From assembly GCF_947487605.1 (NCBI RefSeq), contig NZ_CANKXK010000004.1:124001-188000 (forward strand): a stretch of DNA of 64,000 nucleotides. Reading direction: 5' to 3'. Shown here one piece after another: positions 1 through 64,000 of the stretch. The notes under the pieces were generated by a model. It searched no databases. It was given only the letters and a program-made list of their open reading frames with translations, and was not told where the DNA came from. This DNA comes from an uncultured Algibacter sp. (GTDB lineage Bacteria; Bacteroidota; Bacteroidia; Flavobacteriales; Flavobacteriaceae). Positions within the stretch are counted from its first letter, which is position 1. Each line of letters begins with the position of its first letter. The translations under genes were made by a program, and so were the position numbers.

Positions 1-335
1 ACAAACATTATTATGCGGTTAAGTTTAACGGCGAAGGTAATGATGTCGTTACTTTTGATGGAAAGACTTTTGAAAATCCAAACTATAACCCAGCAAATGC
101 CAATAGACGAAATTCGGCTCATCAATTAACAAGCTATTTTCAGGTTAGTGCCTATCCAACCATTGTGTTTATTGATGAAAAAGGAAAAGTGATTGCGCCT
201 ATACGAGGGTATCAAAAGCCTCAAGATTTAGAGCTATATTTAAAATTGTTTAAAGATAACGATTATAAAGATATGGATACGCAAGCAAAATTTACAGCTT
301 ATGCTAAAGCGTTTCAACCTGCATTTAAAGGGTAA
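1..335 (+). CDS. Thioredoxin-fold protein, C-terminal part
   Basis: This is the 3' end of a gene that enters from the left edge, read from base 3 to a TAA at 333-335. About 110 residues are visible. They include the stretch VSAYPTIVFIDEKGK, which is the cis-proline loop and following beta strand of a thioredoxin-like fold, and the preceding helix with SYFQV. The family is usually exported and acts in thiol-disulfide exchange or as a DUF255/thioredoxin_7-like protein. The CxxC active site would lie upstream of the window, so redox activity cannot be judged. The neighbouring comEC gene is convergent. Confidence 0.7.
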   Translation, partial: KHYYAVKFNGEGNDVVTFDGKTFENPNYNPANANRRNSAHQLTSYFQVSAYPTIVFIDEKGKVIAPIRGYQKPQDLELYLKLFKDNDYKDMDTQAKFTAYAKAFQPAFKG

Positions 336-377
336 ATTTGTTGCTTTGTACGCAATCGATTGGTTATCTAAATCGAA

Positions 378-2417
378 CTAATAATTTATAATAAACGCTC
401 CCTTTTTATTAGTATGATGAAAAGGCAGTTTCTTTTTTTTGCAAATAATTTTCCACTGTTCTATATAAGATTTGTAGTTGCTGCCATCTGCAATAATTTG
501 TTTTGGTTGTAAAGAATCTATCACACGATTCAAATTAATTTTAGGCGATTGTCTTAATAATACATAGTCTGGTTTAAAAGATTTTAAATTGTAAATACCT
601 AGACTATCTATAACTAGAATTTTTTTATCATTCAATACATAAAAAGGCTTTAATGTGTCTTTCTGAATTGTTTTTGTATGACTTTCTACCGCGTAAATTT
701 TAATTATTTTATTTGCTGATGCTGTAATGGTATCAAAATCATGAGCTACGGTTATCCTATTATTAGTAACATGTCCAATAAGGCTATGTCTACTTTTATG
801 AAATATAATAAAGGTATTTGAAGGTTTATTGTATTTAGTTAAAATAAATGCAAATTGAAGCAATAAGATTGAAATTAAAAGGAATCTCAAATTAAAATAA
901 TTTCGTTTTATATAAAGGCGTACTATGGAAATTATCAAAATATAACTTGTAATAACATATAAGAGATTAAATGATATGTCTTTAATTAGAAAGTAATCTT
1001 GACTAGAAACCCAAGCAATAAATCGATTCATTTTACTAATAATATTTCCATAAAATTCTGCTAAAAAATTTGGTAACAAGTTGATGGATGCCATTACTAT
1101 AATAAGTAATCCTAGTCCTAAAATGATTCCGAGAACGGGAATAATAACCAAGTTAGAAATGAAGAATAAACTAGGAAATTGATGAAAATAAAATATGCTA
1201 ATAGGTATTATGCCAAATTGCGCCGATATAGTAACTGTTAGTGTATGCCATAATTTATCAATAATCCAATATTTGCTTTTCCATAAATTGTATAACAGCG
1301 GGTCGATGGCAACAATTGAAAAAACAGCTAAATAGCTTAGTTGAAAGCCAACATCAAATAAAAACAAGGGTTTAAATAACAGTATTACAAAAATTGAAAT
1401 AGCTAACGTGTTGTAAATGTTTGTAGGTCGCTTTAAATTTATAGCTAAAGCTACAATACTAAACATAGTCACTGCTCTTGTAACCGAAGCAGATAATCCA
1501 GCTATTACAGCAAAAGCCCAAAGAATAGAAACAAGTAAAATTATTTTTATTGAACGCCCATGTTTTAAGTGCTCGATAGGTTTTAAAACAAAACTTAGTA
1601 TGAGTAAAATAATACCAATATGAAGACCAGATACAGCCAAAATATGAATAGCTCCAGCATTGGTATAATTGGTGTAAACCTCTTTACTTATATTTTGTCG
1701 TTGACCGAGTAAAAGGGCATTTATAATTGCAAGTTCGTCGGGTTGAAAAGGATACGTTTTTAATTTAAAATTAATGTGTCTTCTAATATTATCTGCAATT
1801 CCAAATAGTGTTTTACTTTGGGTATCTGTTTTTAAAAGGGAGTTTCTTTGGGCAAAAGATTGGTGGTAGATGTATTGTTTATCTAAATAGTTTTTATAAT
1901 CGAATTGATAAGGGTTTAATGGATGAATTAAATCCTTAAATTGTGATTTACTTATGTAGATTTCATCGACGCTTAAAGGAGTTTTTAATGAGTCCTTAGC
2001 GACGTTTAACAAAGATTTTCCGCTAGTTGGTATGTTGTTAATTTCTAAGACATCAACAATGTATTTATCATAATAATTACCAGATTTAAGCACTTCCCTA
2101 ATTCGAATAGCGATTTGTTGGGCTGAGTCGTTTTCAACATCAAGATAATTAGAATAATGGTTGGAGAAGTTTTTTTGATTATGAAAGTTTACAGTTAAGA
2201 TGCCGAAACAAATCATAATTAGGTAGGCTAACATACCAAACCAAATTGTTTTTATAAACTGTTTTCTAGCTAGTAAATATGAAATAAGTAATAAGGAAAA
2301 TAGTGCAAGTGTAACGTATAAAGTCTTTTCCCATGGAATTGCAAATGAATACCCAATGAGGATGCCAATTATGAGACAAACCGTTAGTTTTACTATGGTA
2401 AAATTCAATAAGCGCAT
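378..2417 (-). CDS. comEC: ComEC/Rec2 family competence protein
   Basis: A 679-residue polytopic inner membrane protein. ComEC forms the channel that carries single-stranded DNA into the cytoplasm during natural transformation. Visible features are two N-terminal membrane segments, a soluble region (about 75-225) matching the DUF4131/OB-like part, the conserved Competence core (NALLLGQRQNIS and AVSGLHIGIILL, about 230-270) and several further membrane helices to about residue 520. The last 140 residues are soluble and end with ADGSNYKSY, as in other flavobacterial ComEC proteins. A full metallo-beta-lactamase domain with HxHxDH is not seen. It begins 23 bp after the upstream NlpC/P60 gene and probably shares its transcript. 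Confidence 0.9.
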   Translation of the reverse strand: MRLLNFTIVKLTVCLIIGILIGYSFAIPWEKTLYVTLALFSLLLISYLLARKQFIKTIWFGMLAYLIMICFGILTVNFHNQKNFSNHYSNYLDVENDSAQQIAIRIREVLKSGNYYDKYIVDVLEINNIPTSGKSLLNVAKDSLKTPLSVDEIYISKSQFKDLIHPLNPYQFDYKNYLDKQYIYHQSFAQRNSLLKTDTQSKTLFGIADNIRRHINFKLKTYPFQPDELAIINALLLGQRQNISKEVYTNYTNAGAIHILAVSGLHIGIILLILSFVLKPIEHLKHGRSIKIILLVSILWAFAVIAGLSASVTRAVTMFSIVALAINLKRPTNIYNTLAISIFVILLFKPLFLFDVGFQLSYLAVFSIVAIDPLLYNLWKSKYWIIDKLWHTLTVTISAQFGIIPISIFYFHQFPSLFFISNLVIIPVLGIILGLGLLIIVMASINLLPNFLAEFYGNIISKMNRFIAWVSSQDYFLIKDISFNLLYVITSYILIISIVRLYIKRNYFNLRFLLISILLLQFAFILTKYNKPSNTFIIFHKSRHSLIGHVTNNRITVAHDFDTITASANKIIKIYAVESHTKTIQKDTLKPFYVLNDKKILVIDSLGIYNLKSFKPDYVLLRQSPKINLNRVIDSLQPKQIIADGSNYKSYIEQWKIICKKKKLPFHHTNKKGAFIINY

Positions 2418-2440
2418 GACGCGCTAATATAAGAAATATC

Positions 2441-2977
2441 TTATAAAATACGACGTGCTTCAGTAAAGCTAGACTTCCAATAATCTTCATTCAAAGAAGA
2501 AATAATAACGCCTTTTGAAGTTGTAGAATGAATAAAGTAAATAGCATTGTTTTTTATTGCTATTACTAAGCCTACATGGTTAATAATATTTCTTCTATTT
2601 TTTCCTGTTTTAAAAAATAATAAATCTCCTTTTTTTGTTTCCTTTAATTTGATTTTGGTTCCTTTTTTAGCCATATCTCTTGATATCCTTGGGAGATATA
2701 TATTATGGCTTTTAAAAGTTTCAAACACTAAACCAGAGCAATCCATTCCAGATTTATCTGTGCCACCCCATCTATATCTTACACCTTCGAATGTTTTAGC
2801 ATAGTCAATAATTTGTTCTTCCAATGATGTTATTTTAGAAGTTTCAGTTGTTCTACTTTTTGAAACATTTCTAGTAGCTGACTTTTTGGTAATTACTTTT
2901 GAATTTCTGCCTTTTTTAGAAGATTTACAACTGCTATAACTAGCTATTATAAGAAGTAAAATTAAAATTTTTCGCAT
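2441..2977 (-). CDS. NlpC/P60 family lipoprotein peptidase
   Basis: A 178-residue peptidoglycan hydrolase of the C40 family, which cleaves the stem peptide between D-Glu and the diamino acid. The N-terminus is a lipoprotein signal with Cys17 in SYSSC, so the protein should be anchored in the periplasm or outer membrane. The catalytic motif is GMDCSGLVF with Cys80, followed by His134 in INHVGLV and His150. A basic, Ser/Thr-rich linker (about 18-50) separates the anchor from the catalytic domain. It lies 7 bp downstream of lpxB on the same strand, in a minus-strand envelope gene block. Confidence 0.92.
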   Translation of the reverse strand: MRKILILLLIIASYSSCKSSKKGRNSKVITKKSATRNVSKSRTTETSKITSLEEQIIDYAKTFEGVRYRWGGTDKSGMDCSGLVFETFKSHNIYLPRISRDMAKKGTKIKLKETKKGDLLFFKTGKNRRNIINHVGLVIAIKNNAIYFIHSTTSKGVIISSLNEDYWKSSFTEARRIL

Positions 2978-2984
2978 TGTTAAG

Positions 2985-4100
2985 TTAATCTCGAAGAGAG
3001 TTAAAAATTAAACGAGCAGTTTTTTTACTAGCACCTTTTCCGCCAAGTTTTTTTTCTAATTCATAATAATTTATAAAGAATTTTGTACGCTCGTAAGGGT
3101 CTAGAATAATGTCTAGTTCGTTTTTTAGTTGCTTGGTGTTAAAGTCATTTTGGATGAGCTCGGTAACTACCTTCTTATCCATTATTAAGTTTACTAAAGA
3201 GATATATTTTAAGGTGATAATGCGTTTAGCAATTTGGTACGAAATATTACTCCCTTTATAACAAACAACCTGAGGTACTTTAAATAAAGCGGTTTCTAAA
3301 GTTGCAGTACCAGATGTTACTATAGCTGCCGAAGAAACACTTAGCAAGTCGTAGGTTTTGTTAGGTACAAATCTAATATTCTGTTTATTTATAAATGTTT
3401 TGTAAAATTCATATTCTTGACTCGGTGCCCCTGCAATAACAAATTGATAATTAGGGTAATCATCAACCAAACTTAACATGACCGAAAGGGTTTTTTTTAT
3501 TTCTTGTTTTCGGCTGCCAGGTAAAAGGGCAATTATGGGTTTGTCGTTAAGTAAATAATCATTTCTAAATTCAAATTCATCAACTTGAGTCCTATCTGCT
3601 ATGGCATCAATTAAGGGGTGTCCAACAAAGGTAACATCGTAATTAAATTTACTTTTATAAAATTCTTTTTCAAAAGGTAAAATTACATACATAGCATCAA
3701 TATCTCTTTTTATTGCATGCACCCTTTTAGCACGAGATGCCCAAACCTGTGGAGAAATATAGTAATTTGTTTTATAGCCTTTTTGTTTTGCCCACTTGGC
3801 AATACGCAAATTAAATCCAGAGTTATCAATAAAAATCAAGACATCGGGAGAAAAGCTTTCAATGTCTTGTTTGCAAAGAGAAATATCTTTAAAAATCTTT
3901 GAAAGATTCATAATCACTTCTATAAAACCCATAAAAGAACGCTCTTTATAGTGTTTTACGAGTGCGCCCCCAACAGCATGCATTAAATCACCACCCCAAA
4001 ACCTGAAATTAGCGTTTACATCTTCTTTCTGTAAAGCTTTCATAAGGTTTGAGCCATGTAAATCGCCAGATGCTTCTCCAGCAATGATATAATACTTCAT
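2985..4100 (-). CDS. lpxB: Lipid-A-disaccharide synthase
   Basis: A 371-residue GT19 glycosyltransferase that joins UDP-2,3-diacylglucosamine and lipid X to form the lipid A disaccharide at the cytoplasmic face of the inner membrane. The GEASGD motif is at residues 8-13, NSGFN lies near residue 93, the LPGSRKQEI nucleotide-binding loop is near 194, and SGTATLE is near 264. All are family hallmarks and length is normal. The start is one base before the next upstream gene ends (4101), which suggests translational coupling with the small membrane protein and surE. Confidence 0.97.
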   Translation of the reverse strand: MKYYIIAGEASGDLHGSNLMKALQKEDVNANFRFWGGDLMHAVGGALVKHYKERSFMGFIEVIMNLSKIFKDISLCKQDIESFSPDVLIFIDNSGFNLRIAKWAKQKGYKTNYYISPQVWASRAKRVHAIKRDIDAMYVILPFEKEFYKSKFNYDVTFVGHPLIDAIADRTQVDEFEFRNDYLLNDKPIIALLPGSRKQEIKKTLSVMLSLVDDYPNYQFVIAGAPSQEYEFYKTFINKQNIRFVPNKTYDLLSVSSAAIVTSGTATLETALFKVPQVVCYKGSNISYQIAKRIITLKYISLVNLIMDKKVVTELIQNDFNTKQLKNELDIILDPYERTKFFINYYELEKKLGGKGASKKTARLIFNSLRD

Positions 4101-4382
4101 TTAGAAGAGTTTAAAAACAAATGTAAAAACAGCAATAAAAACAGTAATTAACAGAACGCCTCTTGCTCGATAATCTTGCTTCTTTTTAATAAAAACAAAA
4201 AAAGCAATAAGGTTTAGTATAGCGCCAAGACTTATTAGTTTTCCTAGAAAACCTTCATTAGATGCAGCTTCGATAACTTTTAAAAAATCATCTCCCTGTC
4301 CCAACAATGTTGCAGCTAAAAACAGACCGATAGCATTGGCAATAAAACCAACAAATACACCAACAAATATTTCTTTTTTCAT
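4101..4382 (-). CDS. Small membrane protein between surE and lpxB
   Basis: A 93-residue protein with three hydrophobic segments (about 5-28, 46-64 and 73-92) and a KKKQDYRARG basic loop between the last two. I do not recognise a named family. It is placed between surE (13 bp upstream) and lpxB (directly abutting), so it is probably co-transcribed with both. A conserved position next to lipid A synthesis would fit an inner membrane role, but that is only inference from context. Confidence 0.8.
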   Translation of the reverse strand: MKKEIFVGVFVGFIANAIGLFLAATLLGQGDDFLKVIEAASNEGFLGKLISLGAILNLIAFFVFIKKKQDYRARGVLLITVFIAVFTFVFKLF

Positions 4383-4395
4383 TTATACTAAATCT

Positions 4396-5166
4396 TTATA
4401 AATCCCAATTTTTCAATTCTTTAATTACGCCGTGTGCTGTTAAATCAAACTGAACAGGAACCAATGAAACATAGCCATTTTCTAACGCCCATTCATCGGT
4501 GTCCTTGCCACCATCTAAATTAACAAATTTTCCAGAAAGCCAATAATAATCTTTTCCTTGTGGATTTACGCGTTTGTCAAACTCTTCAACCCAATTAGCT
4601 TTTGCCTGTCTACAAACCTTAATGCCTTTTATTTCTTTTTTAGGAATATCTGGGATATTAACGTTAAGTACAATCCCATTTGGTAATCCTTGTTTCAATA
4701 CATTTTCGGTTATGGTCTTAACAAAAGATTCGCATGCCTCAAAATTAGCCTGCCATTTATAATTAAGTAAAGAAAAACCAATGGCGGGAATACCTTCGAT
4801 GCCTGCTTCAAGAGCAGCACTCATGGTGCCAGAATAAATAACATTTATAGATGAATTTGACCCATGGTTAATACCCGAAACACATAAATCGGGTTTTCTA
4901 TCTAATAATTCTCTAATAGCAAGTTTTACACAATCTGCTGGAGTACCAGAGCAACTGTATTCTTTTAAAGCCCCATGCTTATAATTTACTTGTTCGACAT
5001 AAAGAGTAGAATCTAAAGTTATGGCATGTCCCATGCCGCTTTGAGGACTATCTGGAGCAACCACCACAACATCACCAATCGTTTTCATAACGGCTATTAA
5101 AGTCCGAATGCCTGGAGCATTAATACCATCGTCGTTAGTAACCAGAATTAAGGGTTTTTTTGTCAT
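4396..5166 (-). CDS. surE: 5'/3'-nucleotidase SurE
   Basis: A 256-residue metal-dependent phosphatase that dephosphorylates 5' and 3' nucleoside monophosphates. The N-terminal motif ILVTNDDGINAPG supplies the metal-binding Asp12 and Asp13. PQSGMGHA near residue 41, CSGTPADCV near 72 and SGINHGSN near 97 complete the family active site. Length is typical. It is the first gene of the minus-strand block running surE, small membrane protein, lpxB, NlpC/P60, comEC, and diverges from the tail-specific protease gene across a 163-bp gap. Confidence 0.96.
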   Translation of the reverse strand: MTKKPLILVTNDDGINAPGIRTLIAVMKTIGDVVVVAPDSPQSGMGHAITLDSTLYVEQVNYKHGALKEYSCSGTPADCVKLAIRELLDRKPDLCVSGINHGSNSSINVIYSGTMSAALEAGIEGIPAIGFSLLNYKWQANFEACESFVKTITENVLKQGLPNGIVLNVNIPDIPKKEIKGIKVCRQAKANWVEEFDKRVNPQGKDYYWLSGKFVNLDGGKDTDEWALENGYVSLVPVQFDLTAHGVIKELKNWDL

Positions 5167-5329
5167 ATTGGTGTAATTATGGCATCGCTAAAATACATAA
5201 TTTACTCTGCAAACGCTTATTTTCTTTGGTTTAACAAAAAATTAGTAGCAATTAGCTTTATTGGCATAGTTTTTTCTTTATTTTAGTAGAAAATATGCAT
5301 TGTTTCTTAAGAAATATGAAAAGTAACAG

Positions 5330-7480
5330 ATGAAAAAAATTATGAAGAGGAATTATAAAGTTTTGTTATTAGTCTTGCTATTAGCATTCGCATCATGCAG
5401 TTTTACAGCCAAAACATTTGATGACCCAGATAAAGATAAATTATTAATTCGTGTTATAACGTATGTGTTGCAACAAGGGCATTTCGATCCTATAGATATG
5501 AATGATGAGTTTTCAGCCGATTTGTATGCAGATTATATTGAAACTATTGACCCAGTAAAGCGTTATTTCTATGAATCGGATATTAAGGATTTCGAAAAAT
5601 TCAAATTTACATTAGACGATCAACTTAAAGCACACGATATCACATTTTTTAATGTAGTACATGAACGAATGTTGAAACGTATTGAAGAAGCTAAAGAAAT
5701 ATATACCGATGTATTAGCAAACCCATTTGATTATACTATTGATGAAGAGTTCGATACGAACTATGAAAACATGACGTTTGTTAAAAATAAAAAGCAAATG
5801 AAAGAGCGTTGGAGAAAACAACTTAAGTTTTCTACACTAACAAACTACGACGATGTATATACAGAAGAAAATAGAGCCAAAGAAAGAGACCCATCTTATG
5901 TTGTAAAAACCGATACTGAAATAGAAAAAGAAGCACGTGAGGCTACCCTTAAATCTATTGATATATATTTTAATGATAATATAGACGACTTAAAACGTGA
6001 AGATTGGTTTGCAATATATGTAAATGCAATTGTTGAAGAATTCGACCCACACACCTATTATTTAGCACCAAAAGGAAAAGAAGATTTCGATCAACGCATG
6101 TCAGGAAAACTTGAAGGAATTGGAGCTAGATTAACCAAACGTATGGATAATATTAAAATAGTAGAATTAATTTCTGGTGGTCCAGCTTGGAGAAGCAAAG
6201 AATTAGAAGTAGAAGACATTATTTTAAAAGTTAAACAAGAGGATGAAGAGTTTCCTGTTAATATTGTTGGCATGCGCATAAACGACGCCATAAAATATAT
6301 TAAAGGGCCAAAGGGTACTAAAGTAACCTTAACCATTAAAAAAATTGACGGCACTATTAAAGATGTGGATATTGTTCGAGATATTGTTGAACTAGGAGAA
6401 ACCTATGCAAAAGCGTCATTGGTAGAAAAAAACAACAAGAAATTTGGAGTCATTAATTTACCTAAGTTTTATGTAGATTTTAATGATTATAAAAAATTAA
6501 ATGCTGCTAAAGATGTTAAGCTAGAAATAGAACGCTTGAAGGCAGAAGGAATGGAAGGCTTGGTTTTAGACCTCCGTAATAATGGTGGTGGGTCATTACC
6601 AGCAGTTGTTGATATGGCGGGATTATTTATAAAAGATGGACCTGTTGTTCAGGTACGTTCTACAGGAGAATCTAAAGAAGTTTTAAAAGATCGAGATAAA
6701 TCTATTACATGGGACGGGCCCTTGGTTATTTTAGTTAATGAAATATCGGCTTCAGCTTCCGAAATTATGGCAGCTGCAATGCAGGATTATAAAAGAGCTA
6801 TTGTTATTGGTAGTAAACAGACTTATGGTAAAGGAACTGTCCAAAATGTATTAAATCTTAATAATTTAGTAAGAAACAATTCCAATGGCGATTTAGGAGC
6901 ATTAGCTTTAACAACACAAAAATATTATAGAATTAATGGTGGTTCTGTACAATTAGAAGGTGTTAAAAGTGATGTAAAAGTTCCTGGCCGATTTAGTTTT
7001 ATTGATGTAGGTGAAAAGGATAAAGATAATCCACTACCTTATGATGTTATTGATCCAGCCGATTATACAGTATGGGATAATTATTTTGATTACGACCAAA
7101 CTATTAAAAATAGTGCTGAGCGTATGAGTAGTAATGAGCAATTAAAACTTATTGAAGAAAACGCTAAATGGGTGAAAAGTAAAATTGATGATACCGTGTT
7201 TTCATTAAACTATAATAAATACAAGACGAAGCTAGATTTAAATGAAGAAGAGGCAAAACGTTTTGATGCTTTGTCTGATTATAAAACCAATTTGACCTTT
7301 GAGCCTTTAGAGTACGAAAAGCAGCTTTTCGCATCAGACACTACAGATCTAAAAGAAAAGCGTGAGCGTTGGTATACAAGCCTTAGTCAAGATGTTTATA
7401 TAGAAGAAGCTTTGAATGTTCTTGAGGATTTACGAATGTCTCAGGGTATAAAAAAAGTAGCTTCTTCAGTTAAGGACTAG
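5330..7480 (+). CDS. prc: Carboxy-terminal processing (tail-specific) protease, S41A
   Basis: A 716-residue periplasmic serine protease of the Prc/Tsp type. The N-terminus has a lipoprotein-like signal ending at AFASC, so it is probably membrane-anchored. An N-terminal Tsp domain is followed by a PDZ domain (about 250-345) and the S41 core. The catalytic dyad is Ser475 in ISASASEIMAAAMQDY and Lys501 in TYGKGTVQ, aligned by spacing with Ser430/Lys455 of E. coli Tsp. The C-terminal region (about 570-716) matches the Prc-specific domain. A second in-frame ATG lies at 5342. The gene sits 8 bp before an ABC permease gene. Confidence 0.95.
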   Translation: MKKIMKRNYKVLLLVLLLAFASCSFTAKTFDDPDKDKLLIRVITYVLQQGHFDPIDMNDEFSADLYADYIETIDPVKRYFYESDIKDFEKFKFTLDDQLKAHDITFFNVVHERMLKRIEEAKEIYTDVLANPFDYTIDEEFDTNYENMTFVKNKKQMKERWRKQLKFSTLTNYDDVYTEENRAKERDPSYVVKTDTEIEKEAREATLKSIDIYFNDNIDDLKREDWFAIYVNAIVEEFDPHTYYLAPKGKEDFDQRMSGKLEGIGARLTKRMDNIKIVELISGGPAWRSKELEVEDIILKVKQEDEEFPVNIVGMRINDAIKYIKGPKGTKVTLTIKKIDGTIKDVDIVRDIVELGETYAKASLVEKNNKKFGVINLPKFYVDFNDYKKLNAAKDVKLEIERLKAEGMEGLVLDLRNNGGGSLPAVVDMAGLFIKDGPVVQVRSTGESKEVLKDRDKSITWDGPLVILVNEISASASEIMAAAMQDYKRAIVIGSKQTYGKGTVQNVLNLNNLVRNNSNGDLGALALTTQKYYRINGGSVQLEGVKSDVKVPGRFSFIDVGEKDKDNPLPYDVIDPADYTVWDNYFDYDQTIKNSAERMSSNEQLKLIEENAKWVKSKIDDTVFSLNYNKYKTKLDLNEEEAKRFDALSDYKTNLTFEPLEYEKQLFASDTTDLKEKRERWYTSLSQDVYIEEALNVLEDLRMSQGIKKVASSVKD

Positions 7481-7488
7481 TAAAATAT

Positions 7489-8583
7489 ATGAGTCATAAA
7501 TCTCACTCACTAAAACAATTAGCGCTCCAAAAGTTCAAAAAGAACAGTTGGGGCGTTTTTAGTTTTTACTTTATTCTTCTAGTTGGGTTTATATCTGTCT
7601 TTGCTTATGTATTAGCACCCGACAATTCTATGCATGCCAATCAAATGCATTTGTCTATTCATTCTAAAAAACCTGGGTTTAAGGTACAGATGTTAACCAT
7701 CCCTTCTCAGATTAACAATGAACAATCATATTTGTTAAAAGTGTTTTTTGGAGAAAAAAATACAAACACCGAGATCCCTGTTTCTAATATTGAAGTTCAA
7801 GGAAGTGAATTATTTTACACAGAATATGCTTCTGATGGTCTTGAAGGTGTTTCAAAGCAAATACCATTAAAATCATTTCCAGAGGGAAACTATGAAGCAT
7901 TTATAAACAATAAAACGTTTCTTTTTGGTACAGATAAATATGGGCGAGATCTGTTAAGTCGTATTTTAGTAGGTGCTAGAATATCATTCTTTATTGGTTT
8001 TGTTGCGGTATTTATTTCTTTGATTATAGGAATTTTTATGGGAAGTATAGCTGGATATTTTGGTGGAAAAGTAGATGCCCTTATTATGTGGATTATAAAT
8101 GTTACGTGGTCAATTCCAACTTTATTACTAGTAATAGCCATAACATTAGCTTTAGGTAAGGGGTTTTGGCAAGTGTTTATTGCTGTTGGTTTAACTATGT
8201 GGGTTGAGGTTGCTAGGGTAGTGCGTGGACAAATAATAAGTGCTAAGGAAATGCAATATGTAACAGCCGCAAGAGCTTTAGGCTTTAACGATTTTAGAAT
8301 CATTACCAAGCATATTTTACCTAATATAATGGCACCAGTTATTGTAATTTCGGCAGCAAATTTTGCAGCAGCAATTTTAATTGAAAGTGGACTTAGCTTC
8401 TTAGGTATAGGAGCGCAACCCCCTATGGCAAGTTGGGGTGCTATGATTAAAGATCACTACAATTATATTATTCTTGGAAAACCTTATCTAGCAATTATTC
8501 CAGGTCTTTGTATTATGAGTTTGGTAATGGCATTTATGCTTATTGGTAATGCCCTAAGGGATGCTTTGGATGTAAAAAGCTAA
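7489..8583 (+). CDS. DppC/OppC-type ABC transporter permease
   Basis: A 364-residue inner membrane permease of the peptide/nickel importer family. There is one N-terminal helix (about 21-42), a roughly 100-residue extracytoplasmic region, then five helices. The cytoplasmic EAA loop that contacts the ATPase is present as ARALGFNDFRIITKHILPNIMAP (near residue 263). LLSRILVGARIS is also typical of OppC. It follows the prc gene by 8 bp and is probably co-transcribed. No partner permease, ATPase or binding protein is adjacent, so its transporter must be completed by genes elsewhere. The substrate cannot be assigned. Confidence 0.9.
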   Translation: MSHKSHSLKQLALQKFKKNSWGVFSFYFILLVGFISVFAYVLAPDNSMHANQMHLSIHSKKPGFKVQMLTIPSQINNEQSYLLKVFFGEKNTNTEIPVSNIEVQGSELFYTEYASDGLEGVSKQIPLKSFPEGNYEAFINNKTFLFGTDKYGRDLLSRILVGARISFFIGFVAVFISLIIGIFMGSIAGYFGGKVDALIMWIINVTWSIPTLLLVIAITLALGKGFWQVFIAVGLTMWVEVARVVRGQIISAKEMQYVTAARALGFNDFRIITKHILPNIMAPVIVISAANFAAAILIESGLSFLGIGAQPPMASWGAMIKDHYNYIILGKPYLAIIPGLCIMSLVMAFMLIGNALRDALDVKS

Positions 8584-8596
8584 TCTTTTATAAAAA

Positions 8597-9472
8597 TTAT
8601 TTTTGCCCTTTTTTAAAACCATACATGTTTTGATGAATAAAATTTTTTGGAAATTTGTCATCACCTTTAAAACCTATTTCTATAGTACCACTATCTTCAG
8701 GAATGTAATTTGTTTTAAATATATAATCCCAAAGACTTAAACTAATGCCATAATTTACACCATATTTCCCTTTAGGAAGTACATAGGCATGGTGGTATAA
8801 ATGCATTACAGGGTTGTTAAAAATATACTTAAGTGGCCCCCATGTTATTTTAATATTCGCATGGTTTAAATGGCCAATAGCAATGGTTATAAAATGAATA
8901 ATATAAGCTTGTTCGGGTTCAAAACCACCAATTAGCATGACACCAAAAGTTTTTAGTGGCTTATATAGAATATTTTCCATCCAATGGTATCTTAAATGAG
9001 CTGCAAATCCCATTTCTTTTACGCTATGGTGTACTTTATGGAATTTCCATAAGAAAGGATATTTATGTAATAATACATGAGTGAACCATTGTACAAAATC
9101 AAGAATAATAAAGAATACTAATAATTGGATCCACATGGGCCATAATGAAATATCAAACAGCGCAAAAGTTTTGACGGTTATATTTATATCTGTAAAGAGC
9201 AGTCCAAGAATTTTGTAAACACCACTAATAACAATTGAGAAGATGAAAAAATTGAAAAACATATAAAATCCATCTAACCAGAAGTCTTTTCTAATGATAG
9301 ATTGTTCTTTTCTCCATGGAAATGCAATCTCTAAAATCCATACAAAAAGTGAAATTGCGATAAGTCCCCAAAAATAATTTGTGTACCATGGCACCTCAAA
9401 GATTATTGATTTCCATGTCCAACTTAATGTGCCATTGAAAGCACTAATAAAAGCGTCTAAATATTTTTCCAT
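8597..9472 (-). CDS. Sterol desaturase / fatty acid hydroxylase family protein
   Basis: A 291-residue integral membrane di-iron oxygenase family member. The family hydroxylates or desaturates lipids using a histidine-rich di-iron centre. The histidine clusters are visible as THVLLH, WKFHKVHHSVKEMGFAAHLRYH (split across the HxxHH and HxxxH motifs) and HLYHHAY. At least four membrane segments surround them. The gene is convergent with the ABC permease (13-bp gap) and lies downstream of the cytochrome c gene. The substrate is unknown; lipid or carotenoid hydroxylation are family possibilities. Confidence 0.88.
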   Translation of the reverse strand: MEKYLDAFISAFNGTLSWTWKSIIFEVPWYTNYFWGLIAISLFVWILEIAFPWRKEQSIIRKDFWLDGFYMFFNFFIFSIVISGVYKILGLLFTDINITVKTFALFDISLWPMWIQLLVFFIILDFVQWFTHVLLHKYPFLWKFHKVHHSVKEMGFAAHLRYHWMENILYKPLKTFGVMLIGGFEPEQAYIIHFITIAIGHLNHANIKITWGPLKYIFNNPVMHLYHHAYVLPKGKYGVNYGISLSLWDYIFKTNYIPEDSGTIEIGFKGDDKFPKNFIHQNMYGFKKGQK

Positions 9473-9506
9473 GATTATTTTTTTAACTATTAAACTAATT
9501 TCAATT

Positions 9507-9980
9507 TTATTCTTTTAACTCGTACCAATTTATATTTTGTAAAGGCGCTCTTCTGCCTATATCTTTTGGAGGATAATTTGTAACTAAATAATTGACTATA
9601 ACCTCTTGATTTTTTCCTAAATCCCAAAGGTTTTGGGTTTCTTGCATCCATTTAATAGTTGTATTCCAGCGTTCGGTGGTCATTCTATTCTGAATAATTA
9701 ATTTTGATGAATGACAGTTGGTACAATTATTTACTACGGTCATTAATCCCTCGTCGTCAATTAATCCAGTCCTTAAATGAATACCATTTTCTATTCTATC
9801 TTCATCTTCATCTATAGGGATATTAATTGTAATATTAGATTCTGTATTATTGTTAAAAAAACTGGGATTAATAGTATAATATACAATCAATCCACCTGTT
9901 AACAAAAACAGGCTAAAAAGTACAAATATTAATAGAATTACTTTTTTAATGAGTTTTTTGTAACCTTCTTCTTTAGACAT
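9507..9980 (-). CDS. Membrane-anchored c-type cytochrome, sulfite dehydrogenase partner
   Basis: A 157-residue protein with an N-terminal membrane anchor (about 12-35), a low-complexity acidic linker and a single haem c site Cys86-Thr-Asn-Cys89-His90. The region after it (TTERWNTTIKWMQETQNLW) carries a candidate axial Met near 113, and the final part contains YPPKDIGRR. It abuts the molybdopterin enzyme gene directly, with only the stop/start junction between them. This is the SoxC/SoxD or SorA/SorB arrangement in which the cytochrome takes electrons from sulfite oxidation. The function is inferred from that pairing. Confidence 0.85.
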   Translation of the reverse strand: MSKEEGYKKLIKKVILLIFVLFSLFLLTGGLIVYYTINPSFFNNNTESNITINIPIDEDEDRIENGIHLRTGLIDDEGLMTVVNNCTNCHSSKLIIQNRMTTERWNTTIKWMQETQNLWDLGKNQEVIVNYLVTNYPPKDIGRRAPLQNINWYELKE

Positions 9981-11201
9981 TTAATTTACTTTTACAGCAA
10001 TTCTATGACAAGCATTATTTAAGTACCCTTTAGGATTCCATCCAGGTAAAAGCATAGGTTGCGCTTTTTCATTTGTATCAGTAGCTTTTGCCCATATTTC
10101 ATAGTATCCTTTTTTAGGAAAGCTAACCGATGCATTAAAGTGTTGCCATGCCAACCTGTTTGAAGGTTTTTCAATTGTACATGATTTCCAAGTAGATCCA
10201 AAATCTATTGAGTATTCCATTTTAGCAACTTCTAATTCTCCAGCCCAAGCATGTCCACGAATATTTAAAGAGCGACCTTCTTTTATTATAGCACCAGATT
10301 TTGGATAAGTAATTAACGATTTAACAGGCATAGATTCGATAATACACATGTCTTTATCTTTTACCTTCTCTCCAGGTGCAACAGGATTACAGGGGATTCT
10401 ATAAGCATCACCTGTCATTTTTGTACCATCATGTACTTTGTCTCTTATGCTAATTCTATTCACCCACTTTCCAGAAACCGAAGCTGGCCAACCTCCAGCG
10501 ACTAAACGTAAAGGGTAACCATGTATTAAGGGAATATCTTCGCCGTTCATTTTAAATGCTAATAAAGTTTCATCTTGAAGCGCTTTTTGCATAGGGCAAC
10601 CTCTTGAAATAGGTTCTTTAGTTGGGTCTTGACTTAAATGTACGTCTACTCCATGAAAACCTATATAAACTGCATTTTTTTTAATACCAGCATCATTTAA
10701 AACATCTCTTAGACGTACACCTGTCCAGGAAGCACAATGAACAGCACCAACTGTCCATTGATTACCTTTTGCTGTTGGATTGAACTCACTTCGTCCATTA
10801 CCGCCACATTCAATGGTTAATTGATAAGTGTATTGTTTAAATTTTGATTTTAACTCAGCTAAAGTGTATGTTTTATTTTTTTTAACCGATTCTCCATCAA
10901 TGGTGAGTGTCCATTTTTTAGCATCAATACCTTCGGGTACTAAACCATTATTTCGAATAAACATACAGGAGTTTGGTGTAATTTTGTCATCTAGTAAGTG
11001 TGCTTGTGCTTCAATATTCCAAGGTTTATCATTTAACACAATCATGTCTTTGTGTTTGTTGAATAGTTTAAAAGGATCTGGATTTTGTATGGCTACAGGG
11101 GTGTAACCTTCCAGTAAATTTGATCCAAAAATAATGTCTGCACCAATAAGTGTTGCAAATGAGCTTAATGTTGCTTTATTAATAAAATCTCTTCTTTTCA
11201 A
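9981..11201 (-). CDS. Sulfite oxidase/dehydrogenase-like molybdopterin enzyme, Tat-exported
   Basis: A 406-residue periplasmic molybdoenzyme of the sulfite oxidase family (SorA/SoxC-like). I chose the TTG at 11201-11199, because translation from it opens with KRRDFINKA, a twin-arginine signal followed by a hydrophobic stretch. The longer reading frame to 11297 puts the signal far inside the protein and runs over a putative operator. The molybdenum-ligating cysteine is in ECGGNGRS (Cys132). VHCASWTGVRLRDVL, HGYPLRLVAGGWPA and the C-terminal dimerisation domain (about 285-406) are also typical. Its neighbour is the cytochrome that should accept its electrons. Sulfite as substrate is a family-level inference. 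Confidence 0.92.
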   Translation of the reverse strand: MKRRDFINKATLSSFATLIGADIIFGSNLLEGYTPVAIQNPDPFKLFNKHKDMIVLNDKPWNIEAQAHLLDDKITPNSCMFIRNNGLVPEGIDAKKWTLTIDGESVKKNKTYTLAELKSKFKQYTYQLTIECGGNGRSEFNPTAKGNQWTVGAVHCASWTGVRLRDVLNDAGIKKNAVYIGFHGVDVHLSQDPTKEPISRGCPMQKALQDETLLAFKMNGEDIPLIHGYPLRLVAGGWPASVSGKWVNRISIRDKVHDGTKMTGDAYRIPCNPVAPGEKVKDKDMCIIESMPVKSLITYPKSGAIIKEGRSLNIRGHAWAGELEVAKMEYSIDFGSTWKSCTIEKPSNRLAWQHFNASVSFPKKGYYEIWAKATDTNEKAQPMLLPGWNPKGYLNNACHRIAVKVN

Positions 11202-11525
11202 AATGATTAAATTATAGGTTCTTAAAAGAAAATCTGTGTAAATTACAATTTCTAAAACTTTCGGTTTGTTACTAATGTTACAGTAACTATGCGACATAGT
11301 TAAGAATTTAATTGATAACTAATATTGGTTGATTTGTCTAGTTCTGACAATGATATTAGTTAGTTTAAAAAATTGTCTTGAAATTGATGGATATTAGTTT
11401 AATCTATTATTAAAAATAATATTTTTTATATAATTATTAATACAAATTTTCCTTTGTGTAACTAATGTTACAAGAAAGCGTTTATAGTGTTAGTAATTTA
11501 CATAACTACAGCAAAACTATATATT
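11202..11525. promoter_or_regulatory. Divergent control region with two matching 16-bp dyads
   Basis: This 324-bp gap separates the sulfite-dehydrogenase-like gene from the divergent membrane protein gene. It holds TGTTACTAATGTTACA at 11267-11282 and TGTAACTAATGTTACA at 11457-11472, differing at one base. The second is a 6-4-6 dyad (TGTAAC-N4-GTTACA), the geometry used by Crp/Fnr-type regulators. The two lie about 65 bp and 54 bp upstream of the respective start codons. Between them ACTAATAT/ATATTAGT also recurs at about 11318, 11353 and 11391. Shared regulation of both transcripts is inferred. Confidence 0.6.
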
Positions 11526-12206
11526 ATGAAAAAAGATTTTGAAACAAAATTTACTGGTTGGGTCTTTATAGTTGCTACGATATTATTATGGGGAGGATGG
11601 GCGCTTTCACCGCACCATATAGGAGAATATATTGTAGCATCAGATTTTAGTGTTATTAGTGAGGATTTATGGTATTGGATTTGGATGTATCGTTTTCATA
11701 TTTTTGGATGGGTAACTATGGCAATTTCTATGTTTGCATTGGTGTCTATCACAGCAAGAAAACCGTATCGCGTGTTAATGCTTCCTGGTGCAGGTATGGT
11801 TATTGTTGGGACTTTTACTATTGCTATAGCGGCTGCGTATTTTTATAACTACGGCGCTTGGGGTGTTGGGCAAACGGCTGGCAAATCTCCAGATGAAATT
11901 CAGGAGTTTATGGATGGCATCCTATTTACTAATCAATATGTAACCTGTTTTGTGCGTTTTGGTCGAATTTTTTCAGGTGTAGGTTTGGTTTTATTGGGCT
12001 ACGGTTTTATAAAATGGAACATAGTAGGTAAATGGTTGGGTTGGTTTACACTTTTGTTAGGCTTTGTGGCTATGGGAATTATTCTGTCTATACCAGATAA
12101 TTTCGAAATATACAAACCTGTATTTCATGTTAAGTCACTTTGGTTGTTAGCTATGGGTGTTTCGATATTGCGAAATGGTATTAATATTCCAGAAAGGGTT
12201 TCTTAG
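11526..12206 (+). CDS. Integral membrane protein divergent from sulfite dehydrogenase
   Basis: About 226 residues from the ATG at 11526, which I prefer over an upstream in-frame TTG because the product then begins MKKDFETKF directly before the first helix. There are about six hydrophobic segments (near 12-30, 52-72, 82-104, 140-160, 166-185 and 195-212). I do not recognise a family. Trp/Tyr-rich loops and the absence of obvious haem ligand patterns prevent a firmer call. Divergent transcription from the sulfite-dehydrogenase-like gene and a shared dyad sequence suggest a linked role, for example in membrane electron transfer, but this is only context. Confidence 0.75.
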   Translation: MKKDFETKFTGWVFIVATILLWGGWALSPHHIGEYIVASDFSVISEDLWYWIWMYRFHIFGWVTMAISMFALVSITARKPYRVLMLPGAGMVIVGTFTIAIAAAYFYNYGAWGVGQTAGKSPDEIQEFMDGILFTNQYVTCFVRFGRIFSGVGLVLLGYGFIKWNIVGKWLGWFTLLLGFVAMGIILSIPDNFEIYKPVFHVKSLWLLAMGVSILRNGINIPERVS

Positions 12207-12229
12207 ACTTTAAATTAAGTTTTAGTTTT

Positions 12230-12270
12230 AATCCAGCAAGGTTATTAAAATCTTGTTGGGTTGTTTAATT
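12230..12270 (+). terminator. Intrinsic terminator after the membrane protein gene
   Basis: An 11-bp stem is formed by AATCCAGCAAG (12230-12240) and CTTGTTGGGTT (12252-12262), with two G-U pairs and an 11-base loop. It is followed by TGTTTAATTTTTA. It lies 24 bp after the stop of the plus-strand membrane protein and has its T-rich side on the plus strand. Confidence 0.65.
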
Positions 12271-12316
12271 TTTATATTTCTAAAACTATTCTTTGTCTGC
12301 TTTCCTTAGAATTAAA

Positions 12317-14134
12317 TTAAAAAATATGATTCCCTTTATGGATCTCTTTTAAAAGACTTTTGTTCATCAAAACATAGTTTTTGTTTTTTGGTAACTTTAC
12401 GTAAACAACATCGTTACAGTTGAAGCCTTCCTTTTTTAGATCGTATTTTTTAATTTTATGTGTATGTGTTAAATTAATTTCTTCTTTTAGCCTTATAAAA
12501 ATTGGAACTGCATATTTTGGAAGTTCTTTGTAAAGGTGTTTCGCCATCGCATCAATATCAAAATCTAAATTATTGTTTACTACAATAGTTGCCATTCCAG
12601 CTCTACCATCGTTATTTGGTATTTCAACACCATAAACGGCACACATTTCAACTGAGTCTAATTGGCTTATAATTCCCTCCACTTCTGCGGTAGCAACATT
12701 TTCTCCTTTCCATCGAAACGTGTCTCCAATTCTGTCTATAAACCTTGCATGCCTATATCCCATGTCTTGTAATAGGTCGCCACTATTAAACCATTTATCA
12801 TTAGGCTTAAAAACATTATAAAGAATTTTATCTTCATTTCTTTTTTTATTAACATAACCTTCGAAGACGGCAGTTTCGGTTATTTCAGAAATTAATAAAC
12901 CAACCTCTCCTTTTTTTACTGGAATAAGAAAACCATTTGAATCTTTAATTGGTGAATCATTCTCAATATCATATTTTATAATTTTGAATTTTGTCGCGCA
13001 CCACCCAAGAGTGGAATCAAAATTAAGTGTATTGGTAAACCCAACATTTCCATCGGCAGCACCATAAAACTCGTATATGTTTTTAATTTGAAAGCGATCC
13101 TTAAACTCATCCCAAATATCGGGTCTAAGCCCATTTCCCATAATTTTTTTTATTCGATGATTTTTTTCTGAATTAGAAGTTGGTGCATTCAACAAATAGC
13201 GACACAACTCACCAATGTAAATAAATGCCGAAACATTATATTTTTTTACATCTGTCCAGAATTGACTAACCGAAAATTTTCTTCTCATTACCATAGTACA
13301 AGAAGCTGCTAGGGCAGTAGGCCAACCAACTATAAGCGCATTGGTATGATAAAAAGGAAGCGGAACATACATAACATCATCCTTATTGAGATTCATATTT
13401 ACTTTCCCAAACCAATAATACGTCATTAACCACCTTTTATTTGTTTGTCGCGAAGCTTTGGGTAAACCGGTGGTACCGGATGTAAACACATAGGCATAAA
13501 CTTGGTTTGCTTTTATGTGCTTAGTAGTAATTGGATTTTCTGCATTTATGTTTTCTAGTTCGTTTTTTAAATTTATGTAATTATTGGGGCAACTTTTTAT
13601 CTGTTTATCACTAATCCAATAATATTTGTTTTCTAGAGGTTTTGTGAGTGTATTTTTTACGTTCTCGAAGAATGGAATTAGTTCTTCACCTATAAAAAAG
13701 TATTTTGATTTTGCTAGCTCTAACGAATGTATCAGTGTCTTTTCACGATGGTTGGGGTTAATAAGTGAAGCAATAGCTCCTATTTTTGCACAAGCAGAAA
13801 TTAAAAATAAAAGCTCTGGCCTGTTTTCTAAAAAAGAGATTACTATATCATCCCTTTTTACGCCTTCTTGTAGCAGAAAGTTCGCATATTTATTAACAAT
13901 CTTATTAAATTCTAAATTAGTGTAACTCTGTTCTTCATACTTAAGAGCTATTAAATTAGGCTTTTCAATAGCTTTAGATTCAATAATTCTCCCAATAGAT
14001 TGGTTGCTATTTGAGTTGATTGATTTAGCCTTTTTTATATACTTAATAATTCTTGGTAACTGTGGTGTAAGCAAAAATAGCTTTAAAGCAAGTTTGGGTA
14101 GTTTGATTGTTTTGTTAGATGAAGTTTTTGGCAT
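12317..14134 (-). CDS. Long-chain acyl-CoA synthetase, AMP-binding (FATP/FadD6-like)
   Basis: A 605-residue ANL-superfamily adenylate-forming enzyme that activates carboxylic acids, probably long-chain fatty acids, to acyl-CoA. The P-loop-like AMP motif YVFTSGTTGLPKASRQ lies near 213-228, the YEFYGAADGNVGF motif near 350, and the hinge region DRIGDTFRWKGENVAT near 470. That last motif is the form found in the FATP/very-long-chain subfamily. The final Lys is near 560 (THTHKIKKYDLKKEG). An N-terminal hydrophobic patch may associate it with the membrane. It lies upstream of no obvious fatty acid operon. The exact chain length preference is not visible. Confidence 0.88.
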   Translation of the reverse strand: MPKTSSNKTIKLPKLALKLFLLTPQLPRIIKYIKKAKSINSNSNQSIGRIIESKAIEKPNLIALKYEEQSYTNLEFNKIVNKYANFLLQEGVKRDDIVISFLENRPELLFLISACAKIGAIASLINPNHREKTLIHSLELAKSKYFFIGEELIPFFENVKNTLTKPLENKYYWISDKQIKSCPNNYINLKNELENINAENPITTKHIKANQVYAYVFTSGTTGLPKASRQTNKRWLMTYYWFGKVNMNLNKDDVMYVPLPFYHTNALIVGWPTALAASCTMVMRRKFSVSQFWTDVKKYNVSAFIYIGELCRYLLNAPTSNSEKNHRIKKIMGNGLRPDIWDEFKDRFQIKNIYEFYGAADGNVGFTNTLNFDSTLGWCATKFKIIKYDIENDSPIKDSNGFLIPVKKGEVGLLISEITETAVFEGYVNKKRNEDKILYNVFKPNDKWFNSGDLLQDMGYRHARFIDRIGDTFRWKGENVATAEVEGIISQLDSVEMCAVYGVEIPNNDGRAGMATIVVNNNLDFDIDAMAKHLYKELPKYAVPIFIRLKEEINLTHTHKIKKYDLKKEGFNCNDVVYVKLPKNKNYVLMNKSLLKEIHKGNHIF

Positions 14135-14184
14135 TTATTGAAACCTTCAATTATGAATTAATAAAGATAATCATTAAATTAAAT

Positions 14185-14790
14185 TTATTCTAACTCCATA
14201 TTCCCATTCAATCCATCAATATATTGAAGTACATCGTCTTTCCCAATACCATTTGAAGATGAAGTAATAAAGTAATTGGGCATTTCTTCCCAAGTCTCTA
14301 AAAGGGTTGTTTTGTAATCTGCAATATGATTTTCAATAGCTTTTGGTTTTAGCTTATCAGCTTTTGTGAAAATTATAGAAAATGGGATGCCATGTTCTCC
14401 TAGCCACTGCATAAATTCTAAATCTATGGGTTGTGCGTTATGTCTAATATCTACTAAAACAAAGGCAGTAACTAGTTGTTCTCGTAAAGCAAAATATTGA
14501 GTAATAAATTTTTGAAACACTTTTTTAGCACTTTTTGAAACTCTTGCATATCCGTAACCAGGTAAATCTACTAAATGCCAATTTTTATTAATTAAAAAGT
14601 GATTTATAAGTTGTGTTTTTCCGGGTCTTCCAGAGGTTTTTGCTAAACTCTTTCGGCTAGTTAGCATATTTATTAATGAGGATTTACCAACATTACTTCT
14701 CCCTATAAAAGCATACTCTGGTAATCTGCTTTTCGGACATTTTGCAACATCAGAATTACTTACAATAAACTCAGCCGACTTAATTTTCAT
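14185..14790 (-). CDS. engB: Ribosome biogenesis GTPase EngB (YsxC/YihA)
   Basis: A 201-residue TRAFAC-class GTPase needed for assembly of the large ribosomal subunit. G1 is GRSNVGKSS (30-38), G2 sits in RPGKTQ, G3 is DLPGYGYA near 74 and G4 is TKADK near 142, followed by the SSSNG G5. Length is standard. It lies 83 bp downstream of the alpha/beta hydrolase gene on the same strand, and the acyl-CoA synthetase gene follows after 50 bp. Confidence 0.96.
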   Translation of the reverse strand: MKIKSAEFIVSNSDVAKCPKSRLPEYAFIGRSNVGKSSLINMLTSRKSLAKTSGRPGKTQLINHFLINKNWHLVDLPGYGYARVSKSAKKVFQKFITQYFALREQLVTAFVLVDIRHNAQPIDLEFMQWLGEHGIPFSIIFTKADKLKPKAIENHIADYKTTLLETWEEMPNYFITSSSNGIGKDDVLQYIDGLNGNMELE

Positions 14791-14873
14791 ATTTTGTCAT
14801 TCTCTTGAAGCCGAGAACGTTTTTAATTGAACTTCTATTGAATTACGAGTAAACTACCTTAGGAATAATGGTT

Positions 14874-15638
14874 TTAAAACGATCTTTTTTCTAACCAAGA
14901 ATTCATGATTTGGTTGAATTCATCTGGATGCTCCATCATAGCTGCATGTCCACATTTGTCAATCCAAAATAACTCAGAATCTGGAAGTAACTCATTAAAT
15001 TCTACCGCTACCTCAGGTGGTGTTACATTGTCATTTTTACCCCATATTATACAGGTAGGTGTTTGCATTTTTGGTAAATCCTTAGCCATATTATGTCGTA
15101 TGGCACTTTTAGCAATAGCAAGTGTTTTTATTAGTTTATTCCGGTCGTTAACGGTTTCGTAAACTTCATCAACTATTTCTTTTGTGGCTACTGCTGGGTC
15201 GTAAAACACATCTTGTGCTTTCTTTTTAATAACTTCGTAGTCACTACGTTTCGTGTAGCCACCACCCATTGCGCTTTCGTAAAGCCCAGAACTCCCTGTA
15301 ATTATAAGAGCTTTAACGCTTTTAGGATATAATTTAGTATGATATAAACCAATATGACCACCCAAAGAATTCCCAAGTAAAATAACTTCTTTGTAGCCTT
15401 TAAAAACTATAAAGTCATGCAGGTATTTAGCAAAATTTTTAACGTTAGTTTTTAATAACGACATAGTGTAAATTGGTAATTCTGGAATTAAAACTTTATA
15501 GCCTTTTGTACTAAAAAAATTTGTTACAGAATCAAAATTACTAAGCCCTCCCATAAGTCCATGCAGAACAATAATAGGTGTTCCTTCACCAACTTCAATA
15601 TAGCGGTAATTCTTTTCTTCTTTTAAACGATGCGTCAT
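14874..15638 (-). CDS. Alpha/beta hydrolase
   Basis: A 254-residue hydrolase of the alpha/beta fold. The oxyanion-hole motif is LHGLMGG (25-31) and the nucleophile elbow is GNSLGG with Ser91. The acid is the Asp in GKNDNVTPPE near 202 and the His lies in CGHAAMMEHP near 230. No signal peptide is seen, so it should be cytoplasmic. The substrate is not predictable. The gene is divergent from the mraZ cluster, about 295 bp away; flavobacterial genomes often keep such a hydrolase beside engB and mraZ. Confidence 0.9.
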   Translation of the reverse strand: MTHRLKEEKNYRYIEVGEGTPIIVLHGLMGGLSNFDSVTNFFSTKGYKVLIPELPIYTMSLLKTNVKNFAKYLHDFIVFKGYKEVILLGNSLGGHIGLYHTKLYPKSVKALIITGSSGLYESAMGGGYTKRSDYEVIKKKAQDVFYDPAVATKEIVDEVYETVNDRNKLIKTLAIAKSAIRHNMAKDLPKMQTPTCIIWGKNDNVTPPEVAVEFNELLPDSELFWIDKCGHAAMMEHPDEFNQIMNSWLEKRSF

Positions 15639-15857
15639 TAATTAGTTAGTCATTTCGTTAAAAACAAATATAGTTATTTCATTCATATTTCAACTATGTT
15701 AAATAAATCTTGGTGGTTAAAGCTATGAATGGAGATGTTAACAATTTACAATATTCAAAAATTTAAAGGTATAAATAATTGACAATGAGTAGTTAGTGGT
15801 GTTTTGGTTTTTAATAATCGTCGATAAACAGCATTTAAACGAAAAATTATTAACAAA

Positions 15858-15887
15858 GTGGTATAAAGTGGTAAAATGTGGTAAAAT
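15858..15887 (+). promoter_or_regulatory. Three 10-bp MraZ boxes upstream of mraZ
   Basis: Three head-to-tail repeats occur without gaps: GTGGTATAAA (15858-15867), GTGGTAAAAT (15868-15877) and GTGGTAAAAT (15878-15887). MraZ is known in E. coli and mollicutes to bind tandem guanine-rich repeats with a 10-bp period (one helical turn) upstream of its own gene. The placement just before the putative -7 box, where the -33 contact should be, fits autorepression of the cell-division cluster. Confidence 0.8.
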
Positions 15888-15893
15888 TTTCGA

Positions 15894-15901
15894 TATATTT
15901 G
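15894..15901 (+). promoter_or_regulatory. Promoter -7 box of the mraZ-ftsZ cluster
   Basis: TATATTTG matches the Bacteroidota -7 consensus TAnnTTTG exactly. It lies 33 bp before the mraZ TTG start. No TTTG is present at the expected -33 position; that region is occupied by the MraZ boxes. Confidence 0.6.
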
Positions 15902-15933
15902 AAACTTAAATACCAAAAAGTCAACCACACCAA

Positions 15934-16401
15934 TTGGATTCATTAATAGGGACATACGAATGTAAAGTCGATGCTAAAGGTCGATTGATGATGCCTGCAG
16001 CATTAAAAAAACAATTATCTCCTGTTTTGCAGGAAGGATTTGTGTTGCGTCGTTCAGTGTTTCAAAAGTGTTTGGAGCTATATCCGTTAAATGAGTGGCA
16101 AGCATTAATGCAAAAAGTAAATAAGCTAAATAAGTTTAAGAAAAAGAACAACGACTTCATTCGTCGTTTTACGGCTGGAGTTAAAATGGTTGAGGTCGAT
16201 GTTAATGGGAGATTACTAATTCCTAAGGATTTAACGGTGTTTGCAAGTATTTCGAAAAACATTGTAGTGGCTTCAGCAATTAATATTGTTGAAATATGGG
16301 ATAAAGATTTATATGAACAGGCTATTAGCGATGCGGCATTAGATTTTGCAGATTTAGCCGAAGAAGTTATGGGGCAAGATGATGACTATGGAATATCATA
16401 A
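15934..16401 (+). CDS. mraZ: Transcriptional regulator MraZ
   Basis: A 155-residue DNA-binding protein made of two SpoVT/AbrB-like domains (about 6-55 and 82-128). The signature GTYECKVDAKGRLMMPAALK opens the first and VDVNGRLLIPKDL the second. It controls the division and cell wall cluster that starts here. The start is a TTG at 15934: translation from it gives the expected MDSLIGTYE terminus and no ATG is near. Three 10-bp repeats upstream look like its own binding site. Its end overlaps rsmH by 14 or 23 bp, so the two are translationally coupled. Confidence 0.96.
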   Translation: MDSLIGTYECKVDAKGRLMMPAALKKQLSPVLQEGFVLRRSVFQKCLELYPLNEWQALMQKVNKLNKFKKKNNDFIRRFTAGVKMVEVDVNGRLLIPKDLTVFASISKNIVVASAINIVEIWDKDLYEQAISDAALDFADLAEEVMGQDDDYGIS

Positions 16402-17284
16402 TCCTGTATTGTTAAAGGAAACTGTTGGTGGTTTAGAAATCAAACCTGATGGTGTTTATGTTGACGTGACTTTTGGTGGAGGCGGACATAGTAAAGAAAT
16501 ACTAAAGCGGCTTAGTGCTACGGGGAAGTTGTTTGCTTTCGATCAAGATCAAGATGCTATTGAGAACGCTATAGATGATGATCGCTTTACTTTAATAAAT
16601 GAAAATTTTAGATACGTAAAGCGTTTTTTAAGATTTCATGGAGTAAAGCAGGTTGATGGAGTTCTTGCAGATTTTGGAGTATCGTCGCATCAATTCGATG
16701 TTGCCGAACGTGGTTTTTCAACACGTTTTGAAGCTAATCTAGATATGCGCATGAATCAGCAGAACAAATTATCGGCTTTTCATGTTGTTAATGAATATGA
16801 TGAAGAACAATTAAAAAATGTGTTTTTCCAGTATGGCGAATTAAGAGCAGCTCCAGCTATGGCAAGATTAATTGTTGAGCATAGAGAAAATGAGCCAATA
16901 GTAACAAGTGAGCAACTAAAGTCTGTTTTGAGAAAATTTTTACCTCCAAGACATGAGAATAAAGTGTTAGCACAAATTTATCAAGCAATAAGAATAGAAG
17001 TGAATCAAGAGATAGAAGCTTTAAAAGAGTTTTTGTTACAAACGCCAGAAATATTAAAACAAGGTGGGCGCTTAAGTTTTATATCCTATCACTCACTCGA
17101 GGATAGATTGGTAAAACGTTTTATTAGAAATGGGTTGTTTGAAGGAGAGCCAGAGCGAGATATGTTTGGAAATTTTGAAGTGCCTCTAAAAAAAGTTAAT
17201 GGACTTATTGTGCCAACCAAAGAAGAAATAAATATTAATAGCAGAGCCAGAAGTGCAAAATTACGTATCGCCGAAAAAATTTAG
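16379..17284 (+). CDS. rsmH: 16S rRNA (cytosine-1402-N4)-methyltransferase RsmH
   Basis: A 301-residue SAM-dependent methyltransferase (formerly MraW). The SAM site is DVTFGGGGHSKEIL near 28-41, with DQDQDA near 55, LADFGVSSHQFD near 95 and SYHSLEDR near 236. It methylates C1402 in the decoding centre of 16S rRNA. ATG codons at 16379, 16382 and 16388 are all possible starts; MEYHNPVLL from 16388 matches the usual family start best. The beginning overlaps mraZ, and ftsL follows after 8 bp. Confidence 0.96.
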   Translation: MMTMEYHNPVLLKETVGGLEIKPDGVYVDVTFGGGGHSKEILKRLSATGKLFAFDQDQDAIENAIDDDRFTLINENFRYVKRFLRFHGVKQVDGVLADFGVSSHQFDVAERGFSTRFEANLDMRMNQQNKLSAFHVVNEYDEEQLKNVFFQYGELRAAPAMARLIVEHRENEPIVTSEQLKSVLRKFLPPRHENKVLAQIYQAIRIEVNQEIEALKEFLLQTPEILKQGGRLSFISYHSLEDRLVKRFIRNGLFEGEPERDMFGNFEVPLKKVNGLIVPTKEEININSRARSAKLRIAEKI

Positions 17285-17292
17285 AGTATTAA

Positions 17293-17610
17293 GTGAAAAA
17301 AAGAATTCAGAAAATATTAAAAGGAACATTTCTAGTTAGTGATGACTCTTTTAAGAATTGGAGATTCATCATTTTTATTTCTGGACTCGCAATAGTTATG
17401 ATTGCAAGTTCGCATAGTGCCGATAAAAAGGTTTATGAAATTGCTAGATTAAATAATGAAGTAAAAGAGTTACGGTCTAATTTTCTAGATGGACGTTCTA
17501 GGCTTATGCGGCTTAAAATGGAGTCGGCTGTTATTGCAAAAATGAAAGAGAAAGGGTTGGCACCTTCTGTAATTCCGCCAAAAAAAATTAAAGTTAAATC
17601 TCAAAATTAA
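17293..17610 (+). CDS. ftsL: FtsL-like division protein
   Basis: A 105-residue bitopic membrane protein with a short basic cytoplasmic part, one membrane helix (about 27-43) and a periplasmic coiled coil (about 46-80, YEIARLNNEVKELRSNF). FtsL forms the FtsQLB subcomplex that activates FtsWI at the septum. The start is a GTG at 17293. Identity rests on position between rsmH and ftsI and on topology, since FtsL sequence is poorly conserved. Confidence 0.88.
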   Translation: MKKRIQKILKGTFLVSDDSFKNWRFIIFISGLAIVMIASSHSADKKVYEIARLNNEVKELRSNFLDGRSRLMRLKMESAVIAKMKEKGLAPSVIPPKKIKVKSQN

Positions 17611-17618
17611 AGCTAAAC

Positions 17619-19640
17619 TTGGCAGTAAACGAGAAAAGCATATTAAACCGATTGTATTTTATAGCAGGATGTATGTTCGTCTTCGGAATTGCTGTGGTTT
17701 TTAAACTAGTAAGCATCCAGTATTTACAAGGCGATAAATATAAAAGTCTTGTTGAAAAGCGTTCTATAAAGAATGTTACAATTCCTGCTAATAGAGGGAA
17801 TGTATATGCAGATGATGGTAGTTTATTGGCAACCTCAATTCCAAAGTACAATATTGCCATTGATGCTGTAATATCATCATCAAAATTATTTGAAGAAAAT
17901 ATTAGAGGGTTAGCAGATTCACTTTCAAATTATTCAGGAAAATCTTCAAGTTACTACCAACAAGCTATTAGAAGGGCGCGTGCTAACAAAAACCAATACT
18001 ATTTGCTGGCTAAGAATATTGGTTATTCAGATTATGTGCGCTTGAGAAGTTTCCCGCTATTAAACAAAGGTGCTATCCCTGGAGGGTTAATAGTAGAACA
18101 AAATACCAAGCGTGAGTTCCCAATGGGAAGTATTGCAAGAAGAACAATTGGGTATGAGCGCATTGATGAAAAAGGAAATGTAACACGACCAGGAATTGAT
18201 GGTGCGTTTGGTGTGAAATATTTACGAGGCACAGACGGAAAGCGTTGGAAGCAAAAAATAGGAAAAAACAAATGGAAACCGCTTACCGATTATAATCAAG
18301 TAGAGCCGAAAGATGGTTACGATGTATACACGACTATCGATGTTAATATACAAGATATAGCACATCATTCACTTTTACAACAATTAGATAAATATAAAGC
18401 AGATCATGGTTGTGTGATTGTAATGGAAACTAAAACAGGTGAAGTAAAAGCGATTTCTAATTTAGGTAGAAGTTCTAAAGGGGTTTATTACGAGCGTTTA
18501 AATTATGCTGTTGGAGAAAGTCATGAGCCAGGATCTACATTCAAATTAATGGCATTGGCTGCGGCTTTTGAAGATAAATTAGTCGATACAAGCGATGTTG
18601 TTGATACAGAAAAAGGTATTTTGTCTTTCTACGGTAAAAAAGTGCGAGATTCAAAACATGGTGGCTATGGGAAAATAACAGTTTCCAAAGCTTTTGAAGT
18701 GTCTTCAAATACGGGAGTTGTTAAAGCTATAGACCAAGCCTATAGCAAAATACCTAGCAAATTTGTCGATCGCCTTAACGCAATGAGCATCAAGCATGAT
18801 GACTCTTTAGGTATTCCAATAATAGGCGAAGCGAAGTCGATAGTTCCAGATCCAAGAATTAAAAACGGTCGCTGGAGTGGTATTGCTTTGCAATGGATGG
18901 CTTATGGTTATGGTGTTTCTTTTACGCCATTGCAAACACTAACATTTTATAATGCTATTGCGAATGATGGTGAAATGGTTAAGCCACAGTTTTTAAAAGA
19001 AGTTAAAGAGTTCGATAAGGTCATTGTGCCATTCGAAAAAGAGGTTATTAATAAGCAGGTTTGTTCTAAAGAAACTATTGGAAAGCTTCAAAAGCTGCTA
19101 AAGAGTGTAGTTGAGAAGAAACACGGTACAGGACATAGGTTGTATTCCAAAAATTTTTCTATGGCAGGTAAAACAGGTACTTGTCAGAAAGATTATAGAG
19201 ATAAAGATAAGCTCAATTATATTTCGTCTTTTGCTGGATATTTTCCAGCAGATAACCCCAAATACTCCTGTATTGTAGTTATTCATGAGCCAGATAAAAG
19301 TGTAGGTTATTATGGCGCCGATGTATCAGGGCCTGTATTTAAAAGAATTGCACAAAAAATATTTACGGACACGCCAATTATTGATGAAGTGGAAACTTTG
19401 GAAGTGAAAAACACAAAAATTGACGCTGAGTTCGAAGGCTATTATAAACTAGCACAGAATTATAAAACAATCATGCCAAATGTAGTTGGTTTACCTGCTA
19501 TGGACGCTATTGCATTATTAGAAAATATGCAAGTAAAAGTTAAGGTTGAGCTTCTTGGGAGTGGGGTTGTAAAAAAACAGTCTGTAAACGAGAAAGTGAA
19601 ATTAAATAATAATCAAGTCATTGTTTTAAACGCTTCATGA
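17619..19640 (+). CDS. ftsI: Septal penicillin-binding protein FtsI with PASTA domain
   Basis: A 673-residue class B transpeptidase that cross-links septal peptidoglycan. There is one N-terminal membrane helix (about 11-30), a PBP dimer domain (about 50-215) and the transpeptidase domain. The active-site motif is Ser306-T-F-Lys309 in EPGSTFK, SSN follows near 363, and Lys518-TGT gives the third motif. A C-terminal PASTA domain (about 612-672, MPNVVGLPAMDAIALLE) is present, as in Bacteroidota and Gram-positive PBPs. The start is a TTG at 17619, 8 bp after ftsL. Its stop overlaps the murE start by 4 bp (ATGA). Confidence 0.95.
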   Translation: MAVNEKSILNRLYFIAGCMFVFGIAVVFKLVSIQYLQGDKYKSLVEKRSIKNVTIPANRGNVYADDGSLLATSIPKYNIAIDAVISSSKLFEENIRGLADSLSNYSGKSSSYYQQAIRRARANKNQYYLLAKNIGYSDYVRLRSFPLLNKGAIPGGLIVEQNTKREFPMGSIARRTIGYERIDEKGNVTRPGIDGAFGVKYLRGTDGKRWKQKIGKNKWKPLTDYNQVEPKDGYDVYTTIDVNIQDIAHHSLLQQLDKYKADHGCVIVMETKTGEVKAISNLGRSSKGVYYERLNYAVGESHEPGSTFKLMALAAAFEDKLVDTSDVVDTEKGILSFYGKKVRDSKHGGYGKITVSKAFEVSSNTGVVKAIDQAYSKIPSKFVDRLNAMSIKHDDSLGIPIIGEAKSIVPDPRIKNGRWSGIALQWMAYGYGVSFTPLQTLTFYNAIANDGEMVKPQFLKEVKEFDKVIVPFEKEVINKQVCSKETIGKLQKLLKSVVEKKHGTGHRLYSKNFSMAGKTGTCQKDYRDKDKLNYISSFAGYFPADNPKYSCIVVIHEPDKSVGYYGADVSGPVFKRIAQKIFTDTPIIDEVETLEVKNTKIDAEFEGYYKLAQNYKTIMPNVVGLPAMDAIALLENMQVKVKVELLGSGVVKKQSVNEKVKLNNNQVIVLNAS

Positions 19641-21100
19641 TAGCATTAAAAGACATATTGTATAAGGTTACCTTAAATGCTGTAGTTGGTAGTACTAGTA
19701 TAGATGTAAATGCAATTGAATTTGATTCAAGAAACGTTGCCACAGGAAATGTATTTGTTGCTATAAAGGGTCATGTTGTTGATGGGCATAAATATATTGA
19801 TAAGGCTATTGAGCAAGGAGCTTTGGCTATAATTTGTGAAGCACTACCGCCTAATTTACATGAAGGCATTACTTATGTAGAAGTTGATAATTCGGGTAGA
19901 GCATTAGCTGTTATGGCATCAAATTTTTACGATGTCCCATCGGAAAACTTGAAGCTTGTTGGTGTAACTGGAACCAACGGAAAAACAACAGTCGCAAGCC
20001 TGCTATATCAATTGTTTAAAAAAGCAGGTTTTAAGGTTGGCTTATTATCAACAGTTAAAATATTAGTTGATGAAAAAGCTTATAAAGCAACACATACAAC
20101 ACCAGATTCTTTAACTATTAATAAATATTTAAAGGAAATGAATGAAGCTGGAGTGGAGTTCTGCTTTATGGAGGTTAGTTCGCATGGAATCCATCAAAAT
20201 AGAACAGAAGGATTGCATTTTGAAGGTGGCATATTTACAAACCTTACGCACGATCATCTAGATTATCATGAGACCTTTGCAGAATACAGGGATGTAAAAA
20301 AACAATTTTTCGATCAGCTTTCTTCTAAAGCATTTGCACTAGTTAATGTTGATGATAAAAATGGTTTAGTTATGCTGCAAAATACAGCGGCTCGGAAAGT
20401 GACATATGCTTTAAAAAGCTATGCAGATTATAAAGTGCAAATCTTAGAAAATCAATTTGGCGGACTGCTACTTAAATTGAATGATAGTGAAGTTTGGTCG
20501 CGCCTTATTGGGAATTTTAATGCTTATAATGTTTTGGCAATTTATGCTACAGCAGAGTTATTAGGGCTTGAAAAAGTAGAAATATTACGCTTGATAAGTG
20601 AATTACAAAGTGTAACTGGGCGTTTTCAATATTTAATTTCAGATGAAAAAATAACAGCTATTGTAGACTACGCGCATACACCTGATGCTTTAAAAAACGT
20701 ATTAGAAACGATTAATAGTATTCGCACTAAAAACGAAGAACTATTCACTGTAGTTGGATGTGGTGGTGATAGAGATAAAACAAAACGACCTAAAATGGGG
20801 CATATAGCTTCTGCTTTAAGTACAAAGGTCATTTTTACTAGCGATAATCCCCGAAGCGAAGTACCAGAAACAATTATTGAGGAGATTGAACAAGGAGTAG
20901 AGCCTCAAAATTTTAAAAAAGTTCTTTCTATAACAGATAGAAAACAGGCTATAAAAACGGCGTGTCAAATGGCAAAGCCAAACGACATCATTTTAATAGC
21001 TGGAAAAGGACATGAAACCTATCAAGAAATTAAAGGAGAACGCTTTGATTTTGATGATTTTAAAATAGTACAAGAATTTTTAAAACAGTTACAAAAATAA
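19637..21100 (+). CDS. murE: UDP-MurNAc-tripeptide synthetase MurE
   Basis: A 487-residue cytoplasmic ATP-dependent ligase that adds the third amino acid, normally meso-diaminopimelate, to UDP-MurNAc-L-Ala-D-Glu. The ATP-binding motif is GVTGTNGKTT near 113, EVSSHGIHQNR lies near 181, and the C-terminal DNPRSE near 412 is the signature associated with meso-DAP specificity. The start overlaps the ftsI stop by ATGA, indicating coupling. The 44-bp gap to mraY contains an intergenic repeat. Confidence 0.97.
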   Translation: MIALKDILYKVTLNAVVGSTSIDVNAIEFDSRNVATGNVFVAIKGHVVDGHKYIDKAIEQGALAIICEALPPNLHEGITYVEVDNSGRALAVMASNFYDVPSENLKLVGVTGTNGKTTVASLLYQLFKKAGFKVGLLSTVKILVDEKAYKATHTTPDSLTINKYLKEMNEAGVEFCFMEVSSHGIHQNRTEGLHFEGGIFTNLTHDHLDYHETFAEYRDVKKQFFDQLSSKAFALVNVDDKNGLVMLQNTAARKVTYALKSYADYKVQILENQFGGLLLKLNDSEVWSRLIGNFNAYNVLAIYATAELLGLEKVEILRLISELQSVTGRFQYLISDEKITAIVDYAHTPDALKNVLETINSIRTKNEELFTVVGCGGDRDKTKRPKMGHIASALSTKVIFTSDNPRSEVPETIIEEIEQGVEPQNFKKVLSITDRKQAIKTACQMAKPNDIILIAGKGHETYQEIKGERFDFDDFKIVQEFLKQLQK

Positions 21101-21101
21101 A

Positions 21102-21130
21102 TGTCATTCTGAGCTTAGTCGAAGAATCTC
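21102..21130 (+). repeat. Intergenic repeat copy 1, between murE and mraY
   Basis: Begins TGTCATTCTGAGCTTAGTCG and continues AAGAATCTC. It fills almost the whole murE-mraY gap. It shares TGTCA and the core AG(N)TCGAAG with copies after mraY and after ftsW. This resembles a short repeat widely dispersed between genes in Flavobacteriia. Confidence 0.65.
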
Positions 21131-21144
21131 AATAAACGAGCAAT

Positions 21145-22386
21145 ATGCTGTATTACTTATTTGAATATTTAGAAAAAGAATTTCAATTTCCAGGGGCCTC
21201 GCTATTTGGGTTTATAACCTTTAGGGCTGCGGCAGCAATTATTTTATCGTTGCTCATTTCTACCATTTTTGGTAAACGTATTATTCGTTTTCTTCAAGAA
21301 AAGCAAATGGGTGAAACAATAAGAGATTTAGGTTTGGCTGGTCAAGCAGAAAAGGCAGGAACGCCAACAATGGGTGGAATTATAATAATTCTAGCTACCC
21401 TTGTGCCAGTCTTATTATTAGCCAGATTAGATAATATATATATCATTCTGTTGATTGTTACTACAATTTGGATGGGAATTATAGGGTTCTTAGATGATTA
21501 TATTAAAAAGTTTAAAAATGACAAAGAAGGCTTAAAAGGACGATTCAAAGTTTTAGGTCAGGTTGGACTAGGTCTTATAATTGGAGCAACGTTGTATTTT
21601 CATGACGACGTTACCATTAAGGAAAAATTACCAATAGAGCAACAACAAGAGTTGATTGCTCAGGACGCTAATATTGCACCCTCAAAACTTTTTAAGGAAG
21701 AAGCGAAATCAACAAAAACAACCATTCCATTTGTAAAAGGGAATGAGTTTGATTATGCTGATTTAATTACATGGATTAGTCCAGACTTAGAAAAATATGC
21801 ATGGATCATTTTCATCTTAATTACTATTATTATTATCACAGCAGTTTCAAATGGAGCAAATCTTACCGATGGAATCGATGGTTTAGCCGCAGGAACATCG
21901 GCGATAATTGTACTTACATTGGGCATTTTTGCATGGGTTTCAAGTAATATTATTTTCTCAGATTATCTTGATATTATGTACATCCCACGCGTGGAAGAAA
22001 TTACTATTTATGTTGCAGCTTTTGTTGGTGCGCTTATAGGGTTTTTATGGTATAACACCTATCCAGCTCAAGTGTTTATGGGAGATACAGGAAGCTTAAC
22101 AATTGGTGGGATTATAGCGGTAATAGCCATTGCGGTACGTAAAGAATGGTTAATTCCTGTATTGTGTGGCATATTTGTAGCGGAAAATGCATCTGTCATT
22201 ATGCAGGTGAGTTGGTTTAAGTATACCAAGAAAAAATATGGAGAAGGAAGACGCATTTTTAAGATGTCTCCACTGCATCATCATTATCAAAAATCAGGCT
22301 ATCATGAAAGTAAAATAGTTACAAGGTTTTGGATAATAGGTATTCTATTGGCCATTATATCGATTGTAACCTTGAAGATTAGATAA
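21145..22386 (+). CDS. mraY: Phospho-N-acetylmuramoyl-pentapeptide-transferase MraY
   Basis: A 413-residue polytopic membrane enzyme that transfers phospho-MurNAc-pentapeptide to undecaprenyl phosphate, forming lipid I. The catalytic aspartates are in GFLDDYIKK (Asp117, Asp118), AGTPTMGG lies at 71-78, [12 protein letters not shown] near 240 and the HHHY motif near 376. Compared with the roughly 360 residues of E. coli MraY, there is an extra hydrophilic insert at about 154-215, which is usual in Bacteroidota. An intergenic repeat lies on each side. Confidence 0.97.
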
Positions 22387-22390
22387 TACT

Positions 22391-22421
22391 TGTCATGCTA
22401 AGAGCAGTCGAAGCATTTCAT
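22391..22421 (+). repeat. Intergenic repeat copy 2, between mraY and murD
   Basis: Begins TGTCATGCTAAGAGCAGTCG followed by AAGCATTTCAT. It fills most of the 40-bp mraY-murD gap. The spacing of TGTCA, AG and GTCGAAG matches copy 1 with substitutions. Confidence 0.6.
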
Positions 22422-22426
22422 AAAGA

Positions 22427-23764
22427 ATGAAAAAAGAAAGATTAGTCATATTAGGAGGCGGAGAAAGTGGTATTGGAACCGCTCTTTTGGGAAAAGCAAA
22501 AGGATATGAAGTATTTGTTTCCGATAAAGGGGTAATAAAAGAAAAATATAAAGAAGTTCTTATACATAATGAGATTGAATGGGAAGATAATAAGCATTCT
22601 GAAGAAAAAATTCTGAATGCTGATGTTATAATGAAAAGTCCTGGTATTCCTCCAAAGGCGGAAATAGTTCAGAGATTAATAGTGGCCCATACTCCCGTGA
22701 TTTCCGAAATAGAATTTGCTTCTAAATATACAGAAGCAACTATAGTGGGAATTACTGGGAGTAATGGCAAAACAACAACAGCGTCATTAACACATCATAT
22801 TTTAAAGAATGAATTAAATGTAGGGTTAGCAGGTAATATTGGAGACAGTTTCGCAAAGCAAGTGTTAGAGTCTAATTACAGTAATTATGTGCTTGAAATT
22901 AGCAGTTTTCAATTAGATGATATTATTGATTTTAAACCACATATAGCCATTATTACAAATATAACGCCAGATCATTTAGATAGATATGATTACAAGTTTG
23001 AAAACTATATCGCTTCAAAGTTTAGAATAGCGATTAATCAAACAAAAGAAGATTATCTCATTTATGATGCAGATGATGAAGTAATAATAAATCATTTAAA
23101 AAACAATCCAGTTCAATCAACATTGTTGCCATTTTCATTAACAAAAACAATTGAAAATGGTGCCTATTTAGATAAAGAAAGTATTAAAATAACGATAGAT
23201 AACGATCAAATAATTATGCCAACAACAAACTTAGCGCTCGAGGGAAAACACAATATTAAAAATGCAATGGCAGCCTCAACTGTTGCTCACTTATTAAAAA
23301 TAAGAAAACAAACCATTAGAGAAAGTCTAGAAAACTTTCAAGGTGTTGAACATCGCTTGGAAGAGGTATTAAAAATTAACAAAGTTCAGTATATCAACGA
23401 CTCTAAAGCAACCAATGTAAATGCGACCTACTATGCCTTAGAAAGTATGGATGCGCCAACCGTTTGGATTGTTGGAGGGCAAGATAAAGGTAACGATTAC
23501 AACGAGCTATTTCAATTTGTAAATGAAAAAGTAAAAGCAATTATTTGCTTGGGTGTAGATAATGAAAAGCTTTTAAAAACATTTGAGGGCATGGTGGATA
23601 TTATTATTGAAACCCAGTTTATGAGTGAAGCTGTTAAAATAGCCTATAAAGTAGCAGAAATGGGTGATAATGTACTATTGTCTCCTGCTTGTGCAAGTTT
23701 TGATTTGTTTGAAAATTATGAAGATAGGGGGCGTCAATTTAAAAACGCAGTTAGAAATTTATAG
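22427..23764 (+). CDS. murD: UDP-N-acetylmuramoylalanine-D-glutamate ligase MurD
   Basis: A 445-residue cytoplasmic ligase that adds D-glutamate to UDP-MurNAc-L-Ala. The N-terminal UDP-binding loop LGGGESGIGTALL, the ATP motif GITGSNGKTTT near 109, the metal and substrate loop EISSFQLDD near 161, and NDSKATNVNAT near 326 are all present. Length is normal. The start ATG at 22427 comes directly after a repeat element, and ftsW follows after 25 bp. Confidence 0.97.
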   Translation: MKKERLVILGGGESGIGTALLGKAKGYEVFVSDKGVIKEKYKEVLIHNEIEWEDNKHSEEKILNADVIMKSPGIPPKAEIVQRLIVAHTPVISEIEFASKYTEATIVGITGSNGKTTTASLTHHILKNELNVGLAGNIGDSFAKQVLESNYSNYVLEISSFQLDDIIDFKPHIAIITNITPDHLDRYDYKFENYIASKFRIAINQTKEDYLIYDADDEVIINHLKNNPVQSTLLPFSLTKTIENGAYLDKESIKITIDNDQIIMPTTNLALEGKHNIKNAMAASTVAHLLKIRKQTIRESLENFQGVEHRLEEVLKINKVQYINDSKATNVNATYYALESMDAPTVWIVGGQDKGNDYNELFQFVNEKVKAIICLGVDNEKLLKTFEGMVDIIIETQFMSEAVKIAYKVAEMGDNVLLSPACASFDLFENYEDRGRQFKNAVRNL

Positions 23765-23789
23765 GTAGTAATAACATTGAATAATCAAG

Positions 23790-24983
23790 GTGCAACAATT
23801 ATTTAATAACATAAAAGGAGATAGATTAATTTGGGCAATAGTAGCGCTTTTGGCTATTCTGTCTTTCTTGCCAGTATATAGTGCCGCGAGTAATTTAGCC
23901 TATAAAGGGGGTAATGGAAATACTTTCACCTTTTTTGTTAAGCATTTTATGCATCTGTTTTTAGGCTTCGCCATTATGTATGGGGTTCATAAAATACCAT
24001 ACCGATATTTTAGAGGTCTATCTTTAATCATGATTCCAATTGTTTTAGTTCTTTTAGGAATTACCATGTTACAAGGAACTGTTGTTGAAGGTGCGAGTGC
24101 AAGCCGTTGGATTCAAATACCTTTAGTAGGCGTGTCTTTTCAAACATCAACGTTTGCATCTGTTGTTTTAATGGTTTATGTGGCAAGGTACATGTCTAAA
24201 ATTAAAGACAAAGAAGTTACCTTCAAAGGTTCAGTCTTGCCCTTATGGATACCTGTGTTTTTAGTGTTGGCTCTTATACTGCCATCCAATTTTTCTACTG
24301 CAGCTATTATTTTTTTGATGGTAATTATACTTGTTTTTTTAGGCGGTTACCCAATTCGTTATTTAGGTATCATTTTTGGGTTAGGGGTCATTGCATTAGT
24401 GTTATTTGTAATGGCGGCTAAATTAACTTCTGGACCACTAAATGTAAAAGTAACTACTTGGGAAAACCGAATTAAGAATTATTCGAATGGTGAAGATACC
24501 GAAGCCGATTATCAAATAGAAAAAGCAAAAATTGCTATTGCTTCTGGAGGGATAAAAGGTGTTGGTCCAGGTAAGAGTATTCAAAAAAACTTTTTACCAC
24601 AGTCTTCTTCAGATTTCATTTTCGCAATAATTATAGAAGAATATGGGTTAGTAGGTGGGTTTTTAATTATGATTCTCTATATGTGGTTTTTGTTTAGAAT
24701 TGTAATAGTAGCCCAAAAATCTGATTCCATATTTGGGAAACTATTAGTCTTGGGAGTCGGGTTGCCAATAGTTTTTCAGGCTTTAATAAATATGGCAGTG
24801 GCGGTTGAGTTATTCCCAGTTACAGGACAAACCTTACCCTTAATTAGTAGTGGTGGGACTTCCATTTGGATGACTTGTTTGGCTATTGGTATTATATTAA
24901 GTGTAAGTGCAAATAGAGAAAAAATAAAAGAACAATTAGATAAGGAAGATAATCCCTTAGAAATTTTATCTGAAGCGATTTGA
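23790..24983 (+). CDS. ftsW: Septal peptidoglycan polymerase FtsW
   Basis: A 397-residue SEDS-family membrane glycosyltransferase that polymerises lipid II at the septum together with FtsI. About ten membrane segments are visible. The SEDS signature is spread over the region with GPGKSIQKNFLPQSSSDFIFAI (split here by a loop) near 260 and PLISSGGTSIW near 355. The start is a GTG at 23790. It is the division paralogue of rodA, which is encoded on the minus strand near 46 kb. The 120-bp gap to murG contains a third intergenic repeat. Confidence 0.95.
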   Translation: MQQLFNNIKGDRLIWAIVALLAILSFLPVYSAASNLAYKGGNGNTFTFFVKHFMHLFLGFAIMYGVHKIPYRYFRGLSLIMIPIVLVLLGITMLQGTVVEGASASRWIQIPLVGVSFQTSTFASVVLMVYVARYMSKIKDKEVTFKGSVLPLWIPVFLVLALILPSNFSTAAIIFLMVIILVFLGGYPIRYLGIIFGLGVIALVLFVMAAKLTSGPLNVKVTTWENRIKNYSNGEDTEADYQIEKAKIAIASGGIKGVGPGKSIQKNFLPQSSSDFIFAIIIEEYGLVGGFLIMILYMWFLFRIVIVAQKSDSIFGKLLVLGVGLPIVFQALINMAVAVELFPVTGQTLPLISSGGTSIWMTCLAIGIILSVSANREKIKEQLDKEDNPLEILSEAI

Positions 24984-25035
24984 AAAAAATAGATAAACAA
25001 AGATAGAACCAAGAATAAAGAAAAAAAGAACTCTA

Positions 25036-25067
25036 TGTCACACTGAGCTTGTCGAAGTGTTAGAATG
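25036..25067 (+). repeat. Intergenic repeat copy 3, between ftsW and murG
   Basis: Begins TGTCACACTGAGCTTGTCGA followed by AGTGTTAGAATG. It matches copy 1 in TGTCA, CTGAGCTT and GTCGAAG. It lies in the middle of the 120-bp ftsW-murG gap. Confidence 0.65.
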
Positions 25068-25103
25068 TAGGTTAGAATTTTTTAAATAAACATTCACGAA
25101 TTA

Positions 25104-26213
25104 GTGGTAAAAAAAGAAGCATACAAAATTATTCTTTCCGGAGGAGGTACAGGAGGACATATTTATCCTGCTATTGCTATTGCTAACGAGTTAAAAAAGC
25201 GTAACCCAGAATCTGAATTTTTATTTGTTGGAGCGAAGGATAGAATGGAAATGGAAAAAGTGCCTCAAGCAGGATATAAAATAAAAGGGCTGTGGATTTC
25301 TGGTATTCAACGCAAGTTAACTTTAAAAAACTTGATGTTTCCATTTAAATTAATAAGTAGCTTATTTGTAGCCTACAAAATTATAAAAAAGTTTAAGCCT
25401 AATGTGGCTATTGGTACAGGTGGTTTTGCAAGTGGAGCATTGTTGCAAATGGCAACAATGACTGGTATTCCTAGTTTAATCCAAGAGCAAAACTCATATC
25501 CTGGTATAACGAATAAGTTATTGGCTAAAAAAGCTAAAAAAATATGTGTGGCCTATGATGGTTTAGAGCGTTTTTTTCCAGAGGATAAAATAATAAAAAC
25601 GGGCAATCCAGTACGACAAGATTTATTAGATATTGAAGCTAAAACAGTTGAAGCTAAGAATTTTTTTAATTTAAAGCACGGTAAGTATACCCTTTTGATT
25701 TTAGGTGGCAGCCTAGGAGCTAGAAGGATTAACGAATTAATAGAAAAAGAATTAGATTTTTTTGATACGCAGAATATTCAAATTATATGGCAGTGTGGGA
25801 AACTATATTATCAGCAATACAAAATTTATAACAATACGAATAATGTTCAAGTTTATGAGTTTTTAAATAATATGGATTTTGCTTATGCAGCAGCAGATGT
25901 AGTCATTTCAAGAGCTGGAGCTAGCTCGGTGTCAGAGTTATGTATTGTTGGTAAGCCAGTTATTTTTATTCCATCTCCAAATGTAGCAGAAGATCATCAA
26001 ACAAAAAATGCGATGGCAATTGTTAAAAACGAAGGAGCCATATTAATAAAAGAAGCAGATTTAGATGTAGATTTTGAAAATAAGTTTTCACAATTAATAG
26101 CATCGCCAGAAAAGCAAAAAGAATTAGGCGGAAATATAAAAAAATTAGCATTGGAAAATGCAACTAAAGAAATTGTAGATGAAGTAGAAAAACTTCTTAT
26201 AAAAAACAAATGA
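25104..26213 (+). CDS. murG: MurG, lipid II-forming N-acetylglucosaminyltransferase
   Basis: A 369-residue GT28 enzyme that transfers GlcNAc from UDP-GlcNAc to lipid I on the inner face of the cytoplasmic membrane. The N-terminal glycine-rich loop [11 protein letters not shown] is at 14-24, GTGGFASG near 108, the second loop LGGSLGAR near 201 and [10 protein letters not shown] near 270. The start is a GTG at 25104; no ATG gives the complete first strand. The stop overlaps the murC start (ATGA at 26210-26213). Confidence 0.96.
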
Positions 26214-27562
26214 ACTTAAAAGATATACATAACATATATTTTATTGGTATTGGTGGTATAGGCATGAGTGCTTTAGCAAGATATTTTAAGGCAAATAAAA
26301 AGCATGTTGTTGGTTATGATAAGACCCAAACACAAATAACCAATACTTTGATTTCTTTAGGTATAAAGATTCATTTTGAAGATGCGATTGAAAATATTCC
26401 TATAGAGTTTTTAAAACCAGAAAACACTTTAGTTGTTTATACACCAGCAGTACCAAAAGCACATAAAGAGTTGACATACTTTAGAAACAATGGATTTAAT
26501 GTTTTGAAGCGTTCTAGTGTTTTAGGATTGATTACTGAAAGTACTTTCTGTTTGGCGATTGCTGGAACTCATGGAAAAACCACCACAACGAGTATTCTAG
26601 GGCATTTAATGTATGAATGTAATGTTGAATTAACAGCCTTTTTAGGAGGAATAAGTGAAAACTATGATTCTAATTTAATTTTAAAAGGAACTAAAGTATC
26701 AGTTGTTGAAGCAGATGAGTTTGATCGTTCATTTTTAACCTTATCGCCAAATATGGCTTGTATAACATCAATGGATGCCGATCACTTAGATGTTTATGGA
26801 GAAGCAGAAACTCTTAAAGAATCTTTTGTAGCATTTTCGAAATGTTTAAAACCAAATGGTAAACTATTTATTAAAAACGGGTTGCCATTAGAAGGAATAA
26901 CTTATGGAATAGAAGATGATTCAGATTACAGTATTCATAATATAAAAATTGAAAATGGAACCTATGTTTTTAATGTAAAAACACCAAAAACTGTTCTAGA
27001 AAATTTACACTTTAACCTACTTGGTAGACATAATTTGTCGAATGCATTAATAGCCTTGGCGATGGCTGTAGAATATGGTTGCCCTCACTGGCAGCTCGCC
27101 AAAGCTTTAGCATCATACAGAGGAGTTAAAAGGCGGTTTACCTATCATATAAAAACGGAAAACTTAGTATTTATTGATGATTATGCACATCATCCAGAGG
27201 AGATAAAAGCTGTTCATCAAGCGGTTAGAGAAATGTATCCTAATAAAAAAGTATTGGCAATTTTTCAACCACATTTATATAGTAGAACTCGAGATTTTGT
27301 GGACGAATTTGCTATTAGTTTGTCTCAGTTCGACGAGCTTTTACTTTTAGATATATATCCAGCGAGAGAATTGCCAATAGAAGGTGTTACTTCATCTTGG
27401 TTATTAGAAAAGGTTAAGAATGATAAGAAACGTTTAGTAAGTAAGCAAGATTTACTAGCCGAAATACACGCAAGTAGTGCTCAAGTTATTTTAACTATTG
27501 GAGCTGGCGATATTGGAGAAGAAGTAAAACATATTAAAAAAGAGTTTAGCATTGCGAGTTAA
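26210..27562 (+). CDS. murC: UDP-N-acetylmuramate-L-alanine ligase MurC
   Basis: A 450-residue ligase that adds L-alanine to UDP-MurNAc, the first step of the stem peptide. The N-terminal [12 protein letters not shown] loop (14-25), the ATP motif [11 protein letters not shown] near 119 and the [10 protein letters not shown] motif near 323 are diagnostic. It starts within the murG stop codon and ends 11 bp inside the predicted ftsQ gene, so the three are closely coupled. Confidence 0.97.
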
Positions 27563-28271
27563 TTGGAATTTTATAAAAATGTTCGTGCTACTTGGTATAG
27601 TGGTCTTTCTTTTTGCTTTTGCAACAGTAAAAAATGCAGCCCGAGAAGTATCAAACCCGAACATAAAATTTGTGGGAGAGAACAATCTTTTTATAACTAA
27701 TGAGACTGTTAGTAAATTGTTAATACAAAATCAAGACGGTGTTAAAAATGTGCTTAAAGAAACTTTAGATTTGAATCAATTAGAAGAAGCCCTAAATTCT
27801 AATCCGATGATTAAATCGGCGGAAGTGTATATATCTGTAAATGGAGGGCTTAATGCCGAAATAGAGCAAAAAACACCTTTAGCAAGAGTAAGTACAAATG
27901 CGTCTTATTATATTGATGACGAAGGTTCATTTATGCCATTGTCAAATAATTATTCGGCTAGAGTGCCACTAGTTACAGGTTATGTAGAAAAAAATAATTT
28001 GAAAAATTTATATAAAATAGTAAATAAAATAAAAAATGATGAGTTTTTAAGGAAACATGTTATTGAGATTCATCAAAATATAAATAATACTATTTACTTG
28101 AAACTACGGCGTTGTAATTTTATTGTTCAGTTAGGACGTCTAGAGTATTTAGATAAGAAAATTAATAACCTTAAAGTGTTTTATAAAAAGAACCTTAAAG
28201 AAAAAACACTTAATAGTTATAGTATAGTTAATTTACAATTTGATAATCAAGTCGTATGTACCAAAATATAA
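27552..28271 (+). CDS. ftsQ: Cell division protein FtsQ
   Basis: A 239-residue bitopic membrane protein with one N-terminal helix (about 8-26). A periplasmic POTRA-like region follows (about 37-105, including LEEALNSNPMIKSAEVYIS), then the FtsQ beta domain. FtsQ recruits FtsL and FtsB to the septum. The start is a TTG at 27552, overlapping murC by 11 bp. Overall sequence conservation is low, and the call leans on position between murC and ftsA and on topology. Confidence 0.93.
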   Translation: MRVNWNFIKMFVLLGIVVFLFAFATVKNAAREVSNPNIKFVGENNLFITNETVSKLLIQNQDGVKNVLKETLDLNQLEEALNSNPMIKSAEVYISVNGGLNAEIEQKTPLARVSTNASYYIDDEGSFMPLSNNYSARVPLVTGYVEKNNLKNLYKIVNKIKNDEFLRKHVIEIHQNINNTIYLKLRRCNFIVQLGRLEYLDKKINNLKVFYKKNLKEKTLNSYSIVNLQFDNQVVCTKI

Positions 28272-28274
28272 ACA

Positions 28275-29576
28275 ATGGAACATAATTTAGCAGTAGGGTT
28301 AGATATAGGAACCACAAAAATTGTGGCAATGATAGGTCGTAAAAATGAATACGGCAAAGTTGAGATTTTGGGTATAGGTAAATCTAAAAGCCTAGGTGTT
28401 CATAGAGGAGTAGTTAACAATATAACGCAAACAATTCAATCGATACAACAAGCTATTCAAGAAGCAGAGGTATCTGCCGATATGAAAATAGAAGGTGTTA
28501 CAGTTGGTATTGCTGGACAACATATTAGAAGCTTACAACATAGCGATTATATAACCAGACCAAATTCTGAAACGGTTATAGATGAAGAAGATATAGATAG
28601 ACTTATCAACCAAGTGCATAAACTAGTAATGCTTCCAGGAGAAGAGATAATTCATGTTTTACCACAAGAATATAAAGTTGATGGGCAAGCAGAAATAAAA
28701 GAACCTATTGGTATGTATGGCGGGAGGTTAGAGGCTAATTTCCATGTTGTTGTTGGACAGGTATCATCAATTAGAAATATTGGAAGATGTATACAAAGTG
28801 CAGGCTTAGACTTAGAAGGAATCACATTGGAGCCATTGGCATCAGCTAATGCAGTATTAAGTCAGGAAGAAAAAGAGGCCGGTGTAGCATTGATTGATAT
28901 AGGAGGCGGAACTACCGATTTAGCAATTTTTAGAGACGGAATAATTCGTCATACCGCGGTAATACCATTTGGAGGCAATGTTATTACCGAAGATATAAAA
29001 GAAGGCTGTTCCATTATTGAAAAGCAGGCAGAATTATTAAAAATTAAGTTTGGTTCGGCATGGCCAGGAGAAAATAAAGATAACGAGATTGTTTCTATTC
29101 CAGGACTTCGAGGAAGAGAGCCTAAAGAAATCACACTTAAGAATCTGTCTAAAATAATTCATGCACGTGTTGTTGAAATAGTTGAGCAAGTTTACGTAGA
29201 AATAAAAAATTACGGGCACGAAGAACAAAAGAAAAAGCTTATCGCAGGAATTGTGCTTACAGGTGGTGGCAGTCAATTAAAGCATTTAAAGCAATTAGTT
29301 GAATACATTACAGGAATGGATACCAGAATAGGATATCCTAACGAGCATTTGGCAGGAGATAGCGACGAAGATGTAACGAGTCCGTTGTACGCCACAGCAG
29401 TAGGTCTTGTACTAGATGGTCTTAAGCGATTAGATAGGAAAAAAATTGAAGAGAACACAATAGAAGATCAAGAAGATATAGAAGAGGAAGTTAACGAAGC
29501 ACCAGTAAAAGAAAGACGTTCATTTTTAGATAAGTTAACAGAGCGCGTTAAAGATTTTTTAGATAACGCCGAATAG
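28275..29576 (+). CDS. ftsA: Cell division protein FtsA
   Basis: A 433-residue actin-like ATPase that anchors FtsZ filaments to the membrane. The phosphate-1 motif GLDIGTTKIVAMIG is at 8-21, the phosphate-2 motif IDIGGGTTDLAIF near 207, and the adenosine motif TGGGSQLKHL near 326. The C-terminus (SFLDKLTERVKDFLDNAE) forms an amphipathic helix, as expected for the membrane-targeting sequence. It begins 3 bp after ftsQ and is followed by ftsZ after 65 bp. Confidence 0.97.
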   Translation: MEHNLAVGLDIGTTKIVAMIGRKNEYGKVEILGIGKSKSLGVHRGVVNNITQTIQSIQQAIQEAEVSADMKIEGVTVGIAGQHIRSLQHSDYITRPNSETVIDEEDIDRLINQVHKLVMLPGEEIIHVLPQEYKVDGQAEIKEPIGMYGGRLEANFHVVVGQVSSIRNIGRCIQSAGLDLEGITLEPLASANAVLSQEEKEAGVALIDIGGGTTDLAIFRDGIIRHTAVIPFGGNVITEDIKEGCSIIEKQAELLKIKFGSAWPGENKDNEIVSIPGLRGREPKEITLKNLSKIIHARVVEIVEQVYVEIKNYGHEEQKKKLIAGIVLTGGGSQLKHLKQLVEYITGMDTRIGYPNEHLAGDSDEDVTSPLYATAVGLVLDGLKRLDRKKIEENTIEDQEDIEEEVNEAPVKERRSFLDKLTERVKDFLDNAE

Positions 29577-29641
29577 ATAGAATCATTAATCCATAGAATT
29601 AAAAGTAAAAATTAAGTATTAATACCAGTAAAAAAGAATTT

Positions 29642-31594
29642 ATGAGCAGTAAAAAAGAATTCGAAAGCATCGCATTTGATTTACCCAAGAATCAATCAAA
29701 TGTCATTAAGGTTATTGGTGTTGGAGGTGGTGGTAGCAATGCCATCAATCACATGTTCCAACAAGGCATTAAAGGAGTAGACTTCTACATTTGTAATACA
29801 GATGCACAAGCCCTACAAAGTAGTGGTGTACCTAACAAAATTCAATTAGGTCTTAACTTAACAGAAGGACTTGGTGCAGGGGCCAACCCAGAAATTGGAG
29901 AGCAATCTGCCGTAGAAAGCTTTGATGATATTTCTCAAATGCTAGACACCAATACTAAAATGGTATTTATTACTGCTGGCATGGGTGGTGGTACAGGTAC
30001 AGGTGCGGCACCTATTATTGCTAAAATGGCTAAAGATTTAGATATTTTAACAGTAGGTATTGTTACCATGCCTTTTCAGTTTGAAGGTAAAATGCGTTTA
30101 GAACAATCGCAAAAAGGAATTGAAAAATTAAGAAATGTCGTTGATTCGTTAATAGTAATAAATAACAATAAGCTTCGTGAAGTTTATGGGAATCTTGGTT
30201 TTAAAGCCGGTTTCTCTAAAGCAGACGAAGTGCTATCAACTGCTGCTCGTGGTATAGCTGAGGTTATTACACACCATTACACACAAAATATCGATTTACG
30301 TGATGCTAAAACGGTATTGAGTAATAGTGGAACAGCTATAATGGGGTCATCGTTGGCATCTGGTCAAAATCGTGCTCAAGATGCGATTAGAAAAGCACTC
30401 GATTCGCCATTGCTTAACGATAATAAAATTACTGGTGCAAAGAATGTGTTATTGCTTATAGTTTCTGGTTCTCAAGAAATCACTATTGATGAAATAGGAG
30501 AAATAAATGATCATATCCAAAATGAAGCAGGACATGGAGCTAATATAATTATGGGTGTAGGTGAAGACGAATCCTTAGAAGAATCAATTGCAGTAACTAT
30601 TATAGCAACAGGCTTTAATGTAGAGCAACAAGATGAAATTTCTAATACAGAAACTAAAAAAGTTGTTCATTCTCTTGAAGAAGAACAAGATTTGGGGGCT
30701 AATGATCGAGATCCTGTTATTATTACGCCAATCATTGAATTTGAAGAGAAAAAAGAAACACCAATTGTTCGTCATACTCTGGAAATAGAAGAAGAGGCTA
30801 TTGAGGTAGAAAAGAAGCCAGTTAAGGAGCCAAAAAAATTCACTATTTCTAATGACACAGATATTAATCTAATTCCAACTTCAGAGATCTTAAAAGATAT
30901 AGATGTAATATACGAAGAAGTATATTCTGGTATTCAAGAAGAAGAAGACTTCGTTATAAAACCTGTTACGGTAATTTCAGAGAAAGAAGATGAAGTATTA
31001 GAGGAAGAACAACAAATTACATTAACCTTCGATTTGCCATTGTCTTCAACAAATGAAAAGGAAGAGGTTGTTCAAGAGCCTGTAGTAAATAAGGATATTA
31101 AAAAAATTCCAGTAAAAGATTATATTGAACTTATTACAGTTACAGAAGCTAATGAAGAAGGAGAAGTGCGTTATGCACTCGACGATTATATTGAATTAGA
31201 ATCTGCTATGAATACTAAAAAAGTTAAGAAGGCAGAAGTTGTTGAAGAGGAGATAGAGGAAGAAATTGTATTCGAAAAGAAAATTGTAGAGGAAGCAGTT
31301 CAAAAAGAGATCCCTTGTGATGAAATCGACCCTATGAATACGCCAATATCGCAAATGCTAAAAGAAAGAGCAGAAGAGCGTAGACGTAAAATGAAAGATT
31401 TTAATTATAAGTTTAACAATGCGAAAATTGATGATATTGAAAAAGTTCCAGCCTATAAAAGACAAGGTGTGAATTTAGATGAAGTAAAACATTCTTCAGA
31501 AACAGATATATCCAGAACAAGTATTGGGTTGGATGATAATGATGATATTCAATTAAGAAGTAACAATTCGTTTTTACACGACAATGTTGATTAA
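29642..31594 (+). CDS. ftsZ: Cell division GTPase FtsZ with long C-terminal tail
   Basis: A 650-residue tubulin homologue that forms the Z ring. The GTP-binding region GVGGGGSNAINHM is at 26-38 and the tubulin signature GMGGGTGTGAAP at 113-124. The globular part ends near residue 330. The remaining 320 residues form an acidic, repetitive linker rich in Glu, Val and Lys. The helix MLKERAEERRRKMKDF and the peptide VPAYKRQGVNL (602-612) follow. The peptide resembles a conserved C-terminal FtsA-binding tip, yet 38 more residues come after it. A terminator follows at 31627. Confidence 0.97.
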   Translation: MSSKKEFESIAFDLPKNQSNVIKVIGVGGGGSNAINHMFQQGIKGVDFYICNTDAQALQSSGVPNKIQLGLNLTEGLGAGANPEIGEQSAVESFDDISQMLDTNTKMVFITAGMGGGTGTGAAPIIAKMAKDLDILTVGIVTMPFQFEGKMRLEQSQKGIEKLRNVVDSLIVINNNKLREVYGNLGFKAGFSKADEVLSTAARGIAEVITHHYTQNIDLRDAKTVLSNSGTAIMGSSLASGQNRAQDAIRKALDSPLLNDNKITGAKNVLLLIVSGSQEITIDEIGEINDHIQNEAGHGANIIMGVGEDESLEESIAVTIIATGFNVEQQDEISNTETKKVVHSLEEEQDLGANDRDPVIITPIIEFEEKKETPIVRHTLEIEEEAIEVEKKPVKEPKKFTISNDTDINLIPTSEILKDIDVIYEEVYSGIQEEEDFVIKPVTVISEKEDEVLEEEQQITLTFDLPLSSTNEKEEVVQEPVVNKDIKKIPVKDYIELITVTEANEEGEVRYALDDYIELESAMNTKKVKKAEVVEEEIEEEIVFEKKIVEEAVQKEIPCDEIDPMNTPISQMLKERAEERRRKMKDFNYKFNNAKIDDIEKVPAYKRQGVNLDEVKHSSETDISRTSIGLDDNDDIQLRSNNSFLHDNVD

Positions 31595-31626
31595 TATAAA
31601 ACATTACTAAACCTTACTTAGTTATG

Positions 31627-31662
31627 AACCCGAAAAGTTTCCCTCAGCTTTTTGGGTTTTAA
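31627..31662 (+). terminator. Intrinsic terminator of the division cluster
   Basis: AACCCGAAAAG (31627-31637) pairs with CTTTTTGGGTT (31648-31658) over 11 bp with one G-U pair and a 10-base loop, followed by TTAATTATTT. It lies 32 bp after the ftsZ stop and should end the mraZ-ftsZ transcript. Confidence 0.75.
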
Positions 31663-31734
31663 TTATTTAGCCTTTTAAGTTTAGTAAAAGATGAAACTTC
31701 TTTTTTCTTCAAGCTTCGTTCAACTAACTTTTTT

Positions 31735-31744
31735 TATCTTCGCA
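31735..31744 (+). promoter_or_regulatory. Putative promoter -7 box of the YqeY gene
   Basis: TATCTTCGCA matches the extended flavobacterial -7 element TAnnTTTGCA with one mismatch. It lies 20 bp before the ATG of the YqeY gene and after the ftsZ terminator. The -33 side is weak. Confidence 0.45.
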
Positions 31745-31763
31745 GTCTCTAATAAATATACCT

Positions 31764-32213
31764 ATGAGTTTACAACAAGATGTTATGGTTGCTTTAAAAG
31801 AAGCGATGAAAGCAAAAGACCAGACGGCACTTACGGCTTTAAGAGCAGTAAAATCGGCTATATTATTAGCACAAACAGAAAGTGGCGCTAAGGAAGAATT
31901 AAGCGAAGAACAGGAGCTTAAAATACTTCAAAAGCAAGTAAAACAACGTAAAGATAGTGCTGCTATTTTCTTAGAACAAGGACGTGAAGATTTAGCAACT
32001 CCAGAGTTAGCAGAGGCTGAAGTTATTAGCCAATTTTTACCTGAAGCATTAACTGAAGAAGAAATTGAAAAAGTAGTTGTAATGACCATAGAAAGAATTG
32101 GAGCAGAGGGTATGAAAGATATGGGTAAAGTTATGGGAATGGTAAGTAAAGAACTTGCAGGTCAAGCAGATGGTAAAACCATTTCTAATATTGTAAGACA
32201 GAAATTGGCTTAA
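31764..32213 (+). CDS. GatB/YqeY domain-containing protein
   Basis: A 149-residue cytoplasmic protein of the YqeY family, related to the tail domain of the GatB subunit of the tRNA amidotransferase. The family motifs LRAVKSAILLAQTE near 27-40, KQVKQRKDSAAIF near 62 and the C-terminal GMVSKELAGQADGKTISNIV are seen. The family is thought to contact tRNA, but its exact role is unsettled. It has its own putative promoter after the ftsZ terminator, and a tRNA-Arg gene follows 10 bp downstream. Confidence 0.93.
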   Translation: MSLQQDVMVALKEAMKAKDQTALTALRAVKSAILLAQTESGAKEELSEEQELKILQKQVKQRKDSAAIFLEQGREDLATPELAEAEVISQFLPEALTEEEIEKVVVMTIERIGAEGMKDMGKVMGMVSKELAGQADGKTISNIVRQKLA

Positions 32214-32223
32214 ACTAAATCAT

Positions 32224-32297
32224 GGCTGCGTAGTTCAACTGGATAGAATATCAGATTTCGGCTCTGAGGGTTGGGGGTTCGAATCCCTTCGCGGTCA
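32224..32297 (+). tRNA. tRNA-Arg (anticodon UCG)
   Basis: A 74-nt cloverleaf. The acceptor GGCTGCG (32224-32230) pairs with CGCGGTC (32290-32296), with two G-U pairs, and the discriminator base is A32297. The D arm GTTC/GAAT is present. The anticodon stem TCAGA/TCTGA encloses the loop TTTCGGC, giving anticodon TCG (codon CGA and probably other CGN). The T arm has loop TTCGAAT. The 3' CCA is not encoded (CGA follows). A terminator lies about 10 bp downstream. Confidence 0.93.
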
Positions 32298-32306
32298 CGA
32301 ATAAAT

Positions 32307-32345
32307 AAAAGTCTAAACTTATAAAGTTAAGTTTGGACTTTTTCT
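32307..32345 (+). terminator. Intrinsic terminator after tRNA-Arg
   Basis: AAAGTCTAAACTT (32308-32320) pairs with AAGTTTGGACTTT (32329-32341), with a G-U pair and an 8-base loop, followed by a run of T. It sits directly after the tRNA gene. From here to 32546 I see no gene or further clear signal. Confidence 0.7.
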
Positions 32346-32546
32346 TTTAAAAAACGGAGTTTTAAATGAAATGTAATTCCAAACTAGTAAAATTTTGCAA
32401 TTCAGCATTATAGAAGTAGTAAACTAAGTACATTGAGGTTATACTATTCAGCCAATCAACTGCCCTAACTTTCAATCTTTTTACAGATTAAATTATTTTA
32501 TGAGACTATATTAATGTAATTTCGGATAGATAAAATACGTTATTTA

Positions 32547-33401
32547 TTGGTGTTACTATTAATTGTCATAGAAAAGTATAGTTTAGGAAGTAAAATAATA
32601 CTAGGTATTTTCTTTGCCATTTTAGCTTATATGTTTGTTCATTTTGCAGTTAAAATGATAGAAATGGGTTACGTTTTAAAACGAAAAAAACCTTTTTATG
32701 TACACTTTTATTATTTCTTAAGAAAGCTTGATAATCATCAAAAAGCAATTTTAAAAAGTAATTTTTCATTCTATAATAAACTATCTGAGAAACATAAATC
32801 TTATTTCGAACACCGCGTTGCATCTTTTATAAAAGATAAAGATTTTATAGCAAGAGGTGGTTCTCCAATTACCGAAGAGATGCGTGTTTTAATTTCTGCA
32901 ACAGCGGTTATGCTAACCTTTGGTTTTCGCGATTTTTATATTGGATTAATATCAAAAATTGTTGTCTATCCAAAGAAATTTTATTCTAAATCTAATGATT
33001 CCTATCACAAAGGAGAATTTAATCCAAAGTTAAAGGCTTTGGTCCTTTCATGGGAAGATTTTAAAAAAGGCTTTGATGTAAATGATGATAATTTAAATCT
33101 CGGAATTCACGAATTCACGCATGCTATTCATATAAATAGTATTAAAGAACGAGACATTAGCTCCACTATTTTTAGTGATACTTTCAAAGAGCTTTCTACT
33201 TTAATAAATAATAATGATACTTTAAGAAATCAAATAATAGCATCTAAATACTTTCGTAATTACGCCTATACCAATCAATTCGAGTTTTTGGCAGTGGCAA
33301 TTGAAAATTTTATTGAAACACCCGATAACTTCCAAAATGAGTTTCCCGAAGTATATGATAAAGTAAAGCAAATGCTTAATTTTAATTTTGCTGGGTATTA
33401 A
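32547..33401 (+). CDS. Zinc-dependent peptidase, MtfA family (M90)
   Basis: A 284-residue protein with one N-terminal membrane helix (about 11-31) and a cytoplasmic or periplasmic zinc peptidase domain. The metal site HEFTHAIH (near 189-196) gives the HExxH motif. The conserved stretch FLAVAIENFIETP further on carries the Glu residues of the family. E. coli MtfA binds the repressor Mlc and has aminopeptidase activity, but a Mlc target in flavobacteria is not established. The start is a TTG at 32547; an in-frame stop close upstream excludes longer forms. Confidence 0.85.
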   Translation: MVLLLIVIEKYSLGSKIILGIFFAILAYMFVHFAVKMIEMGYVLKRKKPFYVHFYYFLRKLDNHQKAILKSNFSFYNKLSEKHKSYFEHRVASFIKDKDFIARGGSPITEEMRVLISATAVMLTFGFRDFYIGLISKIVVYPKKFYSKSNDSYHKGEFNPKLKALVLSWEDFKKGFDVNDDNLNLGIHEFTHAIHINSIKERDISSTIFSDTFKELSTLINNNDTLRNQIIASKYFRNYAYTNQFEFLAVAIENFIETPDNFQNEFPEVYDKVKQMLNFNFAGY

Positions 33402-33474
33402 ATAATTCAGAATGACTTTTATCATACTTTTTTATGTTATAGTTTAATAATTTTAAGGATAACTAAACTTAAAA

Positions 33475-33903
33475 ATGAAAGTCATGATACGTAAAGCACC
33501 AATTTCAATGATAATGACGCAACCTGTTATTACATTAAATAAAGAAGACAATTTAGAAACAGCCGAACATCTTTTTAAAAACCGACATATTAGGCATATT
33601 CCTATAGTAAGTGGAGATGTAGTAGTAGGTATGCTTAGTTATACAGATTTATTACGACTTAATTTTTCTCAATTAAATGATGAAGAAAATACAGATTCTG
33701 ATGTTTTTATACATAATATATTTTCTATAGAGCAGGTAATGATTCAGAAGATCGTTTCTGTATCATCATCAAGTTCAATAAAAGAAGTAGCCGAAATATT
33801 TGCAACTAGAGAGTTTCATGCCTTACCCGTAGTTGATAATAATAAATTAGTTGGTATAGTTACAACAACAGATTTAATAAAGTATTTACTAAAACAGTTT
33901 TAG
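33475..33903 (+). CDS. CBS-pair domain protein, copy 1
   Basis: A 142-residue protein consisting only of two CBS domains (about 8-62 and 80-140). CBS pairs bind adenine nucleotides and act as energy or ligand sensors. The motifs RHIPIVSGDVVVGMLSYTDLL and FHALPVVDNNKLVGIVTTTDL mark the two binding clefts. A close paralogue lies 110 bp downstream. With no attached effector domain it may be a stand-alone nucleotide sensor. No partner can be named. Confidence 0.9.
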   Translation: MKVMIRKAPISMIMTQPVITLNKEDNLETAEHLFKNRHIRHIPIVSGDVVVGMLSYTDLLRLNFSQLNDEENTDSDVFIHNIFSIEQVMIQKIVSVSSSSSIKEVAEIFATREFHALPVVDNNKLVGIVTTTDLIKYLLKQF

Positions 33904-34013
33904 TTGGCTTTATTTAATTACTCCAATGTTTTAAGTAAGCGACGGCTGATTATTATCATATTTTCCTAAGAGTTTAGTTACTAATTTTACTATACAATTT
34001 AAATAATAACATC

Positions 34014-34430
34014 ATGAGAAATAGAACTCCAGTTTCAGAAATAATGTCAAAAGAAATAATAGCTTTAGATAGAACGGATGATTTAATTAGAGCAGAAATG
34101 CTTTTTAAAAGGCATAAAATTCGCCACATTCCTGTTGTAAGTGAAGAATCAATTATAGGAATGTTGAGCTATACAGACTTGCTTAAAATTAGCTTTGCAG
34201 ACGCTACTAATGATGATCGTGATGTTGAAACTATAGTCTATAATATGTATTCGATTGAGCAAGTAATGACTAAAGATTTAATATGTGTTACTAGTAAGAC
34301 TAGTATACGGGAGGTTGCAGAGATTCTTGCAGAAAAAGAGTTTCATGCACTGCCTGTGGTTGACGATTCTACTTTAGTTGGTATTGTAACAACTACAGAT
34401 TTAATTAAATATTTGCTTAAACAATACTAA
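34014..34430 (+). CDS. CBS-pair domain protein, copy 2
   Basis: A 138-residue two-CBS protein that aligns with the preceding gene over its whole length. Shared stretches include IRHIP, GMLSYTDLL, YSIEQVM or FSIEQVM, FHALPVVD and LVGIVTTTDLIKYLLKQ. It is clearly a tandem duplicate. The second CBS domain is the better conserved half. It is convergent with rpe and the two coding regions overlap by 4 bp. Confidence 0.9.
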   Translation: MRNRTPVSEIMSKEIIALDRTDDLIRAEMLFKRHKIRHIPVVSEESIIGMLSYTDLLKISFADATNDDRDVETIVYNMYSIEQVMTKDLICVTSKTSIREVAEILAEKEFHALPVVDDSTLVGIVTTTDLIKYLLKQY

Positions 34431-35089
34431 GAATTTGCTAAAGCCTTTAAATTTTTAATGGTTTCTAGCTGGTTGGTACTTTTAAATACATAGCTTCCAG
34501 CTACTAAAACGTCTGCTCCAGCATCAACTAATTCTTTGGCATTTTTATTAGTAACGCCACCATCAATTTCAATAAGTGTTGATGCTCCTTTGCGAGTAAT
34601 TAATTCTTTTAGCTGTTTTACCTTGTTATAGGTGTTTTCTATAAAACTTTGCCCACCAAAACCAGGGTTAACACTCATGATACAAACTAAATCAATATCA
34701 TTAATAGTGTCTTCTAATAAATTTATATTGGTATGCGGATTCAATGCAACACCAGCTTTCATTCCTTCAACTTTTATAGCTTGAAGCGTTCTGTGTAAAT
34801 GTGTACATGCTTCGTAATGAACAGTTAAAATATTACTACCTAATTGAGCAAAAGTTTTTATATATCGATCTGGATCAACAATCATTAAGTGTACATCCAC
34901 CGTTTTTTTTGCATGCTTCGTTATGGCTTGCAAAACAGGCATCCCAAATGAAATGTTCGGTACAAAAACACCATCCATTATATCTATATGAAACCAATCG
35001 GCATCACTATTATTTACCATCTCAACATCACGTTGAAGGTTTGCAAAATCGGCAGCTAAAATTGATGGTGCTATTAATTTAGAACTCAT
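34427..35089 (-). CDS. rpe: Ribulose-phosphate 3-epimerase
   Basis: A 220-residue TIM-barrel enzyme that interconverts ribulose 5-phosphate and xylulose 5-phosphate in the pentose phosphate pathway. Visible motifs are APSILAADFANL (7-18), HIDIMDGVFVPNISFG near 35-50 with the metal-binding His and Asp, DVHLMI near 66, MSVNPGFGGQ near 139 and IDGGV near 175. It lies downstream of rpoD on the same strand, separated by the rpoD terminator. Confidence 0.97.
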   Translation of the reverse strand: MSSKLIAPSILAADFANLQRDVEMVNNSDADWFHIDIMDGVFVPNISFGMPVLQAITKHAKKTVDVHLMIVDPDRYIKTFAQLGSNILTVHYEACTHLHRTLQAIKVEGMKAGVALNPHTNINLLEDTINDIDLVCIMSVNPGFGGQSFIENTYNKVKQLKELITRKGASTLIEIDGGVTNKNAKELVDAGADVLVAGSYVFKSTNQLETIKNLKALANS

Positions 35090-35169
35090 TATAAGAATGC
35101 TTTATTAAAGTTTCTGCAAATATATAGATAAAAATAGAAGTTTCTTCCCTTTGGGAAGATGGAAGATGT

Positions 35170-35208
35170 GAGAAAAATAAACCCTCGGTAATCAGCCGAG
35201 GGTTCTTT
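35170..35208 (-). terminator. Intrinsic terminator after rpoD
   Basis: A perfect 9-bp stem, AACCCTCGG (35180-35188) and CCGAGGGTT (35196-35204), with a 7-base loop. On the minus strand it is followed by TATTTTTCTC. It ends the rpoD transcript before rpe. Confidence 0.85.
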
Positions 35209-35274
35209 CATCAATCAAAAAACGAACAGTTATGTGTAACTGTTTGTTGTGGTAATTTAGTCGTAATTATATTA

Positions 35275-36138
35275 CTATCCTAAATATGTTTTTAATATTT
35301 TACTTCTAGACGTATGTTTTAATCTACGAATAGCTTTTTCTTTTATTTGTCTTACACGCTCACGAGTTAAGTCGAAAGTCTCACCAATTTCTTCTAAAGT
35401 CATTGGATGTTGGTTACCTAAACCAAAATATAAACGAATAACATCTGCTTCACGAGGTGTTAAGGTTTCTAGGGCACGCTCAATTTCTGTACGTAGAGAT
35501 TCGTGTAATAATTCTTTATCTGGATTTGGTGATTCACCGCTATTTAATACGTCGTATAAGTTAGAATCTTCACCTTCAACTAAAGGCGCATCCATACTTA
35601 CGTGACGTCCAGAATTCTTCATAGACTCTTTAACATCGTTAATAGTCATATCTAACTCTTTTGCAATTTCTTCTGCAGAAGGTGGACGCTCATGACTTTG
35701 CTCTAAAAAGGCAAATGTTTTATTAATCTTGTTAATAGAACCAATTTTGTTTAATGGTAAACGCACAATACGCGATTGTTCGGCTAACGCTTGAAGAATC
35801 GATTGACGAATCCACCAAACAGCATAAGAGATAAACTTAAACCCACGAGTCTCATCAAAACGTTGTGCAGCTTTAATTAGCCCTAAGTTACCTTCGTTTA
35901 TTAAATCTGGAAGGGTTAAACCTTGGTTTTGATATTGCTTAGCTACCGATACAACGAAACGTAAATTAGCTTTTGTTAACTTTTCTAAAGCTATTTGATC
36001 TCCAGCTTTAATACGTTGTGCTAATTCTACTTCTTCGTCTGCGGTAATTAAGTCAACTTTTCCAATTTCTTGCAGGTATTTATCTAACGAAGCGGTTTCT
36101 CTATTGGTTACCTGCTTCGTAATTTTAAGTTGTCTCAT
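35275..36138 (-). CDS. rpoD: Primary sigma factor RpoD/SigA
   Basis: A 287-residue group 1 sigma factor of the short Bacteroidota type, which lacks region 1.1. Region 1.2 begins at [12 protein letters not shown]. Region 2 carries [30 protein letters not shown] and the -10-melting [10 protein letters not shown]. Region 3 follows, and region 4.2 has the helix-turn-helix [23 protein letters not shown]. This factor recognises the TTTG and TAnnTTTG boxes noted upstream of mraZ and xrtF. It is monocistronic, with a strong terminator at 35180-35204. Confidence 0.97.
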
Positions 36139-36291
36139 GTATTATCTTTTTATTTTAGAGGAATTGCAATTCTTTTCTATAGTTATACGTATGAATATCA
36201 AAAAATGTTACAAAACTTCAAAAATAATTTTTTATTCACTCTGTTTTTAAGACACAAATGTCTTTGAAAAGTCACATCGTGAATCGTTTTG

Positions 36292-37290
36292 TTACTCAAA
36301 ACTAAAAGGATTATTTGCATTTATTTGATCACGCAGTTTATTAATTTTATGATGCATTCTGTTAAAAAACAGGGTTCTGTCTTTTTCTCCAGTGTTAGCT
36401 AGTAATTTAGAGTTATTCATAAATTTTTGATAGTAATCGTACATAAGGTCACAAGTTTCTTGATGTTCTATTTTGAAATAGGATAAAACAGTAAAAGGTG
36501 TGAAAAATACTTTTTGAAACGGGGTAACTACCATTATGGTATTACTCATGGAGTGTATTTCGTTTAGATATAAATGATAGCTCGATTTTTTTTTAGAACC
36601 GCTATGACTTTGTAATATGGCTTGTTCTTCAATATGCTTGATAACTTCTTCAATATCGTCACAAATTTTTAATGCAAGCTCCTTAGAAACAAAGCCAGAT
36701 TCGAAATAGTAAATGACTTGTTGTAATGTTCCATTTATGGTAGTATTTGTCCATATTTCTGCAAGATTTATATTTTCATAACATTCAGCAGTTTTATAAG
36801 CGCTTTGTAATAATGATTCAGGAATAGTTCTTATAAATTTATCGAAAGTAATTTTGTTTTTGGTCATTTCTATATTATTGTCTTTCAGCCAGACATACAT
36901 CTTGTAACGAGAAAGATAGGTATCTTTCAAGGTATGAAATACAGGGATATCTTTAGCCGCATATATCATTGATGCATTTTTTAATTGCGTCAAAGGATAT
37001 AGATTTTCATAAGAAGAATTTAACCAATCTTCTAATCCTTTTTCATCATCAGGTCTAGGAGAAAGTTCAGTTACTATTGTGCTTTTACTGCCAACTTCAA
37101 ATAACTTATTAAGAGAAATTTTATAGTATTTTGCAAGTTTTACGCTCTCTTCTAGTGATAAATTGGTTTTTAAATTGATACGTCTGTATGCGGCATCATA
37201 GCCTATGTCTAAAACATCTGCCATTTCATCTACAAACGAAGCATTTTGGGCTGATTTTTCCTTTAAATACTGGATGAATATTTTTTGCAT
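36292..37290 (-). CDS. Helix-turn-helix regulator with large unknown C-terminal domain
   Basis: A 332-residue protein. Residues about 1-65 look like an XRE/BetR-type helix-turn-helix (VDEMADVLDIGYDAAYRRINLKTNLSLEESVKLAKYYKI, given here only for its shape). The remaining 265 residues are helical and contain no domain I recognise. Such proteins are common one-component regulators in flavobacteria. The gene is divergent from the small ORF at 37429, with a 138-bp gap that would hold both promoters. Ligand and targets are unknown. Confidence 0.75.
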   Translation of the reverse strand: MQKIFIQYLKEKSAQNASFVDEMADVLDIGYDAAYRRINLKTNLSLEESVKLAKYYKISLNKLFEVGSKSTIVTELSPRPDDEKGLEDWLNSSYENLYPLTQLKNASMIYAAKDIPVFHTLKDTYLSRYKMYVWLKDNNIEMTKNKITFDKFIRTIPESLLQSAYKTAECYENINLAEIWTNTTINGTLQQVIYYFESGFVSKELALKICDDIEEVIKHIEEQAILQSHSGSKKKSSYHLYLNEIHSMSNTIMVVTPFQKVFFTPFTVLSYFKIEHQETCDLMYDYYQKFMNNSKLLANTGEKDRTLFFNRMHHKINKLRDQINANNPFSFE

Positions 37291-37428
37291 TTTTTCAAAA
37301 ATTACAAGTAGGAAAGTAGGTGGTTTTGTGAAAAATAAGAAAAATAAATTATTATTTCAACATTTTGGTCAAATGATTATCAATTAATGCAAAGTAAGTT
37401 TGTGCTATAATCTTTTAATAATCAAGTC

Positions 37429-37707
37429 ATGGAAGCTTTAAACACAAATTCGAAACCACACTTAATACTTTTTTGGTCTGTCCCTAGTATTTCTATGGTT
37501 AAGGAATATAAAGCCAAATGCGAATTGCTTAGTCAAGCTATTAGAAACTTAAAATCTGTAGAAATATTAACTTATGAAAACAAGATTTTAAAGTTAGAGC
37601 AAATAGTTATCGATTCTGGGAAATTCTTCGGAATGGAAAATATTAAAGGCGAGTTTAAAAAACTGCTTTTGAATGTAAACAAAATTAAAAAAATTATCAT
37701 CCTATAA
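37429..37707 (+). CDS. Small hypothetical protein
   Basis: A 92-residue predicted cytoplasmic protein, Lys-rich, ending in KKIIIL. No family is recognised. The middle (VKEYKAKCELLSQAIRNLK) looks helical. It has an ATG start and lies divergent from the helix-turn-helix regulator, 138 bp away. A still smaller ORF begins 11 bp after its stop, so the two may form a short transcript. Confidence 0.5.
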   Translation: MEALNTNSKPHLILFWSVPSISMVKEYKAKCELLSQAIRNLKSVEILTYENKILKLEQIVIDSGKFFGMENIKGEFKKLLLNVNKIKKIIIL

Positions 37708-37717
37708 ACCTACCATC

Positions 37718-37885
37718 ATGATTTCTAATAAAAATAAAAAATCAAACTTGTATCAGAAATTAATTTTGAAAACTATAGATACTTATGTTTACCATGTTGT
37801 TTTAAAAAAATCGTATAAGCAACAATTAGGAGAAAATTTAGCTTCACCATCAATTCAAAATTATAATTTAGGTTTGGCATCTTAA
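37718..37885 (+). CDS. Very small ORF, possible gene
   Basis: An ATG at 37718 opens a 55-codon frame with product MISNKNKKSNLYQKL and so on, ending NYNLGLAS. It begins 11 bp after the previous small gene. The composition is strongly basic at the start, with a short hydrophobic patch (YVYHVVL). I recognise no family. From 37886 to 38126 there is no gene, only an inverted repeat at 37993-38029. Confidence 0.35.
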   Translation: MISNKNKKSNLYQKLILKTIDTYVYHVVLKKSYKQQLGENLASPSIQNYNLGLAS

Positions 37886-37992
37886 ATTATAGTTTAGTTC
37901 TATTAATTAGAAACAAATCTGTTTATCTAGAATTCTAAATAGTTTGAATAGCAAGATGTTATAATAACTCTATTCAAATTTATCATTCAAAA

Positions 37993-38029
37993 TTTTGTCG
38001 TTTTTTTATTATCTTCGTTTACGACAAAA
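37993..38029. promoter_or_regulatory. Inverted repeat upstream of AraC-type regulator
   Basis: TTTTGTCGT (37993-38001) and ACGACAAAA (38021-38029) form a perfect 9-bp inverted repeat with a 19-base spacer. It lies about 98 bp before the regulator start at 38127. It could be an operator, or part of a transcribed hairpin. A partial third copy, TTACGACTT, follows at about 38035. Confidence 0.4.
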
Positions 38030-38126
38030 AAATCTTACGACTTAAATTCTAACCAACCAACGTTTAAGATTAGATATTTAAATTGTTAGGTAAATTCAAT
38101 TTTAAACATTTTAGGCTATTCTTTAT

Positions 38127-39269
38127 ATGGAATTTGTTTCCATTATTAATTTTTTTCTAATCGCAGGGGTAATACAAGGTTTTGGTTTTAACCTTGTAAC
38201 CATGTTTGTGAAAAAAAAATGTGATAAAGTTATTGTCTTTCTTAATTTAACTGTTCTTTTTATCTCATTAAATAATTTACAAAGATGGTTAGTTTACACA
38301 GGGCATGTTTCAGATTTATTTTTAGTCCAACATTTTGAGGTTCCATGGTATTTAATGATTCTTCCAATGTTTTATGCTTTTGTAACGCATTTTTTACAAG
38401 TTGAGGAAAAAGTAAATTATTTTTTAAAATTCTCAATTTTTTTATTTGTTTTCGAACTATTAATTCGTCTTTGTTTTATCTCATACGTTTATTATGATGT
38501 GCCAGATAGAAACCCTAGTTTAATTTTAAAATATTCATTGATTGAGGATATGTTTAATTTGGTTTATAGCTTGTTTTTATTTGTTAATGCTAGTATAATC
38601 ATTTTTAAAAGGCATCATTTAATTGCTTACATACTGTCATATGATGATTTAAATTGGATTAAATGGTTTATAAGAATGGGAGGCTCTGTAATTGGATTTT
38701 GGGCAGTAGCTTTAACTATTAAAGTGTTAAATGGAAATGATGATGCATACAAATTTTTAAACCTTAGTACCACTGTATTGCTTTATTGGATAGGCTATCA
38801 GGGGTTTTATAAATATAATGTAGTTCGAGATCGTATTTCTTTAAGAACATCTATTGAAACGAATAAGGTTTTAATAAACCCACATAGTAATATTGAGTTA
38901 ATTAAAAGCTCAAATGATTTTTTTAACGAAAAACATCAAAACGATTTTAATAAAGTTAAAAGCCATATTATTAATAATAAGCTGTATCTAGACCCATTAT
39001 TAAGTATGGAATCTTTGGCTATAGATTTAGGAATGAGCAAAAGTTATTTTTCAAAACTCATTAATTCATATAGCTCTTATAATTTTTCAGATTTCATTAA
39101 TTCGTTACGTATAGAACAAGCCAAAAAGTTTTTATCTAATAATGACTTTAGTGAATACACTATTGTTGCCATTGGATTAGAATGTGGTTTTAATTCGAAA
39201 TCAACCTTTTATTCTGCCTTTAAAAAATTCACTTCAGAAACTCCTTCTTCTTTTAGAGACAAGTTTTAA
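38127..39269 (+). CDS. AraC family regulator with N-terminal membrane domain
   Basis: A 380-residue protein with about seven membrane helices in residues 5-225, joined by a linker to a C-terminal AraC DNA-binding domain (about 278-380). The two helix-turn-helix units are visible as SMESLAIDLGMSKSYFSKLI and FTIVAIGLECGFNSKSTFYSAFKKF-like sequence, ending with ETPSSFRDKF. This membrane-tethered architecture is frequent in Bacteroidota and suggests sensing of an envelope signal. It precedes the four-gene operon at 39454-42502 in the same direction and may control it. Confidence 0.88.
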   Translation: MEFVSIINFFLIAGVIQGFGFNLVTMFVKKKCDKVIVFLNLTVLFISLNNLQRWLVYTGHVSDLFLVQHFEVPWYLMILPMFYAFVTHFLQVEEKVNYFLKFSIFLFVFELLIRLCFISYVYYDVPDRNPSLILKYSLIEDMFNLVYSLFLFVNASIIIFKRHHLIAYILSYDDLNWIKWFIRMGGSVIGFWAVALTIKVLNGNDDAYKFLNLSTTVLLYWIGYQGFYKYNVVRDRISLRTSIETNKVLINPHSNIELIKSSNDFFNEKHQNDFNKVKSHIINNKLYLDPLLSMESLAIDLGMSKSYFSKLINSYSSYNFSDFINSLRIEQAKKFLSNNDFSEYTIVAIGLECGFNSKSTFYSAFKKFTSETPSSFRDKF

Positions 39270-39279
39270 TACATTTTTC

Positions 39280-39315
39280 ATGTCCAGTATTATCGTTGGA
39301 CATCCTATTTTTTCC
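39280..39315 (+). terminator. Hairpin after the AraC-type gene, terminator or operator
   Basis: ATGTCCA (39280-39286) pairs with TGGACAT (39297-39303) around a 10-base loop, followed after CCTA by six T. It lies 10 bp after the regulator stop. It could end that transcript, or be a dyad bound by a regulator of the next operon. Confidence 0.45.
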
Positions 39316-39453
39316 AGTTTAGAGCATCTCGGATACTGTTATCACTAGCTTCAAATAGTTTTGGGTTAATCAATAATCTTAAAACTCTGCGAAATGATAC
39401 CCATGCTAATTGTCTATTTGTTAAAGAAGTCACCATACGGCTCTGCTCTTCTA

Positions 39454-40086
39454 GTGAAATTAATTTCGATTAAAACCACAATTATCCGCCTGCTAATTTT
39501 ATTTGCACTACTTGTTGTTACTAGTTCTTATGCTAATGGCAACAATCCTAATAACAAAACTATTGCCTATAAAGTAGTTAAGAATAATAAAAATATTGGC
39601 ACTATAAAGGTTATTAAAATTTATAAGGACAATGCCATTACATATAAATTAGAAAGTAAAATTGAAGCAAAATATTTATTGAAATTTCATATTGTGGGAA
39701 GCGAACAATCCATATATAAAAATGGTGCCTTGGTTTATTCTTCGGTTTATAGAAAGGTAAATAATAAGGTGAAAGTAAATCATACAGTCGCTTTAAAAAA
39801 CGGACAGTATACCGTGAAAACTAAAAATGAGGAAAAGGCTTTAGAATTAGAAACAATTTATAATAACCTAGTAACATTATATTTTAATGAACCAAAAAGG
39901 GTTAAATCTATTTACTGCGATAATATTAAGAAAAATGCACCAGTAGAAGTTTTAGAAAACGGTAAATACAAAGTAGAGTTTACACGTAGTAAGTATAATG
40001 TTTTTCATTATAAAGCTGGTAAGTGTATAAAGATTGAAGCTTTTAGTTCTTTGTTTGATGTTACTTTAATACCAATAAACTCATGA
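39454..40086 (+). CDS. Exported DUF6134-like protein
   Basis: About 210 residues from the GTG at 39454. I prefer this start because it gives a compact signal peptide (MKLISIKTTIIRLLILFALL, then VVTSSYA with a type I cleavage site). An ATG at 39394 would add 20 residues ahead of it. The mature protein is mostly beta strand, with paired strands such as KVVKNNKNIGTIKV and YKLESKIEAKYLLKF, and resembles DUF6134/DUF3108-like periplasmic proteins. Function is unknown. It overlaps the next gene by ATGA, making it the first member of a coupled four-gene operon. Confidence 0.75.
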   Translation: MKLISIKTTIIRLLILFALLVVTSSYANGNNPNNKTIAYKVVKNNKNIGTIKVIKIYKDNAITYKLESKIEAKYLLKFHIVGSEQSIYKNGALVYSSVYRKVNNKVKVNHTVALKNGQYTVKTKNEEKALELETIYNNLVTLYFNEPKRVKSIYCDNIKKNAPVEVLENGKYKVEFTRSKYNVFHYKAGKCIKIEAFSSLFDVTLIPINS

Positions 40087-40754
40087 GTTATTCACAAATA
40101 TTATGGGTTTTTATTGGTGTTAGCTTTTTAACCTATTTTTTAATAAGTCTGGTTTATAAAAGTCTAAATATTCAAAATCTAGAGAAAGCCCTGTTGAGTT
40201 CTAATGGTTTAAGACTATTAAACCTAAAACACATTCTTGGAATAATCTTTTTTGGTGTCCTGTTTAATATAATTGCTCCAGAGTTACGATTCTTGTTTTT
40301 AGGTATTGAGATTCCTAAGTTGCATATACTATTGTTAATTCTAATAGTAATTTTCTTAAGTGCCTATATATCTTATAAAGCAATTACAAACAAACAGATT
40401 GAAAATTTAGCAAGTGGGTATTTTAGTTTTCCTAGAATCTGTTGGTATTTCATAATTAGGTTTTTCTTTTTGTTTTGTTACGAATTCTTTTTTAGAGGCG
40501 TATTACTCTTCGAATTGTTAGAATTGACGTCTTTGTTTTATGCAATAACAGCCAATACCCTTTTATATGTTATAATTCACATTTTTGATTCTAAAAATGA
40601 GATACTTGGAGCCATACCATTCGGAATTATTTTATGCCTAAGCGCTTACTTTACAAACAGTATTTGGTATGCTTTCTTTATTCATTTAACACTTTCGGCT
40701 GTTTATGAAATATCAATGTTTTATTATTTAACCTTAAAAACTTCAAAATCATGA
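40083..40754 (+). CDS. CPBP family intramembrane protease-like protein
   Basis: A 223-residue membrane protein with six to eight helices resembling the CPBP/CAAX prenyl protease 2 (Abi) family. The first motif reads CYEFFFRG, so only the second Glu of the usual EExxxR is kept and the first is Tyr. The later histidines are in YVIIHIFDSKNE and FFIHLTLSA. The altered motif makes full protease activity uncertain. It overlaps both neighbours by ATGA (40083-40086 and 40751-40754), indicating tight translational coupling. Confidence 0.75.
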   Translation: MSYSQILWVFIGVSFLTYFLISLVYKSLNIQNLEKALLSSNGLRLLNLKHILGIIFFGVLFNIIAPELRFLFLGIEIPKLHILLLILIVIFLSAYISYKAITNKQIENLASGYFSFPRICWYFIIRFFFLFCYEFFFRGVLLFELLELTSLFYAITANTLLYVIIHIFDSKNEILGAIPFGIILCLSAYFTNSIWYAFFIHLTLSAVYEISMFYYLTLKTSKS

Positions 40755-41725
40755 GAGTCTTTTTAACCGGCGCTACAGGCTATGTTGGTCATCAATTAGC
40801 ACTAGAGCTTGCAAACAAAAATTTTACAGTACATGCATTAATTCGAAATATTGAATCTAGGAATATACCCGTACATACTAATATTAAAGTTTTTGAGGGT
40901 GATATATGCAACTATTCTTCAATTCGAAGGGCTATGAAAAAATGTGATTTTGTCTTTCATACAGCGGCGTATACTAATTTAAAATGCAGAAATATTGATA
41001 ATTTTTTTAACACAAATGTATTTGGGACAGAAAATGTGCTTAAGGCAGCGTACATGTTAGACGTTAAAAAAGTTATTTATACCAGTACACTTTCAGTTTT
41101 TGGGCCTTCTTATAAAAGTATTCCCATTGAAGAAGCGCAACCTCGATTAGCTTCATTTACTAACGATTATGAGTTGACGAAAAGTATGTCTGAAGAAAAG
41201 GTCATGGAATATACAAAGAAAGGATTACCATGTATCATACTTAATGTAACAAGGGTATACGGACCAGGATTAAAAACGTTTTCTAACGGAGTTAATAGAC
41301 TTATCTCAATGATTATTAAGAACAATATTTTATTAGTACCAAATAATCTTAAAGCGGCATCAAATTATGTGTTTATTGGAGATGTTGTTGATGCCCATGT
41401 TTTGGCTATGGAAAGTGATATTAAGAATGCTAAATATATAATTGGAGGAGAAAATATAGATTATGAAAATCTATTTCAAAAAATAAAAATAATAACTAAA
41501 AGTTCAACCAAGATTGTTAAAATAAATTTTAGTCTAGTAAAAACAGGACTTACTATTTTAAATGCATTTCGAAATCTTGTTGGTAAATCCTCCTTGATAT
41601 CAGTAAATATGTTACAATCATTATTCATGAATCGGATTTCAACCTCAAAAAAAGCCATTTCAGAATTAAAATATATGCCTACTTCATTACAGATAGGCTT
41701 AATGGAAACTATTAACCAATTATAA
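40751..41725 (+). CDS. NAD-dependent epimerase/dehydratase family protein
   Basis: A 324-residue extended short-chain dehydrogenase. The NAD-binding loop is GATGYVGHQLA (7-17). FHTAAYTNL lies near 75, TSTLSVFG near 115 and the catalytic YELTKS near 138. The pattern resembles 3-beta-hydroxysteroid dehydrogenase/dihydroflavonol reductase-like enzymes as well as sugar epimerases. The substrate cannot be told. It is the third gene of the coupled operon, and the next dehydrogenase starts 6 bp after its stop. Confidence 0.88.
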   Translation: MRVFLTGATGYVGHQLALELANKNFTVHALIRNIESRNIPVHTNIKVFEGDICNYSSIRRAMKKCDFVFHTAAYTNLKCRNIDNFFNTNVFGTENVLKAAYMLDVKKVIYTSTLSVFGPSYKSIPIEEAQPRLASFTNDYELTKSMSEEKVMEYTKKGLPCIILNVTRVYGPGLKTFSNGVNRLISMIIKNNILLVPNNLKAASNYVFIGDVVDAHVLAMESDIKNAKYIIGGENIDYENLFQKIKIITKSSTKIVKINFSLVKTGLTILNAFRNLVGKSSLISVNMLQSLFMNRISTSKKAISELKYMPTSLQIGLMETINQL

Positions 41726-41731
41726 AAAATC

Positions 41732-42502
41732 ATGAAATCATATACATTAATAACAGGAGCAAGCACAGGTTTTGGGAAAGCCCTAGCTATAGAATGTGCA
41801 CAGAAAAAGATGAATTTAATATTGGTTTCACTTCCAAATTCTGGACTTGTAGAACTAGGTAGCTTCTTAAAATCTAATTTTAAAATAAATGTGTTAACGT
41901 TCGAGATAGATCTTAGTACTAAAGAGAATTGCCATTTACTTTATAATGAAGTCAAGAAGAGTAAGGGGTCTGTAAAATATCTAATTAATAACGCAGGTGT
42001 ATTAAGTAATGGATTATTTGAAAATTTAAGTGAAGACTATTTTTTAACACAAATTGATGTGAATATTACAGCTCCAACCTTACTTACCAAATTATTTATA
42101 GACGATTTTAAAACGAATTCGCCGTCAGGTATTTTAAATGTAAGTAGTATGGCAAGCTTTTTTCATTTGCCAAAAAAGCAAGTGTATAGTGGTACCAAGG
42201 CTTATTTGTTATCTTTTTCAAAAAGCTTAAGAAAAGAACTTAAAAAATACGGAATTTGGGTTTCTATTGTCTGTCCAGGCGGGATGAATACAACTACAGG
42301 GTTGTGTTTACAGAACAGAAAACTTGGTTGGGCATCCAGACAATCTATTTTAAATCCAGAAGACGCCGCTCGTGAAACACTTAAAAAATTTTTTAAACAG
42401 AAAGAGCTTATCATTCCAGGAACTATTAACAAATTATTTATGTTTCTTGATTCTGTTTTACCCACATCAATTAAAAACAAGCTTACTAATAGAGCTATTT
42501 AA
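41732..42502 (+). CDS. Short-chain dehydrogenase/reductase
   Basis: A 256-residue classical SDR. The cofactor loop is TGASTGFGKALA (6-17), NNAGVL is near 88, catalytic Ser lies in LNVSSMASF near 139 and YSGTKAY near 153 gives the Tyr-x-x-x-Lys pair. The C-terminal part (CPGGMNTTTG) matches SDRs acting on lipids or steroids, but the substrate is unknown. It is the last gene of the four-gene operon that begins at 39454. Two oxidoreductases, a membrane protease-like protein and an exported protein together suggest modification of an envelope lipid. Confidence 0.88.
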   Translation: MKSYTLITGASTGFGKALAIECAQKKMNLILVSLPNSGLVELGSFLKSNFKINVLTFEIDLSTKENCHLLYNEVKKSKGSVKYLINNAGVLSNGLFENLSEDYFLTQIDVNITAPTLLTKLFIDDFKTNSPSGILNVSSMASFFHLPKKQVYSGTKAYLLSFSKSLRKELKKYGIWVSIVCPGGMNTTTGLCLQNRKLGWASRQSILNPEDAARETLKKFFKQKELIIPGTINKLFMFLDSVLPTSIKNKLTNRAI

Positions 42503-42622
42503 GACTTGATAAATATAGTGTCTATTTAATCCATGAATCTGGACAACACGATATTTGGTTTATAAAATTCGGACTTATCTATCAACTTTAATTTAAAAAA
42601 AAACTTAACAAAATCAATAATC

Positions 42623-43126
42623 ATGAAACAATTAAATAATCGAATTACAATCATCTCTCTTTGTTTTGCAATGCTTTGTGTATCATTAATGTATTCCCAA
42701 AATAAAGTTTCCAATAACCCTCCTTTTGTAAGAGTCTATAATATTGAAGGAAAGAAAATTGCAAAAGGGAAAATAGTTTTTCTTAGCGACTCAACTTTGG
42801 GACTTAAAAAATCGAATAAGTTGAAAGAAGTACCTGTAAAACAAATAGGTAAAATTAAGACGAAACATTCTGGAGGACATAATGTGTTAATGGGGTCTTT
42901 GTTTGGAGCTTCTTTTGGAGCAATTTTAGGTGTTTCTACAGCCGATCCTGATGCGTTATTAGGATATACAGCAGGAGAAGGTGCATTAGCATTAGGGGCT
43001 TTAGGAGCAGTTGGTGGTGCAGCAATTGGAGGGATGACCGCTGGGTTTAAAGAATCTGAAACTTTTATAATTAATGGTGATTATAAGAAAATCGAAAGTA
43101 TAATTGACTTAATAAAGGAACATTGA
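42623..43126 (+). CDS. Exported protein with glycine-zipper segment
   Basis: A 167-residue hypothetical protein with a signal peptide (cleavage likely after SLMYSQ). A small beta-rich region follows (FVRVYNIEGKKIAKGKIVFLS). The segment at about 95-145 is rich in Gly and Ala (GSLFGASFGAILG and GALGAVGGAAIGG), typical of a glycine-zipper membrane helix pair. It lies 120 bp after the SDR gene, so it may be separately transcribed. A terminator follows 12 bp after the stop. Confidence 0.75.
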   Translation: MKQLNNRITIISLCFAMLCVSLMYSQNKVSNNPPFVRVYNIEGKKIAKGKIVFLSDSTLGLKKSNKLKEVPVKQIGKIKTKHSGGHNVLMGSLFGASFGAILGVSTADPDALLGYTAGEGALALGALGAVGGAAIGGMTAGFKESETFIINGDYKKIESIIDLIKEH

Positions 43127-43137
43127 TTAATATAAAT

Positions 43138-43173
43138 AAAAAGCCCATTAAATGATGACTTTAATGGGCTTTT
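43138..43173. terminator. Bidirectional terminator between convergent genes
   Basis: AAAGCCCATTAAA (43140-43152) pairs with TTTAATGGGCTTT (43160-43172), a 13-bp perfect stem with a 7-base loop. T-runs occur on both strands. It serves the glycine-zipper gene and the convergent 103-residue gene. A short series of ACTAACT units follows at about 43174-43203. Confidence 0.85.
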
Positions 43174-43211
43174 CAAACTAACTCAAACTAACTAAACTAA
43201 CTTTAATAATT

Positions 43212-43523
43212 TTAATCTTGTACCTGTATAGTAATGATACTTTCTATTTTTAATTTTTTTCCTTTTAATCTAGCATCTTTAAAATAGGCCTTTGCATCAT
43301 GCTTTGCGTCAATAAGTTTTATTATTCTTTCGCTGTCATACTCACAAACATCGCTAGCATTTCCTTCAGTACGAGATAGTCTTTGTAACTTATGAAAATT
43401 GATTTTTATATCGAGAACAGAATTGATAACGTCTGCAGCTTCAGAAGCAGTAAAGCACCCATCTATAAGTTTAATTTCTTGATCTAAATTAATTTCTTTG
43501 GTTGCTATTGATTGTGTTTCCAT
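43212..43523 (-). CDS. Hypothetical flavobacterial protein
   Basis: A 103-residue cytoplasmic protein. No function is recognised. The middle, DGCFTASEAADVINSVLDIKINFHKLQRLSRTEGN in outline, is a compact helical block followed by a basic stretch. Similar small proteins occur in other flavobacteria as far as I recall. The gene is divergent from the LysR regulator at 43630 with a 106-bp gap that carries an inverted repeat, so LysR control is plausible. Confidence 0.65.
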   Translation of the reverse strand: METQSIATKEINLDQEIKLIDGCFTASEAADVINSVLDIKINFHKLQRLSRTEGNASDVCEYDSERIIKLIDAKHDAKAYFKDARLKGKKLKIESIITIQVQD

Positions 43524-43578
43524 AAATGTAAATTAGTTATAATGTGTTTTATATTATATAGCACAAAGATTATACATA

Positions 43579-43615
43579 TATTTCATATATTTTTATTTAT
43601 ATTTATTATGAAATA
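43579..43615. promoter_or_regulatory. Inverted repeat in LysR divergent region
   Basis: TATTTCATA (43579-43587) and TATGAAATA (43607-43615) are perfect inverted repeats in an AT-rich 106-bp gap between divergent genes. LysR-type regulators bind dyads in just such places, usually controlling both the divergent gene and themselves. Confidence 0.4.
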
Positions 43616-43629
43616 CATAAACAATATTT

Positions 43630-44553
43630 ATGAATTATACATTGCATCAATTAGAAGTGTTTCTTAAAATAGCAGATTTTCAAAGTGTTACCAAGGCGTC
43701 TGAAGCGTTATATTTAACGCAACCTGCGGTATCTATTCAGTTAAAAAAATTTCAGGAGCAGTTCAAAATTCCATTATTTGAAGTTGTTGGTAGACGTATT
43801 TATATTACAGAGTTTGGAGAAGAAGTAGCTGAAGCTGCAAAAAAAATAATGGAAGAAGTTAAGCAAATAGATTATAAAGCACTGACTTATCAAGGTGAAT
43901 TGGCTGGAAAATTAAAAATAGCGATTGTTTCAACCGCTAAATATGTAATGCCATATTTTATTTCAGATTTTATAAATGAGCATCGAGGCATTGATCTTAC
44001 AATGGAAGTTACAAATAAAGCGTCTGTACTAAAAGCTTTGGAAAATAACGAAGTCGATTTTGCCTTAGTTTCTACCATTCCAAAAAAGCTAAAAATTAAT
44101 AGAATAGAGCTCATGAAAAATCAATTATTCATGGTAGGAGGAAAGGATTATAAAATGAAGGGTGACTACTTATCTAAAGCGGAGTTTCAAAAATTACCAC
44201 TTATATATCGCGAGCAGGGTTCGGCTACGAGACTAGCCATGGAAAAATTTATAGATTCAAAAAAAGTATCAACTTATAAAAAAATGGAGTTAACATCCAA
44301 TGAGGCTTTAAAGCAAGCTGTTATTTCTGGATTAGGTTTTTCAATAATGCCATTAATAGGTATAAAAAATGCCGTTGCTATTGGAGATTTGCAAATTATA
44401 CCAGTAAAAGGACTTCCTATGGTAACCAATTGGAATTTAATTTGGCTTAGTTCTAAAAACATGTCCAACATTGCCAAAAGCTTAATAGACCACGTTAACG
44501 AAAATAAAGAAGCTATTATTGCTAAACATTTTGGCTGGTTGAAGCGGCATTAA
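43630..44553 (+). CDS. LysR family transcriptional regulator
   Basis: A 307-residue regulator. Residues 1-60 form the winged helix-turn-helix (LHQLEVFLKIADFQSVTKAS, then EALYLTQPAVSIQLKKF). The C-terminal effector domain (about 90-300) has the periplasmic-binding-protein fold. The pattern resembles CysL/CbbR-type members, but the effector is unknown. It is divergent from the 103-residue protein and convergent with the deformylase gene, overlapping it by 4 bp. Confidence 0.93.
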   Translation: MNYTLHQLEVFLKIADFQSVTKASEALYLTQPAVSIQLKKFQEQFKIPLFEVVGRRIYITEFGEEVAEAAKKIMEEVKQIDYKALTYQGELAGKLKIAIVSTAKYVMPYFISDFINEHRGIDLTMEVTNKASVLKALENNEVDFALVSTIPKKLKINRIELMKNQLFMVGGKDYKMKGDYLSKAEFQKLPLIYREQGSATRLAMEKFIDSKKVSTYKKMELTSNEALKQAVISGLGFSIMPLIGIKNAVAIGDLQIIPVKGLPMVTNWNLIWLSSKNMSNIAKSLIDHVNENKEAIIAKHFGWLKRH

Positions 44554-45185
44554 TTTGTTTGCTCAAAATCACTTCGGTCTTTCTCTAAATGATCTAAATA
44601 TAAAATCCCGTTTAAATGATCTATTTCATGCTGAAAAATAACAGATGTAAATCCATTAATAGTTTCAATTTTGCGGCTACCTTCAAAGGTGTTATAATTA
44701 ATTTTAATTGTTTGAGATCTTATTTTTAGAGTATCACTTCGGTTGGGAATGGATAAGCAACCTTCTCTAACGGTTTGTCTTTCATTTGAATAGTCAATAA
44801 TTTTTGGATTCAAATAAACTTCAAAAGGGTAGTTCTCTTTGTCAAAGCGCTGTACCACAATAATATTTTTTAAAATACCTACTTGTGGAGCGGCAATACC
44901 AACACCCATAGACATACTGTCTCTTACCGTTGCATAAAGCCGTTTTACCAAATTAAGTAAAATAGGATTTTTTGGGTTTGGTTTTATGTAGCTACTTTTA
45001 GTTCTAAGCAACAAAGAATCTGTCTTGTTATTAATCTTATAAACCCGCATAGGCTTTAAGCTATCAGCACTCATGATTAAAGCCTTTTCTTCGGAAGAAA
45101 AAGACCTTTTTATTGTGTTTTTAGAATTATGACATCCAAAAACTAAAACCAAACCTAATATCAATATTAAATGTTTTCCCATCAT
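44550..45185 (-). CDS. def: Peptide deformylase homologue with lipoprotein signal
   Basis: A 211-residue deformylase-family metalloenzyme. All three active-site motifs are intact: GVGIAAPQ (94-101), EGCLS (141-145, metal Cys143) and QHEIDH (185-190, metal His186 and His190 with catalytic Glu187). Unusually, the N-terminus is hydrophobic and ends VLVFGC, with Cys18 in a lipobox. This predicts export and lipid anchoring, followed by a roughly 55-residue extension before the catalytic domain. Canonical deformylase is cytosolic. This is therefore probably a second, exported paralogue. It lies 29 bp downstream of rodA. Confidence 0.88.
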   Translation of the reverse strand: MMGKHLILILGLVLVFGCHNSKNTIKRSFSSEEKALIMSADSLKPMRVYKINNKTDSLLLRTKSSYIKPNPKNPILLNLVKRLYATVRDSMSMGVGIAAPQVGILKNIIVVQRFDKENYPFEVYLNPKIIDYSNERQTVREGCLSIPNRSDTLKIRSQTIKINYNTFEGSRKIETINGFTSVIFQHEIDHLNGILYLDHLEKDRSDFEQTN

Positions 45186-45214
45186 AGTGATATAATTAAG
45201 TATCGCTTAGCGAC

Positions 45215-46492
45215 TTACCATTCGTTAATTTTGTTAGAATCAAGTTTAATAAATATAAAAAGTAAAATAGTAAATGCCCAAAGCCCTGAGCCACCATAAC
45301 TAAACATAGGTAATGGAATACCAATGGTAGGGATTAGCCCCATAACCATGCCTATATTTATTAAGAAGTGCATGAAAATAATTGCAGCTACGCCATAACC
45401 ATAAACCCTGCTAAACTGCGATTTTTGAAGTTCTGCCAAATGTAAAATACGGATTATAAGCAACACAAAAATAATAACAACTAAGGCACTTCCAAGAAAT
45501 CCCCATTCTTCACCTACTGTGCTAAAAATGTAGTCTGTATGTTGTTCTGGAACGAATTTCCCCGTTGTTCTTGTGCCTTCTAAAAAGCCTCTACCCGTAA
45601 CACCACCAGAGCTAATTGCTTTTTCAGACTCATTAAGGTTATAAGCAAATGTTTTTTTCATCTGCTCTAATTTAACAGGATCTTTTTCTAAACGTAACCA
45701 TAGGCTAATACGGTCTTGCTGATGCGGCTGTAAAATGCTTTGATAGAAAAATTTAACACCAACTGCTAATCCAATACACATTATTAACATAAATAGTGAT
45801 TGTAAAATAGGAGGTTTTTTTTTGCTTAAAAAATGATAAGCAATTATTAAAATAATGGATACTATGGACGTTATAATTGCACCAAATTTTAATGAAAGAA
45901 CCGATAATAATATAGCTATAACGACTAGGTTTAAATAGATTTTAGGTAAACCTTCTCTATATAATACAAAAAAGAAAGCTGCATAAACTACAGTGCTTCC
46001 AGTATCGTTTTGTAGGAGTACCAAAAAGGCTGGGATAACTATAATGATAAAAGTTTGTATCTGATCTTTTAAGCGTTTAATATCGGTGTTTAAATCGCTA
46101 ACATATTTTGCAACTGCCAGCGCTGTAGCTGCTTTGGCAAATTCACTAGGTTGTAAGGTCATGCCGCCAATGGCATACCACGATGTAGCGCCGTTAACGT
46201 TTTTTCCAAAAAGGAAGAGACCAACTAAAGAAAGCATGGAAATAATATAAATAATACTTGAGAAACGCTCGTAAAACTTTGCTTCAATTGAAAGTATGAT
46301 AACAATTAATCCAAAGGTTAAGAGTATGAAAATGAGTTGCTTTCCATAAGGTTGTGAAAAATTAAAGTAGTCTATTGTATCTCCGGTATGCGACGCCGAT
46401 AAAATATTTAGCCAACCAAAGCCAACTAATAATAGAAACAGGATTATGGTAATCCAATCGAACTTAAAATATTTATTGGTCTCTCTAACCAT
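45215..46492 (-). CDS. rodA: Rod-shape SEDS glycosyltransferase RodA
   Basis: A 425-residue polytopic membrane polymerase of the SEDS family that builds the lateral wall with PBP2. About ten helices are visible. Signature segments are GGMTLQPSEFAKAATAL near 109, QNDTGSTVVYAAFF near 160, and the late PMFSYGGSGLWAF near 394. The start ATG overlaps the mrdA stop by 1 bp. It is the last gene of mreB-mreC-mreD-mrdA-rodA. The DTGS loop and an inserted loop of about 60 residues (near 247-310) match Bacteroidota homologues. Confidence 0.95.
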   Translation of the reverse strand: MVRETNKYFKFDWITIILFLLLVGFGWLNILSASHTGDTIDYFNFSQPYGKQLIFILLTFGLIVIILSIEAKFYERFSSIIYIISMLSLVGLFLFGKNVNGATSWYAIGGMTLQPSEFAKAATALAVAKYVSDLNTDIKRLKDQIQTFIIIVIPAFLVLLQNDTGSTVVYAAFFFVLYREGLPKIYLNLVVIAILLSVLSLKFGAIITSIVSIILIIAYHFLSKKKPPILQSLFMLIMCIGLAVGVKFFYQSILQPHQQDRISLWLRLEKDPVKLEQMKKTFAYNLNESEKAISSGGVTGRGFLEGTRTTGKFVPEQHTDYIFSTVGEEWGFLGSALVVIIFVLLIIRILHLAELQKSQFSRVYGYGVAAIIFMHFLINIGMVMGLIPTIGIPLPMFSYGGSGLWAFTILLFIFIKLDSNKINEW

Positions 46493-48432
46493 TAATTTTT
46501 CTTGTTATTGATTTTGTTTAATTGTTTTTTAAGCCGATTGTATTCTGTCTCATCAACAACTTGAATAGTTGTCTCACCATTTATTCTAAATGGTTCTCCA
46601 GTATAAGGTTTTGCATATTCATTTTCTAAACTATGTTTTAAAATCCATTCTTCCAGATCTATTCTTGTTATATCTCCTTTAATATATTTTTCTATTATTA
46701 AACTAGCAATTCTTCCTGCAAATCGACTTCCCCAGTAACCATTTTCTACAAATACTGCCAAAGCAATTTTTGGGTTGTCTTTGGGTGCAAAAGCAACAAA
46801 AATAGAATGGTCTGTTAATTGTGTTTTTACACCATTAATTTTCATAAAATTTTCAGCAGTACCTGTTTTACCGCAAATATCTATATCTTTTACGCGAAGT
46901 GTTGCGGCGGTACCTTTATTATATACATCAAACATGCCTTGTATTACAGGGTCGAAATGACGTTTGTCTATAGTAGTTTGCTTTGGAGTTGTGTAATTTT
47001 CGTCTATGGTTTCTCCATCAATATTTTTTATAATATGTGGCGTATAAAAGTACCCCCTATTAGCAATTGCAGCAATCATGTTGGCTAATTGTATAGGTGT
47101 AGCTTCAACTTCACCTTGACCAATAGCGTTTGAAATATTATAGGTTGATGCCCATCTATTTTTGCCGTACCATCTATCATAAAAATCGCCGTCTGGGATA
47201 CGTCCTTTATTACCAATTTTTAAATCGTAGCCTAAATAATTTCCTAAACCGAAACTCTTAACATGGTTACTCCAAGCATTCATGCCGTCATAGGGCTTCT
47301 CATATTTATCAATGATGCGTCTGTAGACATTTGCAAAATAAGCATTGCAGGATTGCGCAATGCCATCGGTCATTCCTAAAGGGCTTGAATGATGATGACA
47401 ACCTGTTAGCCTTCTGCTTCCTAAATAATACCCCATTCTACAACTAAACCTGTCTTGAGTAGTCACAACTTCCTCTTGTAGGCCAATGAGTGCATTTAAA
47501 ACTTTAAAAGGAGACCCTGGTGGGTATTGAGCCTTCAAACTTCTATCGAATAGAGGTTTTGCAATAGTATCGTTATACAGTTTTGTGAAGTTTCTAGAAC
47601 GTTCTCTACCCACTAATATATTTGGGTTATAAGAAGGAGCAGAAACCATAGTTAGTATTTCGCCACTGCTAGGTTCTATAGCAATTATACCACCTCGTTT
47701 GTTTTGCATTAAAAGCTCGCCGTAAGCCTGCAAAGTTGCATCAATGGTTATAGTAATGTCTTTACCTTGTTCGGGAATGGTGTCGAATATACCTTCTTTG
47801 TATGGGCCAATATTTCGGTTAAATCGATCTTTTTGAATGAACTTAATTCCTTTAACGCCTCGTAGCGTATTTTCATAAGATGCTTCAACACCTTGTTTTC
47901 CTATAAGGTCACCCATTCTGTAATATGGGTCTTTCTTTATTATAGCATTATTTACCTCACCAATATCGCCCAAAACATTGGCTCCAATGGAAGTTTCGTA
48001 GTGTCTTAATGAGCGCTTTTGGATGTAAAATCCTTCATATTTTCGCATTTTTTCCTGAAGAACTGCGTAGTCTTCTTTGGAAAGATGTGAAACAAAAACA
48101 GATGGTAATCTGGGCGAATATCGATAGCACTTATTATAGGTTTTAATAAACTTTTCTTTATCAATTTTTAGTAAAGAACAAAATTCTAGTGTGTCTAAAG
48201 GTTCTACCTCACGGGGGATAACCATAACATCATAAGATGGTTGGTTGGCCACTAAGAGTTCACCATTTCTATCGTATACAAAACCTCTTTTTGGATAATC
48301 ATAAACTTTTCTAATAGCATTATCTTCATACAGATTATGTGTATTAGAGGTGTAAACTTGTAAATAAAATAATCTAGCAATAAAAGTAAGCCCAACTATA
48401 ATGACAGATAAGAAAAGAAGAAGTTTTCTCAT
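46492..48432 (-). CDS. mrdA: Penicillin-binding protein 2 (MrdA)
   Basis: A 646-residue class B transpeptidase for cell elongation. It has one N-terminal membrane helix (about 5-25), a PBP dimer domain (about 50-225) and the transpeptidase domain. The active site is SPFK near 306 in YPPGSPFK, SCN follows near 363 and KTGTAENF lies near 521. It works with RodA, whose gene starts at its stop codon. Its own start overlaps mreD by 4 bp. Confidence 0.96.
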   Translation of the reverse strand: MRKLLLFLSVIIVGLTFIARLFYLQVYTSNTHNLYEDNAIRKVYDYPKRGFVYDRNGELLVANQPSYDVMVIPREVEPLDTLEFCSLLKIDKEKFIKTYNKCYRYSPRLPSVFVSHLSKEDYAVLQEKMRKYEGFYIQKRSLRHYETSIGANVLGDIGEVNNAIIKKDPYYRMGDLIGKQGVEASYENTLRGVKGIKFIQKDRFNRNIGPYKEGIFDTIPEQGKDITITIDATLQAYGELLMQNKRGGIIAIEPSSGEILTMVSAPSYNPNILVGRERSRNFTKLYNDTIAKPLFDRSLKAQYPPGSPFKVLNALIGLQEEVVTTQDRFSCRMGYYLGSRRLTGCHHHSSPLGMTDGIAQSCNAYFANVYRRIIDKYEKPYDGMNAWSNHVKSFGLGNYLGYDLKIGNKGRIPDGDFYDRWYGKNRWASTYNISNAIGQGEVEATPIQLANMIAAIANRGYFYTPHIIKNIDGETIDENYTTPKQTTIDKRHFDPVIQGMFDVYNKGTAATLRVKDIDICGKTGTAENFMKINGVKTQLTDHSIFVAFAPKDNPKIALAVFVENGYWGSRFAGRIASLIIEKYIKGDITRIDLEEWILKHSLENEYAKPYTGEPFRINGETTIQVVDETEYNRLKKQLNKINNKKN

Positions 48433-48935
48433 TTGTTTTCTCGACTAAAAATAACACTTAATAATAAACACAGTATAATAGTAAATATACTTGAGAATAA
48501 CGTTTTTTGAAGGACTAAAAGTATTCGAGAGGCACTAAATATTTCCAGAGAAAACAATATTATATGATGCAAAATGGTCATTATAGCAATGTATGTGAAC
48601 TTAGACCCAAATTCTACAGCATTAAGTTTCATGGTTTGATGCTCATATTGCATACCAAAGGAGAATTTGAGAATTACAGGTCTTGCATAAGCTATACTCA
48701 ATGCCGCTGCTGCATTAATGCCGCCAGAATCTAAAAATAAGTCGACAGTTAATCCTAATAAGAAACTCAAGAAAATAAAGAGCATTCTATTATTTTTTAG
48801 TGGATATAAAATGATGAATAGGATATATATATACGGATTTATATATCCCAAGAAATTAATGTGATTGCAAATTAATACTTGTGTTAGAGCAAGAATTATA
48901 AACCTAAAAATATTTAAGGAAACAACATTATTCAT
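48429..48935 (-). CDS. mreD: Rod-shape-determining protein MreD
   Basis: A 168-residue inner membrane protein with about five hydrophobic helices. MreD links MreC and the wall synthases in the elongasome. Sequence conservation is low in this family; the call rests on size, topology and position between mreC and mrdA. It overlaps mreC by 8 bp and mrdA by 4 bp. Confidence 0.88.
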   Translation of the reverse strand: MNNVVSLNIFRFIILALTQVLICNHINFLGYINPYIYILFIILYPLKNNRMLFIFLSFLLGLTVDLFLDSGGINAAAALSIAYARPVILKFSFGMQYEHQTMKLNAVEFGSKFTYIAIMTILHHIILFSLEIFSASRILLVLQKTLFSSIFTIILCLLLSVIFSRENK

Positions 48936-49740
48936 CTAGTAATTTTGTTATTTCTGGTTTATCAATATTTTGTATCACGTAGACGTGTTCAAGATTGGTC
49001 ATATCATTAAACAACCGCACGTTTATTTCGTAAAAATTTTCAGCTTGGTCTAATTTGAAATCTTCAATAACTCCTATTAAAACATTTTTTGGAAAAATAG
49101 AAGAACGCCCAGATGTAACAATAGTATCGCCTACTTGTACAGGTGCTATTTTAGGAATATCGATTAATTGAACCAATTCTGGGGATTCAGAATTCCAAGT
49201 TAACGTTCCAAAATGGTTGGTTTTTTTTAATTGTGCACTAATTTGACTTGTCGTATTAAGTACCGAAATAACCGTAGCGTAACCATTACTAGTTCTATCA
49301 ATAATACCAATAATTCCTTTTGAACTAATAACACCAAAATCTTGTTTAATACTGTCTTTTGCCCCTTTATTGAGGGTTAGTAAATTATTAGTAGAAGAGT
49401 AGCTATTCTTTATAATATTGGCTGGGGTGAATTTATATAAGCTTGTAAACTGTATGCTGTCAAAATAAACGGAGTCTTTCTTGCTTTCTGAACCGTACAA
49501 AACCATCCTTAGCCTATTATTCTCTTCTGCTAATTGCTGATTTTGTGATTTTAAATTGAAATAAGAACTAATATTGTTTATGGAATTATAAACGCCACCT
49601 GTTAAAAAGTTTGCCGAGTTTATAAACTTACTTTTATGATATGAATGTGACTGAATTGTAAATAAAATAGAAATAGAAAAGAGTAACAAGAACAACAGAA
49701 AGGTTTTGTTTCTTATAATAAAGTTTATAATCTGTTGCAT
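48928..49740 (-). CDS. mreC: Rod-shape-determining protein MreC
   Basis: A 270-residue bitopic protein with one N-terminal helix (about 12-29), a short coiled coil (about 58-80, LKSQNQQLAEENNRLRMVL) and a periplasmic domain made of two beta barrels (about 105-260). Conserved parts include NKGAKDSIKQDFGVISSKGIIG and VGDTIVTSGRSSIFPKNVLIG. It bridges MreB to PBP2 and RodA. It starts 21 bp after mreB. Confidence 0.94.
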   Translation of the reverse strand: MQQIINFIIRNKTFLLFLLLFSISILFTIQSHSYHKSKFINSANFLTGGVYNSINNISSYFNLKSQNQQLAEENNRLRMVLYGSESKKDSVYFDSIQFTSLYKFTPANIIKNSYSSTNNLLTLNKGAKDSIKQDFGVISSKGIIGIIDRTSNGYATVISVLNTTSQISAQLKKTNHFGTLTWNSESPELVQLIDIPKIAPVQVGDTIVTSGRSSIFPKNVLIGVIEDFKLDQAENFYEINVRLFNDMTNLEHVYVIQNIDKPEITKLLDE

Positions 49741-49761
49741 GAATTAAACCTCTTTATGCCT

Positions 49762-50790
49762 TTATTTTATCAATACACTTTTGTATTTAGGTAAATTTTT
49801 AAGTGTTATTCCCGTTCCTCTTACTACAGCACGTAAAGGGTCTTCTGCAATATAAACGGGTAGGTCTGTTTTTTGAGATAGTCTTTTGTCTAATCCGCGT
49901 AACATAGATCCTCCACCTGCTAAATAGATACCAGTATTATATATATCTGCTGCTAATTCTGGAGGTGTTTGCGATAACGTTTCCATTACAGCATCTTCAA
50001 TTCTTAGTATTGATTTATCTAAAGCTTTAGCAATCTCGCGGTATGAAATTGATACTTGTTTTGGTTTTCCAGTTAATAAATCACGCCCTTGAACACTCAT
50101 GTCTTCTGGAGGTAATTCTAAATCTTCAGTTGCTGCACCAATCTGGATTTTAATTTTTTCAGCAGTACGTTCACCAACATATAAATTGTGTTGTGTTCGC
50201 ATGTAATAAACAATATCGTTGGTAAATACATCTCCTGCAATTTTAACCGATTTGTCGCATACAATACCACCTAAAGCAATAACAGCAATTTCTGTAGTAC
50301 CACCACCTATATCAACCACCATGTTTCCTTTAGGTTGCATGATGTCTACACCAATACCAATGGCAGCAGCCATAGGTTCATGTATTAAATAAACTTCTTT
50401 ACCATTAACACGTTCTGCACTTTCTTTTACGGCACGCATTTCTACTTCAGTAATACCGGATGGAATACAAATAACCATTCTAAGCGCTGGTGTGAAAAAC
50501 TTTTTCTTTAAAGCAGGTATATTTTTAATAAACATACTTATCATTTGTTCTGAGGCATCAAAATCGGCAATAACACCATCTTTTAACGGGCGAATTGTTT
50601 TGATGTTCTCATGAGTTTTTCCTTGCATTAAACTAGCTTCCTGTCCAACTGCAATAATTTTCCCCGTAGCTCTATTTCTTGCTACTATGGAAGGTGCATC
50701 TACAACAACCTTGTCGTTATGAATAATAAGTGTGTTTGCAGTACCTAAATCTATTGCAATATCTTCTGTTAGGAAGTCAAAAAAGCCCAT
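49762..50790 (-). CDS. mreB: Rod-shape-determining actin MreB
   Basis: A 342-residue actin-like ATPase that directs lateral wall synthesis. Phosphate motifs AIDLGTANTLI (12-22) and VVDIGGGTTEIAVI near 158 and the adenosine motif LAGGGSMLRGLDKRL near 291 are intact. An amphipathic N-terminus (MGFFDFLTED) fits membrane binding. It is the first gene of the mre-mrd operon. Its promoter must lie in the 169-bp gap to purH, where I do not see a convincing consensus. Confidence 0.97.
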   Translation of the reverse strand: MGFFDFLTEDIAIDLGTANTLIIHNDKVVVDAPSIVARNRATGKIIAVGQEASLMQGKTHENIKTIRPLKDGVIADFDASEQMISMFIKNIPALKKKFFTPALRMVICIPSGITEVEMRAVKESAERVNGKEVYLIHEPMAAAIGIGVDIMQPKGNMVVDIGGGTTEIAVIALGGIVCDKSVKIAGDVFTNDIVYYMRTQHNLYVGERTAEKIKIQIGAATEDLELPPEDMSVQGRDLLTGKPKQVSISYREIAKALDKSILRIEDAVMETLSQTPPELAADIYNTGIYLAGGGSMLRGLDKRLSQKTDLPVYIAEDPLRAVVRGTGITLKNLPKYKSVLIK

Positions 50791-50959
50791 GTGCTATAAC
50801 TGGTTTAAGAGGTTTAAAAACTAATCTTGTAAATGTAATAAAAGTTGATAAATATCTGTGACATTTATGTCTCATATATTTAACAAAATTCATTACTCTT
50901 TTATACGTTCAAACATCCTTTTTGGATGGCTTGAAATTATATTAATTCTGAAAGAAATT

Positions 50960-52492
50960 TTAGTGTTTAAAATGGCGTGTTCCTGTCATTACCATCGCTA
51001 CATCATTTTCATTGCAATAGTCAATACTAAGCTGGTCTTTAATAGAGCCTCCTGGTTGAATAACAGCGTTAATACCTGCGTTTTTAGCAATCTCAACGCA
51101 GTCTGGGAACGGAAAAAAAGCATCGCTTGCCATTGCAGCTCCATTTAAATCAAATTTAAAAGTGCCTGCTTTATGAATAGCTTGCTCTAATGCATCAACA
51201 CGACTAGTTTGTCCAGTACCACTTGCGCATAATTGTTTGTTTTTTGCTAAAACAATGGTGTTCGATTTAGTATGCTTGCAAATTTTTGATGCAAATAATA
51301 AATCTTCAATTTGAGCATTGGTTGGTGCAATATTTGTAACCGTTTTTAAATCTTCTGCTTTATCTGTTATGTTGTTTCTATCTTGAACTAGAACGCCATT
51401 TAAACAACTTCTAAGATTTGTTGCAGGCATATCAACATCGTGAATTTCTAATAAAATTCTATTTTTCTTTCCTTTTAAAATTTCTAGTGCTTCTGGATTA
51501 AAAGATGGCGCAATAACCACTTCACAGAATAATTTATGAATTTCTTCAGCGGTAGCTTTGTCAATTTCTTTGTTACTAATTAAAACGCCTCCAAATGCAG
51601 AAACTGGATCTCCAGCTAAGGCATCTAAATATGCTTGGTGCAATGATTCGCGTTGTGCTAGTCCACATGCATTGTTGTGTTTTAAAATCGCAAATGTTGG
51701 TGCGTCGTTTTTAAACTCTAGCATTAAATTAACGGCAGCGTCTACATCTAAAAGATTGTTATAACTTAATTCTTTACCGTGAAGTTTTGTGAATAATTCA
51801 TCAAAATTACCGAAGAAAAATCCTTTCTGGTGTGGATTCTCACCATAGCGTAAAACCTTACCATTAGTTTCGCTAATTTTTAAAACTGTTTCTTCATTAT
51901 TTTGGTTGAAATAATTAAAGATAGCAGTATCATAATGAGAAGATACATTAAATGCTTTGCCTGCAAAACGTTTTCTGTCTTCTTCAGAAATAGTGCCATT
52001 ATTTTCAGAAATTAAGTCTAAAAACTCAGCATAATCATCAACTGAAGAAACACAAATAACATCTGCATAATTTTTAGCAGCTGCTCTAATTAAAGAAATA
52101 CCACCTATATCTATTTTTTCAATAATATCTTGGTTACTTGCTCCAGAAGCTACAGTTTTTTCAAATGGGTACAAGTCAACAATCACAACATCTATTTGTG
52201 GGATTTCATATTCGGCTAATTCGGCAACATCGCCATCATGGTTTTGCCTATTTAAAATACCTCCAAATACTTTTGGATGCAAGGTTTTTACACGTCCGCC
52301 AAGTATTGAAGGGTAAGAAGTTACATCTTCAACAGGAACAACGTTAACGCCTAAATCGTTAATAAATTTTTCTGTGCCACCAGTAGAATATATGGTTACA
52401 CCCTGTTTGTCTAGTTCTTTTACGATAGGTTCTAAACCGTCTTTGCTAAATACAGAGATTAATGCCGATTTAATAGTTTTTTCGTTGCTCAT
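50960..52492 (-). CDS. purH: Bifunctional AICAR transformylase/IMP cyclohydrolase PurH
   Basis: A 510-residue enzyme for the last two steps of IMP synthesis. The N-terminal MGS-like cyclohydrolase domain covers about 1-190 (ALISVFSKDGLEPIVKEL and YSTGGTEKFI). The C-terminal transformylase domain carries KHNNACGLA near 270 and SDAFFPFPDCVE near 455, ending MTGTRHFKH. Length is normal. It is monocistronic as far as can be seen. The 252-bp region upstream contains a palindromic repeat and no gene. Confidence 0.97.
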   Translation of the reverse strand: MSNEKTIKSALISVFSKDGLEPIVKELDKQGVTIYSTGGTEKFINDLGVNVVPVEDVTSYPSILGGRVKTLHPKVFGGILNRQNHDGDVAELAEYEIPQIDVVIVDLYPFEKTVASGASNQDIIEKIDIGGISLIRAAAKNYADVICVSSVDDYAEFLDLISENNGTISEEDRKRFAGKAFNVSSHYDTAIFNYFNQNNEETVLKISETNGKVLRYGENPHQKGFFFGNFDELFTKLHGKELSYNNLLDVDAAVNLMLEFKNDAPTFAILKHNNACGLAQRESLHQAYLDALAGDPVSAFGGVLISNKEIDKATAEEIHKLFCEVVIAPSFNPEALEILKGKKNRILLEIHDVDMPATNLRSCLNGVLVQDRNNITDKAEDLKTVTNIAPTNAQIEDLLFASKICKHTKSNTIVLAKNKQLCASGTGQTSRVDALEQAIHKAGTFKFDLNGAAMASDAFFPFPDCVEIAKNAGINAVIQPGGSIKDQLSIDYCNENDVAMVMTGTRHFKH

Positions 52493-52681
52493 TATTAATT
52501 TTGTGTTGTGAATAAAATGCTCTTTTTTGGAATAAATTATGCTTGTTATTCAGCTATTTAAGCTAAAATTTATAAATAATGGCAAAAGTAGTTATTTCCT
52601 TTAAAAAACAAGTGTGGAAATCTTAAAAATGGAGTTGATTTTTTAACGAAAATAATGAGTTGTTAACAATGTGAAGTTTTT

Positions 52682-52713
52682 AGACCTAGCAGTTTTTTAA
52701 AACTTATCGGGTC
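52682..52713. repeat. Palindromic intergenic repeat
   Basis: AGACCTAGCAGTTTT (52682-52696) is followed by TT and AAAACT, ending with CGGGTCT at 52713. It forms a long imperfect hairpin with outer arms AGACC/GGTCT and inner arms AGTTTT/AAAACT. This pattern resembles a palindromic repeat seen between genes in many flavobacteria. It lies after the stop of the sulfoxide reductase gene and could also act as a terminator. Confidence 0.5.
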
Positions 52714-52744
52714 TTTGAGTTTTAGAATTATGAAATTGGATTTT

Positions 52745-53203
52745 TCAAGAAAGAATTTCAGAAACTTTTTTGCAAACAAACTCTAAAAAACGTTCATCTG
52801 CTTGAGTAAATGGGTCAGGTGTATTAGAATCTATATCTATCTGCCCAATGTTTTCTCCATTCACAAAAATAGGTATAACAATTTCTGCTTTAACCGTTAT
52901 GCTACAGGCAATGTAATTATCTTGAGCAGATACATCTGGAACAACAAAATTTTCATTACTTACAGCTACTTGTCCGCAAATACCTTTACCAAAAGGAATT
53001 ACTGTATGGTCTGTTGGTTCGCCTACATAAGGCCCTAAAAGTAACTCTTCTTTATCTCCATTTTTAAAATAAAAGCCTACCCAATTATAATAATCTACAT
53101 GAGCTTCAAGTAATTTGCAGATATTTTTTAAGCGCGTCTCAACTGTTTCGCTAGCATTTGAAACAATAGTTTCTACTTGTGGTTTTAGTTGTTCAAAAAT
53201 CAT
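52745..53203 (-). CDS. GAF-domain free methionine-(R)-sulfoxide reductase-like protein
   Basis: A 152-residue single GAF domain of the fRMsr type, which reduces free methionine R-sulfoxide. The motifs GFYFKNG, LGPYVGEPTDH, FGKGICGQVA, VPDVSAQDNYIACS and IGQIDIDSNTPDPFT follow the family order. Cys76 and Cys100 align with Cys94 and Cys118 of the E. coli enzyme. The position of the third, Cys84, is not Cys here (Thr64/Asp65 region). It may therefore use a two-cysteine mechanism. It is divergent from xrtF. Confidence 0.85.
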   Translation of the reverse strand: MIFEQLKPQVETIVSNASETVETRLKNICKLLEAHVDYYNWVGFYFKNGDKEELLLGPYVGEPTDHTVIPFGKGICGQVAVSNENFVVPDVSAQDNYIACSITVKAEIVIPIFVNGENIGQIDIDSNTPDPFTQADERFLEFVCKKVSEILS

Positions 53204-53215
53204 AAATGAGAAAGT

Positions 53216-53248
53216 TTTGGTAAAAGTATTTAAAAAGGTGTAATTTCG
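53216..53248 (+). promoter_or_regulatory. Putative promoter of the xrtF transcript
   Basis: TTTG (53216-53219) is followed after 21 bases by TAATTTCG (53241-53248), one mismatch from TAnnTTTG. Spacing fits Bacteroidota promoters. The xrtF TTG start is 33 bp downstream. Confidence 0.5.
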
Positions 53249-53281
53249 ATATTGAGTTATTAAAAAAAATAATAATACTTT

Positions 53282-53827
53282 TTGAAGGCACTCTTTGTAA
53301 AATATAAGTCGGTTATTAAATTCATTCTTACATTTTTATTGGTGTATATAATCTTTTCATTGTTGTATCAGTTTTATTTAAAAACTTCTACAGGACTAAG
53401 GTTTTATCCAGATTATATTACAAATTTGGTTTCAAAACAAACAGAATTATTAATAAGAATTTTTGGGTATGATGCAGAGGTTATTCCTCATCAAAGCGAG
53501 CCTTCCATGAAATTACTAATTAATGGGAAGTATTTAGCACGTGTTATTGAAGGATGTAACTCAATAAGTGTTATTATCTTATTTGCTTCTTTTGTTATTG
53601 CTTTTTCAGGCAAATTAAAAGAAACGATAGTCTTTTTGTTATCTGGGAGTGTTTTAATTTATGTAGTTAATTTACTCAGAATTGTTATACTATCAATTGG
53701 AATGTATCGCTATCCATGGCGTAGAGAAATTTTACATACCGTAGTTTTTCCAGCTATTATTTATGGTATCGTTTTTATTCTTTGGATAATATGGGTAAAT
53801 CGTTTTTCTAAAAAGAGGAGAATATGA
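53282..53827 (+). CDS. xrtF: Exosortase family protein XrtF
   Basis: A 181-residue membrane protein of the exosortase/archaeosortase superfamily. These are transpeptidase-like enzymes that process C-terminal sorting signals of exported proteins. The catalytic triad is visible as Cys92 in EGCNS, Arg133 in NLLRI and His152 in REILHT. About five membrane helices are present. XrtF is the small flavobacterial form. Its start is a TTG at 53282, 33 bp after a candidate promoter. It overlaps the next gene by ATGA. No gene with an obvious sorting signal is nearby. Confidence 0.93.
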   Translation: MKALFVKYKSVIKFILTFLLVYIIFSLLYQFYLKTSTGLRFYPDYITNLVSKQTELLIRIFGYDAEVIPHQSEPSMKLLINGKYLARVIEGCNSISVIILFASFVIAFSGKLKETIVFLLSGSVLIYVVNLLRIVILSIGMYRYPWRREILHTVVFPAIIYGIVFILWIIWVNRFSKKRRI

Positions 53828-54252
53828 ATAGAAATATAAAATATATGCTTCTGTTTTTATTATTTGGGCTGTTGATATTAATTCGATTTTTTGAAAACGA
53901 ACTTTTCTACGATCCCTACCTTGTCTTTTTTCAAAACGATTATCTGTACATAGATAATCCTAGAAGAGAAGTTTTTAAGTTGACTTTATTTACATCACTT
54001 AGGTATGTGCTTAACAGTATTATTTCTTTAGGTATTTTGTTCGTTATTTTTAAAGATAAGAGCATGATTAAATTTGCGGCGTTTATTTATTTAATGGCAT
54101 TAATTGTATTGCTTTTTATTTATCTTTATTTTGTTGTAAATCCGCGTCAAGAAGACTATTATATGTTTTTTAACGTGCGTCGTTTTCTTATTCAGCCTAT
54201 TATTTTAATTATTTTATTGCCTGCTTTTTATTACCATAGGCTTAAAACGTAA
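53824..54252 (+). CDS. Exosortase F system-associated protein
   Basis: A 142-residue membrane protein with four hydrophobic helices (about 5-22, 55-75, 82-102 and 118-136). Between the first two is a periplasmic loop with NELFYDPYLVFFQND and NPRREVFKLTLFTSLRYVLN. The same organisation is found beside XrtF in other flavobacteria, where the protein is named only for that association. Its start overlaps the xrtF stop. Its role in the sorting system is unknown. Confidence 0.9.
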   Translation: MNRNIKYMLLFLLFGLLILIRFFENELFYDPYLVFFQNDYLYIDNPRREVFKLTLFTSLRYVLNSIISLGILFVIFKDKSMIKFAAFIYLMALIVLLFIYLYFVVNPRQEDYYMFFNVRRFLIQPIILIILLPAFYYHRLKT

Positions 54253-54309
54253 ATGTTAATCATTTAATAAATTAATCATCATCATTTCGATTTTTTGTAC
54301 TTTTGTATT

Positions 54310-54711
54310 GTGATAAAGCAATTGTTTTATAAAAGTTTTTCAATGCTTCTGGCATTACTGGTTTTGTTTTCTACCGTATCTTTTACTGTAGAGAAGCATT
54401 TTTGTGGTGATGTTTTAGTAGATGTTTCTGTTTTTGCAGATGTTGAAAAATGTGCCATGGAAGCTATGGAAATGAAGCAAAAGAAATCCTGCTGTAAAGA
54501 TGAAGTAGAAGTTGTAAAAGGTCAAGATGACTTGAAGTTTAGTTCTTTTGAAGATTTAGATTTTGAACAAGAACAATTTTTAACTGCTTTTGCTTACTCA
54601 TACATTAATCTATTTGAAGGTTTGCCAAAGCAAATTATTCCTCATAAAGATTATTCTCCTCCTAATTTAATTCAAGACATACAAGTTTTGGATGAAGTCT
54701 TTTTAATTTGA
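54310..54711 (+). CDS. HYC_CC_PP family exported protein
   Basis: About 133 residues from the GTG at 54310, giving a signal peptide (MIKQLFYKSF then a hydrophobic run to VSF). A TTG at 54295 and an ATG at 54343 are alternatives; a TAnnTTTG-like box at 54298-54305 overlaps the upstream ones and favours a start no earlier than 54310. The name motifs are visible: HFC at 30-32, SCC at 60-62 and SPPN near 116. The cysteines suggest metal binding. It heads a metal-handling cassette with an HMA-MauE protein, a TonB receptor and an HMA protein. Confidence 0.85.
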   Translation: MIKQLFYKSFSMLLALLVLFSTVSFTVEKHFCGDVLVDVSVFADVEKCAMEAMEMKQKKSCCKDEVEVVKGQDDLKFSSFEDLDFEQEQFLTAFAYSYINLFEGLPKQIIPHKDYSPPNLIQDIQVLDEVFLI

Positions 54712-54793
54712 ATTATTAATTTATGTTAAGTAATTCTTGTGAAAACAGGAATCTATTTCTTTTTACATAACACAAATTAATAATAAAATAATC

Positions 54794-55516
54794 ATGAAAC
54801 ATACATATACAGTTACAGGAATGACCTGTAATGGCTGTAAAACTTCAGTAGAAGAAAAGCTAAGTAATATAGAAGGTATTACCCATGTAACAGTAAATTT
54901 AGAAAAAGCTGAAGCTCTAATAGAAATGACTAAACATATTTCTATTGAAACTTTACAAAATGCTATTTCTGGGAAGTATAAAATTTCTGAAAAGAATATT
55001 TTTCAAACTACGGTTACATTAGATCAAGAGAAAAAAAGTGAGTTGCAACAATTGTTTCCACTATTTTTAATTTTCTTTTTTATTATAGGGGCTTCAATAT
55101 TATTAAACTATAATCCTTGGAATAGTGAAGCATTTATGCTTGATTTTATGGGTTTGTTCTACGTTGTTTTTAGTTTTTTTAAATTTTTAGATTTAAAAGG
55201 TTTTCCTGAATCTTTTAAAATGTACGATCCTTTGGCTAAGGTAGTTCCTGTTTATGCATGGGGCTATCCATTCATAGAAATTACATTAGGAATTATGTTT
55301 TTAATGCGTCTTGAAATTTTAGTAGCTTTAATTATTACTCTTGTTATTTTAGGACTCACAACTATTGGAGTTACCAAAACACTGCTAAGTAAAAAGGATA
55401 TTCAATGTGCTTGTTTGGGTACTGCATTAAAGCTCCCAATGACAAAAGCGACTTTTATTGAAAATAGTATCATGATTGTTATGGCAATTATTATGCTTAT
55501 AAAGACCTACAATTAG
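54794..55516 (+). CDS. HMA domain fused to MauE/DoxX-like membrane domain
   Basis: A 240-residue fusion. Residues 1-65 are a heavy-metal-associated domain with the GMTCNGC motif (Cys12 and Cys15). Residues 85-240 contain four membrane helices of the MauE/DoxX redox-associated type, with a Cys205-Ala-Cys207 pair in IQCACLG at the start of the last helix. A metal ion could be handed between the soluble and membrane cysteines. It abuts the TonB-dependent receptor gene with no gap (the receptor ATG is the next base), so they are coupled. The metal is probably copper or a similar soft ion. Confidence 0.87.
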   Translation: MKHTYTVTGMTCNGCKTSVEEKLSNIEGITHVTVNLEKAEALIEMTKHISIETLQNAISGKYKISEKNIFQTTVTLDQEKKSELQQLFPLFLIFFFIIGASILLNYNPWNSEAFMLDFMGLFYVVFSFFKFLDLKGFPESFKMYDPLAKVVPVYAWGYPFIEITLGIMFLMRLEILVALIITLVILGLTTIGVTKTLLSKKDIQCACLGTALKLPMTKATFIENSIMIVMAIIMLIKTYN

Positions 55517-57760
55517 ATGAAATATATATATTACATAATACTAATGCTTCCTTTACTTATGTCTTCTCAAGATAAGATTACAGGTATGATAATGGAAGCG
55601 AATGCAAAAAACGAACATATAGGCTTAGTAGGAGCTAATATCTATTGGTTAGATACAACTGTAGGAACAGTTACCAATATTGATGGGAAATTTACGCTCT
55701 CATACAAGCCAGAGTATAAAAAATTGGTGATAAGCTATGTTGGATTTAAAACAGATACACTAACCATTAGCGATCCTAAAAAAATGGTACATCATTGGTT
55801 ACAACCTACAAGTGATTTGGGTCAAGTTACAGTTACTTCTAGAAAACAGACAACAGCAAAATCTTATTTAAAAGCACAAAATGTAATTACAGTTAGTAGC
55901 GATGAATTGTTGAAAGCTGCTTGCTGTAATCTATCAGAAAGTTTTGAAACAAATCCGTCAATCGATGTTAATTTTGCCGATGCGGTTTCAGGAACACGCC
56001 AGATTAAAATGCTTGGGCTTACAAGTCCCTACATATTAATAGCTACTGAAAATATTCCATCTATTAGAGGGGCATCTCAGGCTTATGGATTGAGTTTTAT
56101 ACCAGGAACTTGGGTGGAAAGTATTCAAATTACTAAAGGTGCTGGTTCTGTAGTGAATGGTTTTGAAAGTATTGCGGGACAAATAAATGCTGAATTGGTT
56201 AAGCCTTCAACAGACGACAAGTTGTTTGTTAACCTATATGGAGCAACCAATGAGCGTTTGGAGTTAAATACACACTTCAATACCAAAGTAAACGATAGGT
56301 GGCATACTGGTTTATATGTGCACGGAAACACACATAACAAAAAGCATGATGTGAATAGCGATGGGTTTTTAGATATGCCCTTGTTTAACCAAATTAATCT
56401 TATGAATCGCTGGCAATATATAGATACTCAAAGTGGATTTGTAAGCTTTGTTAATTTAAAATTTTTAAATGATGAAAAACAAATGGGCGAGCTAAACTTT
56501 AATCCAAATACAGATAAGCTTACCATGAATGCTTGGGGTAGTGAAATTGATACAAGGCGTTACGAATTGTCTGGTAAATTTGGTTATGTAAACCCTGAGA
56601 TTCCTTGGCAAAGCCTTGGTGTTCAAACAGCGTTTAGTAGTCATAAGCAAGACTCGTATTTTGGCTTAAATAGCTACGATATAGTACATAATAGTCTATA
56701 TGCTAATGCTATTTATAATTCTATAATTAGTGATTCTAGACATAAAATAAAAACAGGAATAAGTTATACTTACGACCATTATGACGAACTAGTAAATACT
56801 ACAGATTACGAAAGAACCGAAAATTCGATTGGAGGTTTTTTTGAATATAGTTTTGACAATTTGGAACTTTTAAACCTTACTGCAGGAATTAGAATAGACC
56901 ATCATAATTTGTTAGGAACTTTTATAACGCCACGTGTACATGTGCGATATTCACCTTGGAGTAAATCGGCATTTAGAGCATCCTTTGGAAGAGGGAAGCG
57001 TAGTGCTAATATTTTTACTGAAAATCAGCAACTATTTGCTACATCAAGACAAATTAATATTCTAAATTCTGGTGGTGATATTTATGGATTAGATCCAGAA
57101 ATTGCATGGAATTATGGCGTTTCATATTTGCAAGGATTTAATTTATTTGGAAGTAAAGCAGATATCACTTTAGATTTTTACAAAACCGATTTTACAAATC
57201 AAGTAGTTGTAGATTGGGAAAATTCACAGGAAATAAATTTTTATAACCTTGAAGGGAAAAGTTATGCTAATAGTTTTCAAGTAGAGTTTAATTATAATCC
57301 ATTTGGGCATTTCGATTTAAGAATGGCTTATAAGTATTACGATGTTAAAACAGATTATAACTCTGGACGATTGGAAAGACCCTTAACACCAAAAAATCGT
57401 GTGTTTGTTAATGTTGGCTATAAAACACCACAAGATGAAGAGCAACTAGGGCGTTGGAAGTTTGATGCTACTTTTAATTGGTTAAGCGACCAACGTTACA
57501 CATCGACAATAAATAATCCTGCACAGTATCAATTACCAGAGAGAACGCCAACAGTAGCAACGTTAAATGCGCAAATAACAAAAGTATTTTCTCCAAAATT
57601 TGAAGTATATTTAGGAGGTGAAAACATTACAAATGTGAGACAACCAAATCCTATTTTGGGAGCCGATGACCCTTTTGGTGCGAATTTTGATTCTACTTTT
57701 GTATATGGTCCAATTTTTGGAAGTATGTATTATATGGGATTACGATTTAGAATAAAATAA
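55517..57760 (+). CDS. TonB-dependent receptor, putative metal uptake
   Basis: A 747-residue outer membrane receptor. After a signal peptide (cleavage near SSQ) comes a carboxypeptidase-like regulatory domain (about 21-100), the plug (about 112-235) and the 22-strand barrel ending in LRFRIK. The plug begins with an uncommon adjacent pair Cys136-Cys137 in LLKAACCNLSESF, found in a receptor subclass that lies next to HMA proteins. A SusD partner is absent, so polysaccharide uptake is unlikely. Metal or metal-chelate import is inferred from the neighbours. Confidence 0.9.
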   Translation: MKYIYYIILMLPLLMSSQDKITGMIMEANAKNEHIGLVGANIYWLDTTVGTVTNIDGKFTLSYKPEYKKLVISYVGFKTDTLTISDPKKMVHHWLQPTSDLGQVTVTSRKQTTAKSYLKAQNVITVSSDELLKAACCNLSESFETNPSIDVNFADAVSGTRQIKMLGLTSPYILIATENIPSIRGASQAYGLSFIPGTWVESIQITKGAGSVVNGFESIAGQINAELVKPSTDDKLFVNLYGATNERLELNTHFNTKVNDRWHTGLYVHGNTHNKKHDVNSDGFLDMPLFNQINLMNRWQYIDTQSGFVSFVNLKFLNDEKQMGELNFNPNTDKLTMNAWGSEIDTRRYELSGKFGYVNPEIPWQSLGVQTAFSSHKQDSYFGLNSYDIVHNSLYANAIYNSIISDSRHKIKTGISYTYDHYDELVNTTDYERTENSIGGFFEYSFDNLELLNLTAGIRIDHHNLLGTFITPRVHVRYSPWSKSAFRASFGRGKRSANIFTENQQLFATSRQINILNSGGDIYGLDPEIAWNYGVSYLQGFNLFGSKADITLDFYKTDFTNQVVVDWENSQEINFYNLEGKSYANSFQVEFNYNPFGHFDLRMAYKYYDVKTDYNSGRLERPLTPKNRVFVNVGYKTPQDEEQLGRWKFDATFNWLSDQRYTSTINNPAQYQLPERTPTVATLNAQITKVFSPKFEVYLGGENITNVRQPNPILGADDPFGANFDSTFVYGPIFGSMYYMGLRFRIK

Positions 57761-57778
57761 AGAATTATATTAACAATC

Positions 57779-57859
57779 TGTCATTCCTGCAAAGGCAGGA
57801 AACTATTAAATTTAAAGCAAATAACTTAAAAGTGGATTCCTGCCTTCACAGGAATGACA
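57779..57859. repeat. 81-bp element with inverted terminal repeats
   Basis: It begins TGTCATTCCTGCAAAGGCAG and ends CCTTCACAGGAATGACA. The outer 11 bases TGTCATTCCTG and CAGGAATGACA are perfect inverted repeats, and inner CTGC/GCAG pairs extend the hairpins. It fills most of the gap between the TonB receptor and the HMA gene. It resembles a dispersed palindromic repeat common in Bacteroidota. Confidence 0.7.
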
Positions 57860-57879
57860 AAAATATAAAACAAACAAAT

Positions 57880-58251
57880 ATGAAAAACATAATTATTGTA
57901 GCATTAATGTTTATTGGAACAGTAACATTTGCTCAAAGTAAAAATGCCAAGGCTTCTATGGAAGTAGATGGTGTTTGTGGGATGTGCAAAGCACGTATTG
58001 AAAAAGCATGTTTAAACACTAAAGGTGTTAAGTTTGCAACTTGGGATATTGATACCCATCAATTAGATCTAATCTATGATGCTCGTAAAACAAATTCCGA
58101 AATTATTAAAAATCAAGTTTTAGCTGTTGGTCATGATGTTCAAGATACAAAAGCAACCGATGAAGCTTACGCAACAGTTCATGCTTGCTGTAAGTATCGA
58201 GATGAAGATGTGCAAGATGATCATAAGGCGGAGGAAAAAGAAGATAACTAG
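57880..58251 (+). CDS. Periplasmic heavy-metal-associated (HMA) protein
   Basis: A 123-residue protein from the ATG at 57880, which gives a clean signal peptide (MKNIIIVALMFIGTVTFAQ). A longer in-frame start at 57832 would lie inside the repeat element. The mature part is an HMA domain (about 24-88) with GVCGMCKARIEKAC (Cys33, Cys36, Cys44) and a second cysteine pair, Cys103-Cys104, in HACCKYRDED. The tail is acidic and His-containing. It probably binds and passes on the metal imported by the adjacent receptor. Confidence 0.9.
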   Translation: MKNIIIVALMFIGTVTFAQSKNAKASMEVDGVCGMCKARIEKACLNTKGVKFATWDIDTHQLDLIYDARKTNSEIIKNQVLAVGHDVQDTKATDEAYATVHACCKYRDEDVQDDHKAEEKEDN

Positions 58252-58266
58252 GTATATTAAAATATT

Positions 58267-58632
58267 ATGAAAACGACACCTGAGCATAATGAACGTGTTA
58301 GAACGATGAAGTTTTTTTCAGTTTACCCACATTATGTCAATAAAGTGGAGAAAAAAGGAAGAACGAAAGAAGAGTTGCATACGGTAATTAATTGGTTAAC
58401 AGGATTTACCGATGATAAAATAAAAGAACTCATAGACCGAAAAGTAACATTTGAACAGTTTTTCCAAGAGGCCGAAGTTAATCCAAATGCAGAATTAATT
58501 AAAGGTGTTATATGTGGTTATAGAATTGAAGAAATCGATAACCTTTTAACTAAACAATGTAGATATTTGGATAAATTGATTGATGAATTGGCCAGAGGTA
58601 GAAAAATGGAAAAGATTTTACGAACTACTTAA
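58267..58632 (+). CDS. DUF2200 domain-containing protein
   Basis: A 121-residue cytoplasmic protein matching DUF2200 over its whole length. Features include RVRTMKFFSVYPHYVNKVEKKG at the start (first part of the family signature), VINWLTGF near 40 and VICGYRIEEI near 79. The function of the family is unknown. It lies 15 bp after the HMA gene and may be transcribed with it, but nothing links it to metals. A bidirectional terminator separates it from convergent groEL. Confidence 0.85.
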   Translation: MKTTPEHNERVRTMKFFSVYPHYVNKVEKKGRTKEELHTVINWLTGFTDDKIKELIDRKVTFEQFFQEAEVNPNAELIKGVICGYRIEEIDNLLTKQCRYLDKLIDELARGRKMEKILRTT

Positions 58633-58658
58633 AGAATAAAGTTAAGATTTATAATCAA

Positions 58659-58693
58659 AAAAAAACGCTTCAAAATAAATTGAAGCGTTTTTA
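58659..58693. terminator. Bidirectional terminator between DUF2200 gene and groEL
   Basis: AAACGCTTCAA (58663-58673) pairs with TTGAAGCGTTT (58680-58690) in a perfect 11-bp stem with a 6-base loop. The minus-strand side has a nine-base T run, and the plus side has TTTTT. Confidence 0.88.
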
Positions 58694-58719
58694 TTATAAT
58701 TTGCATGTCGAGGCTCTTC

Positions 58720-60366
<1,647 letters not shown>

Positions 60367-60477
60367 TTAAAATTTTTAAATCTCAATTTTCAAATACCAA
60401 ATTTCAAAAAAAGGAAACTGATTATTTGAGTGAGAATTTTTGGGATTTTGTTTTTTTAAGTTTTTTGAGATTTGCAA

Positions 60478-60753
60478 TTAGATAATTGCTAGTATATCAC
60501 TCTCACGCATGATTAAATAATCATTACCTTCAAGCTTAAGTTCTGTTCCTGCATATTTACCATATAAAACAGTGTCTCCAACTTTTACGGTAATAGGTTC
60601 GTCTTTTGTGCCTTTTCCAGCAGCTACTACAGTACCTTTTTGAGGTTTTTCTTTTGCGTTATCTGGAATAATAATTCCTGAAGCTGTTTTTGTTTCAGCA
60701 GCAGCGGGTTCAATAAGAACACGATCTGCTAATGGTTTAATGTTTAATGCCAT
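60478..60753 (-). CDS. groS: Co-chaperonin GroES
   Basis: A 91-residue co-chaperonin that caps Gro[18 protein letters not shown] is the canonical N-terminal strand. The mobile loop [21 protein letters not shown] follows, then [11 protein letters not shown] and [13 protein letters not shown]. Length is slightly under the 97 residues of E. coli. It is the first gene of groES-groEL. Upstream there is no CIRCE element but a 16-bp palindrome at 60783-60798. Confidence 0.97.
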
Positions 60754-60782
60754 TGTTTATATTTATATTTTAAAATTAAATT

Positions 60783-60798
60783 TAACGCTTAAGCGTTA
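60783..60798. promoter_or_regulatory. Perfect 16-bp palindrome upstream of groES
   Basis: TAACGCTTAAGCGTTA is perfectly symmetrical and lies 30-45 bp before the groES start codon, in the leader or promoter region. It does not match CIRCE. It may be an operator for a different heat-shock repressor, or chance. Confidence 0.4.
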
Positions 60799-60865
60799 TG
60801 CTAAAAATGTGCCAATAGTTAGTAACTGACAAACTTTCAGACCTGTCTCTAGGATAGCCAAGAAC

Positions 60866-60902
60866 AAAAAATGCCAACTTGTACAAGTTGGCATTTTTTG
60901 TT
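60866..60902 (-). terminator. Intrinsic terminator after secG
   Basis: AAAAAATGCCAACTTG (60865-60880) and its mirror TACAAGTTGGCATTTTTT form a fully palindromic hairpin, 12 bp in the ATGCCAACTTGT/ACAAGTTGGCAT stem, with T runs on both strands. It lies 17 bp beyond the secG stop and insulates the groES promoter. Confidence 0.88.
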
Positions 60903-60918
60903 TTTTTATGAAGCACAA

Positions 60919-61284
60919 TTATTGTGCAGAATCTGTTGCTGTAGTTGCTTCTGGTAATGTTGTTGTTCCTGCATCGGTAGGAACTGCTGGTAAAGGTTGT
61001 GATGTTGTAGCATCTGGGTCTAATGCTTTAGAATCTATATTTTCAGAGCCTCTATTAATGGCTACATTAGAAAGTAAAATTAAAACTAACAAAAGCGTTG
61101 CTAATGTCCAGGTGCTTTTATCTAAAAAGTCTGTTGTTTTCTTTACGCCTCCTAATTGTTGTGTGCCACCACCACCAAAAGACGACGATAATCCACCTCC
61201 TTTAGGGTTTTGCACCATCACTACAACTATAAGCAAAAATGCTACTACTACTATAAGTGCTAAAAATATTGTAAACGTACTCAT
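60919..61284 (-). CDS. secG: Preprotein translocase subunit SecG
   Basis: A 121-residue inner membrane protein with two helices (about 5-25 and 56-75). Between them is the conserved SecG loop VMVQNPKGGGLSSSFGGGGTQQLGGVKKTTDFLDKST in outline. SecG assists SecYE in protein export. The C-terminal 40 residues are low-complexity, rich in Thr, Ala and Asp, as in other Bacteroidota SecG. It is 6 bp downstream of the TPR-like gene. Confidence 0.95.
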   Translation of the reverse strand: MSTFTIFLALIVVVAFLLIVVVMVQNPKGGGLSSSFGGGGTQQLGGVKKTTDFLDKSTWTLATLLLVLILLSNVAINRGSENIDSKALDPDATTSQPLPAVPTDAGTTTLPEATTATDSAQ

Positions 61285-61290
61285 TATTCT

Positions 61291-62241
61291 TTATTTATTC
61301 TGTTCTTGTAATTGTTCTACTGCCTTAATTTGGTTTGCAAAGAAACTACTTTTTTCTGGATATTTCAAACTTAAAATTTTATAAGATTGAATTGCTTTTT
61401 TGTAGTTTTTTTGCTCAACATAAATACGCGCTAAAGTCTCTGTCATTAACGCTTCGGGTTGTATCATTTGTGCCTTCGCTAAATTGCCTTTTGGCGATGG
61501 CGATTTCGATGGATTTATCTTTGGGTTTTTAGCAATAAATTTATCTATTAGCTGAAATTTTTTTGCCTTTTCAGATACTGGCGAAATTTGCTCTTTTACT
61601 TCTGGACTTTCTGGTTTTTTATTTCCTGATCTATCAATGGGTTTAAAACGTGTCAATTTTAGCCATTCGTTAAAAGAATGTGTTTCACTTTTATCAAACT
61701 GCAGGGGTTTACCTAAACTTAAAATATCTTCGGCTGTTGCTTCTTGTGTTCTAGTTTCTTCAGTAACGTTTTCAATAAGTTTCGATTCGTCTAAAGTAAA
61801 AGCAATTGTTTTTTTAGGAAGCGCATCTTTAGGTTCAAAAAGAGCAGGGTCTAAAACACCTTGAGTTTCTTGAATTTGTTGTTTAAGCGCTTCATCAATA
61901 GCAACGCTTTTGTTAATTGAAATGTCTTCAATATTTACATTAATATCTTTTAAATGCGCTGTATTTTGTTTAATAAACTGCGAAATTTCATTTTGTATAA
62001 AACTGTCTGATGTTATAAAATCGAATAAAATGCTCCTATCGGTAGTATAAGCAGCGGTCGTTTTAAGTTCTTCATTATATTTAATGCTACTCTGGTTTTT
62101 TAAACCTTTAAGGTAAATAGCACGAGCCGATTGAAAATATGGATAGGTATCAATAATAGATTTTACTGCTTCAGTCTGCTCATGCGTTATAGACTGCGGA
62201 TGCTGAAGTATGTACGTAAAACTATTACTATTTTCTACCAT
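61291..62241 (-). CDS. Tetratricopeptide-like hypothetical protein
   Basis: A 316-residue protein without a signal peptide. The N-terminal part (about 10-90, YILQHPQSITHEQTEAVKSI and YPYFQSARAIYLKGLK) looks like a helical repeat. The middle is charged and poorly ordered. The C-terminus (about 262-310, TETLARIYVEQKNYKKAIQSYKIL) is a recognisable TPR unit. Function is unknown, but its place between lptE and secG is conserved in flavobacteria, which suggests an envelope role. It overlaps lptE by 7 bp. Confidence 0.85.
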   Translation of the reverse strand: MVENSNSFTYILQHPQSITHEQTEAVKSIIDTYPYFQSARAIYLKGLKNQSSIKYNEELKTTAAYTTDRSILFDFITSDSFIQNEISQFIKQNTAHLKDINVNIEDISINKSVAIDEALKQQIQETQGVLDPALFEPKDALPKKTIAFTLDESKLIENVTEETRTQEATAEDILSLGKPLQFDKSETHSFNEWLKLTRFKPIDRSGNKKPESPEVKEQISPVSEKAKKFQLIDKFIAKNPKINPSKSPSPKGNLAKAQMIQPEALMTETLARIYVEQKNYKKAIQSYKILSLKYPEKSSFFANQIKAVEQLQEQNK

Positions 62242-62768
62242 CTAGCTAGGGTTGCATTAAAAATGTCTTGTGTTAGTCTATCTAGTATTTCTTCGTGTGC
62301 AGTTGCTTTTTGTGAGCCAATAAGTTGTGCACTTCCTGGATAATCGAAGAAAAATGAAAAGGTCTTATTTTCTAGATTGTCTTCTTCTTTATTTCTATTG
62401 TAAAAACTAATTTTTACTGAGATAGTCAACCTATTTTGTGCTGCGGTATTTTGTGATGTAGAGGTGGTTGGTGAAATTCTATATTCGCTAATTTCACCTT
62501 CGTATACCAAGTCTGGATTTGATGAAACTAGATTTAAATTGGTTTGATTTTGAATTAAATCTTCAAGTGTTATTTTGAAATCCCTTTCAAGCCCTGGTTC
62601 AACTAAAATAGCATTGTTTTCGAAACGAACAACTTGGAAGGTGTCTGCCTCAATTGAATTAGGCTGTGTGAAACCGTATTGAACTTTACAATTAACAAGA
62701 ATTACTGTCGCTACTAGTAAAAAAAAGAAATATTTTAGTTTGTTCATTTTATTTAACATGTTTCTCAC
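62235..62768 (-). CDS. lptE: LPS assembly lipoprotein LptE-like protein
   Basis: A 177-residue predicted lipoprotein: hydrophobic signal, then ATVILVNCKVQYGF with the lipobox Cys. The mature protein has the LptE-like pattern (TFQVVRFENNAILVEPGLERDFKITLEDLI, then VYEGEISEYRISP). LptE plugs the LptD barrel that inserts LPS into the outer membrane. A second ATG at 62756 or 62747 could be the true start. It lies 32 bp downstream of the sigma-54 activator. Confidence 0.88.
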   Translation of the reverse strand: MRNMLNKMNKLKYFFFLLVATVILVNCKVQYGFTQPNSIEADTFQVVRFENNAILVEPGLERDFKITLEDLIQNQTNLNLVSSNPDLVYEGEISEYRISPTTSTSQNTAAQNRLTISVKISFYNRNKEEDNLENKTFSFFFDYPGSAQLIGSQKATAHEEILDRLTQDIFNATLARW

Positions 62769-62800
62769 AGAGTTTTAGGATTAACCTAAATAACGATTAA

Positions 62801-64000
62801 CTATAAATCGTATTGTTTTATTTTTCTATATAATGTGCGTTCGCTGATGCCTAATTCTGCAGCTGCTAATTTACGCTTTCCGCTGTGACGTTCAAGCGAT
62901 TTTTTTATTAATTCTAATTCCTTATCGTGAAGAGATAATGTTTCTTCCTCTTCTATCTCTTCTGCAAAGTGATATTTATCTTGAGAGTTTATAAGGTCTT
63001 CATTTGGTGTTGTATGCTCTGGAATTGATAAAACCTCAGGTTCGGTAATATTTTCTTCAAATTCTAATTCATCATCGTTGTTACCACCATAAATCTTTTG
63101 AATTAACCCTTCGTTATCTTTCTCAACTTCTTTAACGTTGCCTGTTTTCATAAGCTCCATAGTGAGCTTTTTCAAATCATTTAAGTCGCTTTTCATATCG
63201 AAAAGAACTTTGTAAAGTATTTCGCGTTCACTGCTAAAATCGCTTTCAGACTTAGATGTTTTTATAACTGCAGGCAAATTCGTTCCTGCCGAAGCAGGTA
63301 AATAGCCTTGAAGTGTTGAAGCGCTTATGGTACGATTTTGCTCTAGGACAGATAGCTGTTCGGCTATGTTACGTAATTGTCTAATATTCCCGCTCCACCT
63401 ATGTTTAATAAGTAATTGAATGGCATTATCGGTCAATTTAACTGTTGGCATTTTATATTTGAGGGCAAAGTCGCTTGCAAATTTTCTGAATAATAGATGA
63501 ATATCATCACGTCTTTCCCGTAGCGGCGGTAAATGAATATCTATGGTACTTAATCTATAATAAAGGTCTTCACGAAATTTTTCTTTTTGAATAGCTTCAA
63601 GCATATTCACGTTGGTGGCTGCTACAATACGAACATTTGTTTTTTGTACTTTACTTGAGCCTACTTTTATGAATTCACCGTTTTCTAAAACTCTTAATAA
63701 TCTTACTTGAGTTGTTAATGGAAGTTCACCAACTTCGTCAAGGAAAATAGTACCGCCATCTGCCACTTCAAAATAGCCGTTTCTTGTTTGTGTAGCACCT
63801 GTAAAAGCGCCTTTTTCATGTCCAAATAACTCACTATCAATAGTTCCTTCTGGTATAGCGCCACAGTTTACTGCTATATATTTGTTGTGTTTTCTATGTG
63901 ATATTTGATGAATAATTTTAGGAATACTTTCCTTACCTACGCCGCTTTCTCCGGTTACTAAAACCGAAATATCTGTAGGAGCTACTTGAATAGCTTTTTC
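62801..64000 (-). CDS. Sigma-54-interacting transcriptional activator, 5' end missing
   Basis: The last 399 residues of an NtrC-type activator whose start lies beyond the right edge. The AAA+ domain shows the Walker A loop GESGVGKE, the sigma-54 contact motif GAFTGA, and Walker [14 protein letters not shown]. Arg fingers lie in [20 protein letters not shown] long variable acidic linker (about 210-345) leads to a C-terminal Fis-type helix-turn-helix ([19 protein letters not shown]). It is upstream of lptE and transcribed toward it. No N-terminal receiver domain is visible. Confidence 0.92.

Follow-up and report, generated by a model that had tools for sequence, protein, structure and literature searches.

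Known copper transporters of the outer membrane are few, and those that have been tested are proteobacterial, according to the available text of PMC12914433. OprC is a copper TonB receptor of P. aeruginosa, and the CxxxM-HxM motif is given as the copper site of OprC-type receptors in PMC11213822. An OprC-like receptor of Bizionia argentinensis, said there to have CxxxM-HxM, has been proposed for flavobacterial copper uptake; other TonB proteins of that genome are set aside in that paper. CrtA (BfrG of B. pertussis) is a copper TonB receptor tied to copper enzymes. Its family is mostly beta- and gamma-proteobacterial and has a conserved ligand site around His358 (PMC12914433, accessible part).

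Here we describe a cassette of four genes from an uncultured Algibacter sp., found in a stretch of 64,000 nucleotides that was analysed as a whole and is called the window below. Its order is HYC_CC_PP protein (HYC), HMA-MauE fusion, TonB receptor and exported HMA protein (HMA2). The receptor contains neither CxxxM nor HxM, which sets it apart from OprC and the B. argentinensis receptor, and no OprC chain was among the 16 PDB matches to its profile. It also differs from CrtA in having an HMA partner and a cysteine pair; the accessible part of the CrtA account (PMC12914433) makes no mention of HMA or cysteine. HMA-MauE resembles MerTP and MerT/CopZ fusions in joining HMA to a small membrane carrier. 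HYC is common to the cassette and to the CusCFBA and HME-RND efflux operons of Bacteroidota, which at some loci also have HMA-MauE and AraC-type regulators. Unlike these operons, the cassette has a TonB receptor and lacks the RND pump that marks Cus-type efflux: no RND gene is present among the listed ORFs of positions 50000-62500.

No description of the cassette was found in the open-access literature, and it may be a way of handling surface copper that has yet to be described. We read it as probably serving copper handling in the Bacteroidota cell envelope, through a TonB receptor for copper with handover to HMA2 as a periplasmic chaperone; we give this reading a probability of about 0.55.

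Genes and cysteines of the cassette

The features of the locus are as follows.

54255..54259, + strand: GTTAA element, a candidate regulator site, 43 nt upstream of the -7 box
54298..54305, + strand: TACTTTTG, a Bacteroidota-type -7 box (TANNTTTG, which we take to be a promoter box), just ahead of the HYC GTG start
54310..54711, + strand: HYC_CC_PP family protein, GTG start, 133 aa, hydrophobic N-terminus, cysteines 32, 48, 61 and 62
54794..55516, + strand: HMA-MauE fusion, 240 aa, N-terminal HMA domain with CxxC, membrane part with CAC
55517..57760, + strand: TonB-dependent receptor, 747 aa, CarbopepD_reg_2, plug and barrel
55922..55927, + strand: Cys136-Cys137 codons (AACCNLSESF), near the start of the plug domain
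57880..58251, + strand: HMA2, exported HMA protein, 123 aa, signal-like N-terminus, CxxC, C-terminal CC

The original prediction of metal-type cysteines in four consecutive genes was borne out, with every gene and every named cysteine in place. It had also stated that no ATPase or metal regulator adjoins the cassette; this holds for the ORF list of the window, and in some relatives an ATPase or AraC-type regulator does adjoin it.

HYC matches NF047658 (E 3.5e-40, 137.5 bits; cut-off 28), and its cysteines form the HFC and SCC motifs. C32, C61 and C62 are kept in 33/33 aligned proteins and C48 in at least 90% (window and 32 of 69). HMA-MauE scores above the cut-offs of both the HMA model PF00403 (43.3 bits; 24.8) and the MauE model PF07291 (65.3 bits; 27). 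All of its cysteines, 12 and 15 in GMTCNGC and 205 and 207 in CAC, are present in the 20 aligned sequences (window and 19 of 25). On NF033556, the MerTP fusion model, it reaches 39.2 bits (cut-off 180) with the HMA part alone, and on NF045683 the HMA part gives 14.1 (cut-off 375). The fold model has a mean pLDDT of 84.6. A Foldseek search returned nothing at E 0.001 or better, and the membrane part gave a weak VIA match to DoxX-like NACHO/TMEM35A (9h9e_B; Z 11.5, where 13 is advised for helical bundles, rmsd 3.1, 114 aligned). HMA2 carries an HMA domain with CxxC (PF00403, 30.8 bits; cut-off 24.8). Its cysteines are 33 and 36 (CGMC), 44, and 103 and 104 (ACC); all except C44 are kept in 37/37 aligned sequences (window and 36 of 76). 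Its start is most likely the ATG at 57880 and not the listed GTG at 57832, since this GTG lies inside the GTCATTCCTG/CAGGAATGAC repeat and relatives begin at the equivalent of 57880.

The receptor scores 48.3 bits on PF13715 (cut-off 32.2) and 33 bits on the plug model PF07715 (cut-off 23.9). No Pfam barrel model matched; strands run through residues 236-746 of the fold model, mostly at pLDDT >70. The plug region has pLDDT <50 at residues 131-227, and the position of the cysteine pair is therefore not taken from the model. Cys136 and Cys137 (AACC) are the only cysteines of the protein.

A receptor family with a cysteine pair

The receptor is present in 79/296 sampled Bacteroidota genomes, including that of the window. 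The pair is kept in 76/78 receptors outside the window in this phylum sample, and the two that lack it are the most distant. It is invariant in 61/61 aligned receptors (window and 60 of 77 available); in alignment A1 (44 rows), invariance is partly by choice, as the CC-less receptors L114 and L115 were omitted, and 76/78 is the full count. Among named Flavobacteriaceae relatives, 77/80 receptors have it, and the remaining three are cut by the end of a contig and begin within the gene. The pair had been called unusual for this receptor class. Within the genome of the window this is correct, as none of the 30 other plug receptors read (37 others in all) contains it; across the phylum, sequence comparison makes it the hallmark of a receptor family.

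The neighbours of the 76 CC receptors outside the window were counted when close by on the same strand. HYC is near 61 and an HMA2-type protein near 55, with either at 69 and both at 47; upstream of six of the seven others lies a small, Cys-rich protein with CC. In named Flavobacteriaceae relatives, HYC lies within three genes upstream of the receptor in 71/80 and HMA2 directly downstream in 76/80. Chance adjacency was rejected: a small Cys-rich CC ORF stands upstream of 73/76 CC receptors vs 70/491 other genes at the same loci. A plasmid search gave 6/72,556 records, which does not point to a mobile element in wide circulation. Two observations had been named in advance as counting against the prediction, loss of the cysteines in relatives and wide occurrence of the CC receptor apart from HMA neighbours. 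Neither appeared, as the cysteines are invariant or nearly so in all four alignments and 69/76 receptors have HYC or an HMA2-type protein nearby. HMA-MauE is an optional member, full-length in 25/80 named relatives; 17 of these copies follow HYC and precede the receptor, the arrangement seen in the window, and 8 are downstream.

In nine of the 76 CC receptors, the receptor's own N-terminus is fused to HMA, with one domain in three and two domains in six.

Copper-type neighbours and a possible relay

In six relatives (L043, L162, L177, L187, L190 and L197), a P-type ATPase with an N-terminal HMA domain occupies the slot of HMA-MauE, and CPC is present in all six. The two that were scored, L043 and L177, reach 577 and 587 bits on TIGR01511, the copper-translocating ATPase model (cut-off 397). 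They also pass the cut-off of the cadmium-family model TIGR01512, with lower scores. Copper is indicated by association, through the copper-type scores of these two slot ATPases and the CusA/CzcA-type operons that HYC genes head elsewhere. On the basis of this association, copper handling by the cassette is fairly secure. Among named models, those of CopZ match the HMA domains best, at scores under their cut-offs.

The same machinery might serve another soft metal, i.e., mercury, silver, zinc or cadmium. The HMA domains match MerP and ZntA models weakly, and silver is also handled by CusA-type pumps and HMBD proteins. We consider this improbable in view of the top scores of the CopZ models, the ranking of the slot ATPases and the neighbours of 80 named receptors, where an unsystematic look recognised no mer gene. 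We give equally little credence to thiol redox chemistry or structure, such as a plug disulfide or MauE acting as a redox partner, as the role of the cysteines. MauE-type proteins have been connected with the formation of disulfides, and the exactly two, adjacent cysteines of the receptor could form a vicinal disulfide. However, the pair is kept by most relatives though HMA-MauE is found in only 25/80, the CxxC motifs are located within HMA folds, and copper ATPases replace HMA-MauE in some relatives.

We infer copper as the metal and inward transport as its direction, along the following path. The TonB-dependent receptor would bring either free or chelated copper through the outer membrane. 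When TonB opens the plug, copper may move by thiol exchange, aided by Cys136-Cys137, to periplasmic HMA2, which would receive it as a chaperone through its CxxC and CC and which is fused to the receptor N-terminus in some lineages. HMA2 and the exported Cys-rich HYC may buffer periplasmic copper. At the inner membrane, a protein with a cytosolic HMA domain (here HMA-MauE, in some relatives a copper-type P-type ATPase) would move or sense copper. The original prediction of a soft-metal path from outer to inner membrane is supported in part: it agrees with the gene set, and the neighbourhoods of relatives back copper. Against it stand the loci that lack HMA-MauE and the 21/76 CC receptors that lack an HMA2-type neighbour, and these 21 also count against our preferred explanation.

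A more specific version, which we offer as tentative, is a chaperone-coupled TonB receptor, in which the plug cysteine pair would pass copper directly to a dedicated periplasmic HMA metallochaperone, either docked on the receptor or fused with it, so that copper would never be free in the periplasm. If true, copper import by this phylum-wide route would differ from that by OprC, CrtA and MbnT. Copper entry in Bacteroidota would then become directly testable via the CC receptor and its HMA partner, and genes at present annotated as hypothetical, as HYC_CC_PP or as a generic TonB receptor could be given names and a function.

Copper demand was gauged from heme-copper oxidase and proved uninformative, with PF00115 in 285/296 genomes (78/79 with the receptor vs 207/217 others). 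The one receptor genome with no PF00115 match, G238, counts against copper uptake. Parabacteroides distasonis has a CC receptor and an HMA protein; it is an anaerobe, and this also counts against uptake.

Efflux operons and promoters

Where HYC is not next to the receptor, it precedes a CusA-type RND gene, at the head of CusA/CzcA-type efflux operons, in 19/19 loci read, and the two RND proteins scored among these both pass TIGR00914. Elsewhere, HMA-MauE occurs with AraC-type regulators (11/15 loci), CusA/HMBD genes and HYC. Since both proteins are also found beside efflux genes, these neighbours fit copper defence as well as uptake. The cassette would then be part of a regulon for copper stress that also includes Cus efflux, in which HYC and HMA2 sequester copper and the receptor imports for another need or signals. 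We regard defence or sensing as rather unlikely. TonB receptors import in all known precedents, and the receptor-HMA fusion argues for handover of the receptor's own cargo.

The promoters bear on both sides. The -7 box is found in 67/74 HYC upstream regions, and shuffles average 11.3. GTTAA occurs at -46..-39 in 30/62 HYC promoters of named relatives vs 5/211 promoters of other genes at the same loci, and at -31/-32 in 7/10 same-family Cus-HYC promoters vs 1/211; these windows were picked post hoc and the promoter sequences are related, so significance is overstated. A fixed position in each class, -43 in cassettes and -31/-32 in Cus-HYC, would suit a shared copper-stress response, but the two positions are 11-12 bp apart and regulation may differ. 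One shared element at one place was rejected, as GTTAA at -46..-39 is found in 0/10 same-family and 0/8 other Cus-HYC promoters. At L124, an HYC-Cus operon occupies the XrtF-adjacent place where other loci have HYC-receptor, an exchange that also fits defence.

The cassette in the window

The four cassette genes are all on the same strand, between the exosortase pair (XrtF, 53282-54252) and DUF2200/GroEL:

HYC_CC_PP (NF047658; HYC), start GTG at 54310
HMA-MauE fusion, HMA domain at the N-terminus and MauE membrane part
TonB receptor, with CarbopepD_reg_2 domain, plug, and barrel
HMA2, with signal-like N-terminus, HMA domain, and CC at the C-terminus

The four consecutive genes with metal-type cysteines named in the original prediction are present on one strand. 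The receptor has two cysteines in total, which are adjacent (136-137) and close to the plug start. An intergenic repeat (57780-57861; arms GTCATTCCTG ... CAGGAATGAC) lies in the gap between the receptor and HMA2, and since the GTG upstream start of HMA2 falls inside it, that start is considered spurious.

The receptor is not of the OprC type, having neither CxxxM nor HxM in its sequence, and appears to lie outside the groups discussed in the CrtA paper (PMC12914433). No close solved structure was found in the PDB; the best match spans the N-terminal 240 residues, and its plug lacks the CC in the alignment. The window's genome has 38 plug matches, and CC is found in none of 30 read among the 37 others. 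We rate the protein as a putative copper-type TonB receptor set apart by the plug cysteine pair and the HMA partner.

Conservation of the cysteine pair and its neighbours

Receptor relatives (E 1e-60 or better) are found in 79 of 296 sampled Bacteroidota genomes, representing 51 of 140 genera. All 78 loci outside the window were fetched for inspection, and ACC is kept in 76 of them. The two receptors without it have 28% and 25% identity, and their loci gave no HYC or HMA matches. HYC neighbours 61 of the 76 ACC receptors and an HMA2-type protein 55, with either in 69 and both in 47. A small Cys-rich CC ORF lies upstream of 73 of the 76, versus 70 of 491 for the remaining genes of these loci. 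HMA2 absence is concentrated in distant families.

At L084 (8214-8555), L104 (8244-8642), and L039 (8712-9077), the receptor adjoins a YHS-domain (two loci) or HMBD (one locus) protein; these relatives lack HMA2 or have it supplemented. In L096, a stop interrupts the receptor frame, and HYC and HMA2 are intact. L046, L044, and other relatives have a protein of ~451 aa, which from its motifs we take to be MBL-fold, and a ~276 aa partner between the XrtF pair and the cassette.

From a genome-contig scan the 80 best-scoring loci were retained; they are therefore mostly or wholly from Flavobacteriaceae, including Algibacter luteus (84% identity), Formosa, Polaribacter, Tenacibaculum, Maribacter, and Flavobacterium. 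CC is present in 77; the other three are cut by a contig edge and start within the gene. HYC is found at most three genes upstream of the receptor in 71, and HMA2 directly downstream in 76, with two of the four misses stopping at a contig edge. Full-length HMA-MauE is found in 25, between HYC and the receptor in 17 and downstream of HMA2 in 8. The window has no adjacent ATPase, as the original prediction says; in six relatives (L162, L177, L187, L190, and L197 of the 80, and L043 of the phylum sample), a P-type ATPase of ~830 aa lies just upstream of the receptor. All six ATPases have CPC and MSFSS, and their N-terminal HMA is of the same type as that of HMA-MauE. Pfam found HMA, HMBD, and E1-E2 ATPase domains in three (L043, L162, L187), and the two compared with NCBIfam (L043, L177) pass the copper-ATPase model.

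Copper association and proposed mechanism

Twenty HYC loci away from the receptor were chosen from a larger set of matches. One (L135) had no HYC gene by the model; in all 19 others HYC lies upstream of a CusA-type RND gene, usually also with CusC genes and HMBD-bearing CusB-like genes. The two RND proteins scored (L119, L125) pass TIGR00914 (CusA/CzcA). Full-length HMA-MauE is present in 18 of the 296 genomes, adjoining the receptor in 3. Of the 15 loci elsewhere, 4 have HYC and some have CusA or HMBD genes. Such neighbourhoods speak for copper or silver rather than iron. In 11 of the 15 (L216, L218-L220, L222-L228), an AraC-type regulator with an N-terminal CxxC-like stretch lies within three ORFs upstream and is possibly a metal sensor; in the two compared with Pfam, the helix-turn-helix part alone matched.

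HMA2-type HMA domains begin nine receptors (L060, L065, L066, L068-L073), six of them with two such domains, and precede the plug. Since the N-terminus of a TonB receptor is periplasmic, HMA2 most likely acts in the periplasm, beside the plug. These fusions are the strongest hint that the receptor's cargo is handed over. The most positive loop of HMA-MauE is the one with CAC (mean K+R 3.3 versus 0.1-2.7 in the others); together with the lack of a signal peptide on the HMA domain, this makes a cytosolic position probable for both cysteine sites.

In our best reading, the receptor would carry copper inward, the plug CC would pass it to HMA2 by thiol hand-over, HMA2 and HYC would buffer it, and HMA-MauE or a copper ATPase would perform the inner-membrane step. 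Copper defence instead of uptake is kept as the main rival because HYC and HMA-MauE are common to efflux loci, the AlphaFold model did not resolve the receptor plug, and two genomes count against the best reading or do not help it. One (G238 of the phylum sample) has the receptor and no PF00115 match; the other, the anaerobe Parabacteroides distasonis, has a CC receptor with an HMA neighbour, and the small Cys-rich protein upstream gave no NF047658 match.

Promoter and GTTAA element

A promoter of its own precedes the cassette: a TANNTTTG box abuts the start of HYC in the window and is present in 67 of 74 regions upstream of HYC, compared with a mean of 11.3 and a maximum of 25 in shuffles. 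The HYC transcript therefore probably has a very short leader and is separate from that of the exosortase genes. GTTAA, at 54255 in the window and at -43 from the box in receptor cassettes, falls at -46 to -39 in 30 of 62 cassette HYC promoters versus 5 of 211 other promoters in the same loci, and at -31/-32 in 7 of 10 same-family promoters of HYC heading Cus-type operons (L116, L118-L120, L122, L124, L128) versus 1 of 211, with position windows picked after the data were seen and sequences that are mutually related. The two positions are about one helical turn apart, and one regulator may possibly serve both promoter classes with different geometry.

In L124, which has no receptor, HYC and a Cus-type operon follow XrtF and its partner, where the window has the cassette.
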